In this document: piece by piece, positions 1 through 61,280 of the stretch
Numbering within the stretch: the first letter of the stretch is position 1
Layout: each line of letters opens with the position of its first letter
IMG/VR virus record: IMGVR_UViG_3300034121_000204
Coordinates: 1 to 61,280 of that record
Source: a virus
Strand: one strand, 5' to 3'
Length of the DNA: 61,280 bases
Program-made: the position numbers and the translations under genes
The notes under the pieces: generated by a model
Database searches by the model: none
What the model saw: only the letters and a program-made list of their open reading frames with translations
What the model was told of the DNA's origin: nothing

Positions 1-53
1 AGGCTGTTGATTGTGAGGACTACGAGTTCGCAGCTAAACTTAGAGACTTATAG
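1..53 (+). CDS. 3' end of UVR-like small protein (second copy)
   Basis: This is the last 17 codons and TAG stop of the gene that starts at 60895, repeated here because the map was opened inside it. It reads through a C-terminal segment ending in AAKLRDL. See the entry at 60895 for the full gene; this is not a separate gene in the circular genome. Confidence 0.85.
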   Translation, partial: AVDCEDYEFAAKLRDL

Positions 54-127
54 TTATGGAAAAGATGTATAGAAAATTACCGAGTGGTCGATATCAGTAT
101 ATCGGTTACTCAAGCATACCTGACATA
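1..127. repeat. Terminal overlap, left copy
   Basis: These 127 bases are identical to 61154-61280. The repeat cuts through a gene (60895-61206) whose last 53 bases reappear at 1-53, so the genome closes into a circle of about 61,153 bp. A length of exactly 127 is a common assembler k-mer size, so this is more likely an assembly overlap than a packaged terminal repeat. Confidence 0.9.
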
Positions 128-424
128 TCGGATGGTATATGGTTGGTACAGAATAATAAGTCAAGTCGTTCCACGACTAGCCTTGTATGGAAGGTCGGAG
201 ATTTAAAGCGACCAGTTGATATTGTAACGCACGCATCATTGCAGGCTATATCTGATGATCTTACCAAGTACTTAATGAAGCTAGGTAACGATCAGTCTGA
301 CGAGTTTAAAGAAGCTGTTGAGATAATGGGTGGATATATCAGAGGACCAGTACACTTCGCCAACATATCAGCACATGACATAGTTAGTTTATTAATCAGA
401 CAAATAGCCATTAGCCATGAATAG
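56..424 (+). CDS. Hypothetical protein, 122 aa
   Basis: I do not recognise this gene. It starts 2 bp after the preceding stop and its last codons overlap the next ATG (417), so it is translated within a tight early operon. The N-terminus is aromatic and basic (YRKLPSGRYQYIGYSSIPD), the middle is mixed and the C-terminus is predicted helical. No signal peptide, membrane segment or cysteine cluster is visible. Early position suggests an accessory host-takeover protein, but that is inference only. Confidence 0.75.
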   Translation: MEKMYRKLPSGRYQYIGYSSIPDISDGIWLVQNNKSSRSTTSLVWKVGDLKRPVDIVTHASLQAISDDLTKYLMKLGNDQSDEFKEAVEIMGGYIRGPVHFANISAHDIVSLLIRQIAISHE

Positions 425-500
425 TTTATTAATAGTAACGGCAATAGGATTTGCCGTTGTAGCAGTCAGAGTATTTATCGAATCAACCAAAAAGCCATGA
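417..500 (+). CDS. Tiny single-span membrane peptide, 27 aa
   Basis: This very small frame begins at an ATG in the context TTAGCCATG, which recurs at many early genes here. It encodes one hydrophobic helix (about residues 3-20) followed by a short polar tail ending TKKP. It overlaps its neighbours on both sides (ATGA overlap with 497), which supports translational coupling. Function unknown; comparable tiny membrane proteins occur at 55688, 60526 and 60651. Confidence 0.55.
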   Translation: MNSLLIVTAIGFAVVAVRVFIESTKKP

Positions 501-634
501 GAAAGTATCACATTTGTTACACAATATCTGATGATTTATGCACAGGTATAACACTAGAGGCATCGAGTTATGAGGATGCGTTAATTCAATTTAATAATAC
601 AAGTAAAATTTTGTACATATGTTTATTATCTTAA
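497..634 (+). CDS. Hypothetical protein, 45 aa
   Basis: The ATG sits in AAAAAGCCATGAGA, the recurrent early start context, and overlaps the preceding TGA. The start MRKYHICYTISDDL followed by a helix rich in E, A and Y resembles other tiny early genes of this phage. No known domain is recognised. The last codons overlap the following gene (619). Confidence 0.5.
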   Translation: MRKYHICYTISDDLCTGITLEASSYEDALIQFNNTSKILYICLLS

Positions 635-792
635 TCAGTCTTTTAATGCCAGCATTATTTTTCTTTATCATGACAACGGCAAGCTTACTTAACAACAAGA
701 TACTCAGAGTTGGTGGGGTATCAATAGGCTTTTCAGGAATGATGTTATCAGTTATCAATTTAATAGTACAAGTAATATGTTTAAGTTATTAG
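619..792 (+). CDS. Small membrane protein, 57 aa
   Basis: Two hydrophobic segments (about residues 2-22 and 34-55) separated by a short polar turn (LLNNKILRVGG) predict a hairpin inner-membrane protein with both ends on the same side. It overlaps the 3' end of 497-634 and the start of the secreted protein at 777. Candidate superinfection-exclusion or host-membrane effector, but no family is recognised. Confidence 0.5.
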   Translation: MFIILISLLMPALFFFIMTTASLLNNKILRVGGVSIGFSGMMLSVINLIVQVICLSY

Positions 793-1166
793 CAGTAGCT
801 GTGGTGACACTGGGTGTCAACATTGCGTTCGGACAACTAGCCTACATGAGAGGCTTCAAGAATCTAGGTGATGATTCGTATTTATTAACTTTAAAAGATC
901 CTGTTGAGGCGATACATAGGTACAACTATGTACTGGACATGAACGGCATGGATACTAGCAAGGTGTACGACATCACAAAGAACCCTATTGACTTTGGGTT
1001 CTACAAGAAAGATCCTAGCTCTGACAAGGTGATCATGTGTTTCTTCTTAAAGAAGAACGGCAAGTATGACCTATTGTTTGGTGAGATTGAGGATGAGAAC
1101 ACGTACTTCTTTGACGTTGTTGATGAGAACGGTGAGGTAACAGAGTTAAAATATGTTAAGGAATGA
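777..1166 (+). CDS. Putative secreted protein, 129 aa
   Basis: The N-terminus has the form of a Sec signal peptide: a lysine, a hydrophobic stretch LLAVAVVTLGVNIAF and a likely cleavage after AFG near residue 19. The mature part is about 110 residues, polar and rich in D, K, Y and F, with no cysteine pair or catalytic motif I know. Its end overlaps the methyltransferase start by 4 bp. It probably acts in the periplasm; function unknown. Confidence 0.65.
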   Translation: MFKLLAVAVVTLGVNIAFGQLAYMRGFKNLGDDSYLLTLKDPVEAIHRYNYVLDMNGMDTSKVYDITKNPIDFGFYKKDPSSDKVIMCFFLKKNGKYDLLFGEIEDENTYFFDVVDENGEVTELKYVKE

Positions 1167-2194
1167 AAATATTAAGTTTATTTGACGGAATATCAGCTGG
1201 TCAGCTTGCACTACAGCGAGCTGGCGTTGCTGTAGATGCGTACTATGCTAGCGAGGTAGACAAGTACGCAATTAGCGTAACGCAAAATGCGTACCCAAAT
1301 ACTATTCAGTTGGGTGACGTAACAAAGTGGCGAGAGTGGGACATACCGTGGGGAGAGATTGACCTAGTGATAGGTGGTTCGCCATGTCAGGGATTCAGTT
1401 TTGCAGGTAAGCAGTTGAACTTTAATGATCCAAGGTCAGCGTTGTTTTTTGTGTTCGTTGACATCTGCCACAGAGTTGCTGACGACAACCCTAAGATGCG
1501 ATTCATGTTAGAGAACGTTCGGATGAAGAAGGAGTACCAAGATGTGATTACTGGATACTTTGGAGTTGAGCCAATTGCTATCAATAGTTCATTGGTGTCG
1601 GCACAGAACAGATACCGATTGTACTGGACAAACATTCCTAACGTCACTCAACCTGATGATAAGGGTATATTGTTTAATCACATAATACAAGATAATGTTG
1701 ATGAAAAGTATTATTATTCAAAAACTGTACTTGATAGAATAGATGTATCTGAAATAAACCACGTTGGTATGGTTGGTTATAAATCAAAAGGTAAAGAGGT
1801 TGATAAGTGTGGGACTTTGTTGGCTAGACATTACAAAGGAATGCAAAGTTTACCTTATCCAATTGTAAAAGAAAGTATATTAAAAGTTCCTGAAGCAACA
1901 AAAAAGGGATACGTTGAGGTACATCCAAATGAAGGAGTTGACTTAACATTTATCAATTCAAAGACTAGACGAGGTAGACTTATGAAAAACAAGTCAAATT
2001 GTTTAACAGCTACTAACTATGACTATTGTTGGTATGACGGATATATATGCCGCAAGCTAACACCAATCGAATGCGAACGTCTACAGACCTTTCCTGACAA
2101 TTGGACGGAAGGTATATCAGACACGCAGAGGTACAAGGCATTAGGTAACAGTTGGACAGTTGACGTAGTAGCACATATATTCAAGAACTTATGA
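1163..2194 (+). CDS. C5-cytosine DNA methyltransferase
   Basis: The protein has the ordered motifs of a Dcm/DNMT-type enzyme that transfers a methyl group from S-adenosylmethionine to cytosine C5. These are motif I LSLFDGISAGQLAL (residues 4-17), motif IV GSPCQGFSFAG with the catalytic cysteine at about 75, motif VI LENV (about 116-119), motif VIII QNRYR (about 148-152) and motif X ALGNSW near the C-terminus. The divergent region at about 165-280 is the likely target-recognition domain. At 343 aa it is full length. No partner restriction gene is adjacent, so it is an orphan, most likely protecting phage DNA from host restriction. It overlaps both neighbours by 4 bp. Confidence 0.95.
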   Translation: MKILSLFDGISAGQLALQRAGVAVDAYYASEVDKYAISVTQNAYPNTIQLGDVTKWREWDIPWGEIDLVIGGSPCQGFSFAGKQLNFNDPRSALFFVFVDICHRVADDNPKMRFMLENVRMKKEYQDVITGYFGVEPIAINSSLVSAQNRYRLYWTNIPNVTQPDDKGILFNHIIQDNVDEKYYYSKTVLDRIDVSEINHVGMVGYKSKGKEVDKCGTLLARHYKGMQSLPYPIVKESILKVPEATKKGYVEVHPNEGVDLTFINSKTRRGRLMKNKSNCLTATNYDYCWYDGYICRKLTPIECERLQTFPDNWTEGISDTQRYKALGNSWTVDVVAHIFKNL

Positions 2195-2586
2195 AAGCTT
2201 GGCACGACTTAGCAAATGATCCATACATCTCGCTCTATCAAACTAGAGTAAGTAAATGGTACATCGACATGGGAGTTAAGATAGAGCGATTTGACGAGGA
2301 TGGAAGGGTAGAGATCAAGAACACCATGACACCAACAGAGAGCTACAGAGATTTAACAGCAGAACAACTCAAGGTCTTTGATGACCTTGGTTGGTACGCT
2401 GGATGTATAAGCTTAAATGTTGACGTACTTGAGCAGAGGATTGAGTGGTTTGAGGAGTTGTTAGAGACTGGATGTGTAGATCCTGAGGGTATTGAAAAAA
2501 GATTAGAAAAAAATCGTGAAAGATTGTTGTATTATCAACAAAGATTAGTTAAATTTGTAACCCCTAAAATCAAATCAAATGAATAA
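2191..2586 (+). CDS. Hypothetical protein, 131 aa
   Basis: This begins in an ATGA overlap with the methyltransferase stop. The C-terminal half (about 70-125) is charged and strongly helical, probably a coiled coil with repeated E, R, L and Q. The N-terminal part has a short acidic, mixed sequence. Not recognised. It lies between the methyltransferase and the recombination genes. Confidence 0.7.
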   Translation: MKAWHDLANDPYISLYQTRVSKWYIDMGVKIERFDEDGRVEIKNTMTPTESYRDLTAEQLKVFDDLGWYAGCISLNVDVLEQRIEWFEELLETGCVDPEGIEKRLEKNRERLLYYQQRLVKFVTPKIKSNE

Positions 2587-2611
2587 TCAAACGCATTGGC
2601 GTAATTTAATG

Positions 2612-3073
2612 GCAGACAACAAGTACTTGGGTGCTTGGGACTTGGAGGTCAACGGCAAGTATGAGCCGAGAGTAGTAACAATCGAGAAGGTATATCAAGA
2701 TGCTTTTGTTGGAGAGATGGGTAAGGAGCAGAAGGTATTTATAAAGCTGAAGGAGTTCCAGAAGCCAATGGTAACAAACAGGACAAACTTCAAGAGACTT
2801 GAGACATTCTTTAATTCGTTTAATCCTGACGACTATGTTGGTAAGCAGATAGTATTGGGAGCTGAGAAGGTAAAGAGTCCGCAAGGATTGGTTGAGGCGT
2901 TGCGATTCAGCACTAGACCATTACCTAAGAAGGAGTTACCATCGTTGCCAAGTGACAAGTTGCAAGCTGCTATTGACGCAATCAAGTCAAAGGCTACAAC
3001 AGTAGACAAGGTAAGCAAGCAGTACAAGTTAACTGACGAACAGCTAAAACAACTGCAAGATGCTGAGGCTTAG
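2612..3073 (+). CDS. Putative OB-fold recombination-associated protein
   Basis: I placed the start at 2612 (MADNKYLGAWDL). An upstream in-frame ATG at 2579 would add 11 residues and overlap the previous gene. The first 100 residues are rich in beta strands with alternating hydrophobic residues. The C-terminal tail after KKELPSLP is helical and charged. It directly precedes the exonuclease and the DUF3127 protein, so I infer a single-strand-binding or annealing role in the same pathway. I do not recognise a named family with confidence. Confidence 0.6.
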   Translation, partial: ADNKYLGAWDLEVNGKYEPRVVTIEKVYQDAFVGEMGKEQKVFIKLKEFQKPMVTNRTNFKRLETFFNSFNPDDYVGKQIVLGAEKVKSPQGLVEALRFSTRPLPKKELPSLPSDKLQAAIDAIKSKATTVDKVSKQYKLTDEQLKQLQDAEA

Positions 3074-3827
3074 GGCATCGACAGCTAGCCCTATCTTCCT
3101 AGGTGATGATGGGTTGACAGCAAAGCAGCAAGAGATGCTAGATGAGCTGCTCGATAAGATAAAGTTAACTGAGAAGCAGGCTGAGAAGAGAGATGAATTA
3201 ATAGCCAAACGTGATGCTCCTGTTGAGCTATCGGCTGGTGCAAAAACATTAATAGAGGACTATGTTGACAGAAAGATTTATGACTATCACGAGAATTTTT
3301 CAAACGCAAAGACGGAGAAAGGTTGGCTTGTTGAAGAGGAAGCTATTGAGATCTATAATAAAGTTTATTTCACCGACTACTGTAAAGTGCCTGACGACCA
3401 CGCTTATTACCATCTCGAATATAATATCCTTGGCGGTCATCCTGACGTTGTTGATTGTGAGAAAAGGAAGGTAATTGACATCAAGTCATCTTGGTCGAAG
3501 AAGTCTTTCCCAAAGACACCTGAGAAGGCGTATGACACTGGGTATCAGTGGCAAGTTAAGTTATACTTGTACATGTTGACAAAGACAACAGGTGAGCAGT
3601 GGAGAGATGGTGAGGTAGTCCATGTGTTAGTATCAACACCAGAGGAGTTAAAGCCTGAGTGGGAGACAGAGAGTATGCACTACGTGCCTGACGACTTTCC
3701 TTTGAGCTTACGTACAACGAAGGTTGAGGTGGAGCTGACAGATGATGACATATTAAAGATTGAGAGAAGATTGAGAGCAGCTAGTGAGTACGCTGATGAG
3801 TATTACCAAAAACTAATTAATAAGTAA
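3060..3827 (+). CDS. PD-(D/E)XK exonuclease (YqaJ/RecB-like)
   Basis: The core of a PD-(D/E)XK nuclease is visible: an upstream helix with paired glutamates (VEEEAIEIY, about 91-99), GHPDVV (126-131), VIDIKSS (138-144) with the catalytic D and K, and the helix YQWQVKLYLYM (about 162-172) typical of the YqaJ/Cas4 branch. The first 60 residues are a charged helical extension rich in lysine. Such enzymes chew phage DNA ends during recombination and replication. It overlaps the upstream OB-like gene by 14 bp and is followed by an SSB-like gene. Together these look like a phage recombination module without an obvious annealase. Confidence 0.85.
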   Translation: MLRLRASTASPIFLGDDGLTAKQQEMLDELLDKIKLTEKQAEKRDELIAKRDAPVELSAGAKTLIEDYVDRKIYDYHENFSNAKTEKGWLVEEEAIEIYNKVYFTDYCKVPDDHAYYHLEYNILGGHPDVVDCEKRKVIDIKSSWSKKSFPKTPEKAYDTGYQWQVKLYLYMLTKTTGEQWRDGEVVHVLVSTPEELKPEWETESMHYVPDDFPLSLRTTKVEVELTDDDILKIERRLRAASEYADEYYQKLINK

Positions 3828-3844
3828 CCAATAAACAAATAAAT

Positions 3845-4186
3845 ATGAGTGCATTTAAGATGAAGGGTGTAGTTAAAGTGATTAAGCCTACACAACAAGT
3901 GTCAGACAAGTTTAGCAAGCGTGAGTTTGTAGTAACTGACAACAGTGATGATAAATTTTCACAGGACATAATGTTTGAGTTGACGCAAGACAAGACAGCG
4001 TTATTAGATAGTGTTATGGAAGGGCAAGAGGTAGAGGTATCTTTTAACTTACGTGGTCGTGAATGGAAATCTCCAACAGGAGAGGTTAAGTACTTCAATA
4101 CGTTAAATGCTTTCAAAGTTGAGTCAGATGGAGCAGCACCAGTAGCTGCTACAGTTGAGACTGACGATGAGGGATTACCTTTCTAA
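3845..4186 (+). CDS. DUF3127-type ssDNA-binding protein
   Basis: The sequence fits the DUF3127 family, an OB-fold group common in Bacteroidetes and their phages. The pattern begins FKMKGVVKVI, continues with FSKREFVVTD and ends the barrel with KYFNTLNAFKV. The C-terminus finishes in an acidic tail DDEGLPF, much like the DDxxPF tip by which bacterial SSBs recruit partners. I infer it coats single-stranded phage DNA and recruits replication or recombination proteins. It lies next to the exonuclease and upstream of the primase block. Confidence 0.8.
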   Translation: MSAFKMKGVVKVIKPTQQVSDKFSKREFVVTDNSDDKFSQDIMFELTQDKTALLDSVMEGQEVEVSFNLRGREWKSPTGEVKYFNTLNAFKVESDGAAPVAATVETDDEGLPF

Positions 4187-4189
4187 GCT

Positions 4190-4366
4190 ATGGATTTTGT
4201 TATATTTTACGTGTTATTCTCTGGGTTCTTTACTTACGGAGTAACACATGCGGAGCATGACAACACGCTAGATGTGTTGATTAAATTATTTTTATCACTA
4301 ATCTTCGGATCAGTAATGATGCCTGTATTTTTAGGTAGCTGGTTTGATTTAAATAACAAGAAATGA
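4190..4366 (+). CDS. Small membrane protein, 58 aa
   Basis: The start ATG follows the SSB-like stop by 3 bp. Two hydrophobic spans (about 2-17 and 31-51) flank a polar loop containing HAEHDN. The tail FDLNNKK is polar. It overlaps the next gene by an ATGA. Function unknown. Confidence 0.55.
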   Translation: MDFVIFYVLFSGFFTYGVTHAEHDNTLDVLIKLFLSLIFGSVMMPVFLGSWFDLNNKK

Positions 4367-4530
4367 TTGATATAACAATTAAAATAAATGAGAACTGCTC
4401 GGCATCATTCAAAGTAATGAATGATGCTACAGTTTTTGAGGCTAGAGAGACAATACTGCATGCATTGCAGACAGCTGGCTACACTGAAAACTCAATAAAT
4501 GAGATATTAGTACCTTTGTGTTTAAAATAA
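4363..4530 (+). CDS. Hypothetical protein, 55 aa
   Basis: It begins in an ATGA overlap with the preceding small membrane protein. The sequence alternates a short beta-like start (MIDITIKIN) with two helices. No family recognised. It belongs to the same operon as its neighbours. Confidence 0.5.
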   Translation: MIDITIKINENCSASFKVMNDATVFEARETILHALQTAGYTENSINEILVPLCLK

Positions 4531-4536
4531 ATAAAT

Positions 4537-4884
4537 ATGGAGACAGCTAAATTTATCGGAACATTGTTCCAGTCGCGAGACATGATGCACTTGCAACATT
4601 TACAGACAACATCATTTGCAGAGCACAAGGCTTTGGGACATTATTATGATGAGATTCTTGAGCTAACAGACTCATTTACTGAGAAGTACTTTGGTCGTAA
4701 CAAACGAATTCCTATCACTATTCCTGAGTCAAAGGCTATGAATGCTACTGATCACTTGAAGTCAATGCAGAAATTGATTGAGGCTGAGGCTGACTCTGAG
4801 AACTACCCATGTGACTTAGAGAACATCTTAGATGAGATGTTAGGTCTTGTTAACAAGACGTTGTACTTGTTGACGTTAGTATAG
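4537..4884 (+). CDS. Hypothetical helical protein, 115 aa
   Basis: This is a wholly alpha-helical, acidic protein. Segments such as MQKLIEAEADSE and LGLVNKTLYLLTLV suggest a small helical bundle. A histidine cluster occurs at 17-31 (MMHLQHLQT, EHKALGHYY), which raises the possibility of a metal site of the ferritin or Dps kind. Length is close to the smaller members of that superfamily, but key residues cannot be confirmed by eye. The promoter of the downstream RNA unit lies inside its 3' end. Confidence 0.65.
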   Translation: METAKFIGTLFQSRDMMHLQHLQTTSFAEHKALGHYYDEILELTDSFTEKYFGRNKRIPITIPESKAMNATDHLKSMQKLIEAEADSENYPCDLENILDEMLGLVNKTLYLLTLV

Positions 4885-4897
4885 TTCTTTACCTTTG
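4867..4897 (+). promoter_or_regulatory. Bacteroidetes-type promoter for intergenic RNA
   Basis: TTG at 4867-4869 (or 4870-4872) and TACCTTTG at 4890-4897 match the Bacteroidetes consensus with a 20 bp (or 17 bp) spacer. Transcription would begin near 4903, immediately before the structured intergenic region. The same bases also form a hairpin (4885-4893 with 4897-4905). Confidence 0.6.
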
Positions 4898-4903
4898 GTA
4901 AGG

Positions 4904-5147
4904 AATATGTAAAGGCTTTTAGCATTGAGCCCAAATCAATGCTATTTAAAAAAAAAAACGCTGATGTTCGGCATCAAAGAGTGTACCTGCTAGCAACTCA
5001 ATAGGTTAAGCGTGTCCTACAGGTTATGGTAAGTTGATTCATACCATAACCACAAAAGTTCATGGTGGACAACAGTTATAGTTCTGTGGTTAACCCAACA
5101 TACTGGGAAAAACTATATGCCGATAGGTATGTCTAGTCGGCATTTTT
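4904..5147 (+). ncRNA. Candidate structured non-coding RNA, about 244 nt
   Basis: There is no reading frame here. I see six pairings: 4920-4928 with 4936-4944 (9 bp), 4958-4962 with 5009-5013 (5 bp, enclosing), and 4963-4966 with 4972-4975 around a TTCGG loop. The remaining three are 4979-4982 with 4996-4999, 4985-4988 with 5003-5006 (which would knot the previous pair), and 5022-5031 with 5042-5051 (10 bp). The unit has its own promoter and a terminator hairpin at 5117-5147. An A-run (4948-4958) separates the first hairpin from the rest. I cannot match it to a known class. It could be a regulatory RNA, a decoy or a riboswitch-like leader for the gene at 5168. Confidence 0.6.
5117..5147 (+). 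terminator. Intrinsic terminator
   Basis: ATGCCGA (5117-5123) pairs with TCGGCAT (5137-5143), with inner TAG/CTA pairing, and is followed by a run of T ending at 5147. It would close the intergenic RNA unit 20 bases before the next gene. Confidence 0.6.
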
Positions 5148-5167
5148 AAATTGTAATCTAATATAAT

Positions 5168-5533
5168 ATGCTAATAAAAGGTCAGAAAGTAAGAGTGACT
5201 ATTGATAATAGTTACTTTAATAAAGGTCAGATAGTTGAGGTGCATAAGCCTGACAAGTATGGTGCATGGTTGATTGGTAAAGATATAACAGGTAAGCATA
5301 CTGACTGGTATTTCGACTACAATAACTTTGAGGTTGTTGATTCAGTTGTCGAAAGTATAATAGATAAGTTTAGAGAAAGGTCTGATGTTGGTATTAAGAA
5401 GTATAATACTACGTTAGATAGGGTTGACTTAACAGAGACTGAGTGGAGAGAACATCTGCTCGAAGAATTAATGGATGCAATACTTTATTTACAAAAAATC
5501 AAGACTTATGAAGCTAAAACCAACAAAAAATAA
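5168..5533 (+). CDS. KOW-like plus MazG-like helical protein
   Basis: The first 60 residues have a small beta-barrel pattern (MLIKGQKVRV, FNKGQIVEV) like KOW/SH3 domains. The C-terminal half begins IIDKFRERSDVGIKKY and ends in EEWMDAILYLQ-type helices (seen as HLLEELMDAILYLQKI). That half recurs in many phages and resembles the all-alpha NTP pyrophosphohydrolase (MazG) group with its EExxD helix. I infer possible nucleotide-pool or ppGpp-related hydrolysis. The 3' end overlaps the next gene. Confidence 0.6.
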   Translation: MLIKGQKVRVTIDNSYFNKGQIVEVHKPDKYGAWLIGKDITGKHTDWYFDYNNFEVVDSVVESIIDKFRERSDVGIKKYNTTLDRVDLTETEWREHLLEELMDAILYLQKIKTYEAKTNKK

Positions 5534-5969
5534 ATACTACCTAGGTAAAATTATACATGGCTGTCCGTACTATATGCCTTGGAACTTCAATCGAAATATA
5601 ATAAGCATACGAAAGAATAGTGTTCCGATGGTAAGACGTTCGAAAGATTGGATATTCAAGATACTTGGCAATAAGTATTGGATACAAGTAGGTTGGCCAA
5701 TAAAGATGACGTGGCATGATTTGGGGTGGAAAGATAAGTACGACACTCCAAGGTACGAGTGGTGTCCAGGTTTCTATATCTACTTCTTCCGTTGGCAGTT
5801 CTGCATATTTAAAGTATCACCTGTAGGTGACATCAGTCAGTACTACGAGCAGAAGATATGGCTAGAGGAGTACTCAGATGGTGACTACGATAAAGCAAAG
5901 AGTACATGGCCTTGGGTTGACGGCCAAACGAAAGAGTCAACATGGGATGACAAATTTTTTGAAGTATGA
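5508..5969 (+). CDS. Hypothetical tryptophan-rich protein
   Basis: The start was chosen at 5508 (MKLKPTKNKYYLGK) because the longer frame from 5475 overlaps the previous gene further. The protein is unusually rich in W and Y (for example GWPIKMTWHDLGWKDKY) and mostly beta in pattern. No membrane helix is evident. It is coupled to the next gene by a 4 bp overlap. Not recognised. Confidence 0.65.
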   Translation: MKLKPTKNKYYLGKIIHGCPYYMPWNFNRNIISIRKNSVPMVRRSKDWIFKILGNKYWIQVGWPIKMTWHDLGWKDKYDTPRYEWCPGFYIYFFRWQFCIFKVSPVGDISQYYEQKIWLEEYSDGDYDKAKSTWPWVDGQTKESTWDDKFFEV

Positions 5970-6346
5970 GACAGTTAGTTTATAATGCAGTTACTTGTGT
6001 TGATTGCTTGGATACGATAGTTAGCTACCACAGACATGACTATAAGACATGTAGATGCGAGAATCAGGCAATGGTTGATGGTGGTACTGATTACATCAGG
6101 TATGGTGGAAAGGACATGAAGAAGGTTGTGCACCATGCTGTATACGATGACGAGGACTTTTCAAAGGTAAGGCAGTACGCAAGTAGAGGTAGTCGTGGAA
6201 AGGATGGTTTAATGAAGTTGACATACATACCTATTAAGGATTTAGACGATGACTACCTACAATCAATACTAGAGTATGGTGGTGCTAATTGGCACTTAGA
6301 TTTAATTAAGAAAGAAATAAAATATAGAGAAGATGGAAAGATGTGA
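5966..6346 (+). CDS. Zinc-ribbon-like protein, 126 aa
   Basis: A CVDC pair (residues 11-14) and a later CRC pair (about 29-31) next to SYHRHDYK form a likely zinc site. The segment MVDGGTDYIRYGG follows. This arrangement recurs in small proteins of many phages. Its biochemical role is unknown to me. The rest is charged and helical. It overlaps the DnaA-like gene by 14 bp. Confidence 0.65.
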   Translation: MRQLVYNAVTCVDCLDTIVSYHRHDYKTCRCENQAMVDGGTDYIRYGGKDMKKVVHHAVYDDEDFSKVRQYASRGSRGKDGLMKLTYIPIKDLDDDYLQSILEYGGANWHLDLIKKEIKYREDGKM

Positions 6347-6653
6347 ATGCTGTGGATCAATCATTAAGATAGGTGACATATCCAATTTTTTAAAAATAAT
6401 CAATGATATAATAGAGCGTGATGATTTGAATACTAAATCAAGAAGCAGGCATAAGACTCATAAGAGATATTTCTTGTATAAAAAAATGCGAGAGAAGGGA
6501 TTATCATTTGAAGGGATTGGTAATTATTTCGGTAGAGATCATGCAACTGTAATGCATGGTATAAATAAACATGATTTATTTTCAGAACAAAAAGATACAG
6601 TTTACTTAAAAGATACCGAAGGATATGATAACTTATTTCAAATCAATCAATGA
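6333..6653 (+). CDS. DnaA domain IV-like DNA-binding protein
   Basis: A CECCGS cysteine pair opens the protein. From about residue 45 the sequence KKMREKGLSFEGIGNYFGRD followed by HATVMHGINKH matches the helix-turn-helix and the DHATV signature loop of DnaA domain IV, which reads DnaA boxes. The AAA+ domain of DnaA is absent, so this is a stand-alone 106-residue DNA-binding module. Its place just before the primase/helicase suggests it marks a replication origin or competes with host DnaA. The 3' end overlaps the primase start by 29 bp. Confidence 0.75.
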   Translation: MERCECCGSIIKIGDISNFLKIINDIIERDDLNTKSRSRHKTHKRYFLYKKMREKGLSFEGIGNYFGRDHATVMHGINKHDLFSEQKDTVYLKDTEGYDNLFQINQ

Positions 6654-8988
6654 CACATCAGCTCCTTATCATGTTGACGTAAGTGTTGCAATAGACAGAA
6701 TAAGAAATGGTAAGTCAAAAGAATTAGTTGAGGCTGTAAGGAATGAGACAGAGAAAGATAAAAGGAACGAAAAGAAGAAAAGACTTCCTGCTGTTTGTTT
6801 CTCAGGCACATTCTCACGCAGAGCTGACAATGCTATTATTGAGCATAGTGGGATTATATGCATAGACTTTGATGGATTCAGAGACGAGCAGCACTTATTC
6901 GCTAAACGTCAAGAGCTTGTTGACGATAACTACTCTTACTGTGTATTTACGTCACCATCTGGTGATGGTATTAAGGTGTTGGTAAGGATTCCAAAAGATC
7001 CTAAGAACCACAAGAAGTACTTTAATTCTTTGCAGAAGCACTACAACTGCGATGAGTTTGATGTTACTTGCAAGAACATTAGTCGTGTATGCTACGAGTC
7101 TTATGATCCTGACATTCATGTTAACGAGTTAGCATTGATATGGTCTGACATGGAAGGCTCTGATGATTATAAGCCAGCAGTTCGTCCGATGATAAAGGTT
7201 GACGACACCAACGAGATAACAAGACGTTTGACACTATGGTGGTGTAAGAACTACGGAATGATTCCTGGACATCGTAACAATAACTTGTATATACTTGCTT
7301 GTGCGTTTAATGAGTTTGGTGTTGACAAGCAGACAGCTAGGAGTATTATTGATGGTTACGACACTAACGGAGAGATGGCTAGAGAGATACCAACGTTGGT
7401 TGAAAGTGCGTACAAGAACACAGCTATACATAACACTAAGTTCTACGAGGACATTGACAAGACTGTCGCAATAAAGAACGACATAAAGGTTGGTGTACCT
7501 TTGGAGAATATACTAAAAGAATACACTAATGTACCTGCTGATGTTATTGAGCACATCAGTTCTGAGGAAGATCCGAATAGGTTCTGGACTAAATCATCTA
7601 AAGGTAAGATTGATCTAGTACCTCACTTGTTAAGAGACTACCTAAGTAACAATGGATTCTATAAGTACTACCCTGAGGGATCTAACAACTTTGTTTTTGT
7701 ACGTGTACATGACAATGTGATAAGCGACTCCAATGAGGAAATGATAAAGGACCACATACTGAGCTACTTGAATAACATCGGTGATATGTCAATCTATAAC
7801 TACTTTGCCATGAACACTAAGTTTTTTACAGAAAACTTTTTGAACTTTTTACCAAAGATTGACGCTAGGTTTATGACTGACAATTCAGAGACAGCATACC
7901 TATACTATAACAACTGCGCTGTAAAAGTAACGCGTAGAGGTGTTGAGAGTATTGACTACAAGGACTTGAATGGTATTGTGTGGGATGATCAAAAGATTAA
8001 ACGTGACTTTATTGAGTCATCATTTGTTGATTGTGAATTTAGAAAGTTCATAACAAACATTTCTGGTGATGACAAGGAACGTGTAAAATCAGTTGAGTCA
8101 ACGATTGGTTACTTGATGCATAGCCATAAGCCAGCAAGCTACTGTCCTGCTGTAATACTTAATGATGAGGTAATTAGCGATAACCCTGAGGGTGGAACTG
8201 GTAAGGGTATATTTGTTAAGTCTATCAGCCACATGAAGAAGATGGTTATAATTGATGGCAAGGGATTCAGCTTTCAGAAGTCGTTCCCATATCAGAGAGT
8301 TCAGGTAGACACTCAGGTACTTGTATTTGATGACGTTAGCAAGCACTTTGACTTCGAGAGGCTATTCTCTGTCATAACCGAGGGGATAACGCTTGAGAAG
8401 AAGAATAAAGACGAGATACATATCCCATTTGAGAGATCACCAAAGATTGTCATAACAACTAACTATGCTATCAAGGGAGCAGGTAACTCATTTGAGAGAC
8501 GTAAGTGGGACTTGGAGTTAAAGCAGTACTACAATAAATCATTCACACCTGAGACTGAGTTTGGTCACATGTTGTTCAGTGGATGGGATGAGTACGAGTG
8601 GAATAAGTTTGACAACTACATGATAAGTAACCTACAGTCTTACCTTAATAAAGGACTAGTGCGTAGTGAGTTCAAGAACTTAAAGACTCGTAAGTTTATT
8701 GCAGAGACAAGCTCTGACTTTTGGGAGTGGGCTGTATCAAATGATAACGTACATACCAAAGCTAAAATCAAGTCGCTAGGACAAGACTTATTTAATTCAT
8801 TTACGCAAGAGTATCCTGACTATGCTACTTATGGTAGGTTTAAAATATCACAGAACAAGTTCTATAGATGGATAGATAGCTACGGTGAGTTTGCATTTGG
8901 AACAAAGCCAGCTGTGTCAAGGACAGCACTAGGTAAGAACATTGAATTTATTGTAAAAGAGAACGAACAACTAAATCTTAAATTATGA
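6625..8988 (+). CDS. Primase (BT4734/VirE-like) and SF3 helicase
   Basis: The N-terminal 180 residues have the BT4734/VirE-N pattern of the archaeo-eukaryotic primase superfamily: CFSGTFSRR, IICIDFDGF and VFTSPSGDGIKVLVRI, with acidic metal ligands in DFD. A linker domain with GMIPGHRNNNLYILA resembles primase C-terminal helicase-linking domains. The C-terminal half is an SF3/D5-type helicase with Walker A GGTGKG (523-528), Walker B LVFDDV (about 566-571) and sensor ITTNY. At 787 aa it is full length. It is the main replication enzyme, priming and unwinding phage DNA. No phage DNA polymerase is visible in the window, so host polymerase is probably recruited. Confidence 0.9.
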   Translation: MITYFKSINDTSAPYHVDVSVAIDRIRNGKSKELVEAVRNETEKDKRNEKKKRLPAVCFSGTFSRRADNAIIEHSGIICIDFDGFRDEQHLFAKRQELVDDNYSYCVFTSPSGDGIKVLVRIPKDPKNHKKYFNSLQKHYNCDEFDVTCKNISRVCYESYDPDIHVNELALIWSDMEGSDDYKPAVRPMIKVDDTNEITRRLTLWWCKNYGMIPGHRNNNLYILACAFNEFGVDKQTARSIIDGYDTNGEMAREIPTLVESAYKNTAIHNTKFYEDIDKTVAIKNDIKVGVPLENILKEYTNVPADVIEHISSEEDPNRFWTKSSKGKIDLVPHLLRDYLSNNGFYKYYPEGSNNFVFVRVHDNVISDSNEEMIKDHILSYLNNIGDMSIYNYFAMNTKFFTENFLNFLPKIDARFMTDNSETAYLYYNNCAVKVTRRGVESIDYKDLNGIVWDDQKIKRDFIESSFVDCEFRKFITNISGDDKERVKSVESTIGYLMHSHKPASYCPAVILNDEVISDNPEGGTGKGIFVKSISHMKKMVIIDGKGFSFQKSFPYQRVQVDTQVLVFDDVSKHFDFERLFSVITEGITLEKKNKDEIHIPFERSPKIVITTNYAIKGAGNSFERRKWDLELKQYYNKSFTPETEFGHMLFSGWDEYEWNKFDNYMISNLQSYLNKGLVRSEFKNLKTRKFIAETSSDFWEWAVSNDNVHTKAKIKSLGQDLFNSFTQEYPDYATYGRFKISQNKFYRWIDSYGEFAFGTKPAVSRTALGKNIEFIVKENEQLNLKL

Positions 8989-9314
8989 AATACTGCGATG
9001 GATTAATTAAAAATAGGTTAGACTTTACCGAGAAGCTTCATGGATTCGCCAAGCATGGTACAAGAAGAAAAACTGAGCTTTCAAAGATGTGTAGAGACTA
9101 CAAGGAAGCTCATGACTATCTTACTGGTAAGATTGAAGCTGTATCTTTTGTTCCTGAGTATAGCATAAGAGAACTAAAGCGGCAGTTCCTTTGGTTGAAT
9201 TATGATCGAGAGCTTCACTCTGAAGCAATTGAGGAGATAGATTATTATGTAAATAAAATGAAAGAAGATGGAGCTAAGAGATTATCAGACGAGGATAGCC
9301 AATCAAGCAGTTGA
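8985..9314 (+). CDS. Hypothetical helical protein, 109 aa
   Basis: This charged, alpha-helical protein sits between the primase/helicase and the SF2 helicase. It overlaps the primase by 4 bp and the SF2 gene by 47 bp, an unusually long overlap that ties the two frames together. The last residues form an acidic, serine-rich tail (SDEDSQSSS). No family recognised; a helicase accessory role is possible. Confidence 0.65.
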   Translation: MKYCDGLIKNRLDFTEKLHGFAKHGTRRKTELSKMCRDYKEAHDYLTGKIEAVSFVPEYSIRELKRQFLWLNYDRELHSEAIEEIDYYVNKMKEDGAKRLSDEDSQSSS

Positions 9315-10503
9315 CATACTTAAAAGACTTCATATTGTTTATATTGCAGCTATGGTACGTGTAGGAAAAACATTAATGGCTTTAGAAACAGCAAAACTAT
9401 ACGGAGCTAAACGAGTTTTATTCCTAACAAAAAAGAAAGCCATATCATCTATTACAAAAGATTATAATGAATTTGGTTATCAATTTGAATTGGTAGTAGT
9501 AAATGACGAGTCAATGCATAAGTTAGAAGATACTAACTATGACTTGGTTATACATGACGAGCATCACAGATTCGGATCATTTCCAAAACCAGGACTAGCA
9601 ACTAAGACATACAAGCAGATGTTTGGCAACAAGCCAATGATATTCTTGTCAGGTACAATGACACCAGAGTCATTCACCCAAGTGTACCATCAGTTCTGGG
9701 TATCACATCACAGCCCATTTAAACATTACGTCAACTTCTATAGATGGGCTGATGACTATGTAAATAAGTTTCAGAGAAATATTAACGGCTTCTTGGTAAA
9801 TGATTACTCTAAAGGAAATGAACTAAAAATAATGGTTGCTATTGCTCCTTATGTAATTACATTTACACAACAGCAAGCAGGCTTCTCTACTGAGATTGAG
9901 GAAGAGATATTGCATATCGCGATGAGCGATAAGACAAAGATGATTGTGAAGAAGTTGGAGAAGGACTTAGTTGTGGAAGGTAAGGATGAAGTTATATTGG
10001 CTGACACACCAGTTAAGCTTATGCAGAAGCTTCACCAGTTGTGGAGTGGTACTGTCAAGTTTGAGAGTGGCAACAGCATGGTTATCGACACTACTAAAGC
10101 TGAGTTCATAAAAGATAAGTGGCGCGACAATAAAATAGGCATATTCTATAAGTTTAAAGAAGAACTGAGCGCATTGAAGCAAGTGTTTGGTGACAGTCTA
10201 ACAACTGAGCTTGATAAGTTTGATAATGAAGGCTATCAGGTTATAGCCTTACAAATTATATCAGGTCGTGAGGGTATATCCTTAAAAAATGCTGAGTATT
10301 TGATTTTCTATAATATTGACTTTAGTGCAACTTCTTATTTTCAAGCGAGAGACCGTCTAAGTCACATGGGTAGGTTAAAAAATAAAATATATTGGTTGTT
10401 TAGTGAGGGTGGTATTGAGGATAAGATATATAAAGCTGTCAAGGAAAAAAAGAAATACACAGTAAATATATTTAAAAAAGATTATAAACACTTAAATATA
10501 TAA
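9268..10503 (+). CDS. SF2 (SNF2/DEAD-like) helicase
   Basis: The superfamily 2 motifs are in order: Q-like start LRDYQTRIANQA, motif I VRVGKT (30-35), motif II HDEHH (96-100), motif III LSGTMTPES (127-135) and motif VI QARDRLSHMGR (about 360). The R-V-G-K-T form of Walker A is common in phage SNF2-like helicases. At 411 aa it is a compact two-domain motor. It probably remodels DNA at recombination or replication intermediates. The start is fixed by the homology beginning at the first methionine despite the overlap with the preceding gene. Confidence 0.9.
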   Translation: MELRDYQTRIANQAVDILKRLHIVYIAAMVRVGKTLMALETAKLYGAKRVLFLTKKKAISSITKDYNEFGYQFELVVVNDESMHKLEDTNYDLVIHDEHHRFGSFPKPGLATKTYKQMFGNKPMIFLSGTMTPESFTQVYHQFWVSHHSPFKHYVNFYRWADDYVNKFQRNINGFLVNDYSKGNELKIMVAIAPYVITFTQQQAGFSTEIEEEILHIAMSDKTKMIVKKLEKDLVVEGKDEVILADTPVKLMQKLHQLWSGTVKFESGNSMVIDTTKAEFIKDKWRDNKIGIFYKFKEELSALKQVFGDSLTTELDKFDNEGYQVIALQIISGREGISLKNAEYLIFYNIDFSATSYFQARDRLSHMGRLKNKIYWLFSEGGIEDKIYKAVKEKKKYTVNIFKKDYKHLNI

Positions 10504-10508
10504 GAATT

Positions 10509-10712
10509 ATGAATAAAATACATAAACCTAAAGGATCACCAAGTCCTGAAGAAAGAGCGTATAGAATTATTACATATATAGGTCTCGATGCTGGTATTAA
10601 AGACGCAGTAAGAAACATAAGTGAAGTAATAAAAGAAGGCAATATAGAAAGGTCTCTTTATTATTATGAAGTTTTGTATCATTTAACAGTATTAAAAGTA
10701 GGAAAACAATAA
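10509..10712 (+). CDS. Hypothetical protein, 67 aa
   Basis: A small helical protein following the SF2 helicase by 5 bp. It has a basic N-terminus (MNKIHKPKGSPSPEER) and two helices. It is the last gene before a terminator and the cassette-like region. No family recognised. Confidence 0.6.
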   Translation: MNKIHKPKGSPSPEERAYRIITYIGLDAGIKDAVRNISEVIKEGNIERSLYYYEVLYHLTVLKVGKQ

Positions 10713-10719
10713 CGTTTTG

Positions 10720-10744
10720 CGGCTTTGTGTCAGTGCCGTTTTTT
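10720..10744 (+). terminator. Intrinsic terminator
   Basis: CGGC (10720-10723) pairs with GCCG (10735-10738), followed by six T. The stem is short. It would end transcription from the replication operon just before the cassette-like insertion. An alternative is that the AACGTTTTGCGGC stretch is a decayed attC-like remnant. Confidence 0.45.
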
Positions 10745-10777
10745 AAACTGGTGTTTAATAATTAAAACAAAATAACA

Positions 10778-10987
10778 ATGAAAACAGAAACTTCAAAAAT
10801 AGACAAAACTAAGGCATTGCATAAAGCCGATGTTAGGCGTAGTGCCATCTTCAACTTAACAGATGTAGATAGATTAAAAAGGAGTGATAAACTTTGGAAG
10901 AAACTTTCAAAAGAACTTGATGTGTTACAAGACAATAACTATACAGCAAGGAAGTTGTTTGATTATGTGGAACGGCATTACGCCTAA
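10778..10987 (+). CDS. Small protein crossing the left cassette boundary, 69 aa
   Basis: The ATG lies in ATAACAATG and the frame runs to a TAA inside the conserved core of the first attC-like site, which is typical of cassette genes. The proposed left cassette edge (G|TTAGGCGT at 10832/10833) falls at codon 19. The first 18 residues (MKTETSKIDKTKALHKAD) would then come from the recipient sequence and the rest from the cassette. The protein is basic and helical, with no domain recognised. If the boundary call is wrong this is simply a small host-derived gene. Confidence 0.55.
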   Translation: MKTETSKIDKTKALHKADVRRSAIFNLTDVDRLKRSDKLWKKLSKELDVLQDNNYTARKLFDYVERHYA

Positions 10988-11105
10988 CGGCAAAGCATTG
11001 GCGAAGGCGGGGATTTGTAGTACTACCGCTTGTTAATGCACAAATGATAAATTAAGTACTACCGTTGAGTAAAAGCACTTCTGCCCCGCTTTTGCCAATG
11101 CAATG
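10833..11105 (+). mobile_element. Integron-like gene cassette 1 (273 bp)
   Basis: The cassette would begin at TTAGGCGT after the cut G|TT at 10832/10833 and end at the G at 11105. Its attC core ACGCCTAAC (10980-10988) is the exact reverse complement of its own start GTTAGGCGT (10832-10840), as expected for an excised circular cassette. It carries most of the 69-residue gene. No integrase is encoded in this genome. Confidence 0.6.
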
Positions 11106-11115
11106 TTATAGGGCG
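10980..11115 (+). repeat. attC-like recombination site 1
   Basis: The outer core ACGCCTAAC (10980-10988) and right core GTTATAGGGCG (11105-11115) bracket a near-continuous 18 bp stem: 10995-11012 pairs with 11084-11101 with only two G-T pairs. The large central part holds the direct repeat AGTACTACCG at 11019-11028 and 11055-11064. Long imperfect palindromes ending in RYYYAAC and GTTRRRY-like cores are the signature of integron attC sites. Confidence 0.65.
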
Positions 11116-11428
11116 TTTATTTATGTACGGATTTTTCAAATTACCAATATCAGATAAAAAAATGTCAAAGGTGATGTATGCACTTTTAAGGACACAAAGC
11201 AAATTAGTCAACTCATACAGCCATAGCATTAACCAATACGATAGAAAGCAAAGTAGTGGTTTCTTGGTTGATGTTGTTGTAGAAGTTGACGAGCATAAAA
11301 TAAAACAGTTTGAAGAATTGGCAGAAGTCAAACTACAAACGAGTGAGGATTTTCAGGGTAAAATGGTTGTTAACTAAATGCCCTATAACAGTCGTACAGG
11401 CGATGGCTTTAGTCTCGCTTGTACTTTG
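11106..11428 (+). mobile_element. Integron-like gene cassette 2 (323 bp)
   Basis: It starts at TTATAGGGC after G11105 and ends at G11428. The left core GTTATAGGGC (11105-11114) is exactly complementary over 10 bp to GCCCTATAAC (11380-11389) near its own 3' end. It carries one complete gene (11123-11377) and its own short attC-like site, so it has the whole standard cassette plan. Confidence 0.7.
11123..11377 (+). CDS. Cassette-borne hypothetical protein, 84 aa
   Basis: The gene starts 17 bp inside the second cassette and stops 2 bp before the attC core, filling the cassette as typical cassette genes do. The sequence has a basic helical N-terminal half and a beta-rich middle (SGFLVDVVVEVDEHKI). 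No family recognised. Cassette genes often serve defence or host adaptation, but nothing in the sequence decides that. Confidence 0.65.
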   Translation: MYGFFKLPISDKKMSKVMYALLRTQSKLVNSYSHSINQYDRKQSSGFLVDVVVEVDEHKIKQFEELAEVKLQTSEDFQGKMVVN

Positions 11429-11434
11429 TTATAT
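11380..11434 (+). repeat. attC-like recombination site 2
   Basis: The core GCCCTATAAC (11380-11389) and the right core GTTATA (11428-11433) flank the inverted repeat GTACAGGCGA (11394-11403) and TCGCTTGTAC (11415-11424), 9 of 10 pairs. At about 55 bp this is the size of short attC sites. Right of G11428 the sequence returns to phage-like AT-rich DNA. Confidence 0.65.
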
Positions 11435-11449
11435 TTTTATTTACATTTG
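11419..11449 (+). promoter_or_regulatory. Promoter at right cassette edge
   Basis: TTG (11419-11421), a 20 bp spacer and TACATTTG (11442-11449) match the Bacteroidetes consensus. The -33 part lies in the attC-like site and the -7 part in phage DNA. Transcription would begin about 11455, almost at the TTG start codon of the nuclease gene. Confidence 0.55.
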
Positions 11450-11456
11450 TCAGTAA

Positions 11457-11726
11457 TTGGCAACAGAGCAGCAAATACAATCTAAATTAATCAAACAACT
11501 TGAGAAAGAAGGTTACTATGTGATCAAGCTCTCTGTCACCAATAAGACAGGTATACCAGACCTTTTAGCAATACCTAAGAACGCAGATGTGCACTTCATT
11601 GAGGTGAAGCGTCCTGGACAAAAGCCAAGACCTTTACAAGTATTCAGACTTAAAGAACTAAACAAGCATGGCGTTAAAGCAACAGTCTACGATGGTACAC
11701 AATTCTATAATGTTCCAGAAGAATAA
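11457..11726 (+). CDS. VRR-NUC domain nuclease
   Basis: At 89 aa this is a stand-alone VRR-NUC (PD-(D/E)XK superfamily) nuclease. It shows the glutamate in the first helix (EQQIQSKLIKQLEKEG), the metal ligand D in GIPDLLAI (about 33-40) and FIEVKRPG (about 48-55) with the E-x-K pair. These enzymes cut branched or structured DNA such as Holliday junctions and flaps. The frame begins with TTG at 11457 (TTGGCAACAGAG), since no earlier ATG is available. The next gene overlaps its 3' end. Confidence 0.85.
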   Translation: MATEQQIQSKLIKQLEKEGYYVIKLSVTNKTGIPDLLAIPKNADVHFIEVKRPGQKPRPLQVFRLKELNKHGVKATVYDGTQFYNVPEE

Positions 11727-12030
11727 GTATAGAATAAAAAAATTATGTGCCGAAGGGAAAACAATTAAACAAATAAGCTCGATAACAGGTGTCGCAGAAT
11801 ACATTGTTCAAAGAAACCTAAGAACAGCTATATCAACTCATTACGGAAACATAGAAATAGGTCATAAGGATGAGCCTTACTATGAAACCGAGGAAGAAAT
11901 GTTAAATGAAGTAGAATATAATTTTAATAATTTAAGCGATGGAGAAAAAGAGATCTATAACCAACGAGAAAAAGATGGTGAGCTTGGTAGGTATTTTACC
12001 AGTACTAATGGACTTTATGGAGGACATTAA
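11710..12030 (+). CDS. Helix-turn-helix protein
   Basis: From the chosen start (MFQKNKYRIKKL) the sequence AEGKTIKQISSITGVAEYIV reads as a helix-turn-helix of the resolvase/sigma-like kind. An acidic C-terminal tail follows. The longer frame from 11668 overlaps the nuclease more and lacks a sensible start. Probable transcriptional regulator or DNA-binding accessory. Confidence 0.65.
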   Translation: MFQKNKYRIKKLCAEGKTIKQISSITGVAEYIVQRNLRTAISTHYGNIEIGHKDEPYYETEEEMLNEVEYNFNNLSDGEKEIYNQREKDGELGRYFTSTNGLYGGH

Positions 12031-12220
12031 GGATGTGTATCCAAGAGTATACAGCAAGCAAATAAAGAAGGCAGGTAATGAATTTATTACCGAGGTATTG
12101 AAACACACCGATAATATTTACAAGAAAATGGAAATGGAAGATGATCAAGACTTGAGGGACTTCTATTACCAAGTAGATAGCTTTGGAATAGTATTTAGGA
12201 ACTGGTTAAAAGAATTGTAA
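12008..12220 (+). CDS. Hypothetical helical protein, 70 aa
   Basis: The frame is open from 11939, but the 5' part overlaps the HTH gene and reads poorly, so I prefer 12008 (MDFMEDIKDVYPRVY). It encodes a charged alpha-helical protein ending FRNWLKEL. No family recognised. Confidence 0.55.
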   Translation: MDFMEDIKDVYPRVYSKQIKKAGNEFITEVLKHTDNIYKKMEMEDDQDLRDFYYQVDSFGIVFRNWLKEL

Positions 12221-12221
12221 C

Positions 12222-12449
12222 ATGGGAAAGATAATTTTAGAATTCGATTCAGTCGAAGAACAAGATGACGCGCGAGATGCGTTAGATGGTTACAAATGGA
12301 AACTAGCTGTTTGGGATATTGATCAGCATCTTAGAAGTGAACTTAAATACAACGACAATATAAAGGATGATGTATATGATGCGCTTGAAAAAGTAAGGGA
12401 TGAAATTAGAGATATATTAGAAGGCTATGGAATCCAACTTGACCACTAG
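12222..12449 (+). CDS. Hypothetical acidic protein, 75 aa
   Basis: It starts 1 bp after the preceding stop. The protein is strongly acidic, rich in D and E, and helical (EEQDDARDALDGYKW). A DNA-mimic or anti-restriction role is conceivable given the charge, but this is a guess. It overlaps the next gene by 23 bp. Confidence 0.6.
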   Translation: MGKIILEFDSVEEQDDARDALDGYKWKLAVWDIDQHLRSELKYNDNIKDDVYDALEKVRDEIRDILEGYGIQLDH

Positions 12450-12690
12450 AGGAGTTTATTGTGTGGATGTCATATTAAAGGCAATGCCTATCTCTATGAA
12501 CTCCAAACTGCCTAAAATTTTAAAGACATTAGAGAACATACCTATAGCCTTGGACGATAACTTAAAGCCATTGCATGAGAACTTCATAAAAAAAATGATA
12601 AAAAGAGAAAACGTCTGCAAATATAAGATAAATTATCAAATTATCATAAAAAAATACTTGTCTGGGCTATGTTATGATATAAATAAGTAA
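12427..12690 (+). CDS. Hypothetical basic protein, 87 aa
   Basis: It overlaps the acidic protein. The sequence turns strongly basic in its second half (KKMIKRENVCKYKINY), in contrast to the acidic upstream gene. No domain recognised. The stop lies just before a TATATTTG box (12691-12698). Confidence 0.5.
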   Translation: MESNLTTRGVYCVDVILKAMPISMNSKLPKILKTLENIPIALDDNLKPLHENFIKKMIKRENVCKYKINYQIIIKKYLSGLCYDINK

Positions 12691-12706
12691 TATATTTGTG
12701 TTCATA

Positions 12707-12874
12707 ATGGAAAACATCAACTATGTAAATGCAATAATAACCGAGATTAATGATCTAACGGATTGCATATACGAGTCTTTAGTTGATGCAGACTATAAAG
12801 AAATGAAATCAAATATACAGAACTTAATAAGAGTTCTTAGAGACCTAGACAAAACACATGAAATCATATCGTGA
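12707..12874 (+). CDS. Small coiled-coil-like protein, 55 aa
   Basis: The frame MENINYVNAIITEINDLTDC is wholly helical and acidic with hydrophobic heptads. It lies 9 bp beyond a TATATTTG box and overlaps the phosphoesterase start by 17 bp, which supports coupled expression. Function unknown. Confidence 0.5.
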   Translation: MENINYVNAIITEINDLTDCIYESLVDADYKEMKSNIQNLIRVLRDLDKTHEIIS

Positions 12875-13967
12875 TAGAGCTATACATCTTTACTTTGAAG
12901 AAAATAAAGGACCTAGAGAAATAGCTAGACAATTAACACAAGAGCTTAACCTTAATGAAAATATTAAATCAATTGAAAGAAACATATTCAATTGGACAAA
13001 AGATAAGGGGTTATATGAGGCTTGTGAAATAGCAGGTATAGACTATGAAAATGTAAGTCACTATTGGCACAAAGGTAAACACTTCAGTATCAATGTAAAG
13101 AAAGATAAGTCATTCAACCATGATGAATTTAAGAAGGACTTAATTAATGAAATATCTAACTGGAGTCCAAGCTATCCGAAGTTCAACAGAGAAAAAACAT
13201 CTGACGGACATTGCCTTATTTTTGATCCAGCTGACATACATATAGGTAAGATTTGCTCTAGCTTTGAGACAGGTGAAGACTACAATATGCAGGTAGCTGT
13301 ACAAAGAGTTCGTGAGGGCATGCATGGCATATTAAGTAAGTCAGCATCTTTTAATATTGACAAGATTATTTTTATAGCAGGTAACGACATCCTACATATT
13401 GACAACCCAAAGCGAACGACAACAAGTGGTACGCCACAGGATACTGATGGAATGTGGTACGATAACTTCCTTACTGCCAAGAAGTTACTAATTGAAATCA
13501 TAGAGACATTGATGACAGTAGCTGACGTTCATGTTGTATACAACCCAAGCAACCACGACTATATGTCTGGCTTTATGTTGTTGCAATGTGTTGAGGCTTG
13601 GTTTAGTAAGTGTGAGCAAGTTACATTTGACAATGACATGAAGCATAGAAAGTATGTTGCGTATGGTAAGAACTTAATTGGATCTACTCACATGGATGGT
13701 GCAAAGCAACAAGACTTACCGCTACTAATGGCTCACGAGTCTGGTTCACTATGGCATCAGTGTAGACATAGGTATATATACGGACACCACATACACCACA
13801 AAACTTCAAAAGACTATATGTCAGTATGCGTAGAGACATTACGTTCACCAAGTGGTACTGACAGCTGGCATCATCGTCAAGGATATCAACACGCACCAAA
13901 AGCTGTTGAGGGTTTTATACATCACCCTGAGCATGGACAAGTTGCCAGGTTAACACATTTATTTTAG
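12858..13967 (+). CDS. HTH plus calcineurin-like metallophosphoesterase
   Basis: The first 60 residues form a helix-turn-helix-like segment (RDRAIHLYFEENKGPREIAR). The rest has the metallophosphoesterase blocks: DPADIHIG (D-x-H), GNDILH, PSNHDY (GNHD-like), GSTHMDG and GHHIHH (GHxH). Such two-metal enzymes hydrolyse phosphodiesters. In phages of Bacteroidetes similar proteins sit at the end of the replication block. The HTH may target it to DNA, but the substrate is unknown. It is the last large plus-strand gene before convergence with the late genes. Confidence 0.85.
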   Translation: MKSYRDRAIHLYFEENKGPREIARQLTQELNLNENIKSIERNIFNWTKDKGLYEACEIAGIDYENVSHYWHKGKHFSINVKKDKSFNHDEFKKDLINEISNWSPSYPKFNREKTSDGHCLIFDPADIHIGKICSSFETGEDYNMQVAVQRVREGMHGILSKSASFNIDKIIFIAGNDILHIDNPKRTTTSGTPQDTDGMWYDNFLTAKKLLIEIIETLMTVADVHVVYNPSNHDYMSGFMLLQCVEAWFSKCEQVTFDNDMKHRKYVAYGKNLIGSTHMDGAKQQDLPLLMAHESGSLWHQCRHRYIYGHHIHHKTSKDYMSVCVETLRSPSGTDSWHHRQGYQHAPKAVEGFIHHPEHGQVARLTHLF

Positions 13968-13968
13968 C

Positions 13969-14133
13969 ATGATAACAGTTGAAGAAATGATAGCTGTAGT
14001 TGAGAACTACATCTACGACAAGAAAAAAGTAAGGGTGCGCATCGAATTACGATACCACCCTTTACTTATTCATTCAGACCTTAGCAAACTTAACTATTGT
14101 TATGGTGTTGCTTTAGATTACTTTAAAATCTGA
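13969..14133 (+). CDS. Hypothetical protein, 54 aa
   Basis: The start ATG at 13969 lies 1 bp after the phosphoesterase stop. The sequence is basic in the middle (YDKKKVRVRIELRYHP). The last 16 bp overlap the end of the giant late gene on the opposite strand, so the two operons interpenetrate. No family recognised. Confidence 0.5.
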   Translation: MITVEEMIAVVENYIYDKKKVRVRIELRYHPLLIHSDLSKLNYCYGVALDYFKI

Positions 14134-17100
14134 TCGGCTGTTTGGCCATTCTTAATTTTTGTTAAATCAGAAACAGTAGGCTCACCTATAGCCTTCATTA
14201 ACTTTAGGTACTCTCTCCCTTGACGTTCTGTCAGACCGCCATTCCTTTCTATGAACTTGATTTCATCAATGGCTGTTTCGGATTCTTTCTTAGCTTTTAC
14301 CATATCAATCTCCCAAGATTTTAGATTACGTCCAAGATCTTTCTGTACAGTCTCGTATCTGTCGTATTGCTTCTCAGTGACAGCTTTCTTTTTGATTCTT
14401 TTTATGTAATCTCTAGATATTGCTCCTACATCTTTTGGTAACAATCCAGTAGAATATAAAAGTGTAGGAAACACAGCTAATCCTACATCTTTACGATCAG
14501 CTTCTAAAAGTTTTTTTGGAGTCTCTCTTCCTTGATAATCATCAATAAATTCTCCAGTTGCATATAGCTTACTTATCTCACCTAGTTCTTTGTATGTATC
14601 CCCAGCAATACCAATCATTCCATACTTTCTATCGTTATCATCACTTATGTATAACTGATATGTTGCTTCTTTCTTGATCTTTTCAATATAATCAGCTTTA
14701 GCTTTATCATCCATTGGATCTTCACCTTTTAACTCTAGCACTTTATTTCTGCTATTAACAGCATCTTTTATTTCTTTATCGTCCATCCAAGGGTACTGCC
14801 CTAATCCTAAATTCAATCCCATAGTTACTATATCATCTAGCATTGGAAGTGGAGAAATAATATCATTTAAAACACTTTTTATTGGGTTCTTAGTAGCATT
14901 GATAATTTTCTTTTTCTTTGTTTCTTCATCATCTTCATCACCAAGTAACCAAGCTGCAATTTGATCATATAGAAGTTTAATTCCGTATCCAAGTAATTGG
15001 TATGTAGCTAATTCAGCACCAAGTCCACGAAGTGATCTCCACGCTATTGCTTTATCTTCATTAGTTGCAGTACCGCTTGAAACAGTAATTAAATCATTAT
15101 ACATCCTAGCCTTTTGGTTAATTATAAATGACGCAAATGGAAGGAAAATTTTTCTAGTCATTTGAACATAAGGATTCTCGCTTGCTAAGAATTCACCTGC
15201 TAGCATTGGATCAGATATATTCTGCTGTCTATCAACCATAATCTGAGCATATTCAGCAGCTTCTTTATCCATCTTATGATTCTTCCAATCAATGTCAGTG
15301 TTTATTCCTCTACGATTTAAATTTTGCAAGTAGTAAGACTTAAATGATGACCTAGCAACCCATACATCTGGCTTAACGAGTAATTGTTTCAACCACCACT
15401 GATTTATATCAGCAATCTTTTTAAACACTTGATCTGTTGTTTGACCTTTCGCTTCTAATTGTCTATCAATTGAATCAATTGTTGATTGTGATTCAAAGCC
15501 ACGATTTGAAATTGGCATACCTGTTTCATCAAGCCACGCATTAAAATCAGCATTTACAAAATCTAATCGACCAGCATTCATAAATGTATTTACAAGTACT
15601 GGAGTTGTCTGCATTAATGTCTGATTGACACCAGCTAGTGCCTTACCAACACCTAGTGATGTTACGTAATTGACAAATTTATTTAGGTACTCTATTGTAT
15701 CTCTTGGAACTACATTTTTACCTTTAGCTCTTTTAATGTAAGTGCTTATTCTTCTTTCAAGTATTGTTCTATCATCAGATTCAGGAACTAATTTTTTGAA
15801 TTCTTTTGAGCTAAGGAATCCATCTACTTGTCTAATTGCAGATGCTGTATTAATATCAGTTAATGCAGATTTAAGTGCCTTTGAGTTATTGGTATCAAAA
15901 TCAAGACTAATATATCCATTTGTAGGTCTTGTTCTTGTTGTTTCCATTAATACACCTGACTTATTCTTATCAACATTATTAATAGATACATTGAAAGATC
16001 CATTCTGATTAGTTAAACTTTCATCAAGTCCTGTATCTTTAGAAGATAAATTTTTTATTGAACGTGGTGTATAGCTTAAATCACTAGTAAGCATAGTGTT
16101 GTATACAGATAAACTCACATCAAATAATTCTGGTTTATATTTTGACCATTCGTTAATCCACCAATCAACAGCCTCTAAATTATTTTTGGATGCGTTAGCA
16201 TTAATTACATCCATATCCATTGAGTCTACATTAAGCTTATCATATACCTCTTTATATAGCTCACCCATTTTCTTTTCTTTAGAGTTTCCATCTTCAATTA
16301 GTAAATCAATTGATTCTTTTAATATCTTAACTCTATTTTGAAATTCAGCTTGCGTTTCAGACTCAGTACCAATAATGTTTCTTTTTAGCTCAGCAAGCAT
16401 TCCCCTTTCATATACGTTCTTAGCATCCATGAAATCTTTTCCTTTAGCAAATAATTGTTTTGAGTATTTGTCAATTATTTGGTTATGCTGTCTAATCGCT
16501 TTATTAACTCCGTTAATTACATTTAGCAACCCCATCTTTCTCATTATATCCATTGAGTTGGAAACACCACCAAACATCTTCTCCATTAAGTTTGGAAGTG
16601 AATATAATTGATCGCTATAAACTTTACCTATTGTTTTAATTCCAAATAATCTTAATGCTCTAGCGACCTTACCTCTATTAACAAGTGATTTAACATTTAA
16701 AGCTCCCTCATAAGAACTAGCTGCTGCCTCAAGACCACTTGTTATTTGGTTAGTTATAAAGTTATCTACTCCTTCAACAATCTTAATTGATTCTCTAGTT
16801 GACATCTCATTCAAGTCAATCTTTAGAACTCTTTTCATTAAGTCCTTCTGACTGTCTTCGAATATAATCTCCTCTCCAGTCATAGGATCAACACCTGTCT
16901 TGAACATTGTCTCTAATGTAGATTTCATTCCATTCATTCTTGACACTAAGAACTCTTTTGCTTTTGATTCTTTGTCAACAGTTTCGTCTGGATTTTCTTT
17001 TAATGAATTAATTATTTTTTGAATTTCATTAAATGACATATCTTTTGATAGTCCTTCAATATCTTCATAAGTAGCAATTAGTTCATCTATCTTTATTTGT

Positions 17101-20100
17101 TCTTGACGATCAATTTCATTCTTAGAAAATTCAGATATATCAGCTATGTTTGCTGCTTGTTTCATCACATACTCTTCATCTTTTCTACGTGATGGCTTAA
17201 CGGCATTCTTAACTTTCTCAGCTATCTCCATGTAAGCATCAATATCCTCAACAAGTGATGGATCAATCTTGGTAAACTCTTTAGCCATACCAACTACCTC
17301 AGCTTGGTTGTCAGTCTTTAAATCCTTACGAATGCTTTTTCTTAATGCAAATGCCTTGCTTAATCTATCTTGATAGTCAGCTCTTTGAAATACTCTCTCA
17401 GCATAATTTGTAAATCGCTCAACCATGACAGGATTGTCAAGATTTAAATAACTTATACGTTTTATTAATACGCCTGCTTGTGGAGTTTTAATTTTACCAA
17501 GTTTAACCATATTACTGATGGCATCACTAAGCATCTTTCTCTTAATATTTAAGTCAGCCTTAGCATCACGAGCAGCACGAGCTTCCATTCTAATCTGATC
17601 TTTTAATGCCGTATACTCGTTGACAGTTACCTTTTTTGCTTTTGGCTTACCTAATACTTTAGCAACAGATGGAGCTTTAACTTGCGCTTTAAAAGCATCT
17701 TTTATTTCCTCTTCACTAAATCCTTCTTCATTTAAATATTGTTTGATTGCAGCATCAGATATACCATTATCCCTTGCTATTACGAGAATATCTACTGCTT
17801 TTTTTGGTCGTCCTTTAGAAAATAATACATCAATATTTTTTATTTCTTTTGATGTTATTTCTTTACCACCTAAAAGAGAAGCAAGTGATCCATCAATAAA
17901 TTCATTAAGATTGATATTTTGAAATTGCTCAGGAGTTAATTTATCAAATGCCTTGAACTTAGATTTAACATAACTAAATACAGCGTTTAGCCAATTCTTA
18001 AATTTAGATTTTTTACCTGCTTCAATTAATGTTTCACCTTTATTAGCAATAAGTTCAGCTAGTGCTTCTTCTCTTGCTAGTTCAACATCTCCTAACTCAG
18101 CTATTTTTCTTTTCAATACTTCAGTTCCTTCTAAAAGATTATATCCTTTGTCAAGTAATTTAGGATTATTTTCTTTTAGGAATCCCATCCAAACATGTGC
18201 GAATTCATGTATAGCTGTATTTGAATTTGCTTTTTCAGGGTTCAAAAATACCTTTCCATCTTTTGTAAATCCATAAACTATCTCGCCATCTTTAACAAAT
18301 TTTTTAACTTCTGGATTCTCAAGTGCTTTATTAAATTCTTCTTGTGTTTCAACTACAGTAACTGAAGGAAATGCAAGTCTAAGTTTCCCTAAAAGTTTTT
18401 GAAGTTCAGTCATTTTAGTTGAAATCTTAGCACCTCTAAATGCTTTTATTCCTGCTATTGGACCACTTGCTGCTACTGCTTGATCTATTGCCTTATTAGG
18501 AGATGGTAACTTACCTGCCTTATCTTCTTTATTTAAGTAGAATGATTTACCATACATCTCTGGAAATATATCAGCTGCATGCACAGGAGATTCTAAAATA
18601 CCAATCAACCCACCTTTTACACCATATGGATAGTTTCTGTGTTTTGGATTTGTTATTCCAGGGTTTAATACATCAACACCAGTAATGCCAATAATATGAT
18701 TAGAAGGTATTTCTTTTGTTGATTCATCTTGTATTGCATTATTTATTGTTTGAAGATGTATATACTTATAGTAAGATGCATCCTTATTACCAACTAAAGC
18801 TAGTGCTGATTTACTTCTAGGTTTCCCTGGTTTTGTTTCTTTATTTAATTGAATCCCACCTGTAAATAAAAATCTAGTAACATTTGCTCTTTCACCAATA
18901 GGCTTTAAGTTATTCATGTTATCAAGAAGTTCATCTATAGTTTTATAGTTATTTTCTTTTATAAATGATATAACTTTACTATCTGGATTAACAGCTGATA
19001 TATCTTCAATTAAACCATTTAATGAGTTAACTCTTTCTGCTTTATTAAATTTTTTCTTTATTGTATCAGAAGCAAATCTAAATAACGCTTCATTTGTTTG
19101 AATAGAATCTTGTCCCATTTTAACAATGGCCATAGGTACTTGTCCTTGCGGAAGTTTTCCTTCAGACCAAAGTCTATCAAATAAATCTTTATTTTTAGAG
19201 TATACCTCTTGTGCTCTTGAAAGCATTCCTTCAGCTTCTTTTTTATCAGTGTTAGCCCAAGCACTATTCTCATTTCCTTCCGTAAGATTAAATCCTATAC
19301 CACCATTTACATCAATTGTATTTCCTGTAAATTCATTCTTTACATTTCCAGATGTCAACTGATCAGATATAGTAAATATCATTGGTATACCATTATAATC
19401 TGATATATCTTTTATTATACCTCCTTTAAATGCTGCCTTTAATTTATCTCCAAATCTTTTAACTAAAGAGCCTATATTTACTTTACTCTTAGTAGTTAAA
19501 TTAGAAGGAACGTCAAAATTAGCTATATCTTCAGACATAGCATTCATTTCTTCAACTACTGAGTCAACTTCTGGAGCTTGTGTAGCTAAATTAGGATTAA
19601 ATACTATTATATTTTGTATATCTTGTTTTTGAGTTTTAAGGTTAGTATCTGTAAATCTAATAGCTCCAAAACCTTGATTTTCTAACTCATCATAAACTTT
19701 ATTTATATCTTCATCAGATAATGATGTTTCAAATCTAGGATCTAATAATTCGAATAAATTTAAATCATTAACATCCCATCCTTCTTCTTTAGATTTTAGC
19801 CCTAATTTATTTATTACATCAAATGCTTGTTCTTCTTCTGCAATTATATTTTCATCTATATCAAATTCAGATACAACTCCTTCATTTTCTTTTGTATATT
19901 CTTCAGCTTGACCTTTATCTTCACTCACAAACAAAGGGGTTTCTTTATTTACATTTGTTAAGTCACTAACATTTCCACCATGATAAACCTTTATAGTTTG
20001 TTTTCCTTTTTGGAATTTAGGTTGTCCACCAAATAATCCACGTAATTTATTTACTTCTTCTTGGACACCCCTGCCTTCGATAGGGCGATTGCCAAGATCT

Positions 20101-22748
20101 GTTTCTGGCTTCTCGGTTTCCCCGATTGGCCCTTCTCCTTCCCTGATTTCAGGTTGTCCTTGTTCAGTTCCCTGATATTGAACGCCACCGCCTTCTGCTG
20201 CGACTTCTTCGACTGGTTTTGTGCTTTCTTTAACGGCATTTTCTGATATTGTTTTTAGTTCATTATTAATCTCGTTAACCCTATTTGAAATTGGAGTAAC
20301 AAGAGCAGGATCTTTTCCTTCCATCTGCTTACGCAAATTTTCTCTCTCATTTATTAATTTAAATGATGTGTATTTATCATCGCTATTTAAATTATCAGGT
20401 ATTTGTCTTAGAATTCCTTCCGATTCTTTTAGTGAATTTAATTCTGCTTGACCTTGATCTTTTGTAATTTCACCAGATAAAATTCTGTCTTTTATATTAA
20501 GAACAAATAATTCTTTAACGTCTTTACTATTTATTGCATTCTCAATATTCTGTAGTTGATACTTATCAAGCTGTTGTTTAGCTGTTAAAGTTGCTTGAGT
20601 TAATGACTGCATACCAGCACCACCTAATAAACCAAGCATACCTGCTTTATTAGCCCTTTGAAAAACCTCACCCCAAGTTTTAGGATTCTCAAAATATTTT
20701 TTACCCTTAGCTTGATTTAGTAATTCTTTAGCTCCTATCTCTGTTAATTCTTGAGCTGCCTCGGTTGAATACTCAATTAAACCAGCCCCAGAAATTTTTA
20801 ATACTTTATTTGCAATAAGCCCCTTTAATTGTTTTTCTACAGAATTTTCAATCATTTCAGCCGTAGCATTTTCTGGCAATTCTTTTAGTGATTTAGAAAA
20901 AATATAATTAACTACTTTACTATTTACAGGTGATTTACTAAACGCTTTAGTTAAACCATATTTCTCAAGTAAAGATGTAACAGCACCAACTGAACCAGCT
21001 AATAATATTTTTTGATATTCAGGAACATCTTTAAACTCTGGGCTATTCATTTGGTCTCTAAAATTAGTATATGAAGCACCAAATAAACCCATAGTAGCAC
21101 CAACAGGTGAACCAGTCATAGCACCAGCTAAAGCAGATCCACCAGAATTTGCTAAACCAAAAACAACTTGTTCAAAAGCATTTCTATTTTCTGATGACAA
21201 ATATTCCTCACTGAACGACTCAGGTGCAAATTGAGATGTCAACACGCCCTTTGCTGATCCTCTTGCATATTCACCTCCTTCAATAACTGCTCTTGCAGCT
21301 TGCTCCATACCTTGAACAAAAGAGAATGCAGTTCCAGACAAAATGTTACCTCTTTCTGATTCAACGACAAAAGCATTTCCAGCTATATTCTTTATATCTG
21401 ATTGCTCATTTGATATGTTTCTATAGTCATTCTTTAACAACTTTACATTGTTATCAATGTCATATTTGCGTTGATTTATTTTTGGAAGATAGTTAGTATT
21501 GTAATCTTCTTCTGTAATTAATCCCTTTTTAAATGATTCATTAACTGTTTTTTCATATTCATTAAGCTCAGATACCTCTTTTTTAATATCTTCTTTCTTT
21601 AAAATAGTCTTAGTAATGTTGTCATTTATTCTCTCTATCTCATATTTATCGAAAGCAGCAGCTGATCTATATTTGTCTTTGGACATATAGTCTAACTTCT
21701 TTTCTCTTTCTTTATCTAATTGAGGAAGTAATTCGTCTAATTCTTTTTGCAAGAAAACTACATTATATGGATTTGTTTTCTTCTCTACCTCTATACGATC
21801 TCTTAAATCATTTATTTGTTTTTGTTTTCTTATATATTCGTCATTAGCGATATTTACTTCTAAAAATCCTTTAAGTAATTTTGATTCTTCATTATCTCTA
21901 TCAGTTGTCCAGTTGTCAAGATTTATGAACTTACTTTCTCCAGTAATACTATTTTTAATTTCAATACCATCGTATCCATATCCAGCAGGGCCAACTTGTA
22001 AATAATCGTATTTCTTTAATTTGCCTTGTAATTTAGATACAACATCATCTTCATTTGATCCAATTAAATCTGAATCTATTGATGATAGAACATCATTTAA
22101 GTCGTTTTCTTTTTGAACAGCATTAACATCTTTTTCGTATCTTCCACTTTTAACGTATTCAATATATTTCTGATCATATTCCTTCTTTTGAGTTTCATCA
22201 GCTATATTAAATAATTTACCATCAACTATTCCTGGAGTAAATGCTTTTTCTTCAGGTGCTTTTTTAGCTAATTCCGCTTGTCTTTTTTTCTCTTCCTTTT
22301 GTAATTTATCAGCTGTTAAATTATAAGTCTCTTTTACTTTCTTTTGATCTTGTAAATCATAAGATATTTCAACTGGATTACCTTTTAAGTCAGCTATTTT
22401 AGTAGCATTTTTATTAAGGTAGTCATATCTTTCTTTTAAATCTCCAGACTTTAACTCTTTATAATCACCTGATCCTGTAATATCTTTATACCATTTGCCA
22501 GCAGATCTTTTATAGTTTTCGTTATTCCAAGGATTTACATAAATACCGTCATCTTGTGATGAAGATTCCGAACGCTGTTTTCGAGCCGTTTCTTGCGTAA
22601 CCAATAAAGCACGACCATCCTTTTCCGTTGATTGTGAAACCTCTTTTTTTTTTACTTTGTTGATTCCATCATCAGCAACAATAACAGGCTTGATAGATCT
22701 ATTGATTCCATCGTCAGCTACAATAACAGGTTTAATTTCGTTTGGCAT
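14118..22748 (-). CDS. Giant polyvalent internal virion/ejection protein, 2876 aa
   Basis: Minus strand, last gene of the late operon. The N-terminus holds two copies of IKPVIVADDGIN (residues 5-16 and 19-30). A coiled-coil-rich stretch and a hydrophobic, glycine-rich region (about 470-570) follow. Near 918-1030 a segment beginning KVYHGG resembles ADP-ribosyltransferase-like modules. Around 1510, AIHEFAHVW carries the HExxH zinc-protease core. The last third is a long helical region with hydrophobic stretches near 2570-2660. This matches the large polyvalent proteins that podoviruses eject with the genome to open the envelope and disarm the host. It follows two other ejection-type proteins, like the T7 gp14-15-16 order. 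The exact chemistry of each module is inferred. Confidence 0.8.
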   Translation of the reverse strand: MPNEIKPVIVADDGINRSIKPVIVADDGINKVKKKEVSQSTEKDGRALLVTQETARKQRSESSSQDDGIYVNPWNNENYKRSAGKWYKDITGSGDYKELKSGDLKERYDYLNKNATKIADLKGNPVEISYDLQDQKKVKETYNLTADKLQKEEKKRQAELAKKAPEEKAFTPGIVDGKLFNIADETQKKEYDQKYIEYVKSGRYEKDVNAVQKENDLNDVLSSIDSDLIGSNEDDVVSKLQGKLKKYDYLQVGPAGYGYDGIEIKNSITGESKFINLDNWTTDRDNEESKLLKGFLEVNIANDEYIRKQKQINDLRDRIEVEKKTNPYNVVFLQKELDELLPQLDKEREKKLDYMSKDKYRSAAAFDKYEIERINDNITKTILKKEDIKKEVSELNEYEKTVNESFKKGLITEEDYNTNYLPKINQRKYDIDNNVKLLKNDYRNISNEQSDIKNIAGNAFVVESERGNILSGTAFSFVQGMEQAARAVIEGGEYARGSAKGVLTSQFAPESFSEEYLSSENRNAFEQVVFGLANSGGSALAGAMTGSPVGATMGLFGASYTNFRDQMNSPEFKDVPEYQKILLAGSVGAVTSLLEKYGLTKAFSKSPVNSKVVNYIFSKSLKELPENATAEMIENSVEKQLKGLIANKVLKISGAGLIEYSTEAAQELTEIGAKELLNQAKGKKYFENPKTWGEVFQRANKAGMLGLLGGAGMQSLTQATLTAKQQLDKYQLQNIENAINSKDVKELFVLNIKDRILSGEITKDQGQAELNSLKESEGILRQIPDNLNSDDKYTSFKLINERENLRKQMEGKDPALVTPISNRVNEINNELKTISENAVKESTKPVEEVAAEGGGVQYQGTEQGQPEIREGEGPIGETEKPETDLGNRPIEGRGVQEEVNKLRGLFGGQPKFQKGKQTIKVYHGGNVSDLTNVNKETPLFVSEDKGQAEEYTKENEGVVSEFDIDENIIAEEEQAFDVINKLGLKSKEEGWDVNDLNLFELLDPRFETSLSDEDINKVYDELENQGFGAIRFTDTNLKTQKQDIQNIIVFNPNLATQAPEVDSVVEEMNAMSEDIANFDVPSNLTTKSKVNIGSLVKRFGDKLKAAFKGGIIKDISDYNGIPMIFTISDQLTSGNVKNEFTGNTIDVNGGIGFNLTEGNENSAWANTDKKEAEGMLSRAQEVYSKNKDLFDRLWSEGKLPQGQVPMAIVKMGQDSIQTNEALFRFASDTIKKKFNKAERVNSLNGLIEDISAVNPDSKVISFIKENNYKTIDELLDNMNNLKPIGERANVTRFLFTGGIQLNKETKPGKPRSKSALALVGNKDASYYKYIHLQTINNAIQDESTKEIPSNHIIGITGVDVLNPGITNPKHRNYPYGVKGGLIGILESPVHAADIFPEMYGKSFYLNKEDKAGKLPSPNKAIDQAVAASGPIAGIKAFRGAKISTKMTELQKLLGKLRLAFPSVTVVETQEEFNKALENPEVKKFVKDGEIVYGFTKDGKVFLNPEKANSNTAIHEFAHVWMGFLKENNPKLLDKGYNLLEGTEVLKRKIAELGDVELAREEALAELIANKGETLIEAGKKSKFKNWLNAVFSYVKSKFKAFDKLTPEQFQNINLNEFIDGSLASLLGGKEITSKEIKNIDVLFSKGRPKKAVDILVIARDNGISDAAIKQYLNEEGFSEEEIKDAFKAQVKAPSVAKVLGKPKAKKVTVNEYTALKDQIRMEARAARDAKADLNIKRKMLSDAISNMVKLGKIKTPQAGVLIKRISYLNLDNPVMVERFTNYAERVFQRADYQDRLSKAFALRKSIRKDLKTDNQAEVVGMAKEFTKIDPSLVEDIDAYMEIAEKVKNAVKPSRRKDEEYVMKQAANIADISEFSKNEIDRQEQIKIDELIATYEDIEGLSKDMSFNEIQKIINSLKENPDETVDKESKAKEFLVSRMNGMKSTLETMFKTGVDPMTGEEIIFEDSQKDLMKRVLKIDLNEMSTRESIKIVEGVDNFITNQITSGLEAAASSYEGALNVKSLVNRGKVARALRLFGIKTIGKVYSDQLYSLPNLMEKMFGGVSNSMDIMRKMGLLNVINGVNKAIRQHNQIIDKYSKQLFAKGKDFMDAKNVYERGMLAELKRNIIGTESETQAEFQNRVKILKESIDLLIEDGNSKEKKMGELYKEVYDKLNVDSMDMDVINANASKNNLEAVDWWINEWSKYKPELFDVSLSVYNTMLTSDLSYTPRSIKNLSSKDTGLDESLTNQNGSFNVSINNVDKNKSGVLMETTRTRPTNGYISLDFDTNNSKALKSALTDINTASAIRQVDGFLSSKEFKKLVPESDDRTILERRISTYIKRAKGKNVVPRDTIEYLNKFVNYVTSLGVGKALAGVNQTLMQTTPVLVNTFMNAGRLDFVNADFNAWLDETGMPISNRGFESQSTIDSIDRQLEAKGQTTDQVFKKIADINQWWLKQLLVKPDVWVARSSFKSYYLQNLNRRGINTDIDWKNHKMDKEAAEYAQIMVDRQQNISDPMLAGEFLASENPYVQMTRKIFLPFASFIINQKARMYNDLITVSSGTATNEDKAIAWRSLRGLGAELATYQLLGYGIKLLYDQIAAWLLGDEDDEETKKKKIINATKNPIKSVLNDIISPLPMLDDIVTMGLNLGLGQYPWMDDKEIKDAVNSRNKVLELKGEDPMDDKAKADYIEKIKKEATYQLYISDDNDRKYGMIGIAGDTYKELGEISKLYATGEFIDDYQGRETPKKLLEADRKDVGLAVFPTLLYSTGLLPKDVGAISRDYIKRIKKKAVTEKQYDRYETVQKDLGRNLKSWEIDMVKAKKESETAIDEIKFIERNGGLTERQGREYLKLMKAIGEPTVSDLTKIKNGQTADQILK
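22659..22736 (-). repeat. Tandem repeat coding IKPVIVADDGIN twice
   Basis: Two near-identical 12-codon units separated by two codons start the giant protein. The DNA copies differ at synonymous positions (GTAGCTGACGATGG against GTTGCTGATGATGG), so selection appears to hold the peptide rather than the DNA. Confidence 0.85.
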
Positions 22749-22760
22749 ATTTTAAATTTA

Positions 22761-24254
22761 TTATTTATAACCTAATGCTTTAATTACCTCAGCTCTTGTT
22801 GCGCCTGGGTTTTTTTCTAAAGTTGCTTTTATGTTGGCCTCTTGAGCTGATGAGTATGTTTGTAATCCACCTACTCCTTGCTTACCTTCTTTTACCCATT
22901 TGTCTGGATTGTATCCAAAGTAATCAGATAAGTATTTAGGATTTGTAATTGGTGTTGAATTTATCTTTTCTAATTCTCCTTTAGAATTTTTTTTGTAAAC
23001 ATTCAATCCACCATCTTCCCATTTAAAAGAGTATTTCCCTCCAGATGCTTGACTCATTATTCTTTGTGATTCAGCAGCTCCTAAAGACTCAACATTATCC
23101 CATGCGCTATATACTTGCCCTGGTATTCCTGAAGTTACTTTCTCTTCTTTTTCTTTAGAGCCACCGCCACCGCCACCGCGATATGGTTCGTCCATTTCAA
23201 CTTTTCTACCAAGCCTTGCGTCAATAGCATCTAATGCTGTTTGTTTAGCTTGTTTGATTTGATTCTCAGTTAAATTCGGTTGATAAACTCCTTGATCATC
23301 TTGAGATAACAAAATGAATTTATTTTGTTGAGATTCAATGAATTTATTTAAAGCGTCACCACTTAATGCTGGTTTACCTAGTTGTTTATTAAGTTCATTT
23401 TCTTTAGCTATTCTATCTTGAATTTTATTCCTTAAATTTTCTCCACTATAATAAAAATCATAGTCACCATCAGTATTATCAACTAAAACACTAGTCATAG
23501 CTCTTGGATTACTTAAAATTCCATCAGCTAAATTAAGTCTAGCTCTTTGAATAGCAGGATTTTGTAATGCATCTGTAATAGTAGTAGCACCAGATTCAAT
23601 TGTCCATTCTTCCCATCCTTCTGTACCTTCATCAACTATTTTTGATAGGTTAACTCTGTTGTCAGTTATATTACCTGGCTTACCTAATGACCTAGTGTCT
23701 ATAATGCTTGTTGGATCAAACAATCCATTTTGATCTAGTTGACCAATAACAAAATTACCATTATTAGGATCTACCTGTGTTTTTTTGTTTCTTAAATCAC
23801 CAAGCTGAGATATTCTTTCATTTAATTCTAACTCTAATCCAGAACCAGGAATAAATCCATTCTCGTCAGCATTTTGTCTTTTTAATGCTTCTTGCATTTG
23901 TTGATCATAAGTTTTTGCAGTGTTAGCAAATGTAGACCAACTATCCATTAAGTTATTTATTCTATTTCGATATTCAACTGGACTTATTTCTCCAGCCTTC
24001 AATTGTCGATTCCATTGCATCATTGCATCACGACCATCATTAGATCCAGACAAAATCAATTGATTGAAATTTTGACTTTTACCTAGCTCTGCGTTTTGTA
24101 ATATCTTTGAGTTATCTGACTGAAGTTTATCAAGAGCTAATTTTTCAGCTTCTCTTTCAGCACCAATTCCTTGAACAGTTTTAACTAATCCACTTGTAAG
24201 TTTTCCCCAATCTAGTGGAGCAACTGCTTGGTATCCTATATATTCGTTTGCCAT
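22761..24254 (-). CDS. Internal virion (ejection) protein, 497 aa
   Basis: I take the start at 24254 (MANEYIGYQAVAPLDW); an upstream ATG at 24281 would add 9 residues. The sequence is mostly helical and Gln/Asn-rich, with a run of six glycines next to a charged stretch around residue 365 (GGGGGGSKEKEEK). It lies between a gp14-like protein and the giant protein, the position of T7 gp15-type ejection proteins. Function is inferred from position. Confidence 0.7.
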   Translation of the reverse strand: MANEYIGYQAVAPLDWGKLTSGLVKTVQGIGAEREAEKLALDKLQSDNSKILQNAELGKSQNFNQLILSGSNDGRDAMMQWNRQLKAGEISPVEYRNRINNLMDSWSTFANTAKTYDQQMQEALKRQNADENGFIPGSGLELELNERISQLGDLRNKKTQVDPNNGNFVIGQLDQNGLFDPTSIIDTRSLGKPGNITDNRVNLSKIVDEGTEGWEEWTIESGATTITDALQNPAIQRARLNLADGILSNPRAMTSVLVDNTDGDYDFYYSGENLRNKIQDRIAKENELNKQLGKPALSGDALNKFIESQQNKFILLSQDDQGVYQPNLTENQIKQAKQTALDAIDARLGRKVEMDEPYRGGGGGGSKEKEEKVTSGIPGQVYSAWDNVESLGAAESQRIMSQASGGKYSFKWEDGGLNVYKKNSKGELEKINSTPITNPKYLSDYFGYNPDKWVKEGKQGVGGLQTYSSAQEANIKATLEKNPGATRAEVIKALGYK

Positions 24255-24267
24255 TTTATTTATAATA

Positions 24268-24870
24268 TTAAGCCATGCCACCTAATGCGCCAGATCCTAT
24301 AGCTCCTAGATTTTTAGATTTCTTATACATAGGAATTAACTCAGCACCACTAGTTAAAGCTCCACCAACTGAACTGAACATTCCTTCAATAGCAGCGTTC
24401 TTTCTTTCCTCAGCTGCTGCTCTAGCTTCTTGAGCACCTTGCACTTCCCATAAACCTCCTTTAAAATCACGCTCTTGTTTTCTAGCTTGAATTCCTTGCT
24501 CTGCCTCAGCTTGAGCCATATCTCTTTGTGCTTGTGCTTGTTGTGCTTGAGCAGCTAACTGTAAGTTTTGCTCACCAGTTGCTTGTAATACATTACCAAC
24601 TCCACCAATAACTCCTTCAGCTCCAGCACCTTGTAATGACTGCACTGCTTGTGTTGCTGCTTGAGCTTGAGATTGTTGAGCTAACTCAAATCCCAAAGTT
24701 GGAACTTGAACTTGTTTAAATGCGTTAAATTCTTTAATGTTTTTCAACTCACCTGCTGCCTTTTGTGCCGCCTGTGATGCTTGCTTCATATCTTTATTGG
24801 CTTTAATTGCTTGAGCCGCACTCAACCCTAAACCACCTAAAGCTACTATCGTACCTGTTACTGCTGCCAT
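24268..24870 (-). CDS. Internal virion protein, T7 gp14-like, 200 aa
   Basis: The start at 24870 gives MAAVTGTIVALGGLGLSAAQ, a hydrophobic N-terminal helix that can insert in a membrane. It is followed by an Ala/Gln-rich coiled coil (AQAQQAQAQRDMAQAEAEQ) typical of podovirus ejection proteins. The frame is open to 24942, but the extra codons overlap the acetyltransferase gene. It probably forms part of the ejected channel. Confidence 0.75.
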   Translation of the reverse strand: MAAVTGTIVALGGLGLSAAQAIKANKDMKQASQAAQKAAGELKNIKEFNAFKQVQVPTLGFELAQQSQAQAATQAVQSLQGAGAEGVIGGVGNVLQATGEQNLQLAAQAQQAQAQRDMAQAEAEQGIQARKQERDFKGGLWEVQGAQEARAAAEERKNAAIEGMFSSVGGALTSGAELIPMYKKSKNLGAIGSGALGGMA

Positions 24871-24871
24871 G

Positions 24872-25267
24872 TTATAATATTTTAACCATTTCTTGACAAT
24901 TTCGATCTCCCTTCTGAAAACCACAATTGGCATATATATCAATCAAACTTTTGCTCTTTAGTGATGCATAAATATATTTAGAATTTTCTTTAGCTAATTC
25001 AATTAATACATTCACAAGAAATTCAAGAGCTTCTCGTCTGTCATTCTCTCTATAATGGAAGTCTGAAACTATAAATTCAATCCAAGCTGTTTTTGAGTTA
25101 GTAAAGTAAATAAATCCAGCGCATATATCAACACCATCTTTAGATACCATTACTCCTCCTTTGCCATCGTCAGGCAACATATCAGCTGGGGGAGGTGTCC
25201 ATCTCCAATCTTTCCACCATGATGATAATGTATCATAATCACCATCGTTTAAAAATCGAACTTCCAT
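24872..25267 (-). CDS. GNAT-like acetyltransferase
   Basis: The ATG at 25267 (MEVRFLND) is preferred; a TTG two codons upstream is also in frame. The 131-residue protein has the GNAT plan: WIEFIVSDFHYREN for the beta4 strand and acetyl-CoA loop, and a late helix-strand IYANCGFQKG matching motif B. Similar genes occur in the virion block of related phages. It may modify a virion or host protein; substrate unknown. Confidence 0.7.
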   Translation of the reverse strand: MEVRFLNDGDYDTLSSWWKDWRWTPPPADMLPDDGKGGVMVSKDGVDICAGFIYFTNSKTAWIEFIVSDFHYRENDRREALEFLVNVLIELAKENSKYIYASLKSKSLIDIYANCGFQKGDRNCQEMVKIL

Positions 25268-25275
25268 ACACAAAT

Positions 25276-26292
25276 TTACAGAAAACTTTTGAATACTGAA
25301 GTGCCTACTGCAAACAATTTGACTTGCTCGATAGAATCGTTATATAAATAAACATTCATGTAGTAACCCCTAGCTCCAAACGACTCAGCTTGGCTATTTT
25401 TAACACAAATTAAGAAATCAGTAAGTAATGGAGTACTACCAACTACTGTGTTGACAGTAATTGAGTTTGCCGATAAGTTAGTTATTGTTCCAACTAGAAC
25501 TAAATTACCACCAAAATTCTTATATAAACTATCTCCAATGCTTATACTTGAGTCAATATTAAATGAGAATGTAAGCAACACAGCTGATGGATTTGCAATA
25601 TTCCTAGTAGTAGGCAAACCAACACCTTGAGTGGATAGTGCCTTTACGTCAATTGTATCGTCAAATCTTCTGATGTAAGCGTACCATTGGTTCTCTTTCT
25701 CAACGAAATACGTGTAGTCAATTGAACCAGCACTTATGTTTGTATACACATCAGCAGTCCAAGGATGCGAACTGTTTAATGACAAAGTGTTAAACACCTT
25801 TACAGTTAATGGATCGTTGTTGAAAATAGTTCTTACGCTAGATTGGTATGGTTGGCCATAAAAGTTATTTCTTGTTGTATTGACATTGTGTCTCCACAGC
25901 TCTCCATCCTTGAATGTATAAAAAATACTATTCATCTCAGTCATCCAGTCTGGCTGGTAAGACCAAAATGAACTCCATCCCTCAGCTACTTTTGAGTAGG
26001 TTACTGTCCTTCTAGGAGTGCATTCCTCAGCACTAAATCCTGAGAAGTATGTTGCATCGCTATCATTAGTAAATTCAGCAGTTGGACACTCTAAATCTTC
26101 AGCTAACACCCACAGCTTTATTTCATCAGCTGAAAGAATCCACTTTGTACCATCCCAATAAATTGAAAAAGTAGTTCCATCATAAATAAATTCATAATAG
26201 TTCTTTTCATTTACAAGTCCTGTAGATACAACTTCTATTGATACAGGCTCTTCACCTATTGGAATGTAATTTATTTTTATACAGTCACACAT
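25276..26292 (-). CDS. Tail-barrel-associated protein, 338 aa
   Basis: The protein is beta-rich. Residues around AEGWSSFWSYQPDWMTEMNS and TFKDGELWRHNVNTTRNNFY resemble the C-terminal part of the large tail barrel (stabilisation or muzzle) proteins of crAss-like phages. It starts 2 bp after the stop of the 1236-residue gene, so it may be a split-off distal domain of that barrel. It opens with a cysteine pair (MCDC). Confidence 0.65.
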   Translation of the reverse strand: MCDCIKINYIPIGEEPVSIEVVSTGLVNEKNYYEFIYDGTTFSIYWDGTKWILSADEIKLWVLAEDLECPTAEFTNDSDATYFSGFSAEECTPRRTVTYSKVAEGWSSFWSYQPDWMTEMNSIFYTFKDGELWRHNVNTTRNNFYGQPYQSSVRTIFNNDPLTVKVFNTLSLNSSHPWTADVYTNISAGSIDYTYFVEKENQWYAYIRRFDDTIDVKALSTQGVGLPTTRNIANPSAVLLTFSFNIDSSISIGDSLYKNFGGNLVLVGTITNLSANSITVNTVVGSTPLLTDFLICVKNSQAESFGARGYYMNVYLYNDSIEQVKLFAVGTSVFKSFL

Positions 26293-26294
26293 AA

Positions 26295-29200
26295 TTAAAA
26301 ACTTTGATTACTGAATGATAATACATACGTGTTGTTATATGGATCATACATACCTAACTTTTGAGTATTTGGGTTATCCTTCATCTCATCTCTAAAGTAG
26401 TTCTGCATGCCATTTGCTGATATTTCAATAACTTGATCTCCAGACATCTGTAGTACAGCACCTCTTCTTGAATCAGTAAAGAACATCACGTTTGAATATA
26501 TCGCAAAGCTCTCTGGATTGTTGCTAATACCATACTCTGATGGGTGAACAATCTGATTACCAAGTACTTCAGGAACAGACGCTACTTGACCACCTCCAAC
26601 AGCATCAACTAACAAGTTCTTTCCATAAAGAACTGACGTTATTTTGTCCTGCTGTAATACCATTAGGTTGGTATCCATAGCGTACAACTTCTGTATAGGT
26701 CCGTACTTAATATCTAAATTCTTGAAGTTCGCTTGAGATAAATTAAAAGAGTTAAGTCTGTTGGTTGATGTGTCACCTTTATAGATACCACTATAACAAA
26801 GAGCAGCGAATTTATTTTGCTGTTGATAGTCCTCAATAACACTTGTTGCTCTTGGACTGTACTTCATTGTAGGTCTCAAGAAGTTGTCATATATTCTGTA
26901 TGACTCAACACCATTACCAAATGCAAAGGCATTGAAGTCTGAATTATGTGACGTTACATTATTAAGTTCAACTATTAAAGGAGTAACACCATTTTGATCT
27001 TGTTCCCAGTCTTGGTAGAACACACTACCTGTTGCAGAACCAGAAGGCAATGTTGGTAAATCGATTACAATAGCATATTCATTTATAACCCAAAGTATAT
27101 CATAATAAGCACTAGGAGGGCCAAATGCTGCTAAAGGATCATCATTTTTAACATATACTCTTTCGCCAGCATTGAATGAATGCTTCATATCGTTGGCTGT
27201 ATCACCAAATGGTGTAGATGGCCCTAATACTGTTTTATTTAAGTAAGCGGTTGGTACAGATCCTACTGGCCATGCACCACCATAAGTATAGTCATTCCAT
27301 CTCCATGATACCTTATGATTACCACTTTCTATTCGATATGTATTACGCATCTCATAGAATATATCAAGATCTGATGCCAATGGAACTGTTTCAGCTGTTA
27401 ACTGAACTGTTGGAGTTTGAGATATTGTTAACTGAGTTGATATTTCATTTCTACTACATCCATCATTAACACCAACTCCTCTTATAAGCATACATAATAA
27501 TCCTGTATTTACATTTGAATCTTCAGCTATATAATTAGTAGAATAAGCACCTAAAGTATTTTCAACTCCACTTGAATTTGATCTTCTAAATGATACATTT
27601 ACAGCAGATGTAACTAAGGTATCAGATTGATTTTTATATTTAAATGTTTTATAAGCTCCAGATTTCCAAAACCATTCTTCTAAATTTCTGTAATAGTTAT
27701 CACTTGTCCAACTATTATTTTGTGATCTAATTGGATCAGAACTTAATGGTGCTCTATCTCTTAATATATTTATATTTATAGTTGCTCCTTGATATATTGG
27801 ACCATTATATAATAATATTGAATGACCTCCATAATCAGCAGGATCTAAACCATCCATTGTATCATCTGAATTGGTTGGAATACCACCCTTTTGAGAAATA
27901 GTTAATCCTGAATATCCATTTATAACAGTTTTTAATAAATCTCCATTTATTAAGTTTGCTCTTACATTAAATACATATATATCTCCAGGCATATAAGTAT
28001 CTTGAGCAAAAGTCAATATTATTGGGCCTTCTGGGCTTGATATAGTAGAAGTAAATGGAGATGATGTAGGTATTAGTATTTCAGCACTTAATCCAATGTT
28101 TATATCTGGATTATACGTATATTTAAAATGAGTTGGTGTTGCATTTGGATCTCCTGCTACTGGCATAATTATAATAGAAAATCTTTCATCTTTATCTCTA
28201 GTAGCAATACCTGAAGCTGCATTAATATCAGGAGCACCATTTTGAAATGGATATATTAACGTGTTATCTCCATTACTAGCGTAATATGCTTTTTCAAATT
28301 GAACCAATGAGGATCTTAATGTTACAGGGCTTTTAGTTTCTGGATCACCCAAACAACCACTATCTCTTGGACCTCTTCCGTTGTTGGAAGATGATATATT
28401 CTGAGCAATAGGACCATTTAAAAAAGTATCACTTAAATCAGCTTTAATTTTGAAATACAATCCTTCAATAACAAATGGAGAACTAGCTTGTTTGTACTCA
28501 AGCTCAAGTATTTTAAATTGTTTATTTGAATGAGTTGCTACACCATTTGATGTCTTGAATATAATATATCCACCAACAGTAATCTTATCTCTATCTGACT
28601 CATTTATTAAAAAATACCTAAATACGCCATCAACAACAAAAGTATATGGAAATATATTATAGTAGTCACCTTGAGACTGCTTAATTGCAAACCTATAGTT
28701 AGTGGCCCACACAGGTGGCTCGTTAGTAAGATTTACTCTTATTGAGTTAGCTGTGTCAGAATTTATAGGGGGTATATATAGTGTATTTGACTTACTTGTT
28801 AAAGCAGTTGTCATTCTTCCATAATCATCAGTATATATAATACCAATCTCATAATCACGATCACTTCTAAATGTTTTTTTAGGAAGTGTAGTTATAGCCT
28901 CATTTTCTAGCGATAATGTATAAGAAGGTACAATTTTATCACCATCTCCATTGACAATATCTCTAAACTGAACATAGTTACCATAGATTAACCTATTGCC
29001 AATTATCTCTTGAGCTTTTGCGCTTAATGGAACATTATCGAATAGTCTTGTTACCTCGCTAGACTCAATAGGCGTGTATATCTTATTTGCACTAAAATCT
29101 ATAGTATATACAGAATTATTAGCAATTGATAAATCAGCTTTATCGTAGTTCTCTACAATATATACATTAAGTGCATTCGTGTCATAATAAAGTACTTGTA

Positions 29201-30005
29201 TTTCTTCAACAAATTGATCACCAGTCTCAAATTTTATAGCTATTTTGTTATACTTATTAAGCATACCTTTATTATCGCCTGTATTGTAATCATAAGAAAA
29301 TCCACTTGCGTGAAAAGCTACAGATGAGAATGGTGACAATGAGCTATACTGATTGTCCTTGTACTTGTACCTATATGAAAAGTAGATAAATTTTTCTCTA
29401 ATATTATTAGAGGCATTGACAGATGTATCAAAAGACAAATTAATCTTTGGACTATTTAATGGAGGTCTTAGTATTACGTTTATATCCTCCGATATTCTTA
29501 CGTCATCAACAGAGTAAGTCTTTGCTCTTGCGATATTTATTCGTCTTGGTGGATTTAAACCATCAGTCCAATATAAAAAAGGGCCTTCATCATTTATAAC
29601 TGGTAGGTAATTTATACCAGTAACAGGATATTCCTTGTTGAAGTTAAGTTGTTGTTCAGTACATAACAATACGATTGATGTTGCACCACTTATCTCATCG
29701 TACTCAAATATCCCATCAAATGTACTACTAGTTACCAACCAATATATAGTATTATTAGCCTCAAATGTAACAGCACCTATAGTCTTTGGATTTGATCCAG
29801 TATATGTAATACCTTCATCCTCAACTAGTTCTTGAATATTACTAACTAATGAATTTCCTAATGAATTAGAAACAGAACCTATATTTGATCCACTAGATGA
29901 ATCTATAGTTACATTTAAAGCATCAATATATTCGCCATCAGGAACAAGTCTCTCATCAAGATCTTTGTTCATTTTACCAGCAATAAAAGTCTTTTTTAAT
30001 TCCAT
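26295..30005 (-). CDS. Tail barrel / stabilisation (muzzle-like) protein, 1236 aa
   Basis: The opening FIAGKMNKDLDERLVPDGEY and SIGSVSNSLGN-like repeats match large beta-rich tail proteins of crAss-like and related podoviruses. These form the barrel through which DNA leaves, comparable to P22 gp10/gp4-level structures. The length is within the family range but shorter than those carrying the distal domain, which here appears as the next gene. It overlaps the upstream connector by 1 bp. Confidence 0.8.
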   Translation of the reverse strand: MELKKTFIAGKMNKDLDERLVPDGEYIDALNVTIDSSSGSNIGSVSNSLGNSLVSNIQELVEDEGITYTGSNPKTIGAVTFEANNTIYWLVTSSTFDGIFEYDEISGATSIVLLCTEQQLNFNKEYPVTGINYLPVINDEGPFLYWTDGLNPPRRINIARAKTYSVDDVRISEDINVILRPPLNSPKINLSFDTSVNASNNIREKFIYFSYRYKYKDNQYSSLSPFSSVAFHASGFSYDYNTGDNKGMLNKYNKIAIKFETGDQFVEEIQVLYYDTNALNVYIVENYDKADLSIANNSVYTIDFSANKIYTPIESSEVTRLFDNVPLSAKAQEIIGNRLIYGNYVQFRDIVNGDGDKIVPSYTLSLENEAITTLPKKTFRSDRDYEIGIIYTDDYGRMTTALTSKSNTLYIPPINSDTANSIRVNLTNEPPVWATNYRFAIKQSQGDYYNIFPYTFVVDGVFRYFLINESDRDKITVGGYIIFKTSNGVATHSNKQFKILELEYKQASSPFVIEGLYFKIKADLSDTFLNGPIAQNISSSNNGRGPRDSGCLGDPETKSPVTLRSSLVQFEKAYYASNGDNTLIYPFQNGAPDINAASGIATRDKDERFSIIIMPVAGDPNATPTHFKYTYNPDINIGLSAEILIPTSSPFTSTISSPEGPIILTFAQDTYMPGDIYVFNVRANLINGDLLKTVINGYSGLTISQKGGIPTNSDDTMDGLDPADYGGHSILLYNGPIYQGATININILRDRAPLSSDPIRSQNNSWTSDNYYRNLEEWFWKSGAYKTFKYKNQSDTLVTSAVNVSFRRSNSSGVENTLGAYSTNYIAEDSNVNTGLLCMLIRGVGVNDGCSRNEISTQLTISQTPTVQLTAETVPLASDLDIFYEMRNTYRIESGNHKVSWRWNDYTYGGAWPVGSVPTAYLNKTVLGPSTPFGDTANDMKHSFNAGERVYVKNDDPLAAFGPPSAYYDILWVINEYAIVIDLPTLPSGSATGSVFYQDWEQDQNGVTPLIVELNNVTSHNSDFNAFAFGNGVESYRIYDNFLRPTMKYSPRATSVIEDYQQQNKFAALCYSGIYKGDTSTNRLNSFNLSQANFKNLDIKYGPIQKLYAMDTNLMVLQQDKITSVLYGKNLLVDAVGGGQVASVPEVLGNQIVHPSEYGISNNPESFAIYSNVMFFTDSRRGAVLQMSGDQVIEISANGMQNYFRDEMKDNPNTQKLGMYDPYNNTYVLSFSNQSF

Positions 30006-30913
30006 TATTTTATAATTTTATCACGACCTCTTAAAGACATAAGTAGTCTTGATGGATGTAAATTGCTTAGTCGTATCTTTGTGTTTCGTAAAGAAGCTGT
30101 CTTGGCTTTTTGAACTCTACTCACAATATATTCTTGAACTCCTGTCTTGTTACTCAACACAGCCCACTTTAAATAATTATAAAGGTACTCCTCTGCTAGT
30201 TTGTTGATTGTGATAAGAGAATCGTCACCATTTTCCATCCCATCAGAAATGTACTCAAGTACAATATATCCATCCTCAACACCAGTTGAAAAGTCAATTA
30301 CACCAGCAGCTTTGTTGATAGTAAACTTAGGATTCCTATTTGCTTCATCAGTAGCCATACCATAACGTCCACCGATAGCATATCCAAAGTACCAATCACC
30401 ATTGTAAGCCCATCCGTAAGAACCATTGTAAGGACCTGGACCTGTGTATAATTGAGCGTCTTGACGCATTATATCAAGCTTTGATGTGCCTGTTACAATT
30501 TCGCCATTTAAGTCAAATATTATGTCATGGTTATTATCTTGCAAGTATGCTGTTGCAGACATTACAGTTCTGTTCTCAGTCAACTGAAACAGTACACCAT
30601 TTCTAAGTAATGATATTCTAACATAGTTTACATAGTCAGGTGGTAGAACCATCTTCAATTGCTGACTTAGCTGTAGCTCAATAACTTTAATATTTCTTAG
30701 TGCGTCATAGTTAAGCTCTTGAATAGCTCTCTTTGCATGAAACAACACAGTATATCTGTCAACATTATTAACTAACTTATCGTTGCCTACATACATAAGC
30801 ATGAAATTGTTAACTATGTCTGCAAGGCTAACATATTGATATGAACCCCAGTTAGTATCTTCAGGTATTACACCATTGTTGGTATAATATTGATAGTTAG
30901 TAATATATGCCAT
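30005..30913 (-). CDS. Head-tail connector / ring protein, 302 aa
   Basis: The N-terminal pattern NWGSYQYVSLADIVNNFMLM and a following RYTVLFHAKRAIQELN are characteristic of a virion protein conserved in crAss-like phages and relatives. It links portal and tail, equivalent in position to T7 gp11 or the adaptor ring. The rest is mixed alpha/beta with a glycine-tyrosine loop (GPYNGSYGWAYNG). It overlaps the barrel gene by 1 bp. Confidence 0.75.
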   Translation of the reverse strand: MAYITNYQYYTNNGVIPEDTNWGSYQYVSLADIVNNFMLMYVGNDKLVNNVDRYTVLFHAKRAIQELNYDALRNIKVIELQLSQQLKMVLPPDYVNYVRISLLRNGVLFQLTENRTVMSATAYLQDNNHDIIFDLNGEIVTGTSKLDIMRQDAQLYTGPGPYNGSYGWAYNGDWYFGYAIGGRYGMATDEANRNPKFTINKAAGVIDFSTGVEDGYIVLEYISDGMENGDDSLITINKLAEEYLYNYLKWAVLSNKTGVQEYIVSRVQKAKTASLRNTKIRLSNLHPSRLLMSLRGRDKIIK

Positions 30914-30916
30914 TTA

Positions 30917-31624
30917 TTATTGTTTTTGTTGTATTTCTTGTAACTCCTCAGCCTTTGCTGCCGCCATAACCTCTTGTTCTCTAATAGAGACACCAGCGTA
31001 CTGTAATATCTTAACAACCAAGTCAGAGAAGTCACTCAAAGGCATCTCAAAATCTTGGTAGTCATTAGCCGATTGATTAAATAAAGGATCACCACCAACA
31101 GAAGTATATGTCCACTTCGGTTCTTTTGGATATCTTAGATAATGAGCTTTAACATTTGAAGTTATAGTGCTAGGATAAACTGTGAAGTTAGCTCTAACTG
31201 GAGTAGCACCATCACTCAATGTATATGCTGGATAAGCAACAGACGGAGCAGTTAGGTTAGATGATAACAACATTAATATTTTCTGATGACTAACTTTCTC
31301 TATTTCTTTGTTGTCATTTAATACCAACTTTTGAATGAAATAGCTATCTGTTGGTGCTATAAAATTTGGTGCTGTATAGGTTAATGTACCAACCTTATGG
31401 AAGGTATCCAAAACCTCAGATAATTTCTTAGGAACATCAGCGTAGCCTTCACCATGTGCTCTTTGATTTTGCTTGATAATAGCGTTGCTATACAAGTAGA
31501 TATAACGCTCAAACACCTCCAACTGTGCCTGCTTGGCATATAGATTGAATTCAAATGGTGTGATGTATCCTCGATTGTCTTTTGCTAATATAGACAGGAC
31601 AGTATTTCTAACTTCGTTTATCAT
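30917..31624 (-). CDS. Connector/ring-associated virion protein, 235 aa
   Basis: It begins MINEVRNTVLSILAKDNRG and continues with FNLYAKQAQLEVFERY, a helical pattern seen in connector proteins of crAss-like relatives. The C-terminus is helical (AAAKAEELQEIQQKQ). The upstream terminator (31641-31667) and a TATCTTTG box (31632-31639, minus strand) lie directly before it, so it may start a new late transcript. Confidence 0.7.
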   Translation of the reverse strand: MINEVRNTVLSILAKDNRGYITPFEFNLYAKQAQLEVFERYIYLYSNAIIKQNQRAHGEGYADVPKKLSEVLDTFHKVGTLTYTAPNFIAPTDSYFIQKLVLNDNKEIEKVSHQKILMLLSSNLTAPSVAYPAYTLSDGATPVRANFTVYPSTITSNVKAHYLRYPKEPKWTYTSVGGDPLFNQSANDYQDFEMPLSDFSDLVVKILQYAGVSIREQEVMAAAKAEELQEIQQKQ

Positions 31625-31640
31625 ACTTACAAAGATAAAT

Positions 31641-31667
31641 AAAAAAAGGCACTTGTTATAAGTGCCT
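31641..31667 (-). terminator. Intrinsic terminator, minus strand
   Basis: On the minus strand AGGCACTT pairs with AAGTGCCT (31647-31654 with 31660-31667) around a 5-base loop, and is followed by seven T (31641-31647 read in reverse). It ends the transcript of the small gene at 31692-32006. Confidence 0.85.
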
Positions 31668-31691
31668 CTTCCTTTCTAGATTAATTGCTTA

Positions 31692-32006
31692 TTAATTCAA
31701 AGCTGCGCTTGCAATAGTAATACCAGTAGGTAATGCAGGAACAATAAATGAATCTGGGTTGCTTGATGCTCTATTAGCTAATTCAACAGCAGCGTAGATA
31801 GCATCTCTAAATGCAACTTGTTCAGCAGCAGTAGCAGTAGCAGATGATGTGATACGAATAGTATCAGAACCAGCAGTAGCTCCACCAGCAGCATACAAAA
31901 CATCTACCAATGTAGGGTTAGCCAATGTAGTTGCAACAAACTGAATGCTAGAAGCATTAAGAAGTGTAACATTAGATCCAGCAGTCAATTTTAAAAACTT
32001 TTCCAT
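31692..32006 (-). CDS. Small virion protein, 104 aa (decoration-like)
   Basis: Ala/Thr/Ser-rich and beta-patterned, it starts MEKFLKLTAGSNVTLLNASS. Size and place near the capsid gene fit a decoration or minor head protein. A TATATTTG box lies upstream (32037-32044, minus) and a strong terminator downstream, so it is a one-gene unit. Confidence 0.6.
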   Translation of the reverse strand: MEKFLKLTAGSNVTLLNASSIQFVATTLANPTLVDVLYAAGGATAGSDTIRITSSATATAAEQVAFRDAIYAAVELANRASSNPDSFIVPALPTGITIASAALN

Positions 32007-32044
32007 ATTCTAAATGATTAATTATTAATAACGATGCAAATATA

Positions 32045-32824
32045 CTAATTATTTGATAACTTATCATCTAAGAACTGATACAGCTCAATACCTTCATCTG
32101 ACTGTAGATATGAAGCCAAAACAGATGTAGCGTTATCGCCAAATGGTATAGTGACAAGTTTCTTTTTGTTCTCTTTTAGGTTGAAATACAAATCTTTACC
32201 ATTATTTCTTAAACTTAAATAACCATCAGATAATGCTCTAGCAGCTATATTGTTAATTTTAAGTGATGGATCATTTGCAGCTTCCAAGAAATCTTGAGGG
32301 TATCTTTTAGCGTAAAGCATCATATCTCTCTTAACTTCAGAGCTACTCATTTTATCAACTCGTCCACCAAGTAATATTCTAGCTATTGCCTCTAACGTAT
32401 TAAAGTCATTTGCTGCTAAATCTCTTGCTGATAACTGAGCATCTAATTCAGAGTACATTGATGCGATATCCTCTTCAGCATCTCTTTCATTATCAAACTC
32501 ATAAAACTCACTTCCGTTACCTGGATGGTAGTGAAGGAATTGCTGTAATGTTGGATTATTTTTTGGTACTGTTAGTACGCCATCTTCAAATACAATTGGC
32601 TCAACAATAACATTTTGATCCTGTTCTTCTTGAAAAGGGCTATTTGAGTTTCTAGCGTAACGAAGTGGGTGATTTGTATTTGTCTCTTCATTATAATAAA
32701 GCAGACGTTTTCTAGGTGTATCCTTTGATGCTATGTAATAAGCTAAAGGTGATTTTTCATTCTTTAAAAGATATGTACGATCTTTAGGTTCGAGGGATAT
32801 CCTCTTAATTGCTATTTTTTCCAT
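32045..32824 (-). CDS. Structural protein following the capsid gene, 259 aa
   Basis: The segment FEDGVLTVPKNNPTLQQFL is conserved in a protein placed after the capsid gene in several Bacteroidetes podovirus lineages. Two parts are visible: a mixed N-terminal half and an acidic helical middle (residues about 105-190). It lies after the capsid terminator. Role not known; a virion component is likely. Confidence 0.6.
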   Translation of the reverse strand: MEKIAIKRISLEPKDRTYLLKNEKSPLAYYIASKDTPRKRLLYYNEETNTNHPLRYARNSNSPFQEEQDQNVIVEPIVFEDGVLTVPKNNPTLQQFLHYHPGNGSEFYEFDNERDAEEDIASMYSELDAQLSARDLAANDFNTLEAIARILLGGRVDKMSSSEVKRDMMLYAKRYPQDFLEAANDPSLKINNIAARALSDGYLSLRNNGKDLYFNLKENKKKLVTIPFGDNATSVLASYLQSDEGIELYQFLDDKLSNN

Positions 32825-32846
32825 TTTATATAATTTAAATTTTACT

Positions 32847-32882
32847 AAAAAAATAACAGAGTGTCACTGATGACACTCTGTT
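32847..32882 (-). terminator. Strong intrinsic terminator after capsid gene
   Basis: A perfect 12 bp stem (32855-32866 with 32871-32882) with a four-base loop is followed on the minus strand by A and a run of T (32847-32853). It stops most transcription just after the major capsid gene and so can raise its relative yield. Confidence 0.9.
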
Positions 32883-32893
32883 AATATTTATTC

Positions 32894-34321
32894 TTATCCT
32901 TTGAAGATAAAGAAGTTGTTTGCACCAAGTGTACAAAGAGCTCTTTCAGACAAGAAGTTAACCTCCATTGCATCAAGATCGCTAGTTGCAGCACCACCAG
33001 CAGAACCAGTCATCCAAGTTTTGTAACGTCTGTTTTCAGCTTCAGAAGCTCTATAACGAACGTGTAAGAATGGACGTTTTGCGTTTTTACCAAGAACTTG
33101 GTCATAAACTGTAGTTGTACCAGCAGGAACTAATACACCATTTACAAGACCACCAACAAGACCACCACGAAGCGTAGCATCGTTAAGGTATTTCCAATCA
33201 GTTTTGTAGAATTCATAACCTCTACGGAAACCTGTAAATCCTAAGTTTAATGCCATTTGCTCGCTATTGTCAAACAATCCGTAAGATGTTCCACCAACTC
33301 CGTAAGAGTTTTGAGCAGCTAACATATCATCAATATCAAAAGACATTTGACGATTGATAAATAAAGCATTCTCAGCGATAGCTCCTTGTTTGTCAAGACG
33401 TTGTACGATTGTATCGATGTCAGTCAATGAAGATGGTGTACCACCAGACCAAACATTACCTCTTGATTCAATAGTATCAAATAAACCTTGAGTACCAGCA
33501 GCAGCATCAGTTGATGGAGAAGCATAAGAAGGAGCAACTAAATATGAAGCAGCTCCTGAGTTTTGTTCAGCAGGAACACCTTCTACCATTGCCATTTCAA
33601 GATAATCTTCAAAACGTAAACGAGTTTCGTGCTCTGATTTCATATACCACAAATAACCTGTAGCTCCGTTCTCAGTTGTTACTTCAACCCATCCGATTTG
33701 TGCCATATCAGAACCAGATACAACATACTTATCTTTGATGATGATTGGTTTACACTCAAAGAAGTCATCTTGTGCTTCTAATGAACCTACCATACCATTT
33801 TCACCTTTTCTGAATTCAGAACCGTAAACGAATGCTGTAAATGTAGCACTTGTATCTCCTGTAGCAATACCACTAGCATTGTAAAAAGCAAGTGTAAAGC
33901 GAGTATTATCTCCACCTGGAGCTACTGCTGTAACAATACCTTTATAAGAAGAACTACCTCCATTATTAGATAAAAATACAGTTTGATTTTGTCTAAAGTT
34001 ACAAGCAGCTGATCCAATATCAAAAGTTACAGAATCATCACCTGCTGTAGCTGATACAGGTGTAACAGTAGTGTATTTAGTATGCAAACGACCTTGCTCT
34101 GCCCATTTAATTAAGTCAGAGTTAGAAGGAAGTTCAGCACCTACCATACGCAAGAAAGATGCGATAGAACGGTTACCGTAACGCTCGAATTCTTTTTCGT
34201 AAGTATCAGGAAGATACTGATTCAAGAAGTCAAAATTTGTAATGTAGTTTGTAGGCAATGTTGCCTTTACTGCGCTAGGTGTAATTGATACACCTGGGCT
34301 TGATGCTAATGTTCCAGACAT
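32894..34321 (-). CDS. Major capsid protein
   Basis: A 475-residue protein, highly expressed by position (strong terminator directly after it). The N-terminal block IASFLRMVGAELPSN with WAEQGRLHTKY is close to the capsid proteins of crAss-like phages and other HK97-fold podoviruses. An inserted beta-rich part (about 85-160) reads as a surface domain. Scaffold and portal genes lie upstream, as usual. Confidence 0.85.
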   Translation of the reverse strand: MSGTLASSPGVSITPSAVKATLPTNYITNFDFLNQYLPDTYEKEFERYGNRSIASFLRMVGAELPSNSDLIKWAEQGRLHTKYTTVTPVSATAGDDSVTFDIGSAACNFRQNQTVFLSNNGGSSSYKGIVTAVAPGGDNTRFTLAFYNASGIATGDTSATFTAFVYGSEFRKGENGMVGSLEAQDDFFECKPIIIKDKYVVSGSDMAQIGWVEVTTENGATGYLWYMKSEHETRLRFEDYLEMAMVEGVPAEQNSGAASYLVAPSYASPSTDAAAGTQGLFDTIESRGNVWSGGTPSSLTDIDTIVQRLDKQGAIAENALFINRQMSFDIDDMLAAQNSYGVGGTSYGLFDNSEQMALNLGFTGFRRGYEFYKTDWKYLNDATLRGGLVGGLVNGVLVPAGTTTVYDQVLGKNAKRPFLHVRYRASEAENRRYKTWMTGSAGGAATSDLDAMEVNFLSERALCTLGANNFFIFKG

Positions 34322-34335
34322 TTTGTTTTTGTTTT

Positions 34336-35445
34336 TTAGTTTTTACTTTTAATTACTAGTCTACCATTACGACCATCATCTAAAGCTGTAACTTTAATTC
34401 CTGGAGTTGGGGTTACTTGTGTAGCTTGACGAGTCATGTCAATATTCTTAGACTCTTTAGCAACATTACCAACCGCATCTGCCGCACCTTTTTCATAAAA
34501 GAATTTGGCAAACTTCTCTGGGTTTGAAGCCACTGCGATAGCCTTATGAAAAGCTTCAGCGTCTCTCAAGTAACCTTCATCATTCAAGAACTTCGATACG
34601 AAGTTATGTAGATTAGATTGCTCTTGTAACAAAGTCGTAGGTTCTGCTGGCTTGTAAACTACTTTCTTGTTTTCATCAATATTAAATCCGAAACCTTCGA
34701 ACTTATCAGAAAACAACTCAGATGTTTTGTCGGCAAAGTACTTAGACTTTTTCGTCTGCTCTTCTTCAGTTTGAGTCGCAACTTGTTTATAATTCTTGTA
34801 AGCTTCGTAAGCATCTCGCTCTTCATTTGGAACAAAAGATTCTCTTGACTCAAGAGGAACTTTGTACTGTTCTTTCAATCCGTTAAAGTACTCCTTAGCT
34901 TTAGCAAGCTCTTTTTTCTTAGCTAATTGTTTTTTCTTAATCTCCTTTTCATCATCATAATCTGAATCAAATCCAAATTGATTTTCGAGATCAAATTTAA
35001 TATCGTCAGTGTCAAGATCTTTATCTTTATTCTTACGATACTCAAACAATAGCTGATCTTGGTCCATTGAATCATAGTCTTTATTTAACTTCATAAAGTC
35101 CTCGATTCCACGGCCAGTTTCTTTTTTATATTTCAAATAGGTAGCAACCTCTGGATCTAAATCATCATTGCTTGTTCTTTGTTCAAACAATTCGTCAAGA
35201 TTGCTAATCTCTTTGTTATATCTTTTACCAATATATGAAAGAACTCTGTTGTCATCTATCTCAATCTCTTGAGGTTCGATTGTTGGCTCTTCTGTAGCAG
35301 GTGTATCAACTACAACTGTTTCAGTAGTAGGTTCTTCAGTAACCGTACCTGTCTTTTCCGCATGCTCATCAAGCAATTGTTGTTCTACTTCAGCAACAGA
35401 CTTTTCTTCGAAATCTACTGCTCTTACTTTAAATTCACCTTCCAT
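34336..35445 (-). CDS. Putative scaffolding protein, 369 aa
   Basis: An acidic, Glu/Lys-rich helical protein between portal and capsid genes. Residues 30-70 are Thr/Glu/Pro-rich (TEEPTTETVVVDTPATEEPT), followed by coiled-coil stretches and a basic C-terminus. This is the composition and position of an internal scaffold. A TATATTTG box lies 18 bp upstream of its start. Confidence 0.7.
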   Translation of the reverse strand: MEGEFKVRAVDFEEKSVAEVEQQLLDEHAEKTGTVTEEPTTETVVVDTPATEEPTIEPQEIEIDDNRVLSYIGKRYNKEISNLDELFEQRTSNDDLDPEVATYLKYKKETGRGIEDFMKLNKDYDSMDQDQLLFEYRKNKDKDLDTDDIKFDLENQFGFDSDYDDEKEIKKKQLAKKKELAKAKEYFNGLKEQYKVPLESRESFVPNEERDAYEAYKNYKQVATQTEEEQTKKSKYFADKTSELFSDKFEGFGFNIDENKKVVYKPAEPTTLLQEQSNLHNFVSKFLNDEGYLRDAEAFHKAIAVASNPEKFAKFFYEKGAADAVGNVAKESKNIDMTRQATQVTPTPGIKVTALDDGRNGRLVIKSKN

Positions 35446-35462
35446 TTTATTAAATTTATTTA

Positions 35463-35470
35463 CAAATATA
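35463..35470 (-). promoter_or_regulatory. -7-like box TATATTTG before scaffold gene
   Basis: CAAATATA on the plus strand reads TATATTTG on the minus strand, 18 bp before the scaffold start. No TTG is seen at the usual -33 distance, so it may need an activator or be a weak promoter. Confidence 0.45.
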
Positions 35471-35509
35471 ATAATTATATTTTAAAGCATATAGAATCAG
35501 CATTATAGC

Positions 35510-35560
35510 TAATATATTATGCAAAAGCATATAAAAATGGCTAAAATATCTAATATATTA
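35510..35560 (-). promoter_or_regulatory. Twin palindromes TAATATATTA
   Basis: Two identical perfect palindromes at 35510-35519 and 35551-35560 are centred 41 bp apart, close to four helical turns, in the gap between portal and scaffold genes just upstream of the scaffold -7 box. They could be operators. AT-rich composition makes chance copies possible. Confidence 0.35.
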
Positions 35561-35562
35561 GT

Positions 35563-37992
35563 CTACTTAGGACTAAATGATTCTAAATCGAAACCATCCA
35601 AAGAATCCTCTGTACTCTCAAAATTAACTGGAGGTAAGTTATTCTTTCTTTGGTTAATTAGCTCAGACTGTCTGCTTGCTTGTAAGTCAACACGTTTGTC
35701 TTTAGCCTCTTCTTTACTTTTCTCACGCTTCATTAAGTTATCTGTTTCGATACCTTTAAGTTGCATGTTGTACTCAAACTCTTTTTCCATTAGTTGAGCT
35801 TTGATAGCAGCCTCAGCTTGCATTTGCTGAACAGCAAAATTCATCTCTGCTTCTCTTAATTGTATTTTAGATTGAGCTTCAAGTTGAAGTAGTTGAGCTT
35901 TAGACTCAGCAGCAGCTTGTTGAGATTGAATGTTACTTTGCATCTGCATTTGGAACTGCATTTCTTGATCCTTTTGCTTCTGCTCAGTTCTTTTCTTTCT
36001 CTTTAATTTAAGCATCTCATTAGCTAGCTTGATATTGTTTATCATTCTAATATCAATAGCATCTTCTAAGTCAATAGTTTGTTGCTGTAAGGATATTTGA
36101 ATATTAGCCTCAAGCATCTGTTTTTGCTCTTCATCTGGAGCTATCTCAATGAATATACCAAAGTCATGTAAATAAAGGTCTTTAATGTCATCAAGGATAG
36201 CAACATTGTACTTACCTATCTGCATTGCAAACTCTTCAGCAAAGTCAGCGTATTCTAATATATCAGCAACACGAATAGAAAGACATTCAGCTAATTGTTT
36301 TGTCATCTGTAGACCACCTTCTAATATATGTCTTGTAGCTGTATTCGAACTTAAAGCAGCTAATTTCTGTACACCAACTAAAGCGTCAGGATTTGGAGTA
36401 GATCCATCCCTTACCTCATTAATACCAGTAACGTCACGTATCATGTTTAGATAGTGATTATAGTTACCTATCAATGCAGCCATTTTAGATTGGCCACTAT
36501 TTGAGTTAAGTTCTTGAATAGGAACTCTAGCATTATTGAAATCACCGTCTTGCGTATAACTACGTCCAATAACACTACCAGTCTGGAAGTACATTTTTAA
36601 TGCATCCTCTGGATTATATGCTGCGCCTGTACCTAAGTCAACTTCATTAATACCATCAGCATCAATGAATACACCATCAGGAACAACGCGTGCCATTACT
36701 TGTTGTAATTTAAGGTGCGTTAATTGTATCTGATCGGCAAAAGGAATCATACGTCTAACTAATGACTCATTGTTTCCTTTATACATTCTAGGAGCAAATA
36801 CCACATAGTTAGGAAGAGCTTTCTGTGTTGCTGATTTAGGACGTACCATGTTTTTCATCATGTCCCACTTCAGAATAATATTAGATCCGCCAACTATAAT
36901 ACCCTCGTACCAAACATCCTTAACTGTCTCTATTTTTTCAAACATCATTCCTTCCTCTGTAGGAGGGTTAAATGACTCATCTTTTCTTATTACTCGCTCA
37001 CCACCATTCTCAAGTAATTTCTTTTTCCAAACAAACTTCTTGCTTGTCTTATAGTTAAAGTAAAGTAATGTAACTACTTCATTTAGAAATGCGCTATCTT
37101 GATAATTACGGATAATAGGGAAATAGTCATACCACGCTGAAGCAGCGTTACGTATCTCATTTAGCTGCTCATCAGTAAGATTTGGATCTATTTTTAATAG
37201 CTCAGTGTAATGAACTTGCTTAACCTCACCAAAATAATAGCAGTCTGAAAAGTCTGGCTTCTCAGTGTAGCTATGAATAAGATTAGAAGGATCAACGTAA
37301 TCAATTTTCAATCCATCATTTACTAAAAATGTATGTCTTATCGCTGCTTTTCCTAAAACAGTTAAATCGTAGTCAACTAACTTCTTTACCTTAGGAAAGT
37401 CATTCATTTTAAGAATTGTGTCAATAGCAACTTCCTCAGCAATCTCTATAGATGGCTTGTATTTAAGTTGCATATATAATGACAGCTCTTCATCATTCTC
37501 AGGTAGCTCCTCAGGGTTAACATTGAACGCATCAATACCAAACTGATCTTTTGTTAGTTGTAAGAAATCCTTAGCAACCATGTCAGCTTCAATCATATCC
37601 TGGAATATGTTTTTCTTTTCAGCAGACATTACATCTTGAGATTCGGCTTTGATTGTGAAAAGCCTATCGTTCATTCCATTTACGACAATATCAACGAACT
37701 TTGGGATAATAGGAATTGGAGTCCAATCAAGATTAAGCATGGACATATCTCCATTTGTAGATAGCTCATCTTTATATTTTTGAATAGGCTGTTCACCTCT
37801 TGCGTATAACCTTAAGCGATGGAATTCACCCCACTGATCATAGAAACGACATGTGTTAGCTTTTCTCTTGAACCACTCACCTTCAACCGCCTTTGCTACT
37901 CTTAAACCATATTCCATTGTGGCCTTTTCCTCATCAGTAGCCATTTGGTTAGGAAAGGGTGATTGATAAATTACAACTGATAATTTCTCCAT
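35563..37992 (-). CDS. Portal protein, 809 aa
   Basis: The sequence matches large portal proteins of crAss-like podoviruses: an N-terminal WFKRKANTCRFYDQWGEF, then RLYARGEQPIQKYKDEL and the stem region. A C-terminal Gln/Glu-rich coiled coil (about 650-760) would form the portal barrel. It overlaps the large terminase stop by 1 bp and is followed by the scaffold and capsid genes. Confidence 0.85.
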   Translation of the reverse strand: MEKLSVVIYQSPFPNQMATDEEKATMEYGLRVAKAVEGEWFKRKANTCRFYDQWGEFHRLRLYARGEQPIQKYKDELSTNGDMSMLNLDWTPIPIIPKFVDIVVNGMNDRLFTIKAESQDVMSAEKKNIFQDMIEADMVAKDFLQLTKDQFGIDAFNVNPEELPENDEELSLYMQLKYKPSIEIAEEVAIDTILKMNDFPKVKKLVDYDLTVLGKAAIRHTFLVNDGLKIDYVDPSNLIHSYTEKPDFSDCYYFGEVKQVHYTELLKIDPNLTDEQLNEIRNAASAWYDYFPIIRNYQDSAFLNEVVTLLYFNYKTSKKFVWKKKLLENGGERVIRKDESFNPPTEEGMMFEKIETVKDVWYEGIIVGGSNIILKWDMMKNMVRPKSATQKALPNYVVFAPRMYKGNNESLVRRMIPFADQIQLTHLKLQQVMARVVPDGVFIDADGINEVDLGTGAAYNPEDALKMYFQTGSVIGRSYTQDGDFNNARVPIQELNSNSGQSKMAALIGNYNHYLNMIRDVTGINEVRDGSTPNPDALVGVQKLAALSSNTATRHILEGGLQMTKQLAECLSIRVADILEYADFAEEFAMQIGKYNVAILDDIKDLYLHDFGIFIEIAPDEEQKQMLEANIQISLQQQTIDLEDAIDIRMINNIKLANEMLKLKRKKRTEQKQKDQEMQFQMQMQSNIQSQQAAAESKAQLLQLEAQSKIQLREAEMNFAVQQMQAEAAIKAQLMEKEFEYNMQLKGIETDNLMKREKSKEEAKDKRVDLQASRQSELINQRKNNLPPVNFESTEDSLDGFDLESFSPK

Positions 37993-40211
37993 TATTTTAT
38001 TATTTCGCTTCTAGTTCCACGATTGTCGTATCTTACAAATTTAATACTTATTTTCGATTCTTTTTTCTCTGTTTCAAATAAATGCTTACGTGTAGCCATA
38101 ATTGCTAAACCAGAACTAATCGAGGCATCATGTTTAGTCCTATTATTTGGATCAAATTTAGCCCAATCTTCCAAAGTCTTAGTAAAGTACATTGATCCCA
38201 TACAGTCAGGATCTCTGTAAGTTCCCTCAGTATCAAGCCCTACATACTCCTCGATATATGTCTCAATTGATGAGGCGTGAGCTTGCCTAACATCCTCAGA
38301 TGAGTTAGGTATCCCACCTATCTCTATCTCGGTCTTAGATAGCTTTGTTTTATGCTTATCTGGCCTATTCATTGAGTAAGCTCTGTACCCTCTGTTCTTG
38401 AAGTGATATAGTAGTCTAGCCTTGTTATTCTCTGCCAACACTGGCATACCATAAAACACACAAGCCATTAACACATCCTCAAAAAATATCTCAGCAGTCT
38501 GAGGTCTTGCTATGTACTCTAAGAAGAACTCATTTGTTGGAGCGTTAGCCATGTGATACTTAGTCATGCCATGCAACGCACCATTAGATCCACCGCCTCC
38601 AACAACACCAGATATATCGTATGGATCGCATCCAAACGCACCTAAGTGCTCATTACCTGGATACTTCTTACCACCTCTAGTTATTACATTATTTCGCATC
38701 TTATGCTCTGGAATCCAAGAAACCAAGAACCTACCATTCTTATCTGGAGTCCAAATAACCTCGCTATCTAGCTTACCATTCTTCCAATGGAAGTACCCTC
38801 GTGTAATTACATGCTCCTTAATCAATGAGTCATTGTAGTCAATCTGTTGGTAAATCTTTGTCAAGTTGAATACTGACTGCTTAGATTCATCTCTAAAAGC
38901 ATGAGATTCAGTCCTTGGGAACTGACGGTAAAATTCATTCAATGCATCAGAGTCACTTTTCAATGCGGCTACCTCATTGTTCCACCAAGTAATAACGCCT
39001 TGCGTTATCATCTCTCCATCAATACCTTTAACTGGCTTACTAGGATCTTCAAATACAGGCCAACCGAACTCATCAATATATCCCTCAATATTCCACTCCA
39101 TTGGAATGAATAACGAATACAGACCACTCTTTGTCTGACCATTTGCAGACCTTACCTTTGGATCACTGTCGTTGTATAACTTCTTGAAATTCTCACCACC
39201 TTTATTTAATGCATTTGATGTCGAACCCATCATACACTTACCAACAATCTTACTACCTAACCTAAGACAAGTCTTTGTTACTCGCCAGTTATTTAATATG
39301 TTCTCAGGCTTCTCCCATTTACCAGACTCGTCATGTACAAGCATAAGTAACTTCTCACCATCGTAACTGTTGTCAGCTGTGTTCTTCCAGTCAATTGTTG
39401 TGTCAAGTCCATCAATCTCATCTTGATTTTCTTGATCCATGTTCTTACGTGTAATCTTACTAGCAGGAACACGAAAGGCAAGTTCAGTCTTTGGATTATC
39501 CATACCATCTTGGATAGGCTTGAAGAAGAATGGATAGTTCCTTACAATTGGAACAACTTTATCGGTAAACATCTTCTTAGCATCAGATCCAGTCTTAGAT
39601 AGTATACCAATCCTAGAGTCTCTTACTATTGTTCCAGTGTTACTTATTTCAGCACTAGACATGAATGAGAACCCAGAACGTCTGTTCTTTAAGTAGTCCA
39701 TACCAAACGACCTGTTGTCAGCTTTGCATGCTTCCCAATAGATATAGAATATTCTGTTTGATTCTCTGAAGTCAGGCAGACCAATGTCAATCTTCGTCCA
39801 TTGAAGATACATATAGTGCGTACCTGTTATATACGTTGGCTTGCTGTTATTTATAAACCAATAACCATTATCTCGCCTATCAAATTCGCCTTCAATAAAG
39901 TCAACGTACTTTGACTTAAATACGTTATCTCTTCTATTCCAATCAAATATTGTCTTGATCTTTTGAAGCTCAGATGAGTACTCTTGCGCTTGCCACTTAT
40001 TGTTAGTATTTGCTACGTTGTCAGGCCTTGATGGTAGTGCTACCTTTATACCATTTATGTCGTATATCTCTCCAATCATACCATCCTTAGATATGACAAC
40101 AACATCATAATCTTTATTGTACCCATACTCCCAAGACTTATGTCTGTTTTTGGTTATCAATACATTCTTAGGAATGTAATCATCAAGTATAATGTAAAGA
40201 TTATTTTCCAT
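37992..40211 (-). CDS. terL: Terminase large subunit, 739 aa
   Basis: The packaging ATPase-nuclease. The ATPase domain has a Walker A-like loop near KNRRSGFSFMSS (about 176-187) and a Walker B with catalytic acid in LMLVHDESGKW (about 291-301). The C-terminal nuclease begins around GAFGCDPYDISGVVGGG with its first metal-binding aspartate. Length fits the long terminases of crAss-like relatives. It lies between the small terminase and the portal gene. Confidence 0.85.
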   Translation of the reverse strand: MENNLYIILDDYIPKNVLITKNRHKSWEYGYNKDYDVVVISKDGMIGEIYDINGIKVALPSRPDNVANTNNKWQAQEYSSELQKIKTIFDWNRRDNVFKSKYVDFIEGEFDRRDNGYWFINNSKPTYITGTHYMYLQWTKIDIGLPDFRESNRIFYIYWEACKADNRSFGMDYLKNRRSGFSFMSSAEISNTGTIVRDSRIGILSKTGSDAKKMFTDKVVPIVRNYPFFFKPIQDGMDNPKTELAFRVPASKITRKNMDQENQDEIDGLDTTIDWKNTADNSYDGEKLLMLVHDESGKWEKPENILNNWRVTKTCLRLGSKIVGKCMMGSTSNALNKGGENFKKLYNDSDPKVRSANGQTKSGLYSLFIPMEWNIEGYIDEFGWPVFEDPSKPVKGIDGEMITQGVITWWNNEVAALKSDSDALNEFYRQFPRTESHAFRDESKQSVFNLTKIYQQIDYNDSLIKEHVITRGYFHWKNGKLDSEVIWTPDKNGRFLVSWIPEHKMRNNVITRGGKKYPGNEHLGAFGCDPYDISGVVGGGGSNGALHGMTKYHMANAPTNEFFLEYIARPQTAEIFFEDVLMACVFYGMPVLAENNKARLLYHFKNRGYRAYSMNRPDKHKTKLSKTEIEIGGIPNSSEDVRQAHASSIETYIEEYVGLDTEGTYRDPDCMGSMYFTKTLEDWAKFDPNNRTKHDASISSGLAIMATRKHLFETEKKESKISIKFVRYDNRGTRSEIIK

Positions 40212-40480
40212 TACTTCTTCTTTGCTCTACCTTCAGCAAATCCACCATTTCCTACAACTACTGTAGGTACAATGTTATTACTTTTATTCTCTTCATCCTC
40301 AATCTTCTGCAACATATTCAGAGCATCCTCAAATGCTAATCTCTTAGCAGACGCAGCATTCTTTAATTTGTCAGCTGATATGTCATCTTCTGAACGAGTA
40401 ATAATAGGCTCTTTTAGTACCTTTATCAACTCATCAATAGCTACCTTTGCTGCTTCTAGTATTTCTATTTTCTTAGACAT
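40211..40480 (-). CDS. Putative small terminase subunit, 89 aa
   Basis: A small helical protein directly before terL, overlapping it by 1 bp. The segment DKLKNAASAKRLAFEDALNM reads as a helical DNA-binding or oligomerising domain, and a basic tail (GGFAEGRAKKK) closes the protein. Position and size suggest the small terminase; no clear HTH can be confirmed by eye. Confidence 0.55.
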   Translation of the reverse strand: MSKKIEILEAAKVAIDELIKVLKEPIITRSEDDISADKLKNAASAKRLAFEDALNMLQKIEDEENKSNNIVPTVVVGNGGFAEGRAKKK

Positions 40481-41025
40481 ATATTCCGATTATACATTCT
40501 GTAAAGAATCTCATCATTTATTCTGAATTCATACTCACTATCTGGGGTAAATGATACGATGTCTCCAACATTAACTTCTTCTAAATCATCATTCTTAAAT
40601 ACCAACTTACCCCAAAGCTCTTCAAGTCCAGATATAGGGCTGAATATTTTATCTTCAGAAGGTATTGGCTTAATGAAAACAAATGGAGATAGTGCATGCC
40701 AAGAATCTTTATTCTTGGAATACAGATAGACTTGCTCTGGCTCTACAATAAAGTAGTCATCAAACAAATGATGCCAGCTACTCTTTTGTCTGCCCCTCAT
40801 GTCATAGTAAAACTTAAAAACATTATGGTGAACTACCACAACATCGCCTTGTGTTATAGGACCTTCATAATAGATAGGAACAGAAATAACTTCAGCAAAT
40901 CTATTTGATACAGTGTGATCTTCTTGGGAGGCACTTATAATTAACTCACTATCTCCGTAAGTCCTTATGTTGTCGTACCGCCTCCCATCAATCGGCTTGA
41001 TGATAAAGCAGTATGGGGATTTCAT
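40465..41025 (-). CDS. GroES-like double-domain protein, 186 aa
   Basis: Two beta-barrel halves can be seen. The first carries QGDVVVVHHNVFKFYYD (about 60-75), the second ends VNVGDIVSFTPDSEYEF with ILYRMYNRNICL. The second follows the GroES pattern (GDhVhF, then a strand and a terminal hydrophobic strand with an I near the end). It could be a cochaperonin-like virion-assembly factor, as T4 gp31 is, or an unrelated barrel. It is distinct from the conventional short GroES at 50424. Confidence 0.5.
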   Translation of the reverse strand: MKSPYCFIIKPIDGRRYDNIRTYGDSELIISASQEDHTVSNRFAEVISVPIYYEGPITQGDVVVVHHNVFKFYYDMRGRQKSSWHHLFDDYFIVEPEQVYLYSKNKDSWHALSPFVFIKPIPSEDKIFSPISGLEELWGKLVFKNDDLEEVNVGDIVSFTPDSEYEFRINDEILYRMYNRNICLRK

Positions 41026-41243
41026 TAGAAATTTATATTAAATTCAATTGATACAGGAACTGTGCTTGAGAATTCCTTCCACAAAACAATCTCGTCCTCT
41101 TTAATAATATAGAGTTTTATTCCATCCTCATTCCTAATGATTTGATAGATGGAATAACTCTTATCAAGTACTTCCTGACCTACAGTGTAGTTCATACACT
41201 TCATGTAGTCAGGACCTACTGATATTTTTCTAATTATATTCAC
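41025..41243 (-). CDS. Small conserved phage protein, 72 aa
   Basis: The segment KCMNYTVGQEVLDKSYSIYQ reads as an opening turn and beta strands. Short genes of this type sit upstream of the terminase block in related phages. It is a likely small beta-rich protein of unknown role. It overlaps the following coiled-coil gene by 14 bp. Confidence 0.6.
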   Translation of the reverse strand: MNIIRKISVGPDYMKCMNYTVGQEVLDKSYSIYQIIRNEDGIKLYIIKEDEIVLWKEFSSTVPVSIEFNINF

Positions 41244-41466
41244 CAGTTTGTAGATTTATGGTGATGTCACCATATTTTGCGATTACCTCTTCTTGATACT
41301 TAGCTAAGTCATGTACTGCTACTTCTAAGTTAGCAATAGTTGCTTTCTTTTGGTTTTTAAGTCTTTCGAATGAAAGCTCAATATCTGCAACTTGGAATTT
41401 AAGATCTCTAAAGTTTCTGTTTAACTCTGTCAATTTAGACAGCTCGTCTTGTTCTATTTTTTTCAT
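41230..41466 (-). CDS. Coiled-coil protein, 78 aa
   Basis: An almost continuous coiled coil: heptads run through ELSKLTELNRNFRDLKFQV and IANLEVAVHDLAKYQEEVIA, ending in a short tail GDITINLQTGEYN. It starts 18 bp after a TATATTTG box and is likely the first gene of the packaging block. Role unknown; such small coiled coils may chaperone terminase or virion proteins. Confidence 0.6.
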   Translation of the reverse strand: MKKIEQDELSKLTELNRNFRDLKFQVADIELSFERLKNQKKATIANLEVAVHDLAKYQEEVIAKYGDITINLQTGEYN

Positions 41467-41483
41467 TTTATTTAATTTTGCAA

Positions 41484-41491
41484 CAAATATA
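41484..41491 (-). promoter_or_regulatory. -7-like box TATATTTG before packaging block
   Basis: Read on the minus strand, TATATTTG lies 18 bp before the start at 41466, the same distance as the scaffold box. A TTG at -33 is not evident. Confidence 0.4.
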
Positions 41492-41498
41492 ATGAAAA

Positions 41499-41924
41499 TT
41501 AGTTATAAACCCTAACCTCAAGAGCACAATCAGTTAATATTCCGTCAGTTAAAATACCAGAAGCATTATATGTATTTATAATTAATATATTAGCATCATC
41601 TCTATATACTTCTGCTCTTGCTTTCCCAGGAGGTTGGTTTATTACAATCCAAGTCTTATTATTTACAAATGCACCAGTAAGTGTAGCGTAATATATTCCA
41701 GTAGATTCTTCATCTTTTGTAAATACAATGTTACCAATCGTATTTTCTAAAATATCAGGAATTGGTGCTCCAGTTGTTCTTTGAGTCAATAAAGCTGCAT
41801 ATACTTTATAAATCGTAGTGCCAAAATTTGACATTTCAAATTGCGCTTGATCTCCATTTGAATCACTACCAAATAACCTATCACCAGCTTCAGGCGTTTT
41901 AACTGCGTAATTATTTACTTTCAT
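41499..41924 (-). CDS. Probable virion/tail-associated protein, 141 aa
   Basis: The start MKVNNYAVKTPEAGDRLFGS recalls the N-terminal anchors of phage fibres, which often begin with a short hydrophobic turn and a GSD motif. The rest is beta-patterned. It overlaps the upstream tiny basic gene by 4 bp (ATGA) and sits below the amidase. A small tail or fibre-anchor role is inferred. Confidence 0.55.
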   Translation of the reverse strand: MKVNNYAVKTPEAGDRLFGSDSNGDQAQFEMSNFGTTIYKVYAALLTQRTTGAPIPDILENTIGNIVFTKDEESTGIYYATLTGAFVNNKTWIVINQPPGKARAEVYRDDANILIINTYNASGILTDGILTDCALEVRVYN

Positions 41925-42058
41925 CTCCCTTGTCCTTTATATGTTTTTTTATAATTCTTACTAGATTTAGACTTAGACGTTTTAGTTTTAGAATGAACGC
42001 CAGGTCTTGAAACCTTTGGGCTAGCTAAAAATGATGATGCGTCTTTTTGCTTTTTCAT
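41921..42058 (-). CDS. Tiny basic protein, 45 aa
   Basis: A lysine/serine-rich peptide with the core SPKVSRPGVHSKTKTSKSK followed by NYKKTYKGQGR. Similar short basic proteins occur near fibre and lysis genes in Bacteroidetes phages. It may bind DNA inside the capsid or RNA; unproven. It overlaps 41499-41924 by 4 bp. Confidence 0.6.
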   Translation of the reverse strand: MKKQKDASSFLASPKVSRPGVHSKTKTSKSKSSKNYKKTYKGQGR

Positions 42059-42067
42059 ATCACAAAG

Positions 42068-42715
42068 TTACAAATTTTTAAGCATCTCAATTACACGAGG
42101 ACATGGATACATGTCAGACTTGTCCTTACGTACAGAATTATGAGTATAGATACCATCCTCACCCTTCATTGCTCTCTTACATAGATCCCAAATATCATCG
42201 TCATAATCTTTTGATATGTCATACGTCTCACATAGATACACAACTAACTGACGCAAGCTCTCAATCTGCTTGTCAGTGTACTTGTGCCAATGGTAGTGCC
42301 CTTTAAATGGTTTGTCAAGTTTAGTAACTTCACTTATATCCATTGGCCTACCAACATAGTTATAAAACTTACCACCTTTCTCTGTCAAAGGCCCCCAGTT
42401 ACATACCTCAATACCAACTGAAAACTTATCTAGCGGCTTATAAGGAACACCAACATTTGAGAATGCGGCATTCTTTAATCCCAAGTGATAAGACCACTCC
42501 CTAGATGAGAAGCACTGAACAATAGTACCATTCGCACCAATTATAAATGCAGTAGCAACCCTTTCTTTTGTTCCGTCCCAATATCTTGCAACAGCAACAG
42601 GATCACCGCTACCAGCAGTGTGGTGTAAATAAATCTGATTCTTTGGAGTTTCCTCTTGGAAATATTGAGTAGTTTTCAATCTACTCTGAACTATTTTTGT
42701 TATATCTAACTTCAT
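42068..42715 (-). CDS. N-acetylmuramoyl-L-alanine amidase (endolysin)
   Basis: An Amidase_2-type zinc enzyme: YLHHTAG (first zinc histidine, about 30-36), EWSYHLGLKN, FSVGIEVCNWG and a late histidine-rich part (HYHWHKYTDKQ). It cleaves the amide bond between muramic acid and the stem peptide to release progeny. At 215 aa it is a single-domain lysin. It overlaps the holin by 4 bp, the usual lysis pairing. Confidence 0.9.
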   Translation of the reverse strand: MKLDITKIVQSRLKTTQYFQEETPKNQIYLHHTAGSGDPVAVARYWDGTKERVATAFIIGANGTIVQCFSSREWSYHLGLKNAAFSNVGVPYKPLDKFSVGIEVCNWGPLTEKGGKFYNYVGRPMDISEVTKLDKPFKGHYHWHKYTDKQIESLRQLVVYLCETYDISKDYDDDIWDLCKRAMKGEDGIYTHNSVRKDKSDMYPCPRVIEMLKNL

Positions 42716-43137
42716 GCTAATTTTTCTGCTTCTTCTTTTGCTCTAGTTATAAACTCTCTTAGAGATTTTAATATATTCTTGCCAGTAACTGACTCATAAC
42801 TCTCATTTATTGATTTTACCTCAACAGCAACACAGAAGAATGCTACCATCTTTGTCATTACAAGGTCAATAGATATGAATTTAGCTATTAAATCAGATGC
42901 TATGTACTTCTCTATCAAAAATGAAAATAAGATAGCTCCTGAGTAAAGTAATGACTTACTTATAACGTGTGATAATCTTCTGCTTCTAATGGACTTCCAT
43001 CCGCTTTTCTTTACGCTACGCCAAATACCGAATCCAGTATCTAACATGATTGCCAATATGGCAATATATACCATAGGCTTAACTGGTGAAATAACTGCTA
43101 AAAACGATGTAGCTAAGAGTGTTAAGTTTGCTTTCAA
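42712..43137 (-). CDS. Holin (Phage_holin_4 type)
   Basis: Three hydrophobic spans (about 5-18, 20-37 and 66-85, plus a weaker one near 95-110) with the conserved motif VAVEVKSINESYE place it in the toxin-secretion/phage holin family 4. It forms holes in the inner membrane that let the amidase reach the peptidoglycan. A charged C-terminal tail follows. It lies between the spanin and amidase genes. Confidence 0.8.
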   Translation of the reverse strand: MKANLTLLATSFLAVISPVKPMVYIAILAIMLDTGFGIWRSVKKSGWKSIRSRRLSHVISKSLLYSGAILFSFLIEKYIASDLIAKFISIDLVMTKMVAFFCVAVEVKSINESYESVTGKNILKSLREFITRAKEEAEKLA

Positions 43138-43583
43138 AATAAGTAAAATTTTATAATTCTGTATGTAACATATATCACTAACAAAATTAATAAAATTCCT
43201 ATAATATTATTTAGCAAGGTTTTATACCAAGGAGTCTTTTCATATATCTTAATAGGGATCTTTCTGTAGACCACTCTCTCTATAGGTTTCTCGATATATA
43301 TAGTGTCACATTTACCGCTGATATATACCTTATCTTTCACTCTCCATACCTTTACTTTAATACGATCCTTGTATAATGTAATCGTATCATAAAGCTTGTA
43401 AGCATCAACAACTGTATCAATCTCAACCTCTGGGACTGTTATGCGAATTGTATCACGTATAGTATCCTTCACTATAAGCGTGTCACTAGTTAAAAGATAT
43501 GGATACTTCTTAACTAACCTATTAAACCTTCGTTGAGGTGTGCAAGCTGCTAAAGCAAATAAAAATATTATTAAATATTTCAT
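43134..43583 (-). CDS. Putative unimolecular spanin (lipoprotein with C-terminal TM)
   Basis: A type-II-like signal MKYLIIFLFALAAC with a lipobox cysteine at residue 14 predicts an outer-membrane lipoprotein. The middle is basic and beta-rich (DTLIVKDTIRDTIRITV). A second hydrophobic segment near 129-145 (NIIGILLILLVIYVTY) with a lysine/arginine tail anchors the inner membrane. This is the layout of one-piece spanins such as T1 gp11, which fuse the two membranes in lysis. It overlaps the holin by 4 bp. Confidence 0.65.
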   Translation of the reverse strand: MKYLIIFLFALAACTPQRRFNRLVKKYPYLLTSDTLIVKDTIRDTIRITVPEVEIDTVVDAYKLYDTITLYKDRIKVKVWRVKDKVYISGKCDTIYIEKPIERVVYRKIPIKIYEKTPWYKTLLNNIIGILLILLVIYVTYRIIKFYLF

Positions 43584-43801
43584 TCAAAAGGTGGTGGTGT
43601 TGGTTTTGGTTCAAAAGGACTTAATGGTATATCTAATAAATAAGCGTATTGAGTTGGTGCAATGTCCGCTTCATCTTGCTCACTTAAAAATAAAAAATAT
43701 ACATCGTTAATATCTTGAACGAAATTAAAAAATGTATCAGCATCAAAGAATACACCTTGTAAATCTTCCGCTGTTTGGTTTGTTACTATTCTACCTTCCA
43801 T
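43580..43801 (-). CDS. Hypothetical acidic protein, 73 aa
   Basis: An acidic, aromatic protein (GVFFDADTFFNFVQDINDVY) with a proline-rich end (PLSPFEPKPTPPPFE). It overlaps the spanin by 4 bp and the receptor-binding protein by 1 bp. It could be a fibre chaperone or tip protein by position; no domain recognised. Confidence 0.6.
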   Translation of the reverse strand: MEGRIVTNQTAEDLQGVFFDADTFFNFVQDINDVYFLFLSEQDEADIAPTQYAYLLDIPLSPFEPKPTPPPFE

Positions 43802-46026
43802 TATATGTAACGTGTTTTTTGATTATTATAATTATTAAGTATTTGCGTAGCACTTAAATTTGTTGTATAAGCCTGTATTTGTGGCATTCTACCATTTAAA
43901 TAACCACTAAATCCATTTGCTAAAAATGTAGTTGCAGCAGTGTTAGCTCCTGTTCCACCAACATAAGTAGTTATTTCCTCAATGCCATTAGTGTAAAACT
44001 TAACTGTTGTTCCGTCGTAAGTTATTGCTAAATTATACCATGTATTTGTTGTTATTGTTTGAGTAATTTGATACCCACCATTAACATACCAACGTATTGT
44101 AGTAGGGTTTTGTCTTTGTAGCAATAACCAAGGATTTGCCGAACTTGTTCCATCTGCCATTTGGAAAACTCCTACACTCGATTGAGAGCCACTTATATAT
44201 ACCCAAAATTGAATAGTCCATTTTCCAGTTACATTAGCTAAAGCGTTTTTACTTAATGGAATTGATACATAATCATCAACCCCATCATATACTAAAACAC
44301 CTCCATTTGATGTGCTATAAGCAACACCGCCATTTAAAGTTCCATTATATCCATTTGAACTACTTATGTCAGTCCAAACTGTACCAGTTCCAGGATATGA
44401 CAATGAATTACCAGCATCTAAATTTAATATTTGATTTTCAATCATTTCCCTTCCTAAAGTTGTTTGAAATGCTTGTACTGCTGTGTAAAAGTTAGCTGCT
44501 TCGGTGTCAGTTAAACCGTCTCCTATTGAGGCAAAGGCACATTGTTTATTTGAGTAAAAATCTACGCTATTAGGAAGTACTTTTCTGGCACCTAAATAAA
44601 TATTTCCGTTTGGTAAATTATTGGTGTCATTAACAGTTATTGTATTTTGAGAAGCACCATTAAAATATAACTCTCTATCATTGCTACTTCTTTTTGTACC
44701 TAACCAAAAACCACGAGCATCTGTTGTTGTTGTAAATGCGCCGCCTCCAGTACTTCCAGCATAGTAATTAGATGCTGTTCTTATTTGATTATAAATTGAG
44801 CTACCGTCAAATACACCTATTTCAACTTGTGAACCAACTGTGAGTGTTCTTGAATAATAAGATAGATGATTTGTAGTATTGACAACTGTTTGTGCATTTA
44901 AAAAAGTATCAGCATAAGCATTTAATGGTGTCATTCCATTTGCTGAATGAGTCCACCCAGTTGCAAAAGTCAAGTTATAAGTACCTGGAGTCTTAAGATT
45001 GACAGCATGGCTAGAAGCCGTTCCCCCAACTATTGGGTATATAGCTTTGAACTTTGTCCAAATGTTATACCCTTTTAAGTCAGTTACCAAAGTATTAATG
45101 GCACTTTTTTGAGTGTTATCAGTTATTCCAGCAGCATCAATAAATGCTTGTGCATCTGGATCTGATACATATATTGAATAATAAGTGTTAATTTCTGTTT
45201 GAATTCCAGCTCTATCAGAGGCTCTATTAGTTGTGTAAATAATAGCTTCTTGTATTGTACCATTAAAATATGTATGAGTTAATTGACTATTATCATTTGC
45301 AATTGCTCTTACTATTAAATTATTTCTTCCAGCTGTACCAGTCACTAATGTACCATTTATAGCTTGACCTGCTGCTGTAGATGAACCATAAGCAAATTGT
45401 AAGTATTGAGTATTAATTACAGCCGAACCAGCTGCGCCCAATATTTCAAGTGATGCATTATTCTCATAATAAAATGAAGATCGACCAATCCTTGCGCCTA
45501 AACCAGCATCTTGAACAGAACCTGAACTATATGCTGTAATGGTTGTTGAACCATCCCAAGGACTTCCCCCACTACTAATTACATCATATTTATTAACTGA
45601 AATCAAAGTTAAACCAGTTGAACCAGTTATTTGTGTAAATCCTAATCTATCATTTGTACCATCAAAATCTAATGAAACCTTACCATTTGTTGTAATTAAA
45701 CTTCCACTTGAAACTATTTGTGGCTGTGCTGTTGCAGTTGCATTGGTAGCGTTTCTCGCATTTCCTGATTGGTCATACCACGTTGTAACAAAACCATTTC
45801 CAGCCCCACAAAATGTAAGCAAAGAAGCTGTATCTAAAACATTATTAACAAAACCAATATCTTGTACTGCATCATCAATTGACCTTCTTACTTGAATACA
45901 ATTACCTGTGTACGCAGAACGAAGTTTGCGTAATGAATAAGCTGCTGCTGCACCTGAATAAGTGTCAAGTAATAAAGATCCAACAGGTGCTTTCGGCATT
46001 AAAGAAATTAGACTGTAGTAGCTCAT
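43801..46026 (-). CDS. Receptor-binding protein with lectin-like domains, 741 aa
   Basis: The first 160 residues (YSLRKLRSAYTGNCIQVRRS, FVTTWYDQSGNARNA) match the concanavalin-like N-terminal part of arabinofuranosidase-B-type proteins. The last 200 residues form a LamG-like lectin domain (VWTDISSSNGYNGTLNG, YDGVDDYVSIPL). Two carbohydrate-binding folds fit a tail spike or fibre that binds host surface glycan. No glycosidase active site is obvious. It is partnered with the fibre gene 46028-47941. Confidence 0.75.
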   Translation of the reverse strand: MSYYSLISLMPKAPVGSLLLDTYSGAAAAYSLRKLRSAYTGNCIQVRRSIDDAVQDIGFVNNVLDTASLLTFCGAGNGFVTTWYDQSGNARNATNATATAQPQIVSSGSLITTNGKVSLDFDGTNDRLGFTQITGSTGLTLISVNKYDVISSGGSPWDGSTTITAYSSGSVQDAGLGARIGRSSFYYENNASLEILGAAGSAVINTQYLQFAYGSSTAAGQAINGTLVTGTAGRNNLIVRAIANDNSQLTHTYFNGTIQEAIIYTTNRASDRAGIQTEINTYYSIYVSDPDAQAFIDAAGITDNTQKSAINTLVTDLKGYNIWTKFKAIYPIVGGTASSHAVNLKTPGTYNLTFATGWTHSANGMTPLNAYADTFLNAQTVVNTTNHLSYYSRTLTVGSQVEIGVFDGSSIYNQIRTASNYYAGSTGGGAFTTTTDARGFWLGTKRSSNDRELYFNGASQNTITVNDTNNLPNGNIYLGARKVLPNSVDFYSNKQCAFASIGDGLTDTEAANFYTAVQAFQTTLGREMIENQILNLDAGNSLSYPGTGTVWTDISSSNGYNGTLNGGVAYSTSNGGVLVYDGVDDYVSIPLSKNALANVTGKWTIQFWVYISGSQSSVGVFQMADGTSSANPWLLLQRQNPTTIRWYVNGGYQITQTITTNTWYNLAITYDGTTVKFYTNGIEEITTYVGGTGANTAATTFLANGFSGYLNGRMPQIQAYTTNLSATQILNNYNNQKTRYI

Positions 46027-46027
46027 A

Positions 46028-47941
46028 TTATACTTCTGTTGTTACACCAATTGCATCCCATCTACTATCTGTTGAATTGTAAATTAATCCAACATAAGTT
46101 GTCTTGCTTATTACTGTTGTTGTAGGCAAAGTAACTCCAATTGCTCTATATCCTCCAGCACCAGATGTCCAAGTGATTCCTCTTGCAGTGCCATCATCTT
46201 TAATTCTTATCATTAATGCTTGACCTTGAACAGGACTTCCTGTAGGAGCTGCTAATGTTAATGCTGCTGCTTGCGCTGTTATAACTACTAAATCATTAGC
46301 TGATGTAGGTGTAACTGTTGCTGAACTTGTAACTGATTGAACATTTGGAGCTGCCGATAAAGTCCCCCCTGACAAAGTTAATCCAGTTCCTACACTAATT
46401 TCTTCCATTACTCCAGTTCCAGCAGTGCTTCTACCAATTAACTTATTAGTAGCCATTGAAGTGGATATAGTAGGAGAAACTCCTCCTGAAGAAGTTATTG
46501 GTCCTGTTGCACCAACCGAAGTTACTGTTCCTACATTCCAAGTCCTATCTACTGATAAATCTTGTGTTGTTCCATTTATTGTTAAGTTTCTTGAAGTAGG
46601 TACACCACCTAATCCGCTTAATGTTTGATCGCCTGTATTTGTACCAGATAATGTTATTCCGCTGTCTTTGATTATCTTACCAGTAGTGCCATCAAAAAAT
46701 GCTACATTATTGTTAGTTGAACTAGCAGGTCCAGTTACAGCCCCTACAATATTTTTCTGTATTGCATTCCAATAAGAACCAACTGTTGCTTGATTACCAC
46801 TTACTGTTCCATCAGTATTACAGATAAGCATATCTCCTACCTCAACATCAATACCTGATGCGCCACCTATTTTACCAGCAACACTTACAATATACATCCA
46901 TCCTGCATCAGCAGCAGGATAGTTAGGATTTGCAGAACAATCAATTACACCTTTATAAACAAGAGCGTTTGCATTTCCTAAAATATTATCAGCATAAGTC
47001 TTAACAGCATTCTGAGTAGGGTATAATGTATCGCTTGTGCCTAAAGATGTATTTGTAGATTTATTAGACACATTCTCAGGAGTATATCCTAATGCAGTTG
47101 CAATAGTTTTATTCTTCCATAGTTGAGTTGAACTCTCATAGATTAATGCGTCATTATTTGCCAATGTAGCTGGGTTAATGTACACGTTATGAAGCTCGTC
47201 AAGCTCCCATCCGTTCATTATCTTAACGTAAATCTTACCATTGTTAACGTGAGCATACTCAACATATCCTATTATGACAATATGACCTGTTGCACCTGTT
47301 GGCTTAACTTTAGTAATAGCACCTGGTATTGTTGGTGATAAATATAACACATCACCATCAGCCCAAGTTTCACCTTGCAAACTTCCAGTTGTGTTTATAT
47401 TTTCAATCTGACCAACTGTCATTATAAATCCTTCTTGATTTGTAGGTATCGTCTCAATAACAAGACCTAACGTGTCAGCTGAATTGTTGTCATTATTAGC
47501 TTGAGCATAAGCAACAGCCAATCTTTGACCTTGAGCACCTGATACTTTAACAACAGGATATGTAGCCTTTGTTAGTGTCGTATTCGGAGTAACCTTATTA
47601 ACTATTCTTGCTACTAAGTCAACACCGTTCTTCAGTATAACTGAACCACCTTTTAAGGTAGTTTCTGAACTTCCTAATGTATTATTCCATCTAGTAGTTC
47701 CTACTGCTGCTGTACCTGTTGGTAATACGTCTAAAGTTAATTGACCAGCCTTTAATTCGTATTCACCTAAATCAACATTTGTAGTAGCTCCTGTGTAGGG
47801 TACTCTATTTCCAACTAACTCAGCTCCAGTTATCTTTTTGCTTACATACGTAAGTCCACTAACTTCACTAACTTCAAGCAAATCAGTAGCTGCTACATTG
47901 GCCGCTTTTGCAGGTAATTGACTTATTTTTATTTGTGCCAT
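46028..47941 (-). CDS. Tail fibre protein, 637 aa
   Basis: The start MAQIKISQLPAKAANVAATD is the typical anchor of Bacteroidetes phage fibres. It is followed by beta-rich and low-complexity Gly/Thr/Ser repeats (for example VGTVTSVGATGPITSSGGVS and ITLSGTNTGDQTLSGLGG) that form a long fibre shaft. The C-terminal part ends in a beta domain. It lies just before the receptor-binding gene and follows the small spike-base-like gene. Confidence 0.8.
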   Translation of the reverse strand: MAQIKISQLPAKAANVAATDLLEVSEVSGLTYVSKKITGAELVGNRVPYTGATTNVDLGEYELKAGQLTLDVLPTGTAAVGTTRWNNTLGSSETTLKGGSVILKNGVDLVARIVNKVTPNTTLTKATYPVVKVSGAQGQRLAVAYAQANNDNNSADTLGLVIETIPTNQEGFIMTVGQIENINTTGSLQGETWADGDVLYLSPTIPGAITKVKPTGATGHIVIIGYVEYAHVNNGKIYVKIMNGWELDELHNVYINPATLANNDALIYESSTQLWKNKTIATALGYTPENVSNKSTNTSLGTSDTLYPTQNAVKTYADNILGNANALVYKGVIDCSANPNYPAADAGWMYIVSVAGKIGGASGIDVEVGDMLICNTDGTVSGNQATVGSYWNAIQKNIVGAVTGPASSTNNNVAFFDGTTGKIIKDSGITLSGTNTGDQTLSGLGGVPTSRNLTINGTTQDLSVDRTWNVGTVTSVGATGPITSSGGVSPTISTSMATNKLIGRSTAGTGVMEEISVGTGLTLSGGTLSAAPNVQSVTSSATVTPTSANDLVVITAQAAALTLAAPTGSPVQGQALMIRIKDDGTARGITWTSGAGGYRAIGVTLPTTTVISKTTYVGLIYNSTDSRWDAIGVTTEV

Positions 47942-47945
47942 CTTA

Positions 47946-48074
47946 TTATTCTATTTCTCTGTAATCACCATTTTCAGTAACTCTGTAATCACCATTCTCT
48001 GTAACTCTTAAAAAAAAGTTAACAAGGCTTTTACCAACTCCTTTTATAACATTATTTATTGCTATCTGTATCAT
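47946..48074 (-). CDS. Tiny protein with tandem RVTENGDY repeat, 42 aa
   Basis: Translated on the minus strand from ATG at 48074, it contains two adjacent copies of RVTENGDY (about residues 23-30 and 31-38). The repeat is encoded by near-identical DNA near 47951-48007. It sits between the fibre and the spike-base-like gene and is a plausible minor tail peptide. Confidence 0.5.
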   Translation of the reverse strand: MIQIAINNVIKGVGKSLVNFFLRVTENGDYRVTENGDYREIE

Positions 48075-48075
48075 A

Positions 48076-48339
48076 TTACCATATTGCTACAATATTGTCA
48101 GCATCAGTTCCAGTATCAAAAACTCTAATAACTTGCACTGGAAACCATGTACCATCTTGTACATTAAAAAATGTTACGTCATCACCAGCCTCTGTCAATA
48201 CTCTAATATCACCTCCAGTACCAATGTAAAGAACGCAAGGCCATACTTGATTCTCTTGACCTCCAACGAAATAGATATTGTTAGTATCACTAGGTGTAAC
48301 AGCTTGTGCTCTGTGCCCTTGTAATTTTAAATTTGCCAT
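48076..48339 (-). CDS. Spike-base-like small tail protein, 87 aa
   Basis: The pattern QAVTPSDTNNIYFVGGQENQ, LYIGTGGDIRVLTEAGDDV and a closing VQVIRVFDTGTDADNIVAI resembles small spike-base proteins of the RCAP_Rcc01079 type found in tail-tip gene sets. It would sit at the base of the receptor-binding structure. It lies 2 bp before the tiny repeat gene. Confidence 0.6.
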   Translation of the reverse strand: MANLKLQGHRAQAVTPSDTNNIYFVGGQENQVWPCVLYIGTGGDIRVLTEAGDDVTFFNVQDGTWFPVQVIRVFDTGTDADNIVAIW

Positions 48340-48341
48340 TA

Positions 48342-48605
48342 TTAACTTTTTTTAGTGCTTTTACCATTTGCTCCATTACGACCTCTATTAGTCGATGGAT
48401 TTTCTTTTACAAATTTACCATTTTTTTTCTTACTCATGTCAGGGCCGCCCTTTCCATACAAATCAGCCTCTCTTCTTACCTTCACGTGTTCAGCTCTGTA
48501 CTTCTTTCGCTCAGGAGTAGCGTTCAACTCTCTCTGATATTCACGCCTCTTCTCAGCAGCCTTTGGATTCTCTGCGTAGTATTTTGATGTCTTACTGTTT
48601 CCCAT
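48342..48605 (-). CDS. Small basic protein, 87 aa
   Basis: A lysine/arginine-rich helical start (YYAENPKAAEKRREYQRELN) followed by YGKGGPDMSKKKNGKFVKE and a basic tail (GANGKSTKKS). Similar small proteins occur in phages and some large DNA viruses. It may bind nucleic acid in the particle. It overlaps the next gene by 14 bp. Confidence 0.6.
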   Translation of the reverse strand: MGNSKTSKYYAENPKAAEKRREYQRELNATPERKKYRAEHVKVRREADLYGKGGPDMSKKKNGKFVKENPSTNRGRNGANGKSTKKS

Positions 48606-48984
48606 ATCTTGATGTTTTCTTAGCTATCTTCTTAGGCTGCGGAACAACCGATCCTACACCACCACCCTCACGTTTTGCTCTTGTGGTAGCTGCGTACTCT
48701 GCGTTACTTAACGCTGAAATCGCCTTCTTAGGTAAGTACCTTTCACCAGTCTCCTTGCTCGGCTTACCACTTTTCGTGCCCCACTCTTGCTTTGTCCATT
48801 TGGACAGGCTGTTGTCAGAGGACTTCTTGCCTGAGTATTTACCACCTGCCTCTTTATACTTAGCGACAGCCAATTGTGCCTTCCTAGCTGACCACTGGCC
48901 TGCGTCACCACCCTTTGTGCCTGACTTAACGCTAGACACAATGCGACTCCATAAAGCTGGATTGGATTTTTTAGCGGTTTGCAT
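48592..48984 (-). CDS. DUF5872-like basic protein, 130 aa
   Basis: The block LSKWTKQEWGTKSGKPSKET followed by GERYLPKKAISALSNAEYAA matches a short domain I know as DUF5872, found in phages and giant viruses. The protein is very basic. It is likely a packaged or nucleic-acid-binding protein, but its biochemical role is unknown. Confidence 0.65.
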   Translation of the reverse strand: MQTAKKSNPALWSRIVSSVKSGTKGGDAGQWSARKAQLAVAKYKEAGGKYSGKKSSDNSLSKWTKQEWGTKSGKPSKETGERYLPKKAISALSNAEYAATTRAKREGGGVGSVVPQPKKIAKKTSRYGKQ

Positions 48985-49480
48985 TTTTAGATAATTTTAT
49001 ACCTTTCTCTATGTTTCTTTCAGTTCTTTTGTTTACTCTTTCAGATACTATAGGATTGGTTAATTCTCTGTTTGATTTTTCTTTATACTTCCAATTTTTA
49101 CCTCTTGAAACTAATTTTGTTTTTTCTCTAAATCCTTGTAATTCTGGATTGCTTTTATATTCTTCAAGTTCTTTATATGTTGAACTATGACTTTTTCGCT
49201 TATAAAACTTACCTGTCTTTTCACTAACGCTTACACCATGATATAAAGACTTATTTAATTCTGGCTCATAAGTTTCATAAAACATAGGATTTTCTTTATT
49301 CTGAGCTTCATTAAAATCTTTTGGTTTTCCAGAATCTTTCCAATACCTCTTCATCGCATATTCTTTCTCATTAGTTTGAGATAGATTAGGAGGTAATGAT
49401 TCTTTAAAATTTTTATATCTCTTCTTACCAAAGAAGTCTATATCATTATTCTTGAATGGTATTTTATCGTAATTATTCAT
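48971..49480 (-). CDS. Basic hypothetical protein, 169 aa
   Basis: A lysine-rich, mostly helical protein. The segments KRYWKDSGKPKDFNEAQNKE and LYHGVSVSEKTGKFYKRKSH recur in phages of Bacteroidetes near such basic genes. No enzyme motif. It overlaps its downstream neighbour by 14 bp. Virion association is likely from the operon. Confidence 0.6.
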   Translation of the reverse strand: MNNYDKIPFKNNDIDFFGKKRYKNFKESLPPNLSQTNEKEYAMKRYWKDSGKPKDFNEAQNKENPMFYETYEPELNKSLYHGVSVSEKTGKFYKRKSHSSTYKELEEYKSNPELQGFREKTKLVSRGKNWKYKEKSNRELTNPIVSERVNKRTERNIEKGIKLSKNANR

Positions 49481-49482
49481 AA

Positions 49483-49785
49483 CTAGCTTCCTTTAATCCA
49501 TTTCTTACTAGGTGATGCTGTTTTAGATGGACTCCACTTAACCTTGTCAGCCCAATATGCAGCAGACATCTTACCCTTATCGATATTCTTTGCGTGACGG
49601 CTCTTGAAAGCCTCACGTTGGCCGACTGTCTGGTTGGTCTTTACACCTTGCTGACCAAAACGTATCGTCTTAATCTGATCACCTTCCTTAGCCACAACAA
49701 TATGACTCTTGGTCGGATGACTAGGAGTTCGCTTGGGCTTATTAAATCCCTCAACACCAGCTCGTTCTAATCGAGAGTCTTTCAT
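49483..49785 (-). CDS. Basic protein, DUF6321-like, 100 aa
   Basis: The blocks RLERAGVEGFNKPKRTPSH and VVAKEGDQIKTIRFGQQGV, with AKNIDKGKMSAAYWADKVKW near the end, recur in cyanophages, pelagiphages and some large viruses. I recall the family as DUF6321 but am not certain of the number. It is very basic and may bind nucleic acid. Confidence 0.6.
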   Translation of the reverse strand: MKDSRLERAGVEGFNKPKRTPSHPTKSHIVVAKEGDQIKTIRFGQQGVKTNQTVGQREAFKSRHAKNIDKGKMSAAYWADKVKWSPSKTASPSKKWIKGS

Positions 49786-49925
49786 TTCATCTTTTTAACT
49801 GCTGGAGTCTTCTTCTTACCGTACTCTTTCAAACGCTCTTGCATTGATTCAGATTTCTCATGCTTAGCTTTTGCCATCTTTGATGGATAAACCTCTTTGG
49901 TTTTCTTTTCTACGATCTTTTTCAT
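49782..49925 (-). CDS. Tiny lysine-rich protein, 47 aa
   Basis: Translated from ATG at 49925: MKKIVEKKTKEVYPSKMAKA, then a helical KHEKSESMQERLKEY and a basic tail. It overlaps the next gene by 4 bp (ATGA). It starts the cluster of basic late proteins next to the divergent promoter. No family recognised. Confidence 0.55.
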   Translation of the reverse strand: MKKIVEKKTKEVYPSKMAKAKHEKSESMQERLKEYGKKKTPAVKKMK

Positions 49926-49946
49926 AATTTTGTTTTTACAAATATA
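49925..49946. promoter_or_regulatory. Divergent -7 boxes between basic cluster and plus-strand island
   Basis: TAATTTTG (49925-49932) reads on the plus strand and TATATTTG (49939-49946) on the minus strand. They face opposite genes starting at 49952 and 49925. Neither has a good TTG at -33. The interlock suggests mutually affecting transcription. Confidence 0.4.
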
Positions 49947-49951
49947 ATAAA

Positions 49952-50464
49952 ATGATTCCTAAAGTTAAAAAGAAATTAAGGCCAAGAAAAGAAAAGACAT
50001 ACGACAGAAGATTCACAGAGTATGACTTCTTGAAGAACTGGACTATTATAAGAAAGTGGGCTATAATCAATTACGAACTCAAGTCACTTGCAGAGCTAGA
50101 AACAATACTGTTCTTGTACTCAGAGAAACTATTCACACGTACTCAATTTAAAGAGCACTCAAATTACATGTCTTGGGATAAGAACAGATTCAATAAACTG
50201 CTTAAAGAAGGTTGGATTTATATTTGGAGACACAGAAGTACTCACGAGACACACCTATACGAAGTGTCGTTTAAAGGAAAGAAGATGGTGAACACCATCT
50301 ATAAAAAATTGCTAGGGCTAGAACCTATCCCTGAATCACCAAGGAGAAATAAGGTATTTAAAAATAACGCACCATTCTCTCATAAGACGCTAGCCATAGC
50401 AATTAAAAAACATAATCAAGAACTTAAAGAACGCAAACTACGTCCTTCTCTTGAATTACAGTAA
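49952..50464 (+). CDS. Putative winged-helix regulator (plus-strand island), 170 aa
   Basis: The only plus-strand gene inside the 40-kb late block. The middle (AELETILFLYSEKLFTRTQF followed by KEHSNYMSWDKNRFNKLLKE) reads as a winged-helix pattern, with GWIYIWRHRSTHETHLYEVS as the wing. The first 20 and last 30 residues are basic. The 3' end overlaps groES antisense by 41 bp. It may regulate late transcription; family not recognised by me. Confidence 0.6.
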   Translation: MIPKVKKKLRPRKEKTYDRRFTEYDFLKNWTIIRKWAIINYELKSLAELETILFLYSEKLFTRTQFKEHSNYMSWDKNRFNKLLKEGWIYIWRHRSTHETHLYEVSFKGKKMVNTIYKKLLGLEPIPESPRRNKVFKNNAPFSHKTLAIAIKKHNQELKERKLRPSLELQ

Positions 50465-50681
50465 AGCGAGTATCACCTATCAATACGTCATGACCTGCCG
50501 CCTTGTCAAAGTATACTACGCTATCCTCAGTCATGCCCTGAACTAGTGGACCTGCCTTTACAACTTTAGCTTTATGATACCTTAGCTCACGCTTGTCATC
50601 CATAGTCATTATCAGACCTAATTTATTCTCTGCCTTATCAGCTATACGCTCGATAATAATGAACTTATTTAGAACCTTCAT
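50424..50681 (-). CDS. groES: GroES-like cochaperonin, 85 aa
   Basis: A single-barrel GroES pattern: LNKFIIIERIADKAENKLGL with a mobile loop of about 12 residues carrying the hydrophobic GLIM (normally G-I-V-L), a central HKAKVVKAGPLVQG and a closing KDVVCVL. At 85 aa it is about ten residues shorter than bacterial GroES. It follows groEL with a 17 bp overlap, the reverse of the usual groES-groEL order. It would cap the phage GroEL ring during capsid or enzyme folding. Confidence 0.75.
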   Translation of the reverse strand: MKVLNKFIIIERIADKAENKLGLIMTMDDKRELRYHKAKVVKAGPLVQGMTEDSVVYFDKAAGHDVLIGDTRFTVIQEKDVVCVL

Positions 50682-52221
50682 AATCTCTTACGTTTGTTAT
50701 AATAGCGTTAGTACTCATAATTGTTGTAGCAACTGATACAGCGTTCAATAGTGCGTTCTTAGTGACTTTCGTTGGATCGATGATGCCAAGCTTTATCATG
50801 TCACCGTACTGCTCTCCTTTTACGTCATACCCACATCCATGAGGCCTAGCATCTAGTATCTCGTCACTATTCTTGCCGGCATTTGTGACAATTTGCCTAA
50901 ATGGTGCTTGTAACGCATCAATCATTATATCATTTGCCGCATTAGTTCTAGCTAGGTCGTAACTAGCATCCAACAACGCTACACCACCACCAGGCAATAT
51001 ACCATCCTCTAACGCAGCTTGAACAGCACACACAGCATCGTCAATTCTGTCCTTCTTCTCCTTCTGCTCAATGTCACTCAATGCGCCAACATAGATGACA
51101 CCAACACCACCAGATAGATTTGCAATTCGCTCGTTCAAGAAGTTCTTCTCATCGTCACTTGTAGACTCTCCACGCATCTCCTTCAATTCATCAACCCTGT
51201 TACTAATAGCATCTTCTCTTGAAGCCATGTGCATGAATACCGTCATACCCTTGCTAACAATAACCTTTGACGCTCTACCCAAATGGTCTAAGTCAATTAA
51301 CGATAAGTCATCACCAGTGTCCTCAGAGTAATACACACCACCTAGAGCGACAGCCAAGTCCTCCAACAAGTCTTTCTTTCTGTAACCAAATGACGGAGGC
51401 ATAATGGCACATGCCTTAATCTTACCTGCCGCAACGTTCGCATTCAATGTGTTCAACGCATTCTGACCTAACTCGCCAATGATCAACAACGACTTCTGCT
51501 GCGTTACTATTGGTATTAATATACGCTCTAAGTTCTGGATGTTGTTTATCTCGTGGTCAGTTATCAAGATATATGGATTGTCTAACACACACTCTTGCTT
51601 CTTATGGTCATTGATGAATAGCCTTGAGGAATATCCCCTGTCTATCTTCATTCCCTTAATTATCTCAACATACGTTGATGTCGTCATGCTATTCTCAACT
51701 GTAACCATGTCAACCTCACTGAAAGCATCAGCAATCATCTTACCAACCTCCTTGTCGTTGTTAGCACTGATAGTAGCTACGTCAACAAGCTTCTTGCCGC
51801 TTAACTTCTTTGATTTTTTGTCAAGTTTACCAACAATGTTGTTGGTAATTTTGTTAATCTCACGAATCACCTCAGTTATATTTTCGTTTTCAGATAAGTA
51901 CTTATCTGAAGCGTCAATAATAGCCTCAGCTAACACAATACTTGTCGTTGTACCATCACCTGCAACAGTAGCAGTACGCTCTGCCGCCTGACGCATCATC
52001 ATTACTGCCAAATTTTCAGTCGGATCGTACAAATTGATCGACTTAGCAACAGTAACACCGTCCTTCGTAACAGTTAAACCACCAATATGCTGCTCTGATT
52101 CAATTAAGACTGTACGCCCTCTAGCTCCTAACGTACTTTTTACTGCTCCAGCTATCTTCTTGATGCCTTTCTTGAGCTTTTTTTGGCCATTATCGCCAAA
52201 ATGGATCTCTTTTACTATCAT
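50665..52221 (-). CDS. groEL: Chaperonin GroEL
   Basis: Full-length chaperonin (518 aa from the ATG at 52221; the frame extends 13 residues upstream). Equatorial ATP site: TVAGDGTTTSIVLAEAI (about 85-101, with the key aspartate 89) and EKKDRIDDAVCAVQAALEDG with the hydrolysis aspartate, then LPGGGVALLD. The apical domain keeps IDRGYSSRLFIND and DNPYILITDHEI. The C-terminal GGM repeat of bacterial GroEL is missing. Phage GroELs fold capsid or other phage proteins. It is expressed from its own promoter and coupled to groES. Confidence 0.95.
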   Translation of the reverse strand: MIVKEIHFGDNGQKKLKKGIKKIAGAVKSTLGARGRTVLIESEQHIGGLTVTKDGVTVAKSINLYDPTENLAVMMMRQAAERTATVAGDGTTTSIVLAEAIIDASDKYLSENENITEVIREINKITNNIVGKLDKKSKKLSGKKLVDVATISANNDKEVGKMIADAFSEVDMVTVENSMTTSTYVEIIKGMKIDRGYSSRLFINDHKKQECVLDNPYILITDHEINNIQNLERILIPIVTQQKSLLIIGELGQNALNTLNANVAAGKIKACAIMPPSFGYRKKDLLEDLAVALGGVYYSEDTGDDLSLIDLDHLGRASKVIVSKGMTVFMHMASREDAISNRVDELKEMRGESTSDDEKNFLNERIANLSGGVGVIYVGALSDIEQKEKKDRIDDAVCAVQAALEDGILPGGGVALLDASYDLARTNAANDIMIDALQAPFRQIVTNAGKNSDEILDARPHGCGYDVKGEQYGDMIKLGIIDPTKVTKNALLNAVSVATTIMSTNAIITNVRDYEGSK

Positions 52222-52230
52222 TTTATTGTA

Positions 52231-52255
52231 TTTTGTCACAAATATAGTGACAAAA
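52231..52255 (-). promoter_or_regulatory. groEL promoter box inside a perfect inverted repeat
   Basis: TTTTGTCAC (52231-52239) and GTGACAAAA (52247-52255) are exact inverted repeats of 9 bp around a 7 bp centre. On the minus strand the -7 box TATATTTG covers the centre (52239-52246), 18 bp before the groEL ATG. A protein bound to the palindrome would block the promoter. It differs from CIRCE (TTAGCACTC-N9-GAGTGCTAA). Confidence 0.65.
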
Positions 52256-52280
52256 AACAAAAAACCCTCCGATTGGAGGG
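52254..52280 (-). terminator. Intrinsic terminator before groEL
   Basis: On the minus strand, CCCTCC pairs with GGAGGG (52265-52270 with 52275-52280, loop of four), followed by a T-rich tract (52254-52264 in reverse). It ends the upstream 433-residue gene, so groEL-groES has to rely on its own promoter. Confidence 0.85.
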
Positions 52281-52286
52281 CTTATT

Positions 52287-53588
52287 TTATGAATTTTTGA
52301 TTTTTCTGCCAAATGTTGAGTTCCTATTGGCTGGATTGTCAGTTGATTTTCTGATTTGTTGGTCTTTACTAAACTCAGAGTACTTGCTTCCCAACTCTGA
52401 ACCTCTGTAAGGATTGTTTCCAGCGTTAGGCTTCTCTACCAAAATAACCTCTTCTTTACCGCCTGGATAAACACTTCTGGCCTCAATGTTTTTGCTAGCA
52501 TATTTCTCAGCTTGTTTCGTTGCCTTAATGTCTTTCCTAACATTTCTTAATTCAGATCTTAACTCAGACTTTGAAACAGCTCCACCTTTTTTAATGTCAG
52601 CTCTCAACTCTTTCTTTACACCTTTCAAGCTCTCTCTTTCTTGAGCTATGTCAGATGCTGTCATGCTAGATCTGTCAGAACCAGAAATACTAGATGGTGC
52701 TCCGTAGTATGCCTTGAATTCTTTAGCTTGCTTACCTGTCTTACCTTGGAATAATCTAGCTTTACCTTCTGTTTTATTTAATTTTGGAGTTAATGCATTA
52801 TCTTTTCCAATTGCTTCAGCCTTAGCTTTTACAAATCTACCCAAGTTAACTGCTACTCCTGATAATGTTTTATTTCCTCTGCTTGTAGTTTGAGGCAATG
52901 AATATTTAGTTCTTTTTTTAATACCACCTCCTGGCTCTTCAAATGTAGCTGCTTCTTGTTCTTGCTTTGGAGAGATAGCTATTTTTTTGTTTTTAGGCTC
53001 AAGTTTTGGTTTTCTTAATTCCATCTTAGGAAGAGGTATTCTATTTACATCTATCTTATCCTCTTTCTCGTAAGCTTCTTCAACTGGTTTTGTTGGGTTA
53101 TCTAACCAAGTATGATAAGCACCCTTATATCCTTGATATGATCCTCTTTCATTAGAAAAAGCACCCTTTTCAACATCTTCCTTTCCGTACCCTTTAGATA
53201 CATATACTTTTGATGCTTTTAATCCAGCTTGCTCAGATGCAGCTCCACTTTCTTCTTGTTCCTTATTAAATTTCTCTAATTCAGAACCGCTTAAATATCT
53301 ACCTCCTCCTTGGAAAAACGTACTCATATCCCTATTCTTTGGCTGATTAGTATAAGCTTTCATTTGCTTATTATAAGTCTCTACGTCAGACTCATACTTC
53401 TTCCTCTTAGATAAATTCCTAGCTTTTATTTCTTCATTTCTAGAAACATCGTCCCAAGTGTATTGCTTTGGTTGAGGCTCTCCTGGTCTCTTTGCAGTTA
53501 CCTTTACCTCCGACTGAGCTTTTGTAGGCTCAACGCCCTTCTTCTTTGTAGGATCTTCACCCTTCCTACTTGTTCTCATTAGTGCCAT
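52287..53588 (-). CDS. Lysine-rich hypothetical protein, 433 aa
   Basis: A highly charged, lysine/glutamate-rich protein with no obvious fold. The part around PKMELRKPKLEPKNKKIA is proline- and lysine-rich, and the C-terminal third is helical (KSELRSELRNVRKDIKATKQ). Composition and late expression fit a DNA-packing or core protein. It overlaps a tiny gene at its start. No enzyme motif. Confidence 0.6.
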   Translation of the reverse strand: MALMRTSRKGEDPTKKKGVEPTKAQSEVKVTAKRPGEPQPKQYTWDDVSRNEEIKARNLSKRKKYESDVETYNKQMKAYTNQPKNRDMSTFFQGGGRYLSGSELEKFNKEQEESGAASEQAGLKASKVYVSKGYGKEDVEKGAFSNERGSYQGYKGAYHTWLDNPTKPVEEAYEKEDKIDVNRIPLPKMELRKPKLEPKNKKIAISPKQEQEAATFEEPGGGIKKRTKYSLPQTTSRGNKTLSGVAVNLGRFVKAKAEAIGKDNALTPKLNKTEGKARLFQGKTGKQAKEFKAYYGAPSSISGSDRSSMTASDIAQERESLKGVKKELRADIKKGGAVSKSELRSELRNVRKDIKATKQAEKYASKNIEARSVYPGGKEEVILVEKPNAGNNPYRGSELGSKYSEFSKDQQIRKSTDNPANRNSTFGRKIKNS

Positions 53589-53716
53589 GTGAATGTCAAT
53601 CTTATAATTAATAAATTAAGCTGTAACTCATAGTAGTCAAACTCCTCGTCAGCATTGTAATACTCAAAACCAACCAGTAGACCAATCGGTAACAAACTCT
53701 CTACAAATATACTCAT
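53579..53716 (-). CDS. Tiny conserved-looking protein, 45 aa
   Basis: Start MSIFVESLLPIGLLVGFEYY followed by an acidic NADEEFDYYELQLN and a hydrophobic end. Two membrane-prone segments suggest a small membrane protein. It overlaps the upstream stop by 4 bp (ATGA) and the downstream start by 10 bp. I recall similar short proteins near late genes in Bacteroidetes phages, but not a family name. Confidence 0.55.
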   Translation of the reverse strand: MSIFVESLLPIGLLVGFEYYNADEEFDYYELQLNLLIIRLTFTWH

Positions 53717-54081
53717 ATTTTTTTCAATCGCGCCTTAGCAATTAGACCAGCCTTCTTAGTAACTGTCTCACCATTAGCCTTAGTGACAGTCTTCTTAACA
53801 ACACCATCCTCGCTACTCAACGACACCTTCTTCTTTAACTCGCCAGCCTTGTTGTACTTGCTTACCGATAACTCCTTGTAGTCTTTAAATTTACCCTTAT
53901 CCATTACATTCCAAGCCGATGCCTCAACATTCTTCTTGACCTTACCATCTTTCTTGATTGTAGTCTCCTTTGTAATTGACTTCTCACCCTTCGCAAAGTG
54001 AGGAGATCTTACATTCTTACCTACAGATGGATCGTAAATCATTGACCGATCTGTCACCTTAACCGTCTTTTCTCTTGGCAT
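53713..54081 (-). CDS. Basic protein at head of late operon, 122 aa
   Basis: The first gene of the minus-strand block. It is very lysine-rich with repeated short strands (KVTDRSMIYDPSVGKNVRSP, TKETTIKKDGKVKKNVEASA). It may bind DNA or RNA. A TATATTTG box lies upstream at 54095-54102. No family recognised. Confidence 0.6.
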   Translation of the reverse strand: MPREKTVKVTDRSMIYDPSVGKNVRSPHFAKGEKSITKETTIKKDGKVKKNVEASAWNVMDKGKFKDYKELSVSKYNKAGELKKKVSLSSEDGVVKKTVTKANGETVTKKAGLIAKARLKKI

Positions 54082-54094
54082 AATTATTTTTTGT

Positions 54095-54102
54095 CAAATA
54101 TA
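54095..54102 (-). promoter_or_regulatory. Late -7 box TATATTTG
   Basis: On the minus strand, TATATTTG lies 14 bp before the first late gene, with the palindrome GGGTAATACCC (54113-54123) just upstream of it, a possible operator. A TTG at -33 is not seen. Confidence 0.5.
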
Positions 54103-54189
54103 CTGAATTTTTGGGTAATACCCCCATTCCGCGCAAAAGTTCGCTCGGGGAAAGTGATCTGAAATTTGGGTGGGGGGTGTGCATTTTGA

Positions 54190-54223
54190 CTTTTTGGCTA
54201 GGATTTTCTAGCTTTTTGGCTAG
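54190..54223. repeat. Direct repeats CTTTTTGGCTAG
   Basis: Two perfect 12 bp copies with starts 22 bp apart, about two helical turns, inside the GC-rich part of the control region. They are the form of binding-site iterons. Confidence 0.6.
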
Positions 54224-54260
54224 CCGATAGGCTGACATGCGCTCCTATCTTTCGCGCGCT

Positions 54261-54322
54261 CTGTCCGTCTGTCTGTCTGTCGCTATGGGCATGGCGCGCG
54301 TTAATGTTTGTCTGTCTGTCTG
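54261..54322. repeat. TCTG/GTCT tetranucleotide runs
   Basis: Short runs of GTCT at 54261-54281 and of TCTG at 54310-54322 lie on the same strand, with the complementary-purine-rich AAAC and CAAC runs a little further on. Such runs may be slippage-prone. Confidence 0.55.
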
Positions 54323-54603
54323 CCTTGCTGTCGTTATTGATACCAAACAAACAAACCTTTGTAATATAAATTCCATTATGTTAAATAGAAATTGAAACCA
54401 ACCAACCAACAGAACGAACAGCTGAACGGCTAACCAATCGAACTACCTACCAAATCGCCGTTAATGTTTTGCTACGTGTTGAGCGTTCGGAAAGGTGGGG
54501 TTAAGTCTAACATACATCTAACAATCTCAAATCAATTTAACACCAATTTATTATAATATCCTTAACTATCTGTTTACTAATAACTTAACCTATTTTTATT
54601 CAT

Positions 54604-54657
54604 GTTCGAACGTGTCGAACTACGTAGTTACACTTAGATTGATCTACGTAGTTTCAC
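54604..54657. repeat. Inverted repeat and two CTACGTAG-containing direct repeats
   Basis: GTTCGA (54604-54609) and TCGAAC (54615-54620) are an inverted repeat. CTACGTAGTTACAC (54620-54633) and CTACGTAGTTTCAC (54644-54657) form direct repeats 24 bp apart, each with the palindrome CTACGTAG. They end 30 bp before the early promoter, a suitable operator place. Confidence 0.55.
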
Positions 54658-54687
54658 GTATTTTGCTAACCTTTCAACAAAAAACTA

Positions 54688-54717
54688 TTGACAATCTCAA
54701 TTATCTACCTACCTTTG
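54688..54717 (+). promoter_or_regulatory. Early promoter, Bacteroidetes type
   Basis: TTG (54688-54690), a 19 bp spacer and TACCTTTG (54710-54717) match the consensus. Start of transcription near 54724 leaves a roughly 440-nt leader before the first early gene at 55168. Confidence 0.7.
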
Positions 54718-55008
54718 TTATAAGCAAACGAGCTAAAGAATACAAATCCTTACTAGCAATGTTCAAGACTTAAGATGTACGATAGACGATATTAGATTGC
54801 TTAAGTAACTTCAACAAAAATTTGTTAAAAAGTTTGGAAATGTAAAAAATAGTTTAGACCTTTGTAGAAGAATAAACGTTCTTTGTTTCTTGTAAAGACT
54901 CACGATGTCAAAAAAATTGTTTCGTAGGTAAGTTCGGTTGTAGGTTATGCGATGACATAAACAAATTGAATGGAAGTAACTAACAATGTAATGATGACAA
55001 GACAAAAA

Positions 55009-55087
55009 ATATGGTGGGAGCAGTTCAGAGATAGCCCATGCCAATAAAACAAAACAAAACTTGTGGTAGTTCGATTCTACCTATATA
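55009..55087 (+). other. tRNA-like element in early leader
   Basis: A perfect T-arm form is present: GGTAG (55065-55069), loop TTCGATT (55070-55076), CTACC (55077-55081). The ends ATATGG (55009-55014) and CTATAT (55081-55086) can pair like an acceptor stem with one G-T, and GAGCAGTTCAG recalls an initiator-tRNA D-arm. There is no normal anticodon arm: the middle is A/C-only (TAAAACAAAACAAAAC). It is not a functional tRNA; it may be a decayed tRNA, a tRNA-like RNA or chance. Confidence 0.35.
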
Positions 55088-55110
55088 AATGTGGTGCAAG
55101 TTTAAATATA

Positions 55111-55144
55111 GCCTTGTTGAACGTAGTGAATATTTCAACAAGGC
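55111..55144 (+). promoter_or_regulatory. Leader hairpin before first early gene
   Basis: GCCTTGTTGAA (55111-55121) and TTCAACAAGGC (55134-55144) form a perfect 11 bp stem with a 12-base loop, 24 bp before the first early ATG. No T-run follows, so it is probably an RNA stabiliser or regulator rather than a terminator. Confidence 0.6.
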
Positions 55145-55167
55145 ACTAACCAATAAATAAATTAGCC

Positions 55168-55350
55168 ATGAAAACAATATTAATTGCTTTTACAATTCTC
55201 AGCGGATTAACAAGCTTTACTACACCAATCGTATGTTTTAATGACGAATACATAATGACTCACTACGAAAGTTATGTCGCTATCCTTTTCTATGGTGGTG
55301 GATTTCTCGCAATGGTATTAAGTATGATATTATCAACACAAAAAAACTAG
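55168..55350 (+). CDS. Small two-span membrane protein, 60 aa
   Basis: The start is in TTAGCCATG, the recurrent early context. Two hydrophobic segments (about 3-20 and 37-55) surround a polar loop FNDEYIMTHYESY. The first gene of the rightward early operon. Function unknown; membrane effectors are common first genes in phages. Confidence 0.6.
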   Translation: MKTILIAFTILSGLTSFTTPIVCFNDEYIMTHYESYVAILFYGGGFLAMVLSMILSTQKN

Positions 55351-55355
55351 AAATC

Positions 55356-55523
55356 ATGAAAGAATTAATAAACAGAATCAAACACGACATCAAACAAGCT
55401 GAAATAAGAAGAGATGCGTTTGAAATAGGTACAAAAGAATACTCATTTAATCAAGCTACAATTATAGCATTAAAAACAGTTTTATTTGACATTAAAGAAT
55501 TAAGGTTAACTGACGAGGATTAA
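55356..55523 (+). CDS. Hypothetical helical protein, 55 aa
   Basis: It starts 5 bp after the preceding stop at AAATCATG. Wholly helical and charged (MKELINRIKHDIKQAEIRRD). A strong hairpin without a T-run (55533-55551) lies after its stop. No family recognised. Confidence 0.55.
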   Translation: MKELINRIKHDIKQAEIRRDAFEIGTKEYSFNQATIIALKTVLFDIKELRLTDED

Positions 55524-55532
55524 GTATCCGAA

Positions 55533-55551
55533 ACGGCTATTTATTAGCCGT
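55533..55551 (+). promoter_or_regulatory. Intergenic hairpin ACGGCTA/TAGCCGT
   Basis: A 7 bp perfect stem with a TTTAT loop between two tiny genes. There is no T-run after it, so it is more likely a processing or stabilising hairpin than a terminator. Confidence 0.45.
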
Positions 55552-55574
55552 CTTAACCAATTAAATTAAAAGCC

Positions 55575-55685
55575 ATGTCAACAAAAATTTTAAAAATCGA
55601 AGGACGTTTCGAAATATGGGGATTCTTTTTAAACGGAACGTTAATTAAGACAAGAAAAGTAGTTATTCCATTTCAAAACAGATAG
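55575..55685 (+). CDS. Tiny protein, 36 aa
   Basis: Starts in AAAAGCCATG and reads MSTKILKIEGRFEIWGFFLN, then a basic end. Beta-like rather than membrane. It ends 2 bp before the next ATG. Unknown role. Confidence 0.45.
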   Translation: MSTKILKIEGRFEIWGFFLNGTLIKTRKVVIPFQNR

Positions 55686-55687
55686 CC

Positions 55688-55765
55688 ATGTTAGGGACAA
55701 TAGTATATGTATCAATGCTGTATTCGGTAGGATTAGTCATTAAATTAATATCAATTAAAAAATGA
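55688..55765 (+). CDS. Tiny single-span membrane peptide, 25 aa
   Basis: Starts in ATAGCCATG and is one hydrophobic helix (LGTIVYVSMLYSVGLVIKL) with a short basic end ISIKK. It overlaps the next gene by 4 bp (ATGA). Unknown role, similar in form to the peptides at 417 and 60651. Confidence 0.45.
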   Translation: MLGTIVYVSMLYSVGLVIKLISIKK

Positions 55766-55917
55766 AAGCTACACTAGAATTTTACTCGCTAAACTATAGC
55801 AAGTTAGTAGTAATGCATAAGCAATTTAACGATATCAACCACATGAATAATTTCATTAGTTATGTCACAAAAAAATTCAATTACACATTAAACGAAATAT
55901 ATCATGAAAGCAATTAA
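55762..55917 (+). CDS. Hypothetical protein, 51 aa
   Basis: Coupled by ATGA overlap to the preceding peptide and overlapping the next gene by 14 bp. Short mixed strand-helix protein (MKATLEFYSLNYSKLVVMHK). No family recognised. Confidence 0.5.
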   Translation: MKATLEFYSLNYSKLVVMHKQFNDINHMNNFISYVTKKFNYTLNEIYHESN

Positions 55918-56158
55918 CGTAAGAAAATTCTTAGATAAAAGATATCGAAGAGTAACTCAATATAGTTCAGCGAATTGGGGAGGAAATAACGTATGGAATA
56001 TAGATAGTGATGGACAAACAGAGGGAAGATTCATATTTGAAGATGATGAACAGAACTTCATATTGTTAGACAGAACAGAAGAGAACGAAGAAACACAAAT
56101 CGAAGATTTATTTATATACACTATTGGTAGTGGTGAAATTAAAAACTTATTAGTATGA
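55904..56158 (+). CDS. Hypothetical protein, 84 aa
   Basis: Overlaps its neighbours (14 bp upstream, 4 bp downstream). The sequence is beta-patterned and acidic (GRFIFEDDEQNFILLDRTEE). Not recognised. Confidence 0.6.
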   Translation: MKAINVRKFLDKRYRRVTQYSSANWGGNNVWNIDSDGQTEGRFIFEDDEQNFILLDRTEENEETQIEDLFIYTIGSGEIKNLLV

Positions 56159-56862
56159 AATTAATATTCAGAATTGGTGATACATTGCAAGTAATAAGCA
56201 AGTCAACCACAAGTAACGACAAGATAGAATCCAACAAGAAAAGAAAGATTGTTCAAACGTACACATTCAGCAGAAAACAGTACGAATTGATTGCAAACGG
56301 AACGAACGATGGTATGAAGACTTTCTTTAATAACGCTGACAAAAATTGTTTAGATTGTCCATTCAATGAATTCGGCAAATGTTATACGCACAAATTCAAT
56401 CAGTATGTTGGTTTTATTAGCATGCTAAAAAGCATCGCGAAAGATCACCCAACATTCGATGACATCCCTACATTCAAGTACGATATGATTCTCCAAGCAA
56501 GACAAATGGCACAAGATACATTCGTTAGATTTGGTACATATGGTGAGCCATCATTGCATCCAATTAAAATGATTGAAGAGATGGCAAATGTAGCAGACAA
56601 TTGGACTGGATATACGCACCAATGGATGCGTAATGACTTGAGTAAATTCTTCATGGCATCTACACATGACATCGATGGTGAAATTGTCGCTAGAAAGCAA
56701 GGATATAGAAGTTACATTGCTACGGAATCAAAGCTAGAAGGAATTGTAAATTGTCCCGCAAGCAAGGAAGCTGGATTCAAATCTACATGCAGTAAATGTG
56801 GATTGTGTAGTGGTACACTAGGAACGAAATCAAATAAATCTATTTACATTTTAAATCATTAA
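56155..56862 (+). CDS. Cysteine-rich GP88-like protein, 235 aa
   Basis: Two cysteine clusters: CLDCPFNEFGKCYTH (about 63-77) and a later CPASKEAGFKSTCSKCGLCSG. This is the plan of the gp88/DUF7227-type phage proteins. The clusters could hold zinc or an iron-sulphur cluster. An alpha-helical middle part separates them. Role not established. It is expressed early in the operon. Confidence 0.7.
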   Translation: MKLIFRIGDTLQVISKSTTSNDKIESNKKRKIVQTYTFSRKQYELIANGTNDGMKTFFNNADKNCLDCPFNEFGKCYTHKFNQYVGFISMLKSIAKDHPTFDDIPTFKYDMILQARQMAQDTFVRFGTYGEPSLHPIKMIEEMANVADNWTGYTHQWMRNDLSKFFMASTHDIDGEIVARKQGYRSYIATESKLEGIVNCPASKEAGFKSTCSKCGLCSGTLGTKSNKSIYILNH

Positions 56863-56864
56863 CC

Positions 56865-57377
56865 ATGAACGTAAAACACCAAGAGATTATTAACTCATTT
56901 ATTAATGAGTTAAATCGCATCGAAGATTCAAGAAATCAAAACAAAGGATTCAATCTAATCAACATTGATTCATTGAACGAAAAGACAAATGAGATTCAAA
57001 GATTCAAGGAAGAAGCGATTGCAAACAAGCAAGCTTGGGATGATATTGCTAATGAAGAAGCAATTAGGTTAGTTAAATTATTCCAAGAAGATTTACCAAA
57101 TGCATGTGTGCAAAAATATGGAAAGGATACTGGGCATTATGACTTGCCATCCTTAATGATAAGAAGGAATGAGAATTCATCCAAACACTATCAAGATTGC
57201 GTAAGTATAGAAGTTAAAATTTTAACCGAAACAATTAGAGATTCGTTTGGTAATCCTTATTCAAAAGGTCTTAGTTTAGCATATAGATTTAACTATGACA
57301 GAAATGAATTCAATACCATTGAAGAATTAGTTAAGGACAGTACATTTTTAGAATCAATTAGAACACGTGTACTATGA
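56865..57377 (+). CDS. Hypothetical protein, 170 aa
   Basis: A 2 bp gap follows the Cys-rich gene. Helical, charged N-terminal half (LNEKTNEIQRFKEEAIANKQ) and a beta-rich C-terminal half. No domain recognised. It overlaps the next gene by 4 bp. Confidence 0.65.
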   Translation: MNVKHQEIINSFINELNRIEDSRNQNKGFNLINIDSLNEKTNEIQRFKEEAIANKQAWDDIANEEAIRLVKLFQEDLPNACVQKYGKDTGHYDLPSLMIRRNENSSKHYQDCVSIEVKILTETIRDSFGNPYSKGLSLAYRFNYDRNEFNTIEELVKDSTFLESIRTRVL

Positions 57378-57940
57378 AAGCACAAACATACCTACCACTA
57401 TTCAGTGGTTTCTACAATTCGCATTGGGATGATATTGATTTCTATGATGAGTTAGATCTATTCAATATTCCAAGCGACATGACAATAGATGACTTTGTAG
57501 ATTGGGATAAGTATCACAATCATATCGCTAAGGAAATGTGTAATGAAGTACAGTATCTCTTATCAGATTTTGTATCAGACATTAAATTCGAAAAGATAGT
57601 CAGTCCAAGGTACTACAACTTTGAGAATGACTCAATAGATTGCGAGATTGATTTCAATGAAGAAAAGGTAATGGAATACTTAAACGAAAATCAATATGCA
57701 TTTTCAGTCTATATAAGAGAGCGATACACATCAAGAGATGGATTCATATCAAGCTACGAGAATAATGCATCAGAATGGCTACATGAATGGCAGAATGATA
57801 GTCACAAAGTAGGATCAATCCTACAGTTCATTTGTGCGAACGAAGGATTCGAAGAGCCATGGGATTTAAATGATACTCATATCTCATTATTTTATAACCA
57901 ACAAATATATCAATATGAAAGAGAAAATTCTAGCAACTAA
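57374..57940 (+). CDS. Hypothetical acidic protein, 188 aa
   Basis: An acidic, aromatic-rich protein (HWDDIDFYDELDLFNIPSD, IDCEIDFNEEKVMEYLNENQ). Its strong negative charge would fit a DNA mimic or host-enzyme inhibitor, but this is inference. It overlaps the next gene by 26 bp and the previous by 4 bp. Confidence 0.65.
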   Translation: MKAQTYLPLFSGFYNSHWDDIDFYDELDLFNIPSDMTIDDFVDWDKYHNHIAKEMCNEVQYLLSDFVSDIKFEKIVSPRYYNFENDSIDCEIDFNEEKVMEYLNENQYAFSVYIRERYTSRDGFISSYENNASEWLHEWQNDSHKVGSILQFICANEGFEEPWDLNDTHISLFYNQQIYQYERENSSN

Positions 57941-58139
57941 CGGAAGATTCTTCTCTGTATCCTTCGTGAAGAAGGATGGCACTGAAAGAAGAATGGTAGC
58001 ACGACTGGGCGTAAAGAAGAACATCAAAGGAGTTGGACTGAAGTTCAACCCATCTGACCACAACTTAATGGTTGTGTACGATGTTCATAAGCGAGCATAC
58101 AGAATGATTAACCTATTAACAATTTTTAAATTCAAATAG
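57915..58139 (+). CDS. SH3-like small phage protein, 74 aa
   Basis: From the chosen start (MKEKILATNGRFFSVSFVKK) the blocks DGTERRMVARLGV, NLMVVYDVHKRAYRMINL and a basic end form a short beta-barrel seen in many phages, where the form FxKKDGTxRxMxARLGV is conserved. The longer frame from 57870 only adds shadow sequence from the previous gene. A role in binding host RNA polymerase or nucleic acid is unproven. Confidence 0.65.
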   Translation: MKEKILATNGRFFSVSFVKKDGTERRMVARLGVKKNIKGVGLKFNPSDHNLMVVYDVHKRAYRMINLLTIFKFK

Positions 58140-58141
58140 CC

Positions 58142-58315
58142 ATGAGAACAATAAACTTTGAAACAGAAATGGGTAGCGGACAAATTGAGTATACTCATAG
58201 AGATGACACATTCAAAAATGATACGTTTGAAATTTACGTACATGAGACTTACAGACCATACACCGAGGAAGATGTAATATACGACATTGAAAGAAACATT
58301 TATAAATACATATAG
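58142..58315 (+). CDS. Hypothetical protein, 57 aa
   Basis: Starts in ATAGCCATG 2 bp after the previous stop. Acidic and beta-patterned (MRTINFETEMGSGQIEYTHR), ending in a helix. No family recognised. Confidence 0.55.
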   Translation: MRTINFETEMGSGQIEYTHRDDTFKNDTFEIYVHETYRPYTEEDVIYDIERNIYKYI

Positions 58316-58317
58316 CC

Positions 58318-58374
58318 GTGAGAGACGATGATGAAATAAACGACCTAATAAAAGAGTGGTTGGACTGGAATTAA
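58318..58374 (+). CDS. Possible GTG-start peptide, 18 aa
   Basis: Starts with GTG in the same TAGCC context used by ATG starts, and encodes an acidic amphipathic helix (RDDDEINDLIKEWLDWN). It could be a real tiny gene or a chance frame; no independent support. Confidence 0.25.
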   Translation: MRDDDEINDLIKEWLDWN

Positions 58375-58388
58375 AAAAAAAAGAAATC

Positions 58389-58598
58389 ATGACAATAGCA
58401 GAAGCAAAACAAGTACTACGAGATAACGGTTATTTTGTAGACAACCTATGGCACATTCACGATGTGTATAACGTCGCTGATGGCAACATACAGAAAGACC
58501 AAGCAATGCAAGTGTTAAGCATGGCGTTGACGAATGAAGCTACCATGGAACAAATATGGCAAGCAATAAAAATGGCAACCGAAATATTAACCGAATAA
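58389..58598 (+). CDS. Hypothetical helical protein, 69 aa
   Basis: Start placed at 58389 (MTIAEAKQVLRDNGYFVDNL) after an A-rich stretch; the frame is open from 58356 but that part reads poorly. Helical, acidic and coiled in the C-terminal part. No family recognised. Confidence 0.55.
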   Translation: MTIAEAKQVLRDNGYFVDNLWHIHDVYNVADGNIQKDQAMQVLSMALTNEATMEQIWQAIKMATEILTE

Positions 58599-58610
58599 AA
58601 ATAAATAACC

Positions 58611-58796
58611 ATGACTAGATACGATGCAACAATCAAATGGTTGGACAATGGAAACATTGAAGATGTAATCATTAAGGTAGGAGATATTGAGGAAGATGAC
58701 GATGATATATTCTTCTACCTGGAATCAGAGGAAGAAATAGAGCACTACAAACAAGAAGGAGTACATGACTGGGTGATACTTGAAGTATTACTTTAA
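58611..58796 (+). CDS. Acidic hypothetical protein, 61 aa
   Basis: Starts in ATAACCATG. An acidic, beta-patterned protein (IIKVGDIEEDDDDIFFYLE) with at least fifteen D/E residues. Likely last gene of this transcript before the terminator at 58955. No family recognised. Confidence 0.55.
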   Translation: MTRYDATIKWLDNGNIEDVIIKVGDIEEDDDDIFFYLESEEEIEHYKQEGVHDWVILEVLL

Positions 58797-58954
58797 GTAT
58801 GTTATGTTTATATCTCACAATCAACAAGTTATGTTAAGCGATGTTGATTTAGTGGTAAGGAAGTTTTTTATAACTTATTGATTTACAGCGAGAAACATGA
58901 AAAAAATGTCAAAGTGTCAACTTAATACATACACTATCGGAATATATTTTATAG
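58797..58954 (+). other. Gene-free 3' region
   Basis: No gene is seen. The inverted repeat AATCAACA (58819-58826) / TGTTGATT (58842-58849) and a further imperfect one (AAGTTAT with ATAACTT) lie here, probably a structured 3' end leading to the terminator. Confidence 0.4.
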
Positions 58955-58996
58955 AGGGGGTGGGGAGATTTACTATACTACCCCCTTACTCTTTTC
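58955..58996 (+). terminator. G/C-stem terminator
   Basis: AGGGGGT (58955-58961) pairs with ACCCCCT (58980-58986), with an 18-base loop, followed by TACTCTTTTC. It ends the early operon that begins at 55168. Confidence 0.65.
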
Positions 58997-59107
58997 TATA
59001 TATATTTATTTTTTTCTCTTAGATATAAATAGTAGTTCCTTAAAATTAACATAACTAACTAATAATCAATAAATTAAAAAACATTTAGATAACATTTTTC
59101 AACACTA

Positions 59108-59139
59108 TTTGGAAAAATCAACACTAATTAATATATTTG
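59108..59139 (+). promoter_or_regulatory. Promoter, Bacteroidetes type
   Basis: TTTG (59108-59111), a 20 bp spacer and TATATTTG (59132-59139) match the consensus closely. Transcription near 59145 would serve the HNH-like gene and the small genes that follow it. Confidence 0.75.
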
Positions 59140-59231
59140 TACTTCCTCACAAACATATTAAAAACATTTACAATCCCTTTGTAATGATATAGGAGTGAGG
59201 AACTATTGATTTGCGAGGGGATTTTTGTATT

Positions 59232-59861
59232 ATGAAGGAATGTAAAAAGTGCGGTCAATTGACAGACCGCTATTATTCAAAGAAGCACAAGAAGTGCGTA
59301 GACTGTTTTAACATAGTAACCAAAAGAAAGGTAAAGGACGAATTCAAGCCAATAGTTCGGAGAGGTAGGTATGAAACATTAAAGTTCATATTATCCAACC
59401 CGAAGGATGAGATGGCAATTAATGAATTGTTAGGTTGTCATCACAAAAAAATAAGAAATCATATTGAGAAGCAGTTTCAGAGGGGAATGACATGGGATAA
59501 TCATGGATCATGGCATATTGATCATATAAGACCGTTTAGTTCGGCAAAAACGATGAGAGAATTAAAGATGTTATTCAGATGGCAAAACATCCAGCCATTG
59601 TGGGCTGAGGTAAATTTGAGAAAGGGTAAAGATTCAATAGGTCAATCAAAGATTGATGAGATTAACAAAAAGATGTCAGACAGATATGACTCTCATCTTG
59701 AGAGATTATCAAGTGATATAGTAAAGACCAAGACAATCAAGCAAATGTTTGAAACGTTAAGTGATTTTGGAGTAGTAAGCATGAGTGATTTAGAGAAGTA
59801 TGCAGGTAGCATAGGTTACGATAGAGAAGGTGATTTATTTATTAAAAAAAGGAAGTTATGA
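59232..59861 (+). CDS. HNH-endonuclease-like protein with zinc ribbon, 209 aa
   Basis: Start placed at 59232 (MKECKKCGQLTDRYYSKKH); 59211 is an in-frame alternative. The N-terminal CxxC...CxxC pattern (CKKCGQ, KKCVDCF) forms a zinc ribbon. The block FQRGMTWDNHGSWHIDHIRP followed by QNIQPLWAEVNLRKGKD matches phage HNH endonuclease-like proteins. The HNH catalytic core is recognisable (WHIDHI, N-L). It might act as a homing-like or packaging nuclease. Confidence 0.75.
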   Translation: MKECKKCGQLTDRYYSKKHKKCVDCFNIVTKRKVKDEFKPIVRRGRYETLKFILSNPKDEMAINELLGCHHKKIRNHIEKQFQRGMTWDNHGSWHIDHIRPFSSAKTMRELKMLFRWQNIQPLWAEVNLRKGKDSIGQSKIDEINKKMSDRYDSHLERLSSDIVKTKTIKQMFETLSDFGVVSMSDLEKYAGSIGYDREGDLFIKKRKL

Positions 59862-60115
59862 AAGCAATAATTAACCCGATCACAAGATCGGTACAACTAG
59901 AGAAGGACAAGGAGATCGTTGACATATTCTTCGAAGACTTGGACGAGTGGCAGGAAGTTGAGATAGGTGGGAAGATATTAGACGTACACTTTGACTACAT
60001 GCCGAGGGACAACTTTGGCAGTCAGCGTGACTGGTTGCATGGGATACTGAGGGCGTTTGACAAGTCGAGCGAGTTTGAGGAGGATTTAATTGAGCACATA
60101 ACATTGGAGCTATGA
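59858..60115 (+). CDS. Hypothetical acidic protein, 85 aa
   Basis: ATGA-overlaps the HNH gene and the next gene by 4 bp each. Beta-patterned with repeated aspartate/glutamate (DIFFEDLDEWQEVEIGGKI). No family recognised. Confidence 0.6.
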   Translation: MKAIINPITRSVQLEKDKEIVDIFFEDLDEWQEVEIGGKILDVHFDYMPRDNFGSQRDWLHGILRAFDKSSEFEEDLIEHITLEL

Positions 60116-60345
60116 AACAGACAGCAGTAGAATGGTTCGCAAAAGAACTAAATAAATGGAGAATAAAAGAGTTTGGATTAAATGCCGTAATTGGAATACC
60201 AACTGAAGTATTTGAACAAGCCAAACAATTAGAAAAGCAACAAATCATCCAGGCGCACGAGGATGCGTACATGGACTGTGGATTTGAGTACAGCGCATCG
60301 GACTGCGCTAATAATTATTATAAAGAGAGATATGATAAAATATGA
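60112..60345 (+). CDS. Small phage helical protein, 77 aa
   Basis: The pattern MKQTAVEWFAKELN followed by FEQAKQLEKQQIIQAHEDAY recurs in many Bacteroidetes phages as a short helical domain. The aromatic tail ASDCANNYYKERYDKI follows. Role unknown. Confidence 0.6.
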   Translation: MKQTAVEWFAKELNKWRIKEFGLNAVIGIPTEVFEQAKQLEKQQIIQAHEDAYMDCGFEYSASDCANNYYKERYDKI

Positions 60346-60529
60346 AGTAAGTTTAAACGGTAAGCATTTCGTTATATCGTTAGACAAGAAGGAACTAAAA
60401 AAAGATTACGCGGTATTATGTAAGACGTATGACATGGCAGGTATGTATGACATTAAGCCAAGCATCTTGAAGTATGTAAGGTACAGGATACATAGTATAT
60501 TAATGAATCATTTAACAGTAGAATTATGA
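60332..60529 (+). CDS. Hypothetical protein, 65 aa
   Basis: Start placed at 60332 (MIKYEVSLNGKHFVISLDKK), overlapping the previous gene by 14 bp; the frame is open further upstream but there only shadows the previous gene. It may be a small beta-helix protein. Not recognised. Confidence 0.55.
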   Translation: MIKYEVSLNGKHFVISLDKKELKKDYAVLCKTYDMAGMYDIKPSILKYVRYRIHSILMNHLTVEL

Positions 60530-60654
60530 TAACAATTTTCATTTGCTCGTTCGTTGCATCGGGCGTAACGCTAGGTCTACTAATGAGATCATCGTATAAG
60601 CACTACGAGAAGGAGAGAGAAGAGAAGTTTCAACGACTAATTAAAAAGCCATGA
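60526..60654 (+). CDS. Small membrane protein, 42 aa
   Basis: ATGA-overlaps the previous stop. One hydrophobic span (ITIFICSFVASGVTLGLLM) and a charged cytosolic tail (HYEKEREEKFQRLIKKP). Overlaps the next start. Confidence 0.45.
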   Translation: MITIFICSFVASGVTLGLLMRSSYKHYEKEREEKFQRLIKKP

Positions 60655-60716
60655 GAACAGCAATTATAGTAGCATTAGCTATACCTTTAACATTAACATT
60701 AATACTTATATCATGA
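60651..60716 (+). CDS. Tiny single-span peptide, 21 aa
   Basis: MRTAIIVALAIPLTLTLILI is a single hydrophobic helix. Starts in AAAAGCCATG, which argues for real translation. It overlaps its neighbours at both ends. Unknown role. Confidence 0.4.
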   Translation: MRTAIIVALAIPLTLTLILIS

Positions 60717-60898
60717 CACTAGACTTAGTAGACAACATATTGGATAGGTTGACTGACTTACCTGACGATATACAGAAGAGTTCATTACAGAACGCAAAGG
60801 TCATCATGGAGAACTGGGTGGAGATAAGCGAGTCATTAACCAACAGAGCGATTGAGCGCGAGTTCTATGAGCTCTGTGCAATACTTAGGGACATATGA
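60713..60898 (+). CDS. Small protein ending in UVR-like motif, 61 aa
   Basis: ATGA-coupled. The C-terminus AIEREFYELCAILRDI fits the UVR motif (acidic, aromatic, helical with the end A.LRD) known from UvrB, ClpC and McsA, where it mediates protein contacts. Its downstream neighbour ends the same way. Confidence 0.55.
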   Translation: MTLDLVDNILDRLTDLPDDIQKSSLQNAKVIMENWVEISESLTNRAIEREFYELCAILRDI

Positions 60899-61206
60899 AA
60901 GTAGGAGATAAAGTAATTGCGTTAAGCAATTCACCTGACGACAACTGTCAGTTCAGGCGCAAGGGAAGTGTATACATGGTAAACTCAATAACGTACTGTG
61001 TTATGTGCATGAAGACATTGATCAACATCGGTCAGCGTTCACAGCACAAGGGTGTTATATGTAAGTGTGGGATGTTGATGGATACAGGTGGATTTATGTG
61101 GACACCGAAGGATGAGTTTGTCTTGCTTGCTGACAAGCAGGATGCAATCGACAAGGCTGTTGATTGTGAGGACTACGAGTTCGCAGCTAAACTTAGAGAC
61201 TTATAG
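60895..61206 (+). CDS. Zinc-ribbon protein with UVR-like tail, 103 aa
   Basis: ATGA-coupled to the preceding gene and crossing the map junction. Four cysteines (CVMC at about 40-43 and CKCG at about 60-63) form a zinc ribbon. The tail AIDKAVDCEDYEFAAKLRDL matches the UVR motif. This is the layout of small adaptors such as McsA (zinc plus UVR). It may target a host protease or repair protein. Confidence 0.65.
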   Translation: MKVGDKVIALSNSPDDNCQFRRKGSVYMVNSITYCVMCMKTLINIGQRSQHKGVICKCGMLMDTGGFMWTPKDEFVLLADKQDAIDKAVDCEDYEFAAKLRDL

Positions 61207-61280
61207 TTATGGAAAAGATGTATAGAAAATTACCGAGTGGTCGATATCAGTATATCGGTTACTCAAGCATACCTGACATA
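61154..61280. repeat. Terminal overlap, right copy
   Basis: Exact repeat of 1-127; see that entry. It proves closure of the map. Confidence 0.9.

Follow-up and report, generated by a model that had tools for sequence, protein, structure and literature searches.

The window analysed here is a stretch of viral DNA of 61,280 bases, which makes up the whole of the IMG/VR virus record IMGVR_UViG_3300034121_000204. Matches to head and packaging families have been obtained for its terminase, portal and structural genes, and the nearest named phages by terminase have Flavobacterium, Cellulophaga, Tenacibaculum and Maribacter as their hosts, from which a host among the Bacteroidota appears likely for the window phage as well.

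Our analysis is concerned with the interval between a helicase gene and a VRR-NUC nuclease gene, to which we refer as "the slot" (Table 1). The slot contains three attC sites, two integron cassettes and the two small ORFs associated with them, preceded by a further short ORF of 67 residues. The locus as a whole has no BLASTN match among phages and plasmids. The C-terminal part of ORF1 is related to an ORF of the phage contig L002, and a genome scan, conducted with two short patterns only, has found no relatives of it; for ORF2, no relatives have been found in IMG/VR, phages or plasmids, and no Pfam, PHROG or NCBIfam family scores above the cut-off.

Table 1. Features of the slot in the window, and recombinase genes in three other virus records (named in the second column)
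Feature	Position	Strand	Remarks
Helicase gene (ResIII / Helicase_C)	9268..10503	+	left slot border; Pfam, relatives, tree
67-aa ORF before attC0	10509..10712	+	no Pfam, PHROG or NCBIfam match
attC0	10704..10841	+	R1 E 6e-10, R2 E 1e-7; start codon of next ORF in loop
ORF1, 69 aa	10778..10987	+	opens in attC0 loop, continues into cassette 1
Cassette 1	10833..11105	+	273 bp; start and R'' complementary over 10 nt
attC1	10979..11114	+	long type; R1 E 3e-6, R2 E 3e-5; alignment A5; resembles attCs in L003, L042
Cassette 2	11106..11428	+	323 bp; start and R'' complementary over 10 nt
ORF2, 84 aa	11123..11377	+	cassette 2
attC2	11380..11437	+	terminal attC of slot, short type; R2 E 6e-9; alignment A3, pair counts, pattern scan
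Right slot border TTATATTTTTATTTACATTTG	11429..11456	+	follows G|TT point also in cassette-free relatives
VRR-NUC nuclease gene	11457..11726	+	right neighbour of slot; PF08774, 7e-9; relatives
Xer-like tyrosine recombinase	L269 8282-9085	-	after chained cassette array
Xer-like tyrosine recombinase	L271 5464-6255	-	after chained cassette array
Xer-like tyrosine recombinase	L272 727-1560	+	after chained cassette array

The attC array of the window

A preceding sequence-only reading had placed two consecutive integron-like cassettes at this locus, each delimited by an inverted pair of end sequences, and both pairs have proved exact, each extending to 10 nt: GTTAGGCGT(A) at position 10832 is the exact complement of (T)ACGCCTAAC, which ends at 10988, while GTTATAGGGC at 11105 is the complement of GCCCTATAAC, which ends at 11389. 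Both units have what characterizes an integron cassette, i.e. R''/R' boxes, a G|TT point and a start that is complementary to the cassette's own R''. The two cassettes are thus real, but the array is larger than had been proposed: a third site, attC0, had been overlooked, and the left junction is the end of this attC. For this reason, the join of AAAGCCGATG and TTATATTTTTATT, put forward as the empty site, is not ancestral phage sequence; AAAGCCGATG belongs to attC0, of which it forms the L' arm, and the join occurs in none of the loci that we have compared. Nor is there support for the idea that two cassettes entered previously cassette-free phage DNA in one event, the left junction being attC0 and the slot being common to the phage lineage. 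The assignment of one small gene to each cassette needs amendment for cassette 1, whose ORF opens inside attC0 and outside the cassette.

The cassette start GTTATTG that is expected at the 5' side of attC0 is missing upstream, so that either the left end of the array has been eroded or attC0 adjoins a phage gene. The 67-residue ORF may belong, as cargo, to an incomplete first cassette that has no 5' boundary, or it may be a phage gene.

The classical boxes GTTRRRY and RYYYAAC are fitted by the R' box of attC0 (GTTAGGC) and by the R'' box of attC1 (GCCTAAC); the R boxes GTTATAG of attC1 and GTTATAT of attC2 fall outside GTTRRRY. Folding of the bottom strand had been suggested as a check of both sites. 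Both 3' sites fold into hairpins. For the interval 11380-11434, z is -4.1 on the top and -3.4 on the bottom strand; for the interval 10980-11115, which has a long loop, it is -2.8 on the top strand, but only -1.6 on the bottom strand, where the fold of attC1 taken by itself is weak.

As our initial, loose attC finder returned many false candidates, a strict chain test and covariance models have been used instead. In the chain test, a cassette is accepted if it starts at G|TT, if an R'' is complementary to this start over at least 9 nt, if a well-stemmed attC lies there, and if another attC lies upstream; the window has one such chain, of two cassettes, and 200 dinucleotide shuffles have none, while the same approach has found seven chained cassettes in the unrelated phage L003. 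The first covariance model, R1, combines the L003 array with one attC of L042 (alignment A4), and the second, R2, is based on 19 attCs, the sites of the window being excluded (alignment A7); alignment A6 was not made into a model, since minus-strand mirror hits were mixed in. The L''/L' stem of these sites is imperfect and its structure is kept over its sequence, as is seen in the compensatory changes: 20 double-change cells in A4, against 5.4 in shuffles, and 59 in A7, against 18.6, with 94% of A7 paired, against 35-49% in slid controls.

Across the 61 kb of the window, the strong hits of R1 are attC0 and attC1 only, and those of R2 are all three attCs and nothing else, so that the attC-model search named as a check in the sequence-only reading has come out in its favour; the next R2 hits are the mirror image of attC1 (E 0.03) and one at E 0.76. 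Close relatives of attC2 were present in the training set of R2 and a homologue of attC0 in that of R1, which leaves attC1 as the cleanest independent test. As for controls outside the window, R2 detects four sites on the genome of Polaribacter phage P12002L, detects none on the Flavobacterium phage stretch L185 and misses the Vibrio-type sites of L047.

Given their location between ORFs, the hairpins might also be transcription terminators of the ordinary kind, or inverted repeats that mimic attC by chance, and attC sites are themselves thought to contain weak terminators (PMC9892861). This explanation does not account for the chained 10-nt end matches, which no shuffle reproduces, nor for a covarying attC family present in 75 viral contigs, 73 of which show the AAC/GTT borders (see below); moreover, an Rfam scan of the window has no match and the long loop of attC1 is unlike a terminator. 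We have rejected it as hardly credible, on the shuffle test, the covariation in A7 and the R2 hits.

The sequence-only reading had described the phage as lacking an integrase, and neither an integron integrase (TIGR02249 profile search) nor a tyrosine recombinase (PF00589 search) has a match in the window record, whose completeness is uncertain. Arrays of at least two neighbouring attCs that have no integron integrase are termed CALINs, while a complete integron has intI adjoining the array; with three attCs in 734 bp and no TIGR02249 match in the window, the interval 10704-11437 is, as judged from its sequence, a CALIN that contains three attCs and two complete integron cassettes.

Next to the terminal attC, at window positions 11418-11449, we have also noticed a TAnnTTTG element, TACATTTG, which resembles the -7 box of Bacteroidota promoters; it is located just to the right of the terminal attC and is retained in cassette-free relatives, and the arm of this attC may supply the upstream box.

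The slot across the phage lineage

Relatives of the window phage have been retrieved through the helicase and VRR-NUC, the helicase gene serving both to find them and to place them; all of them are metagenomic contigs. Their comparison has revealed that the content of the slot differs across the lineage. The slot of L010 holds a cassette with an N6/N4 DNA methyltransferase (PF01555, 4.5e-26) and that of L134 two methyltransferase cassettes; in L042/L135 it is occupied by a GNAT/ATPase protein together with a small cassette, and in L041 by a cassette that lacks a gene. Other ORFs are located there in L005, L006 and L008, and the cassette ORF of the more distant L160 shows a DPPY motif and no Pfam match. 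At the slot of L131, L031 and other relatives, attC is absent, and L140 and L004 retain no more of the terminal attC than its 3' end, before G|TT; this remnant looks like the scar of a cassette loss.

L134 and L042 form a pair of sisters in the tree of the helicase. Between these two phages, the flanks of the slot show 98.2% and 99.7% identity, the approximately 1.8 kb between the flanks are unrelated, and the identity breaks at the R'' borders of the attCs. At the level of sequence comparison, the pair shows a recent, wholesale replacement of cassettes, compatible with site-specific as well as with homologous recombination. The earlier suggestion that the phage is a possible carrier of cassettes is borne out in so far as its relatives carry and exchange them.

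The same pair is what one would expect if the cassettes were real but the slot changed only by homologous recombination among phages, through the flanks that they have in common (helicase, VRR-NUC and the terminal attC), integron recombination having taken place only earlier, in bacteria: the long, near-identical flanks and the shared core of the terminal attC allow simple crossing over, and no integrase has been found in these phages. We consider this explanation unlikely, because the core of attC2 recurs with 49 of 49 nt identical in L035, at a different locus and with a different ORF and R'', and because successive cassettes with exact start-to-R'' complementarity, as they occur in several phages, are not made by homology alone.

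Two local irregularities have been observed among the relatives. In L005 (9698-9760), a second attC-like arm, CCATAACCTGGCTTGCACGTCTGTTATTATG, is located beside the terminal attC, apparently in the opposite orientation; and in the reverse complement of L041, from about 745 to about 1724, the helicase gene is broken, relative to the window, by approximately 1 kb of unrelated sequence, possibly an intron or a homing element.

The viral attC family and its start codons

The terminal attC is common to the relatives at the slot and to other phages at other loci, its core being 87% identical in another phage, L036, in addition to the case of L035. At one stem pair of the terminal attC, six sequences have G-C and four have A-T, and the pairing is intact in all of them. 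The exact pattern of the attC2 core has no occurrence in 84,980 bacterial and archaeal genomes. attC0, for its part, shares approximately 80% identity with an attC of the array in L003, and L116, whose helicase is a 63% relative, has a five-attC array elsewhere, after a metallophosphoesterase gene.

Several attCs have the loop TCGTTTTAATG in common. The 20-mer GGCGGTCGTTTTAATGCCGC, an attC hairpin, occurs in 75 IMG/VR contigs (L188-L262), in 73 of which it is flanked by AAC and GTT boxes, and the variants of its arms covary; fragments of host DNA that have been classed as viral could be included among these contigs. R2 recognizes 182 attCs in 73 of the 75 loci (at least two in 46 loci, at least three in 27, and 13 in one). 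Across 66 distinct sites, one fixed position of the arm is mostly unpaired (34%), while its neighbours are paired in 81-98%, and this position is reminiscent of the extrahelical base of attC. A unit without a gene occurs at 3110-3138 of L136, which is from the same contig as L041, with only the loop TCGTTTTAATG between the cassette start and R'', and gives the impression of a cassette reduced to a hairpin; a similar hairpin is located at approximately 470-500 of L017.

Five long attCs have an ATG in the loop: the one at 10778 in the window, those at 8001 and 9820 in L003, and those at 7249 and 8372 in L116. The frames that open there reach 51-115 codons into the next cassette, and in the first four cases this cassette does not itself offer a comparable ATG frame; for the attC at 8372 of L116 a longer alternative frame exists, in another register, and for a sixth candidate, at 8412 of L003, the cassette has an alternative start. 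In L116, a ProQ-like domain begins at residue 22, just past the approximately 17 residues that are encoded by the attC. This small sample suggests that long attCs of this type supply translation starts to the next cassette, and the protein of cassette 1 is probably translated from the start codon inside attC0.

Proposed recombination at the slot, and related systems

We consider it likely that the slot is a cargo site of a lineage of Bacteroidota-type phages, where cassettes are exchanged at attC by a recombinase acting in trans. Site structure, array order, slot variability and cargo families have been established directly; the steps that follow are our proposal. Cassettes would be gained, lost and replaced at the G|TT points of folded attC hairpins (bottom strand) by a tyrosine recombinase, most likely the integron integrase of a host, and homologous recombination between co-infecting phages would probably spread the variants further. 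The source of the cassettes would be a large pool, common to many phages of Bacteroidota-type hosts. As the cargo that can be named is mostly concerned with DNA modification, the slot most likely lets the phages change their protection against restriction, a benefit of methyltransferase cassettes that has also been proposed in PMC9892861. What tells against our proposal are the R boxes of attC1 and attC2 that depart from GTTRRRY, the weak fold of the attC1 bottom strand, the missing cassette border at the left end of the array, the metagenomic origin of all relatives and the lack of an intI above the cut-off in the array-related records.

A different enzyme is suggested by three of the 80 array-related virus records (L269, L271 and L272), where a gene for a Xer-like tyrosine recombinase is located 3' of the last attC, on the same strand, with phage structural genes confirmed in two of the three (G037, G014). 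The catalytic residues of these proteins are kept, and by sequence they match XerC-like, XerA and IntI structures. Such a phage-encoded enzyme might move the cassettes, in trans in the case of the window phage, but we regard this as quite improbable: the gene is absent from the window and from all the close relatives tested, its occurrence is limited to those three records, and the proteins could be ordinary phage integrases or integrases of the Xer/dif type. The match with the IntI model consists of two pieces, at about 150-155 bits, against 494 for the IntI of a Vibrio phage, and the IntI-specific stretch is missing; no integron integrase above the cut-off (265 bits) has been found in the 80 records. 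These recombinases are therefore best treated as a lead, i.e. as candidate cassette enzymes that share sequence matches with IntI, XerC/D and XerA, but which, unlike IntI, stay below every cut-off. The host-derived enzyme acting in trans is retained as the preferred reading.

Phage CALINs are already known, for instance from Polaribacter phage P12002L, Tetrasphaera phage TJE1 and Pseudoalteromonas phage PH101; a survey of 10,705 NCBI phage genomes has described them as separate cases (Qi et al. 2023, PMC9892861). That of P12002L includes methyltransferases, and in the published assay five of six phage attCs recombined with attI1 via IntI1 (PMC9892861). The array of the window resembles these cases as an integrase-less attC array in a phage genome, with methyltransferase cargo in the lineage, but it differs from them in that one slot holds varying cassettes across the lineage and shows scars of loss, in that a near-identical pair has swapped cassettes, and in that the attC family extends to 75 IMG/VR contigs. 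With the cassette arrays of bacteria, both in sedentary chromosomal integrons and in CALINs, it shares the cassette plan, the G|TT borders, the R''/R' complementarity and the arrangement of similar attCs in the same orientation; unlike these, the window array is phage-borne, has no intI that could be found and has attC boxes partly outside GTTRRRY, and some viral attCs carry the start codon of the next cassette.

What is new is the slot with its turnover across a lineage, the pair of near-identical phages, the wide occurrence of the viral attC family, the starts borne by attCs and the presence of Xer-like genes where arrays end; a short literature search of open-licence papers has found no prior report of them. 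Where scattered single cases were available before, one slot can now be traced through a lineage in which cassettes have been gained, lost and replaced at the borders of attCs, and the use and spread of integron cassettes by phages has become a directly testable question. Our findings suggest that the integron cassette system provides Bacteroidota-type phages with a site of gene exchange, and the repeated DNA-modification cargo suggests a fast route for phages to alter their protection against restriction. The findings also point to a cassette pool linked to the Bacteroidota, although complete integrons are rare in complete Bacteroidetes genomes, where one, of Salinibacter ruber, is named (PMC9024848). 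A broader reading, which we offer tentatively and hold to be rather doubtful, is that Bacteroidota phages run an integron-like economy of their own, with an extensive viral attC family, common cassette pools that abound in DNA-modification genes, attCs that give start codons to cassette genes lacking one and, in some phages, a dedicated Xer-like recombinase at the array end; the window phage would then be an integrase-less member that uses enzymes in trans.

Away from the slot, the window record further contains, on the minus strand at 14118-22748, the gene for a protein of 2876 residues and, at 50665-52260, a phage-encoded GroEL (phrog_5725).
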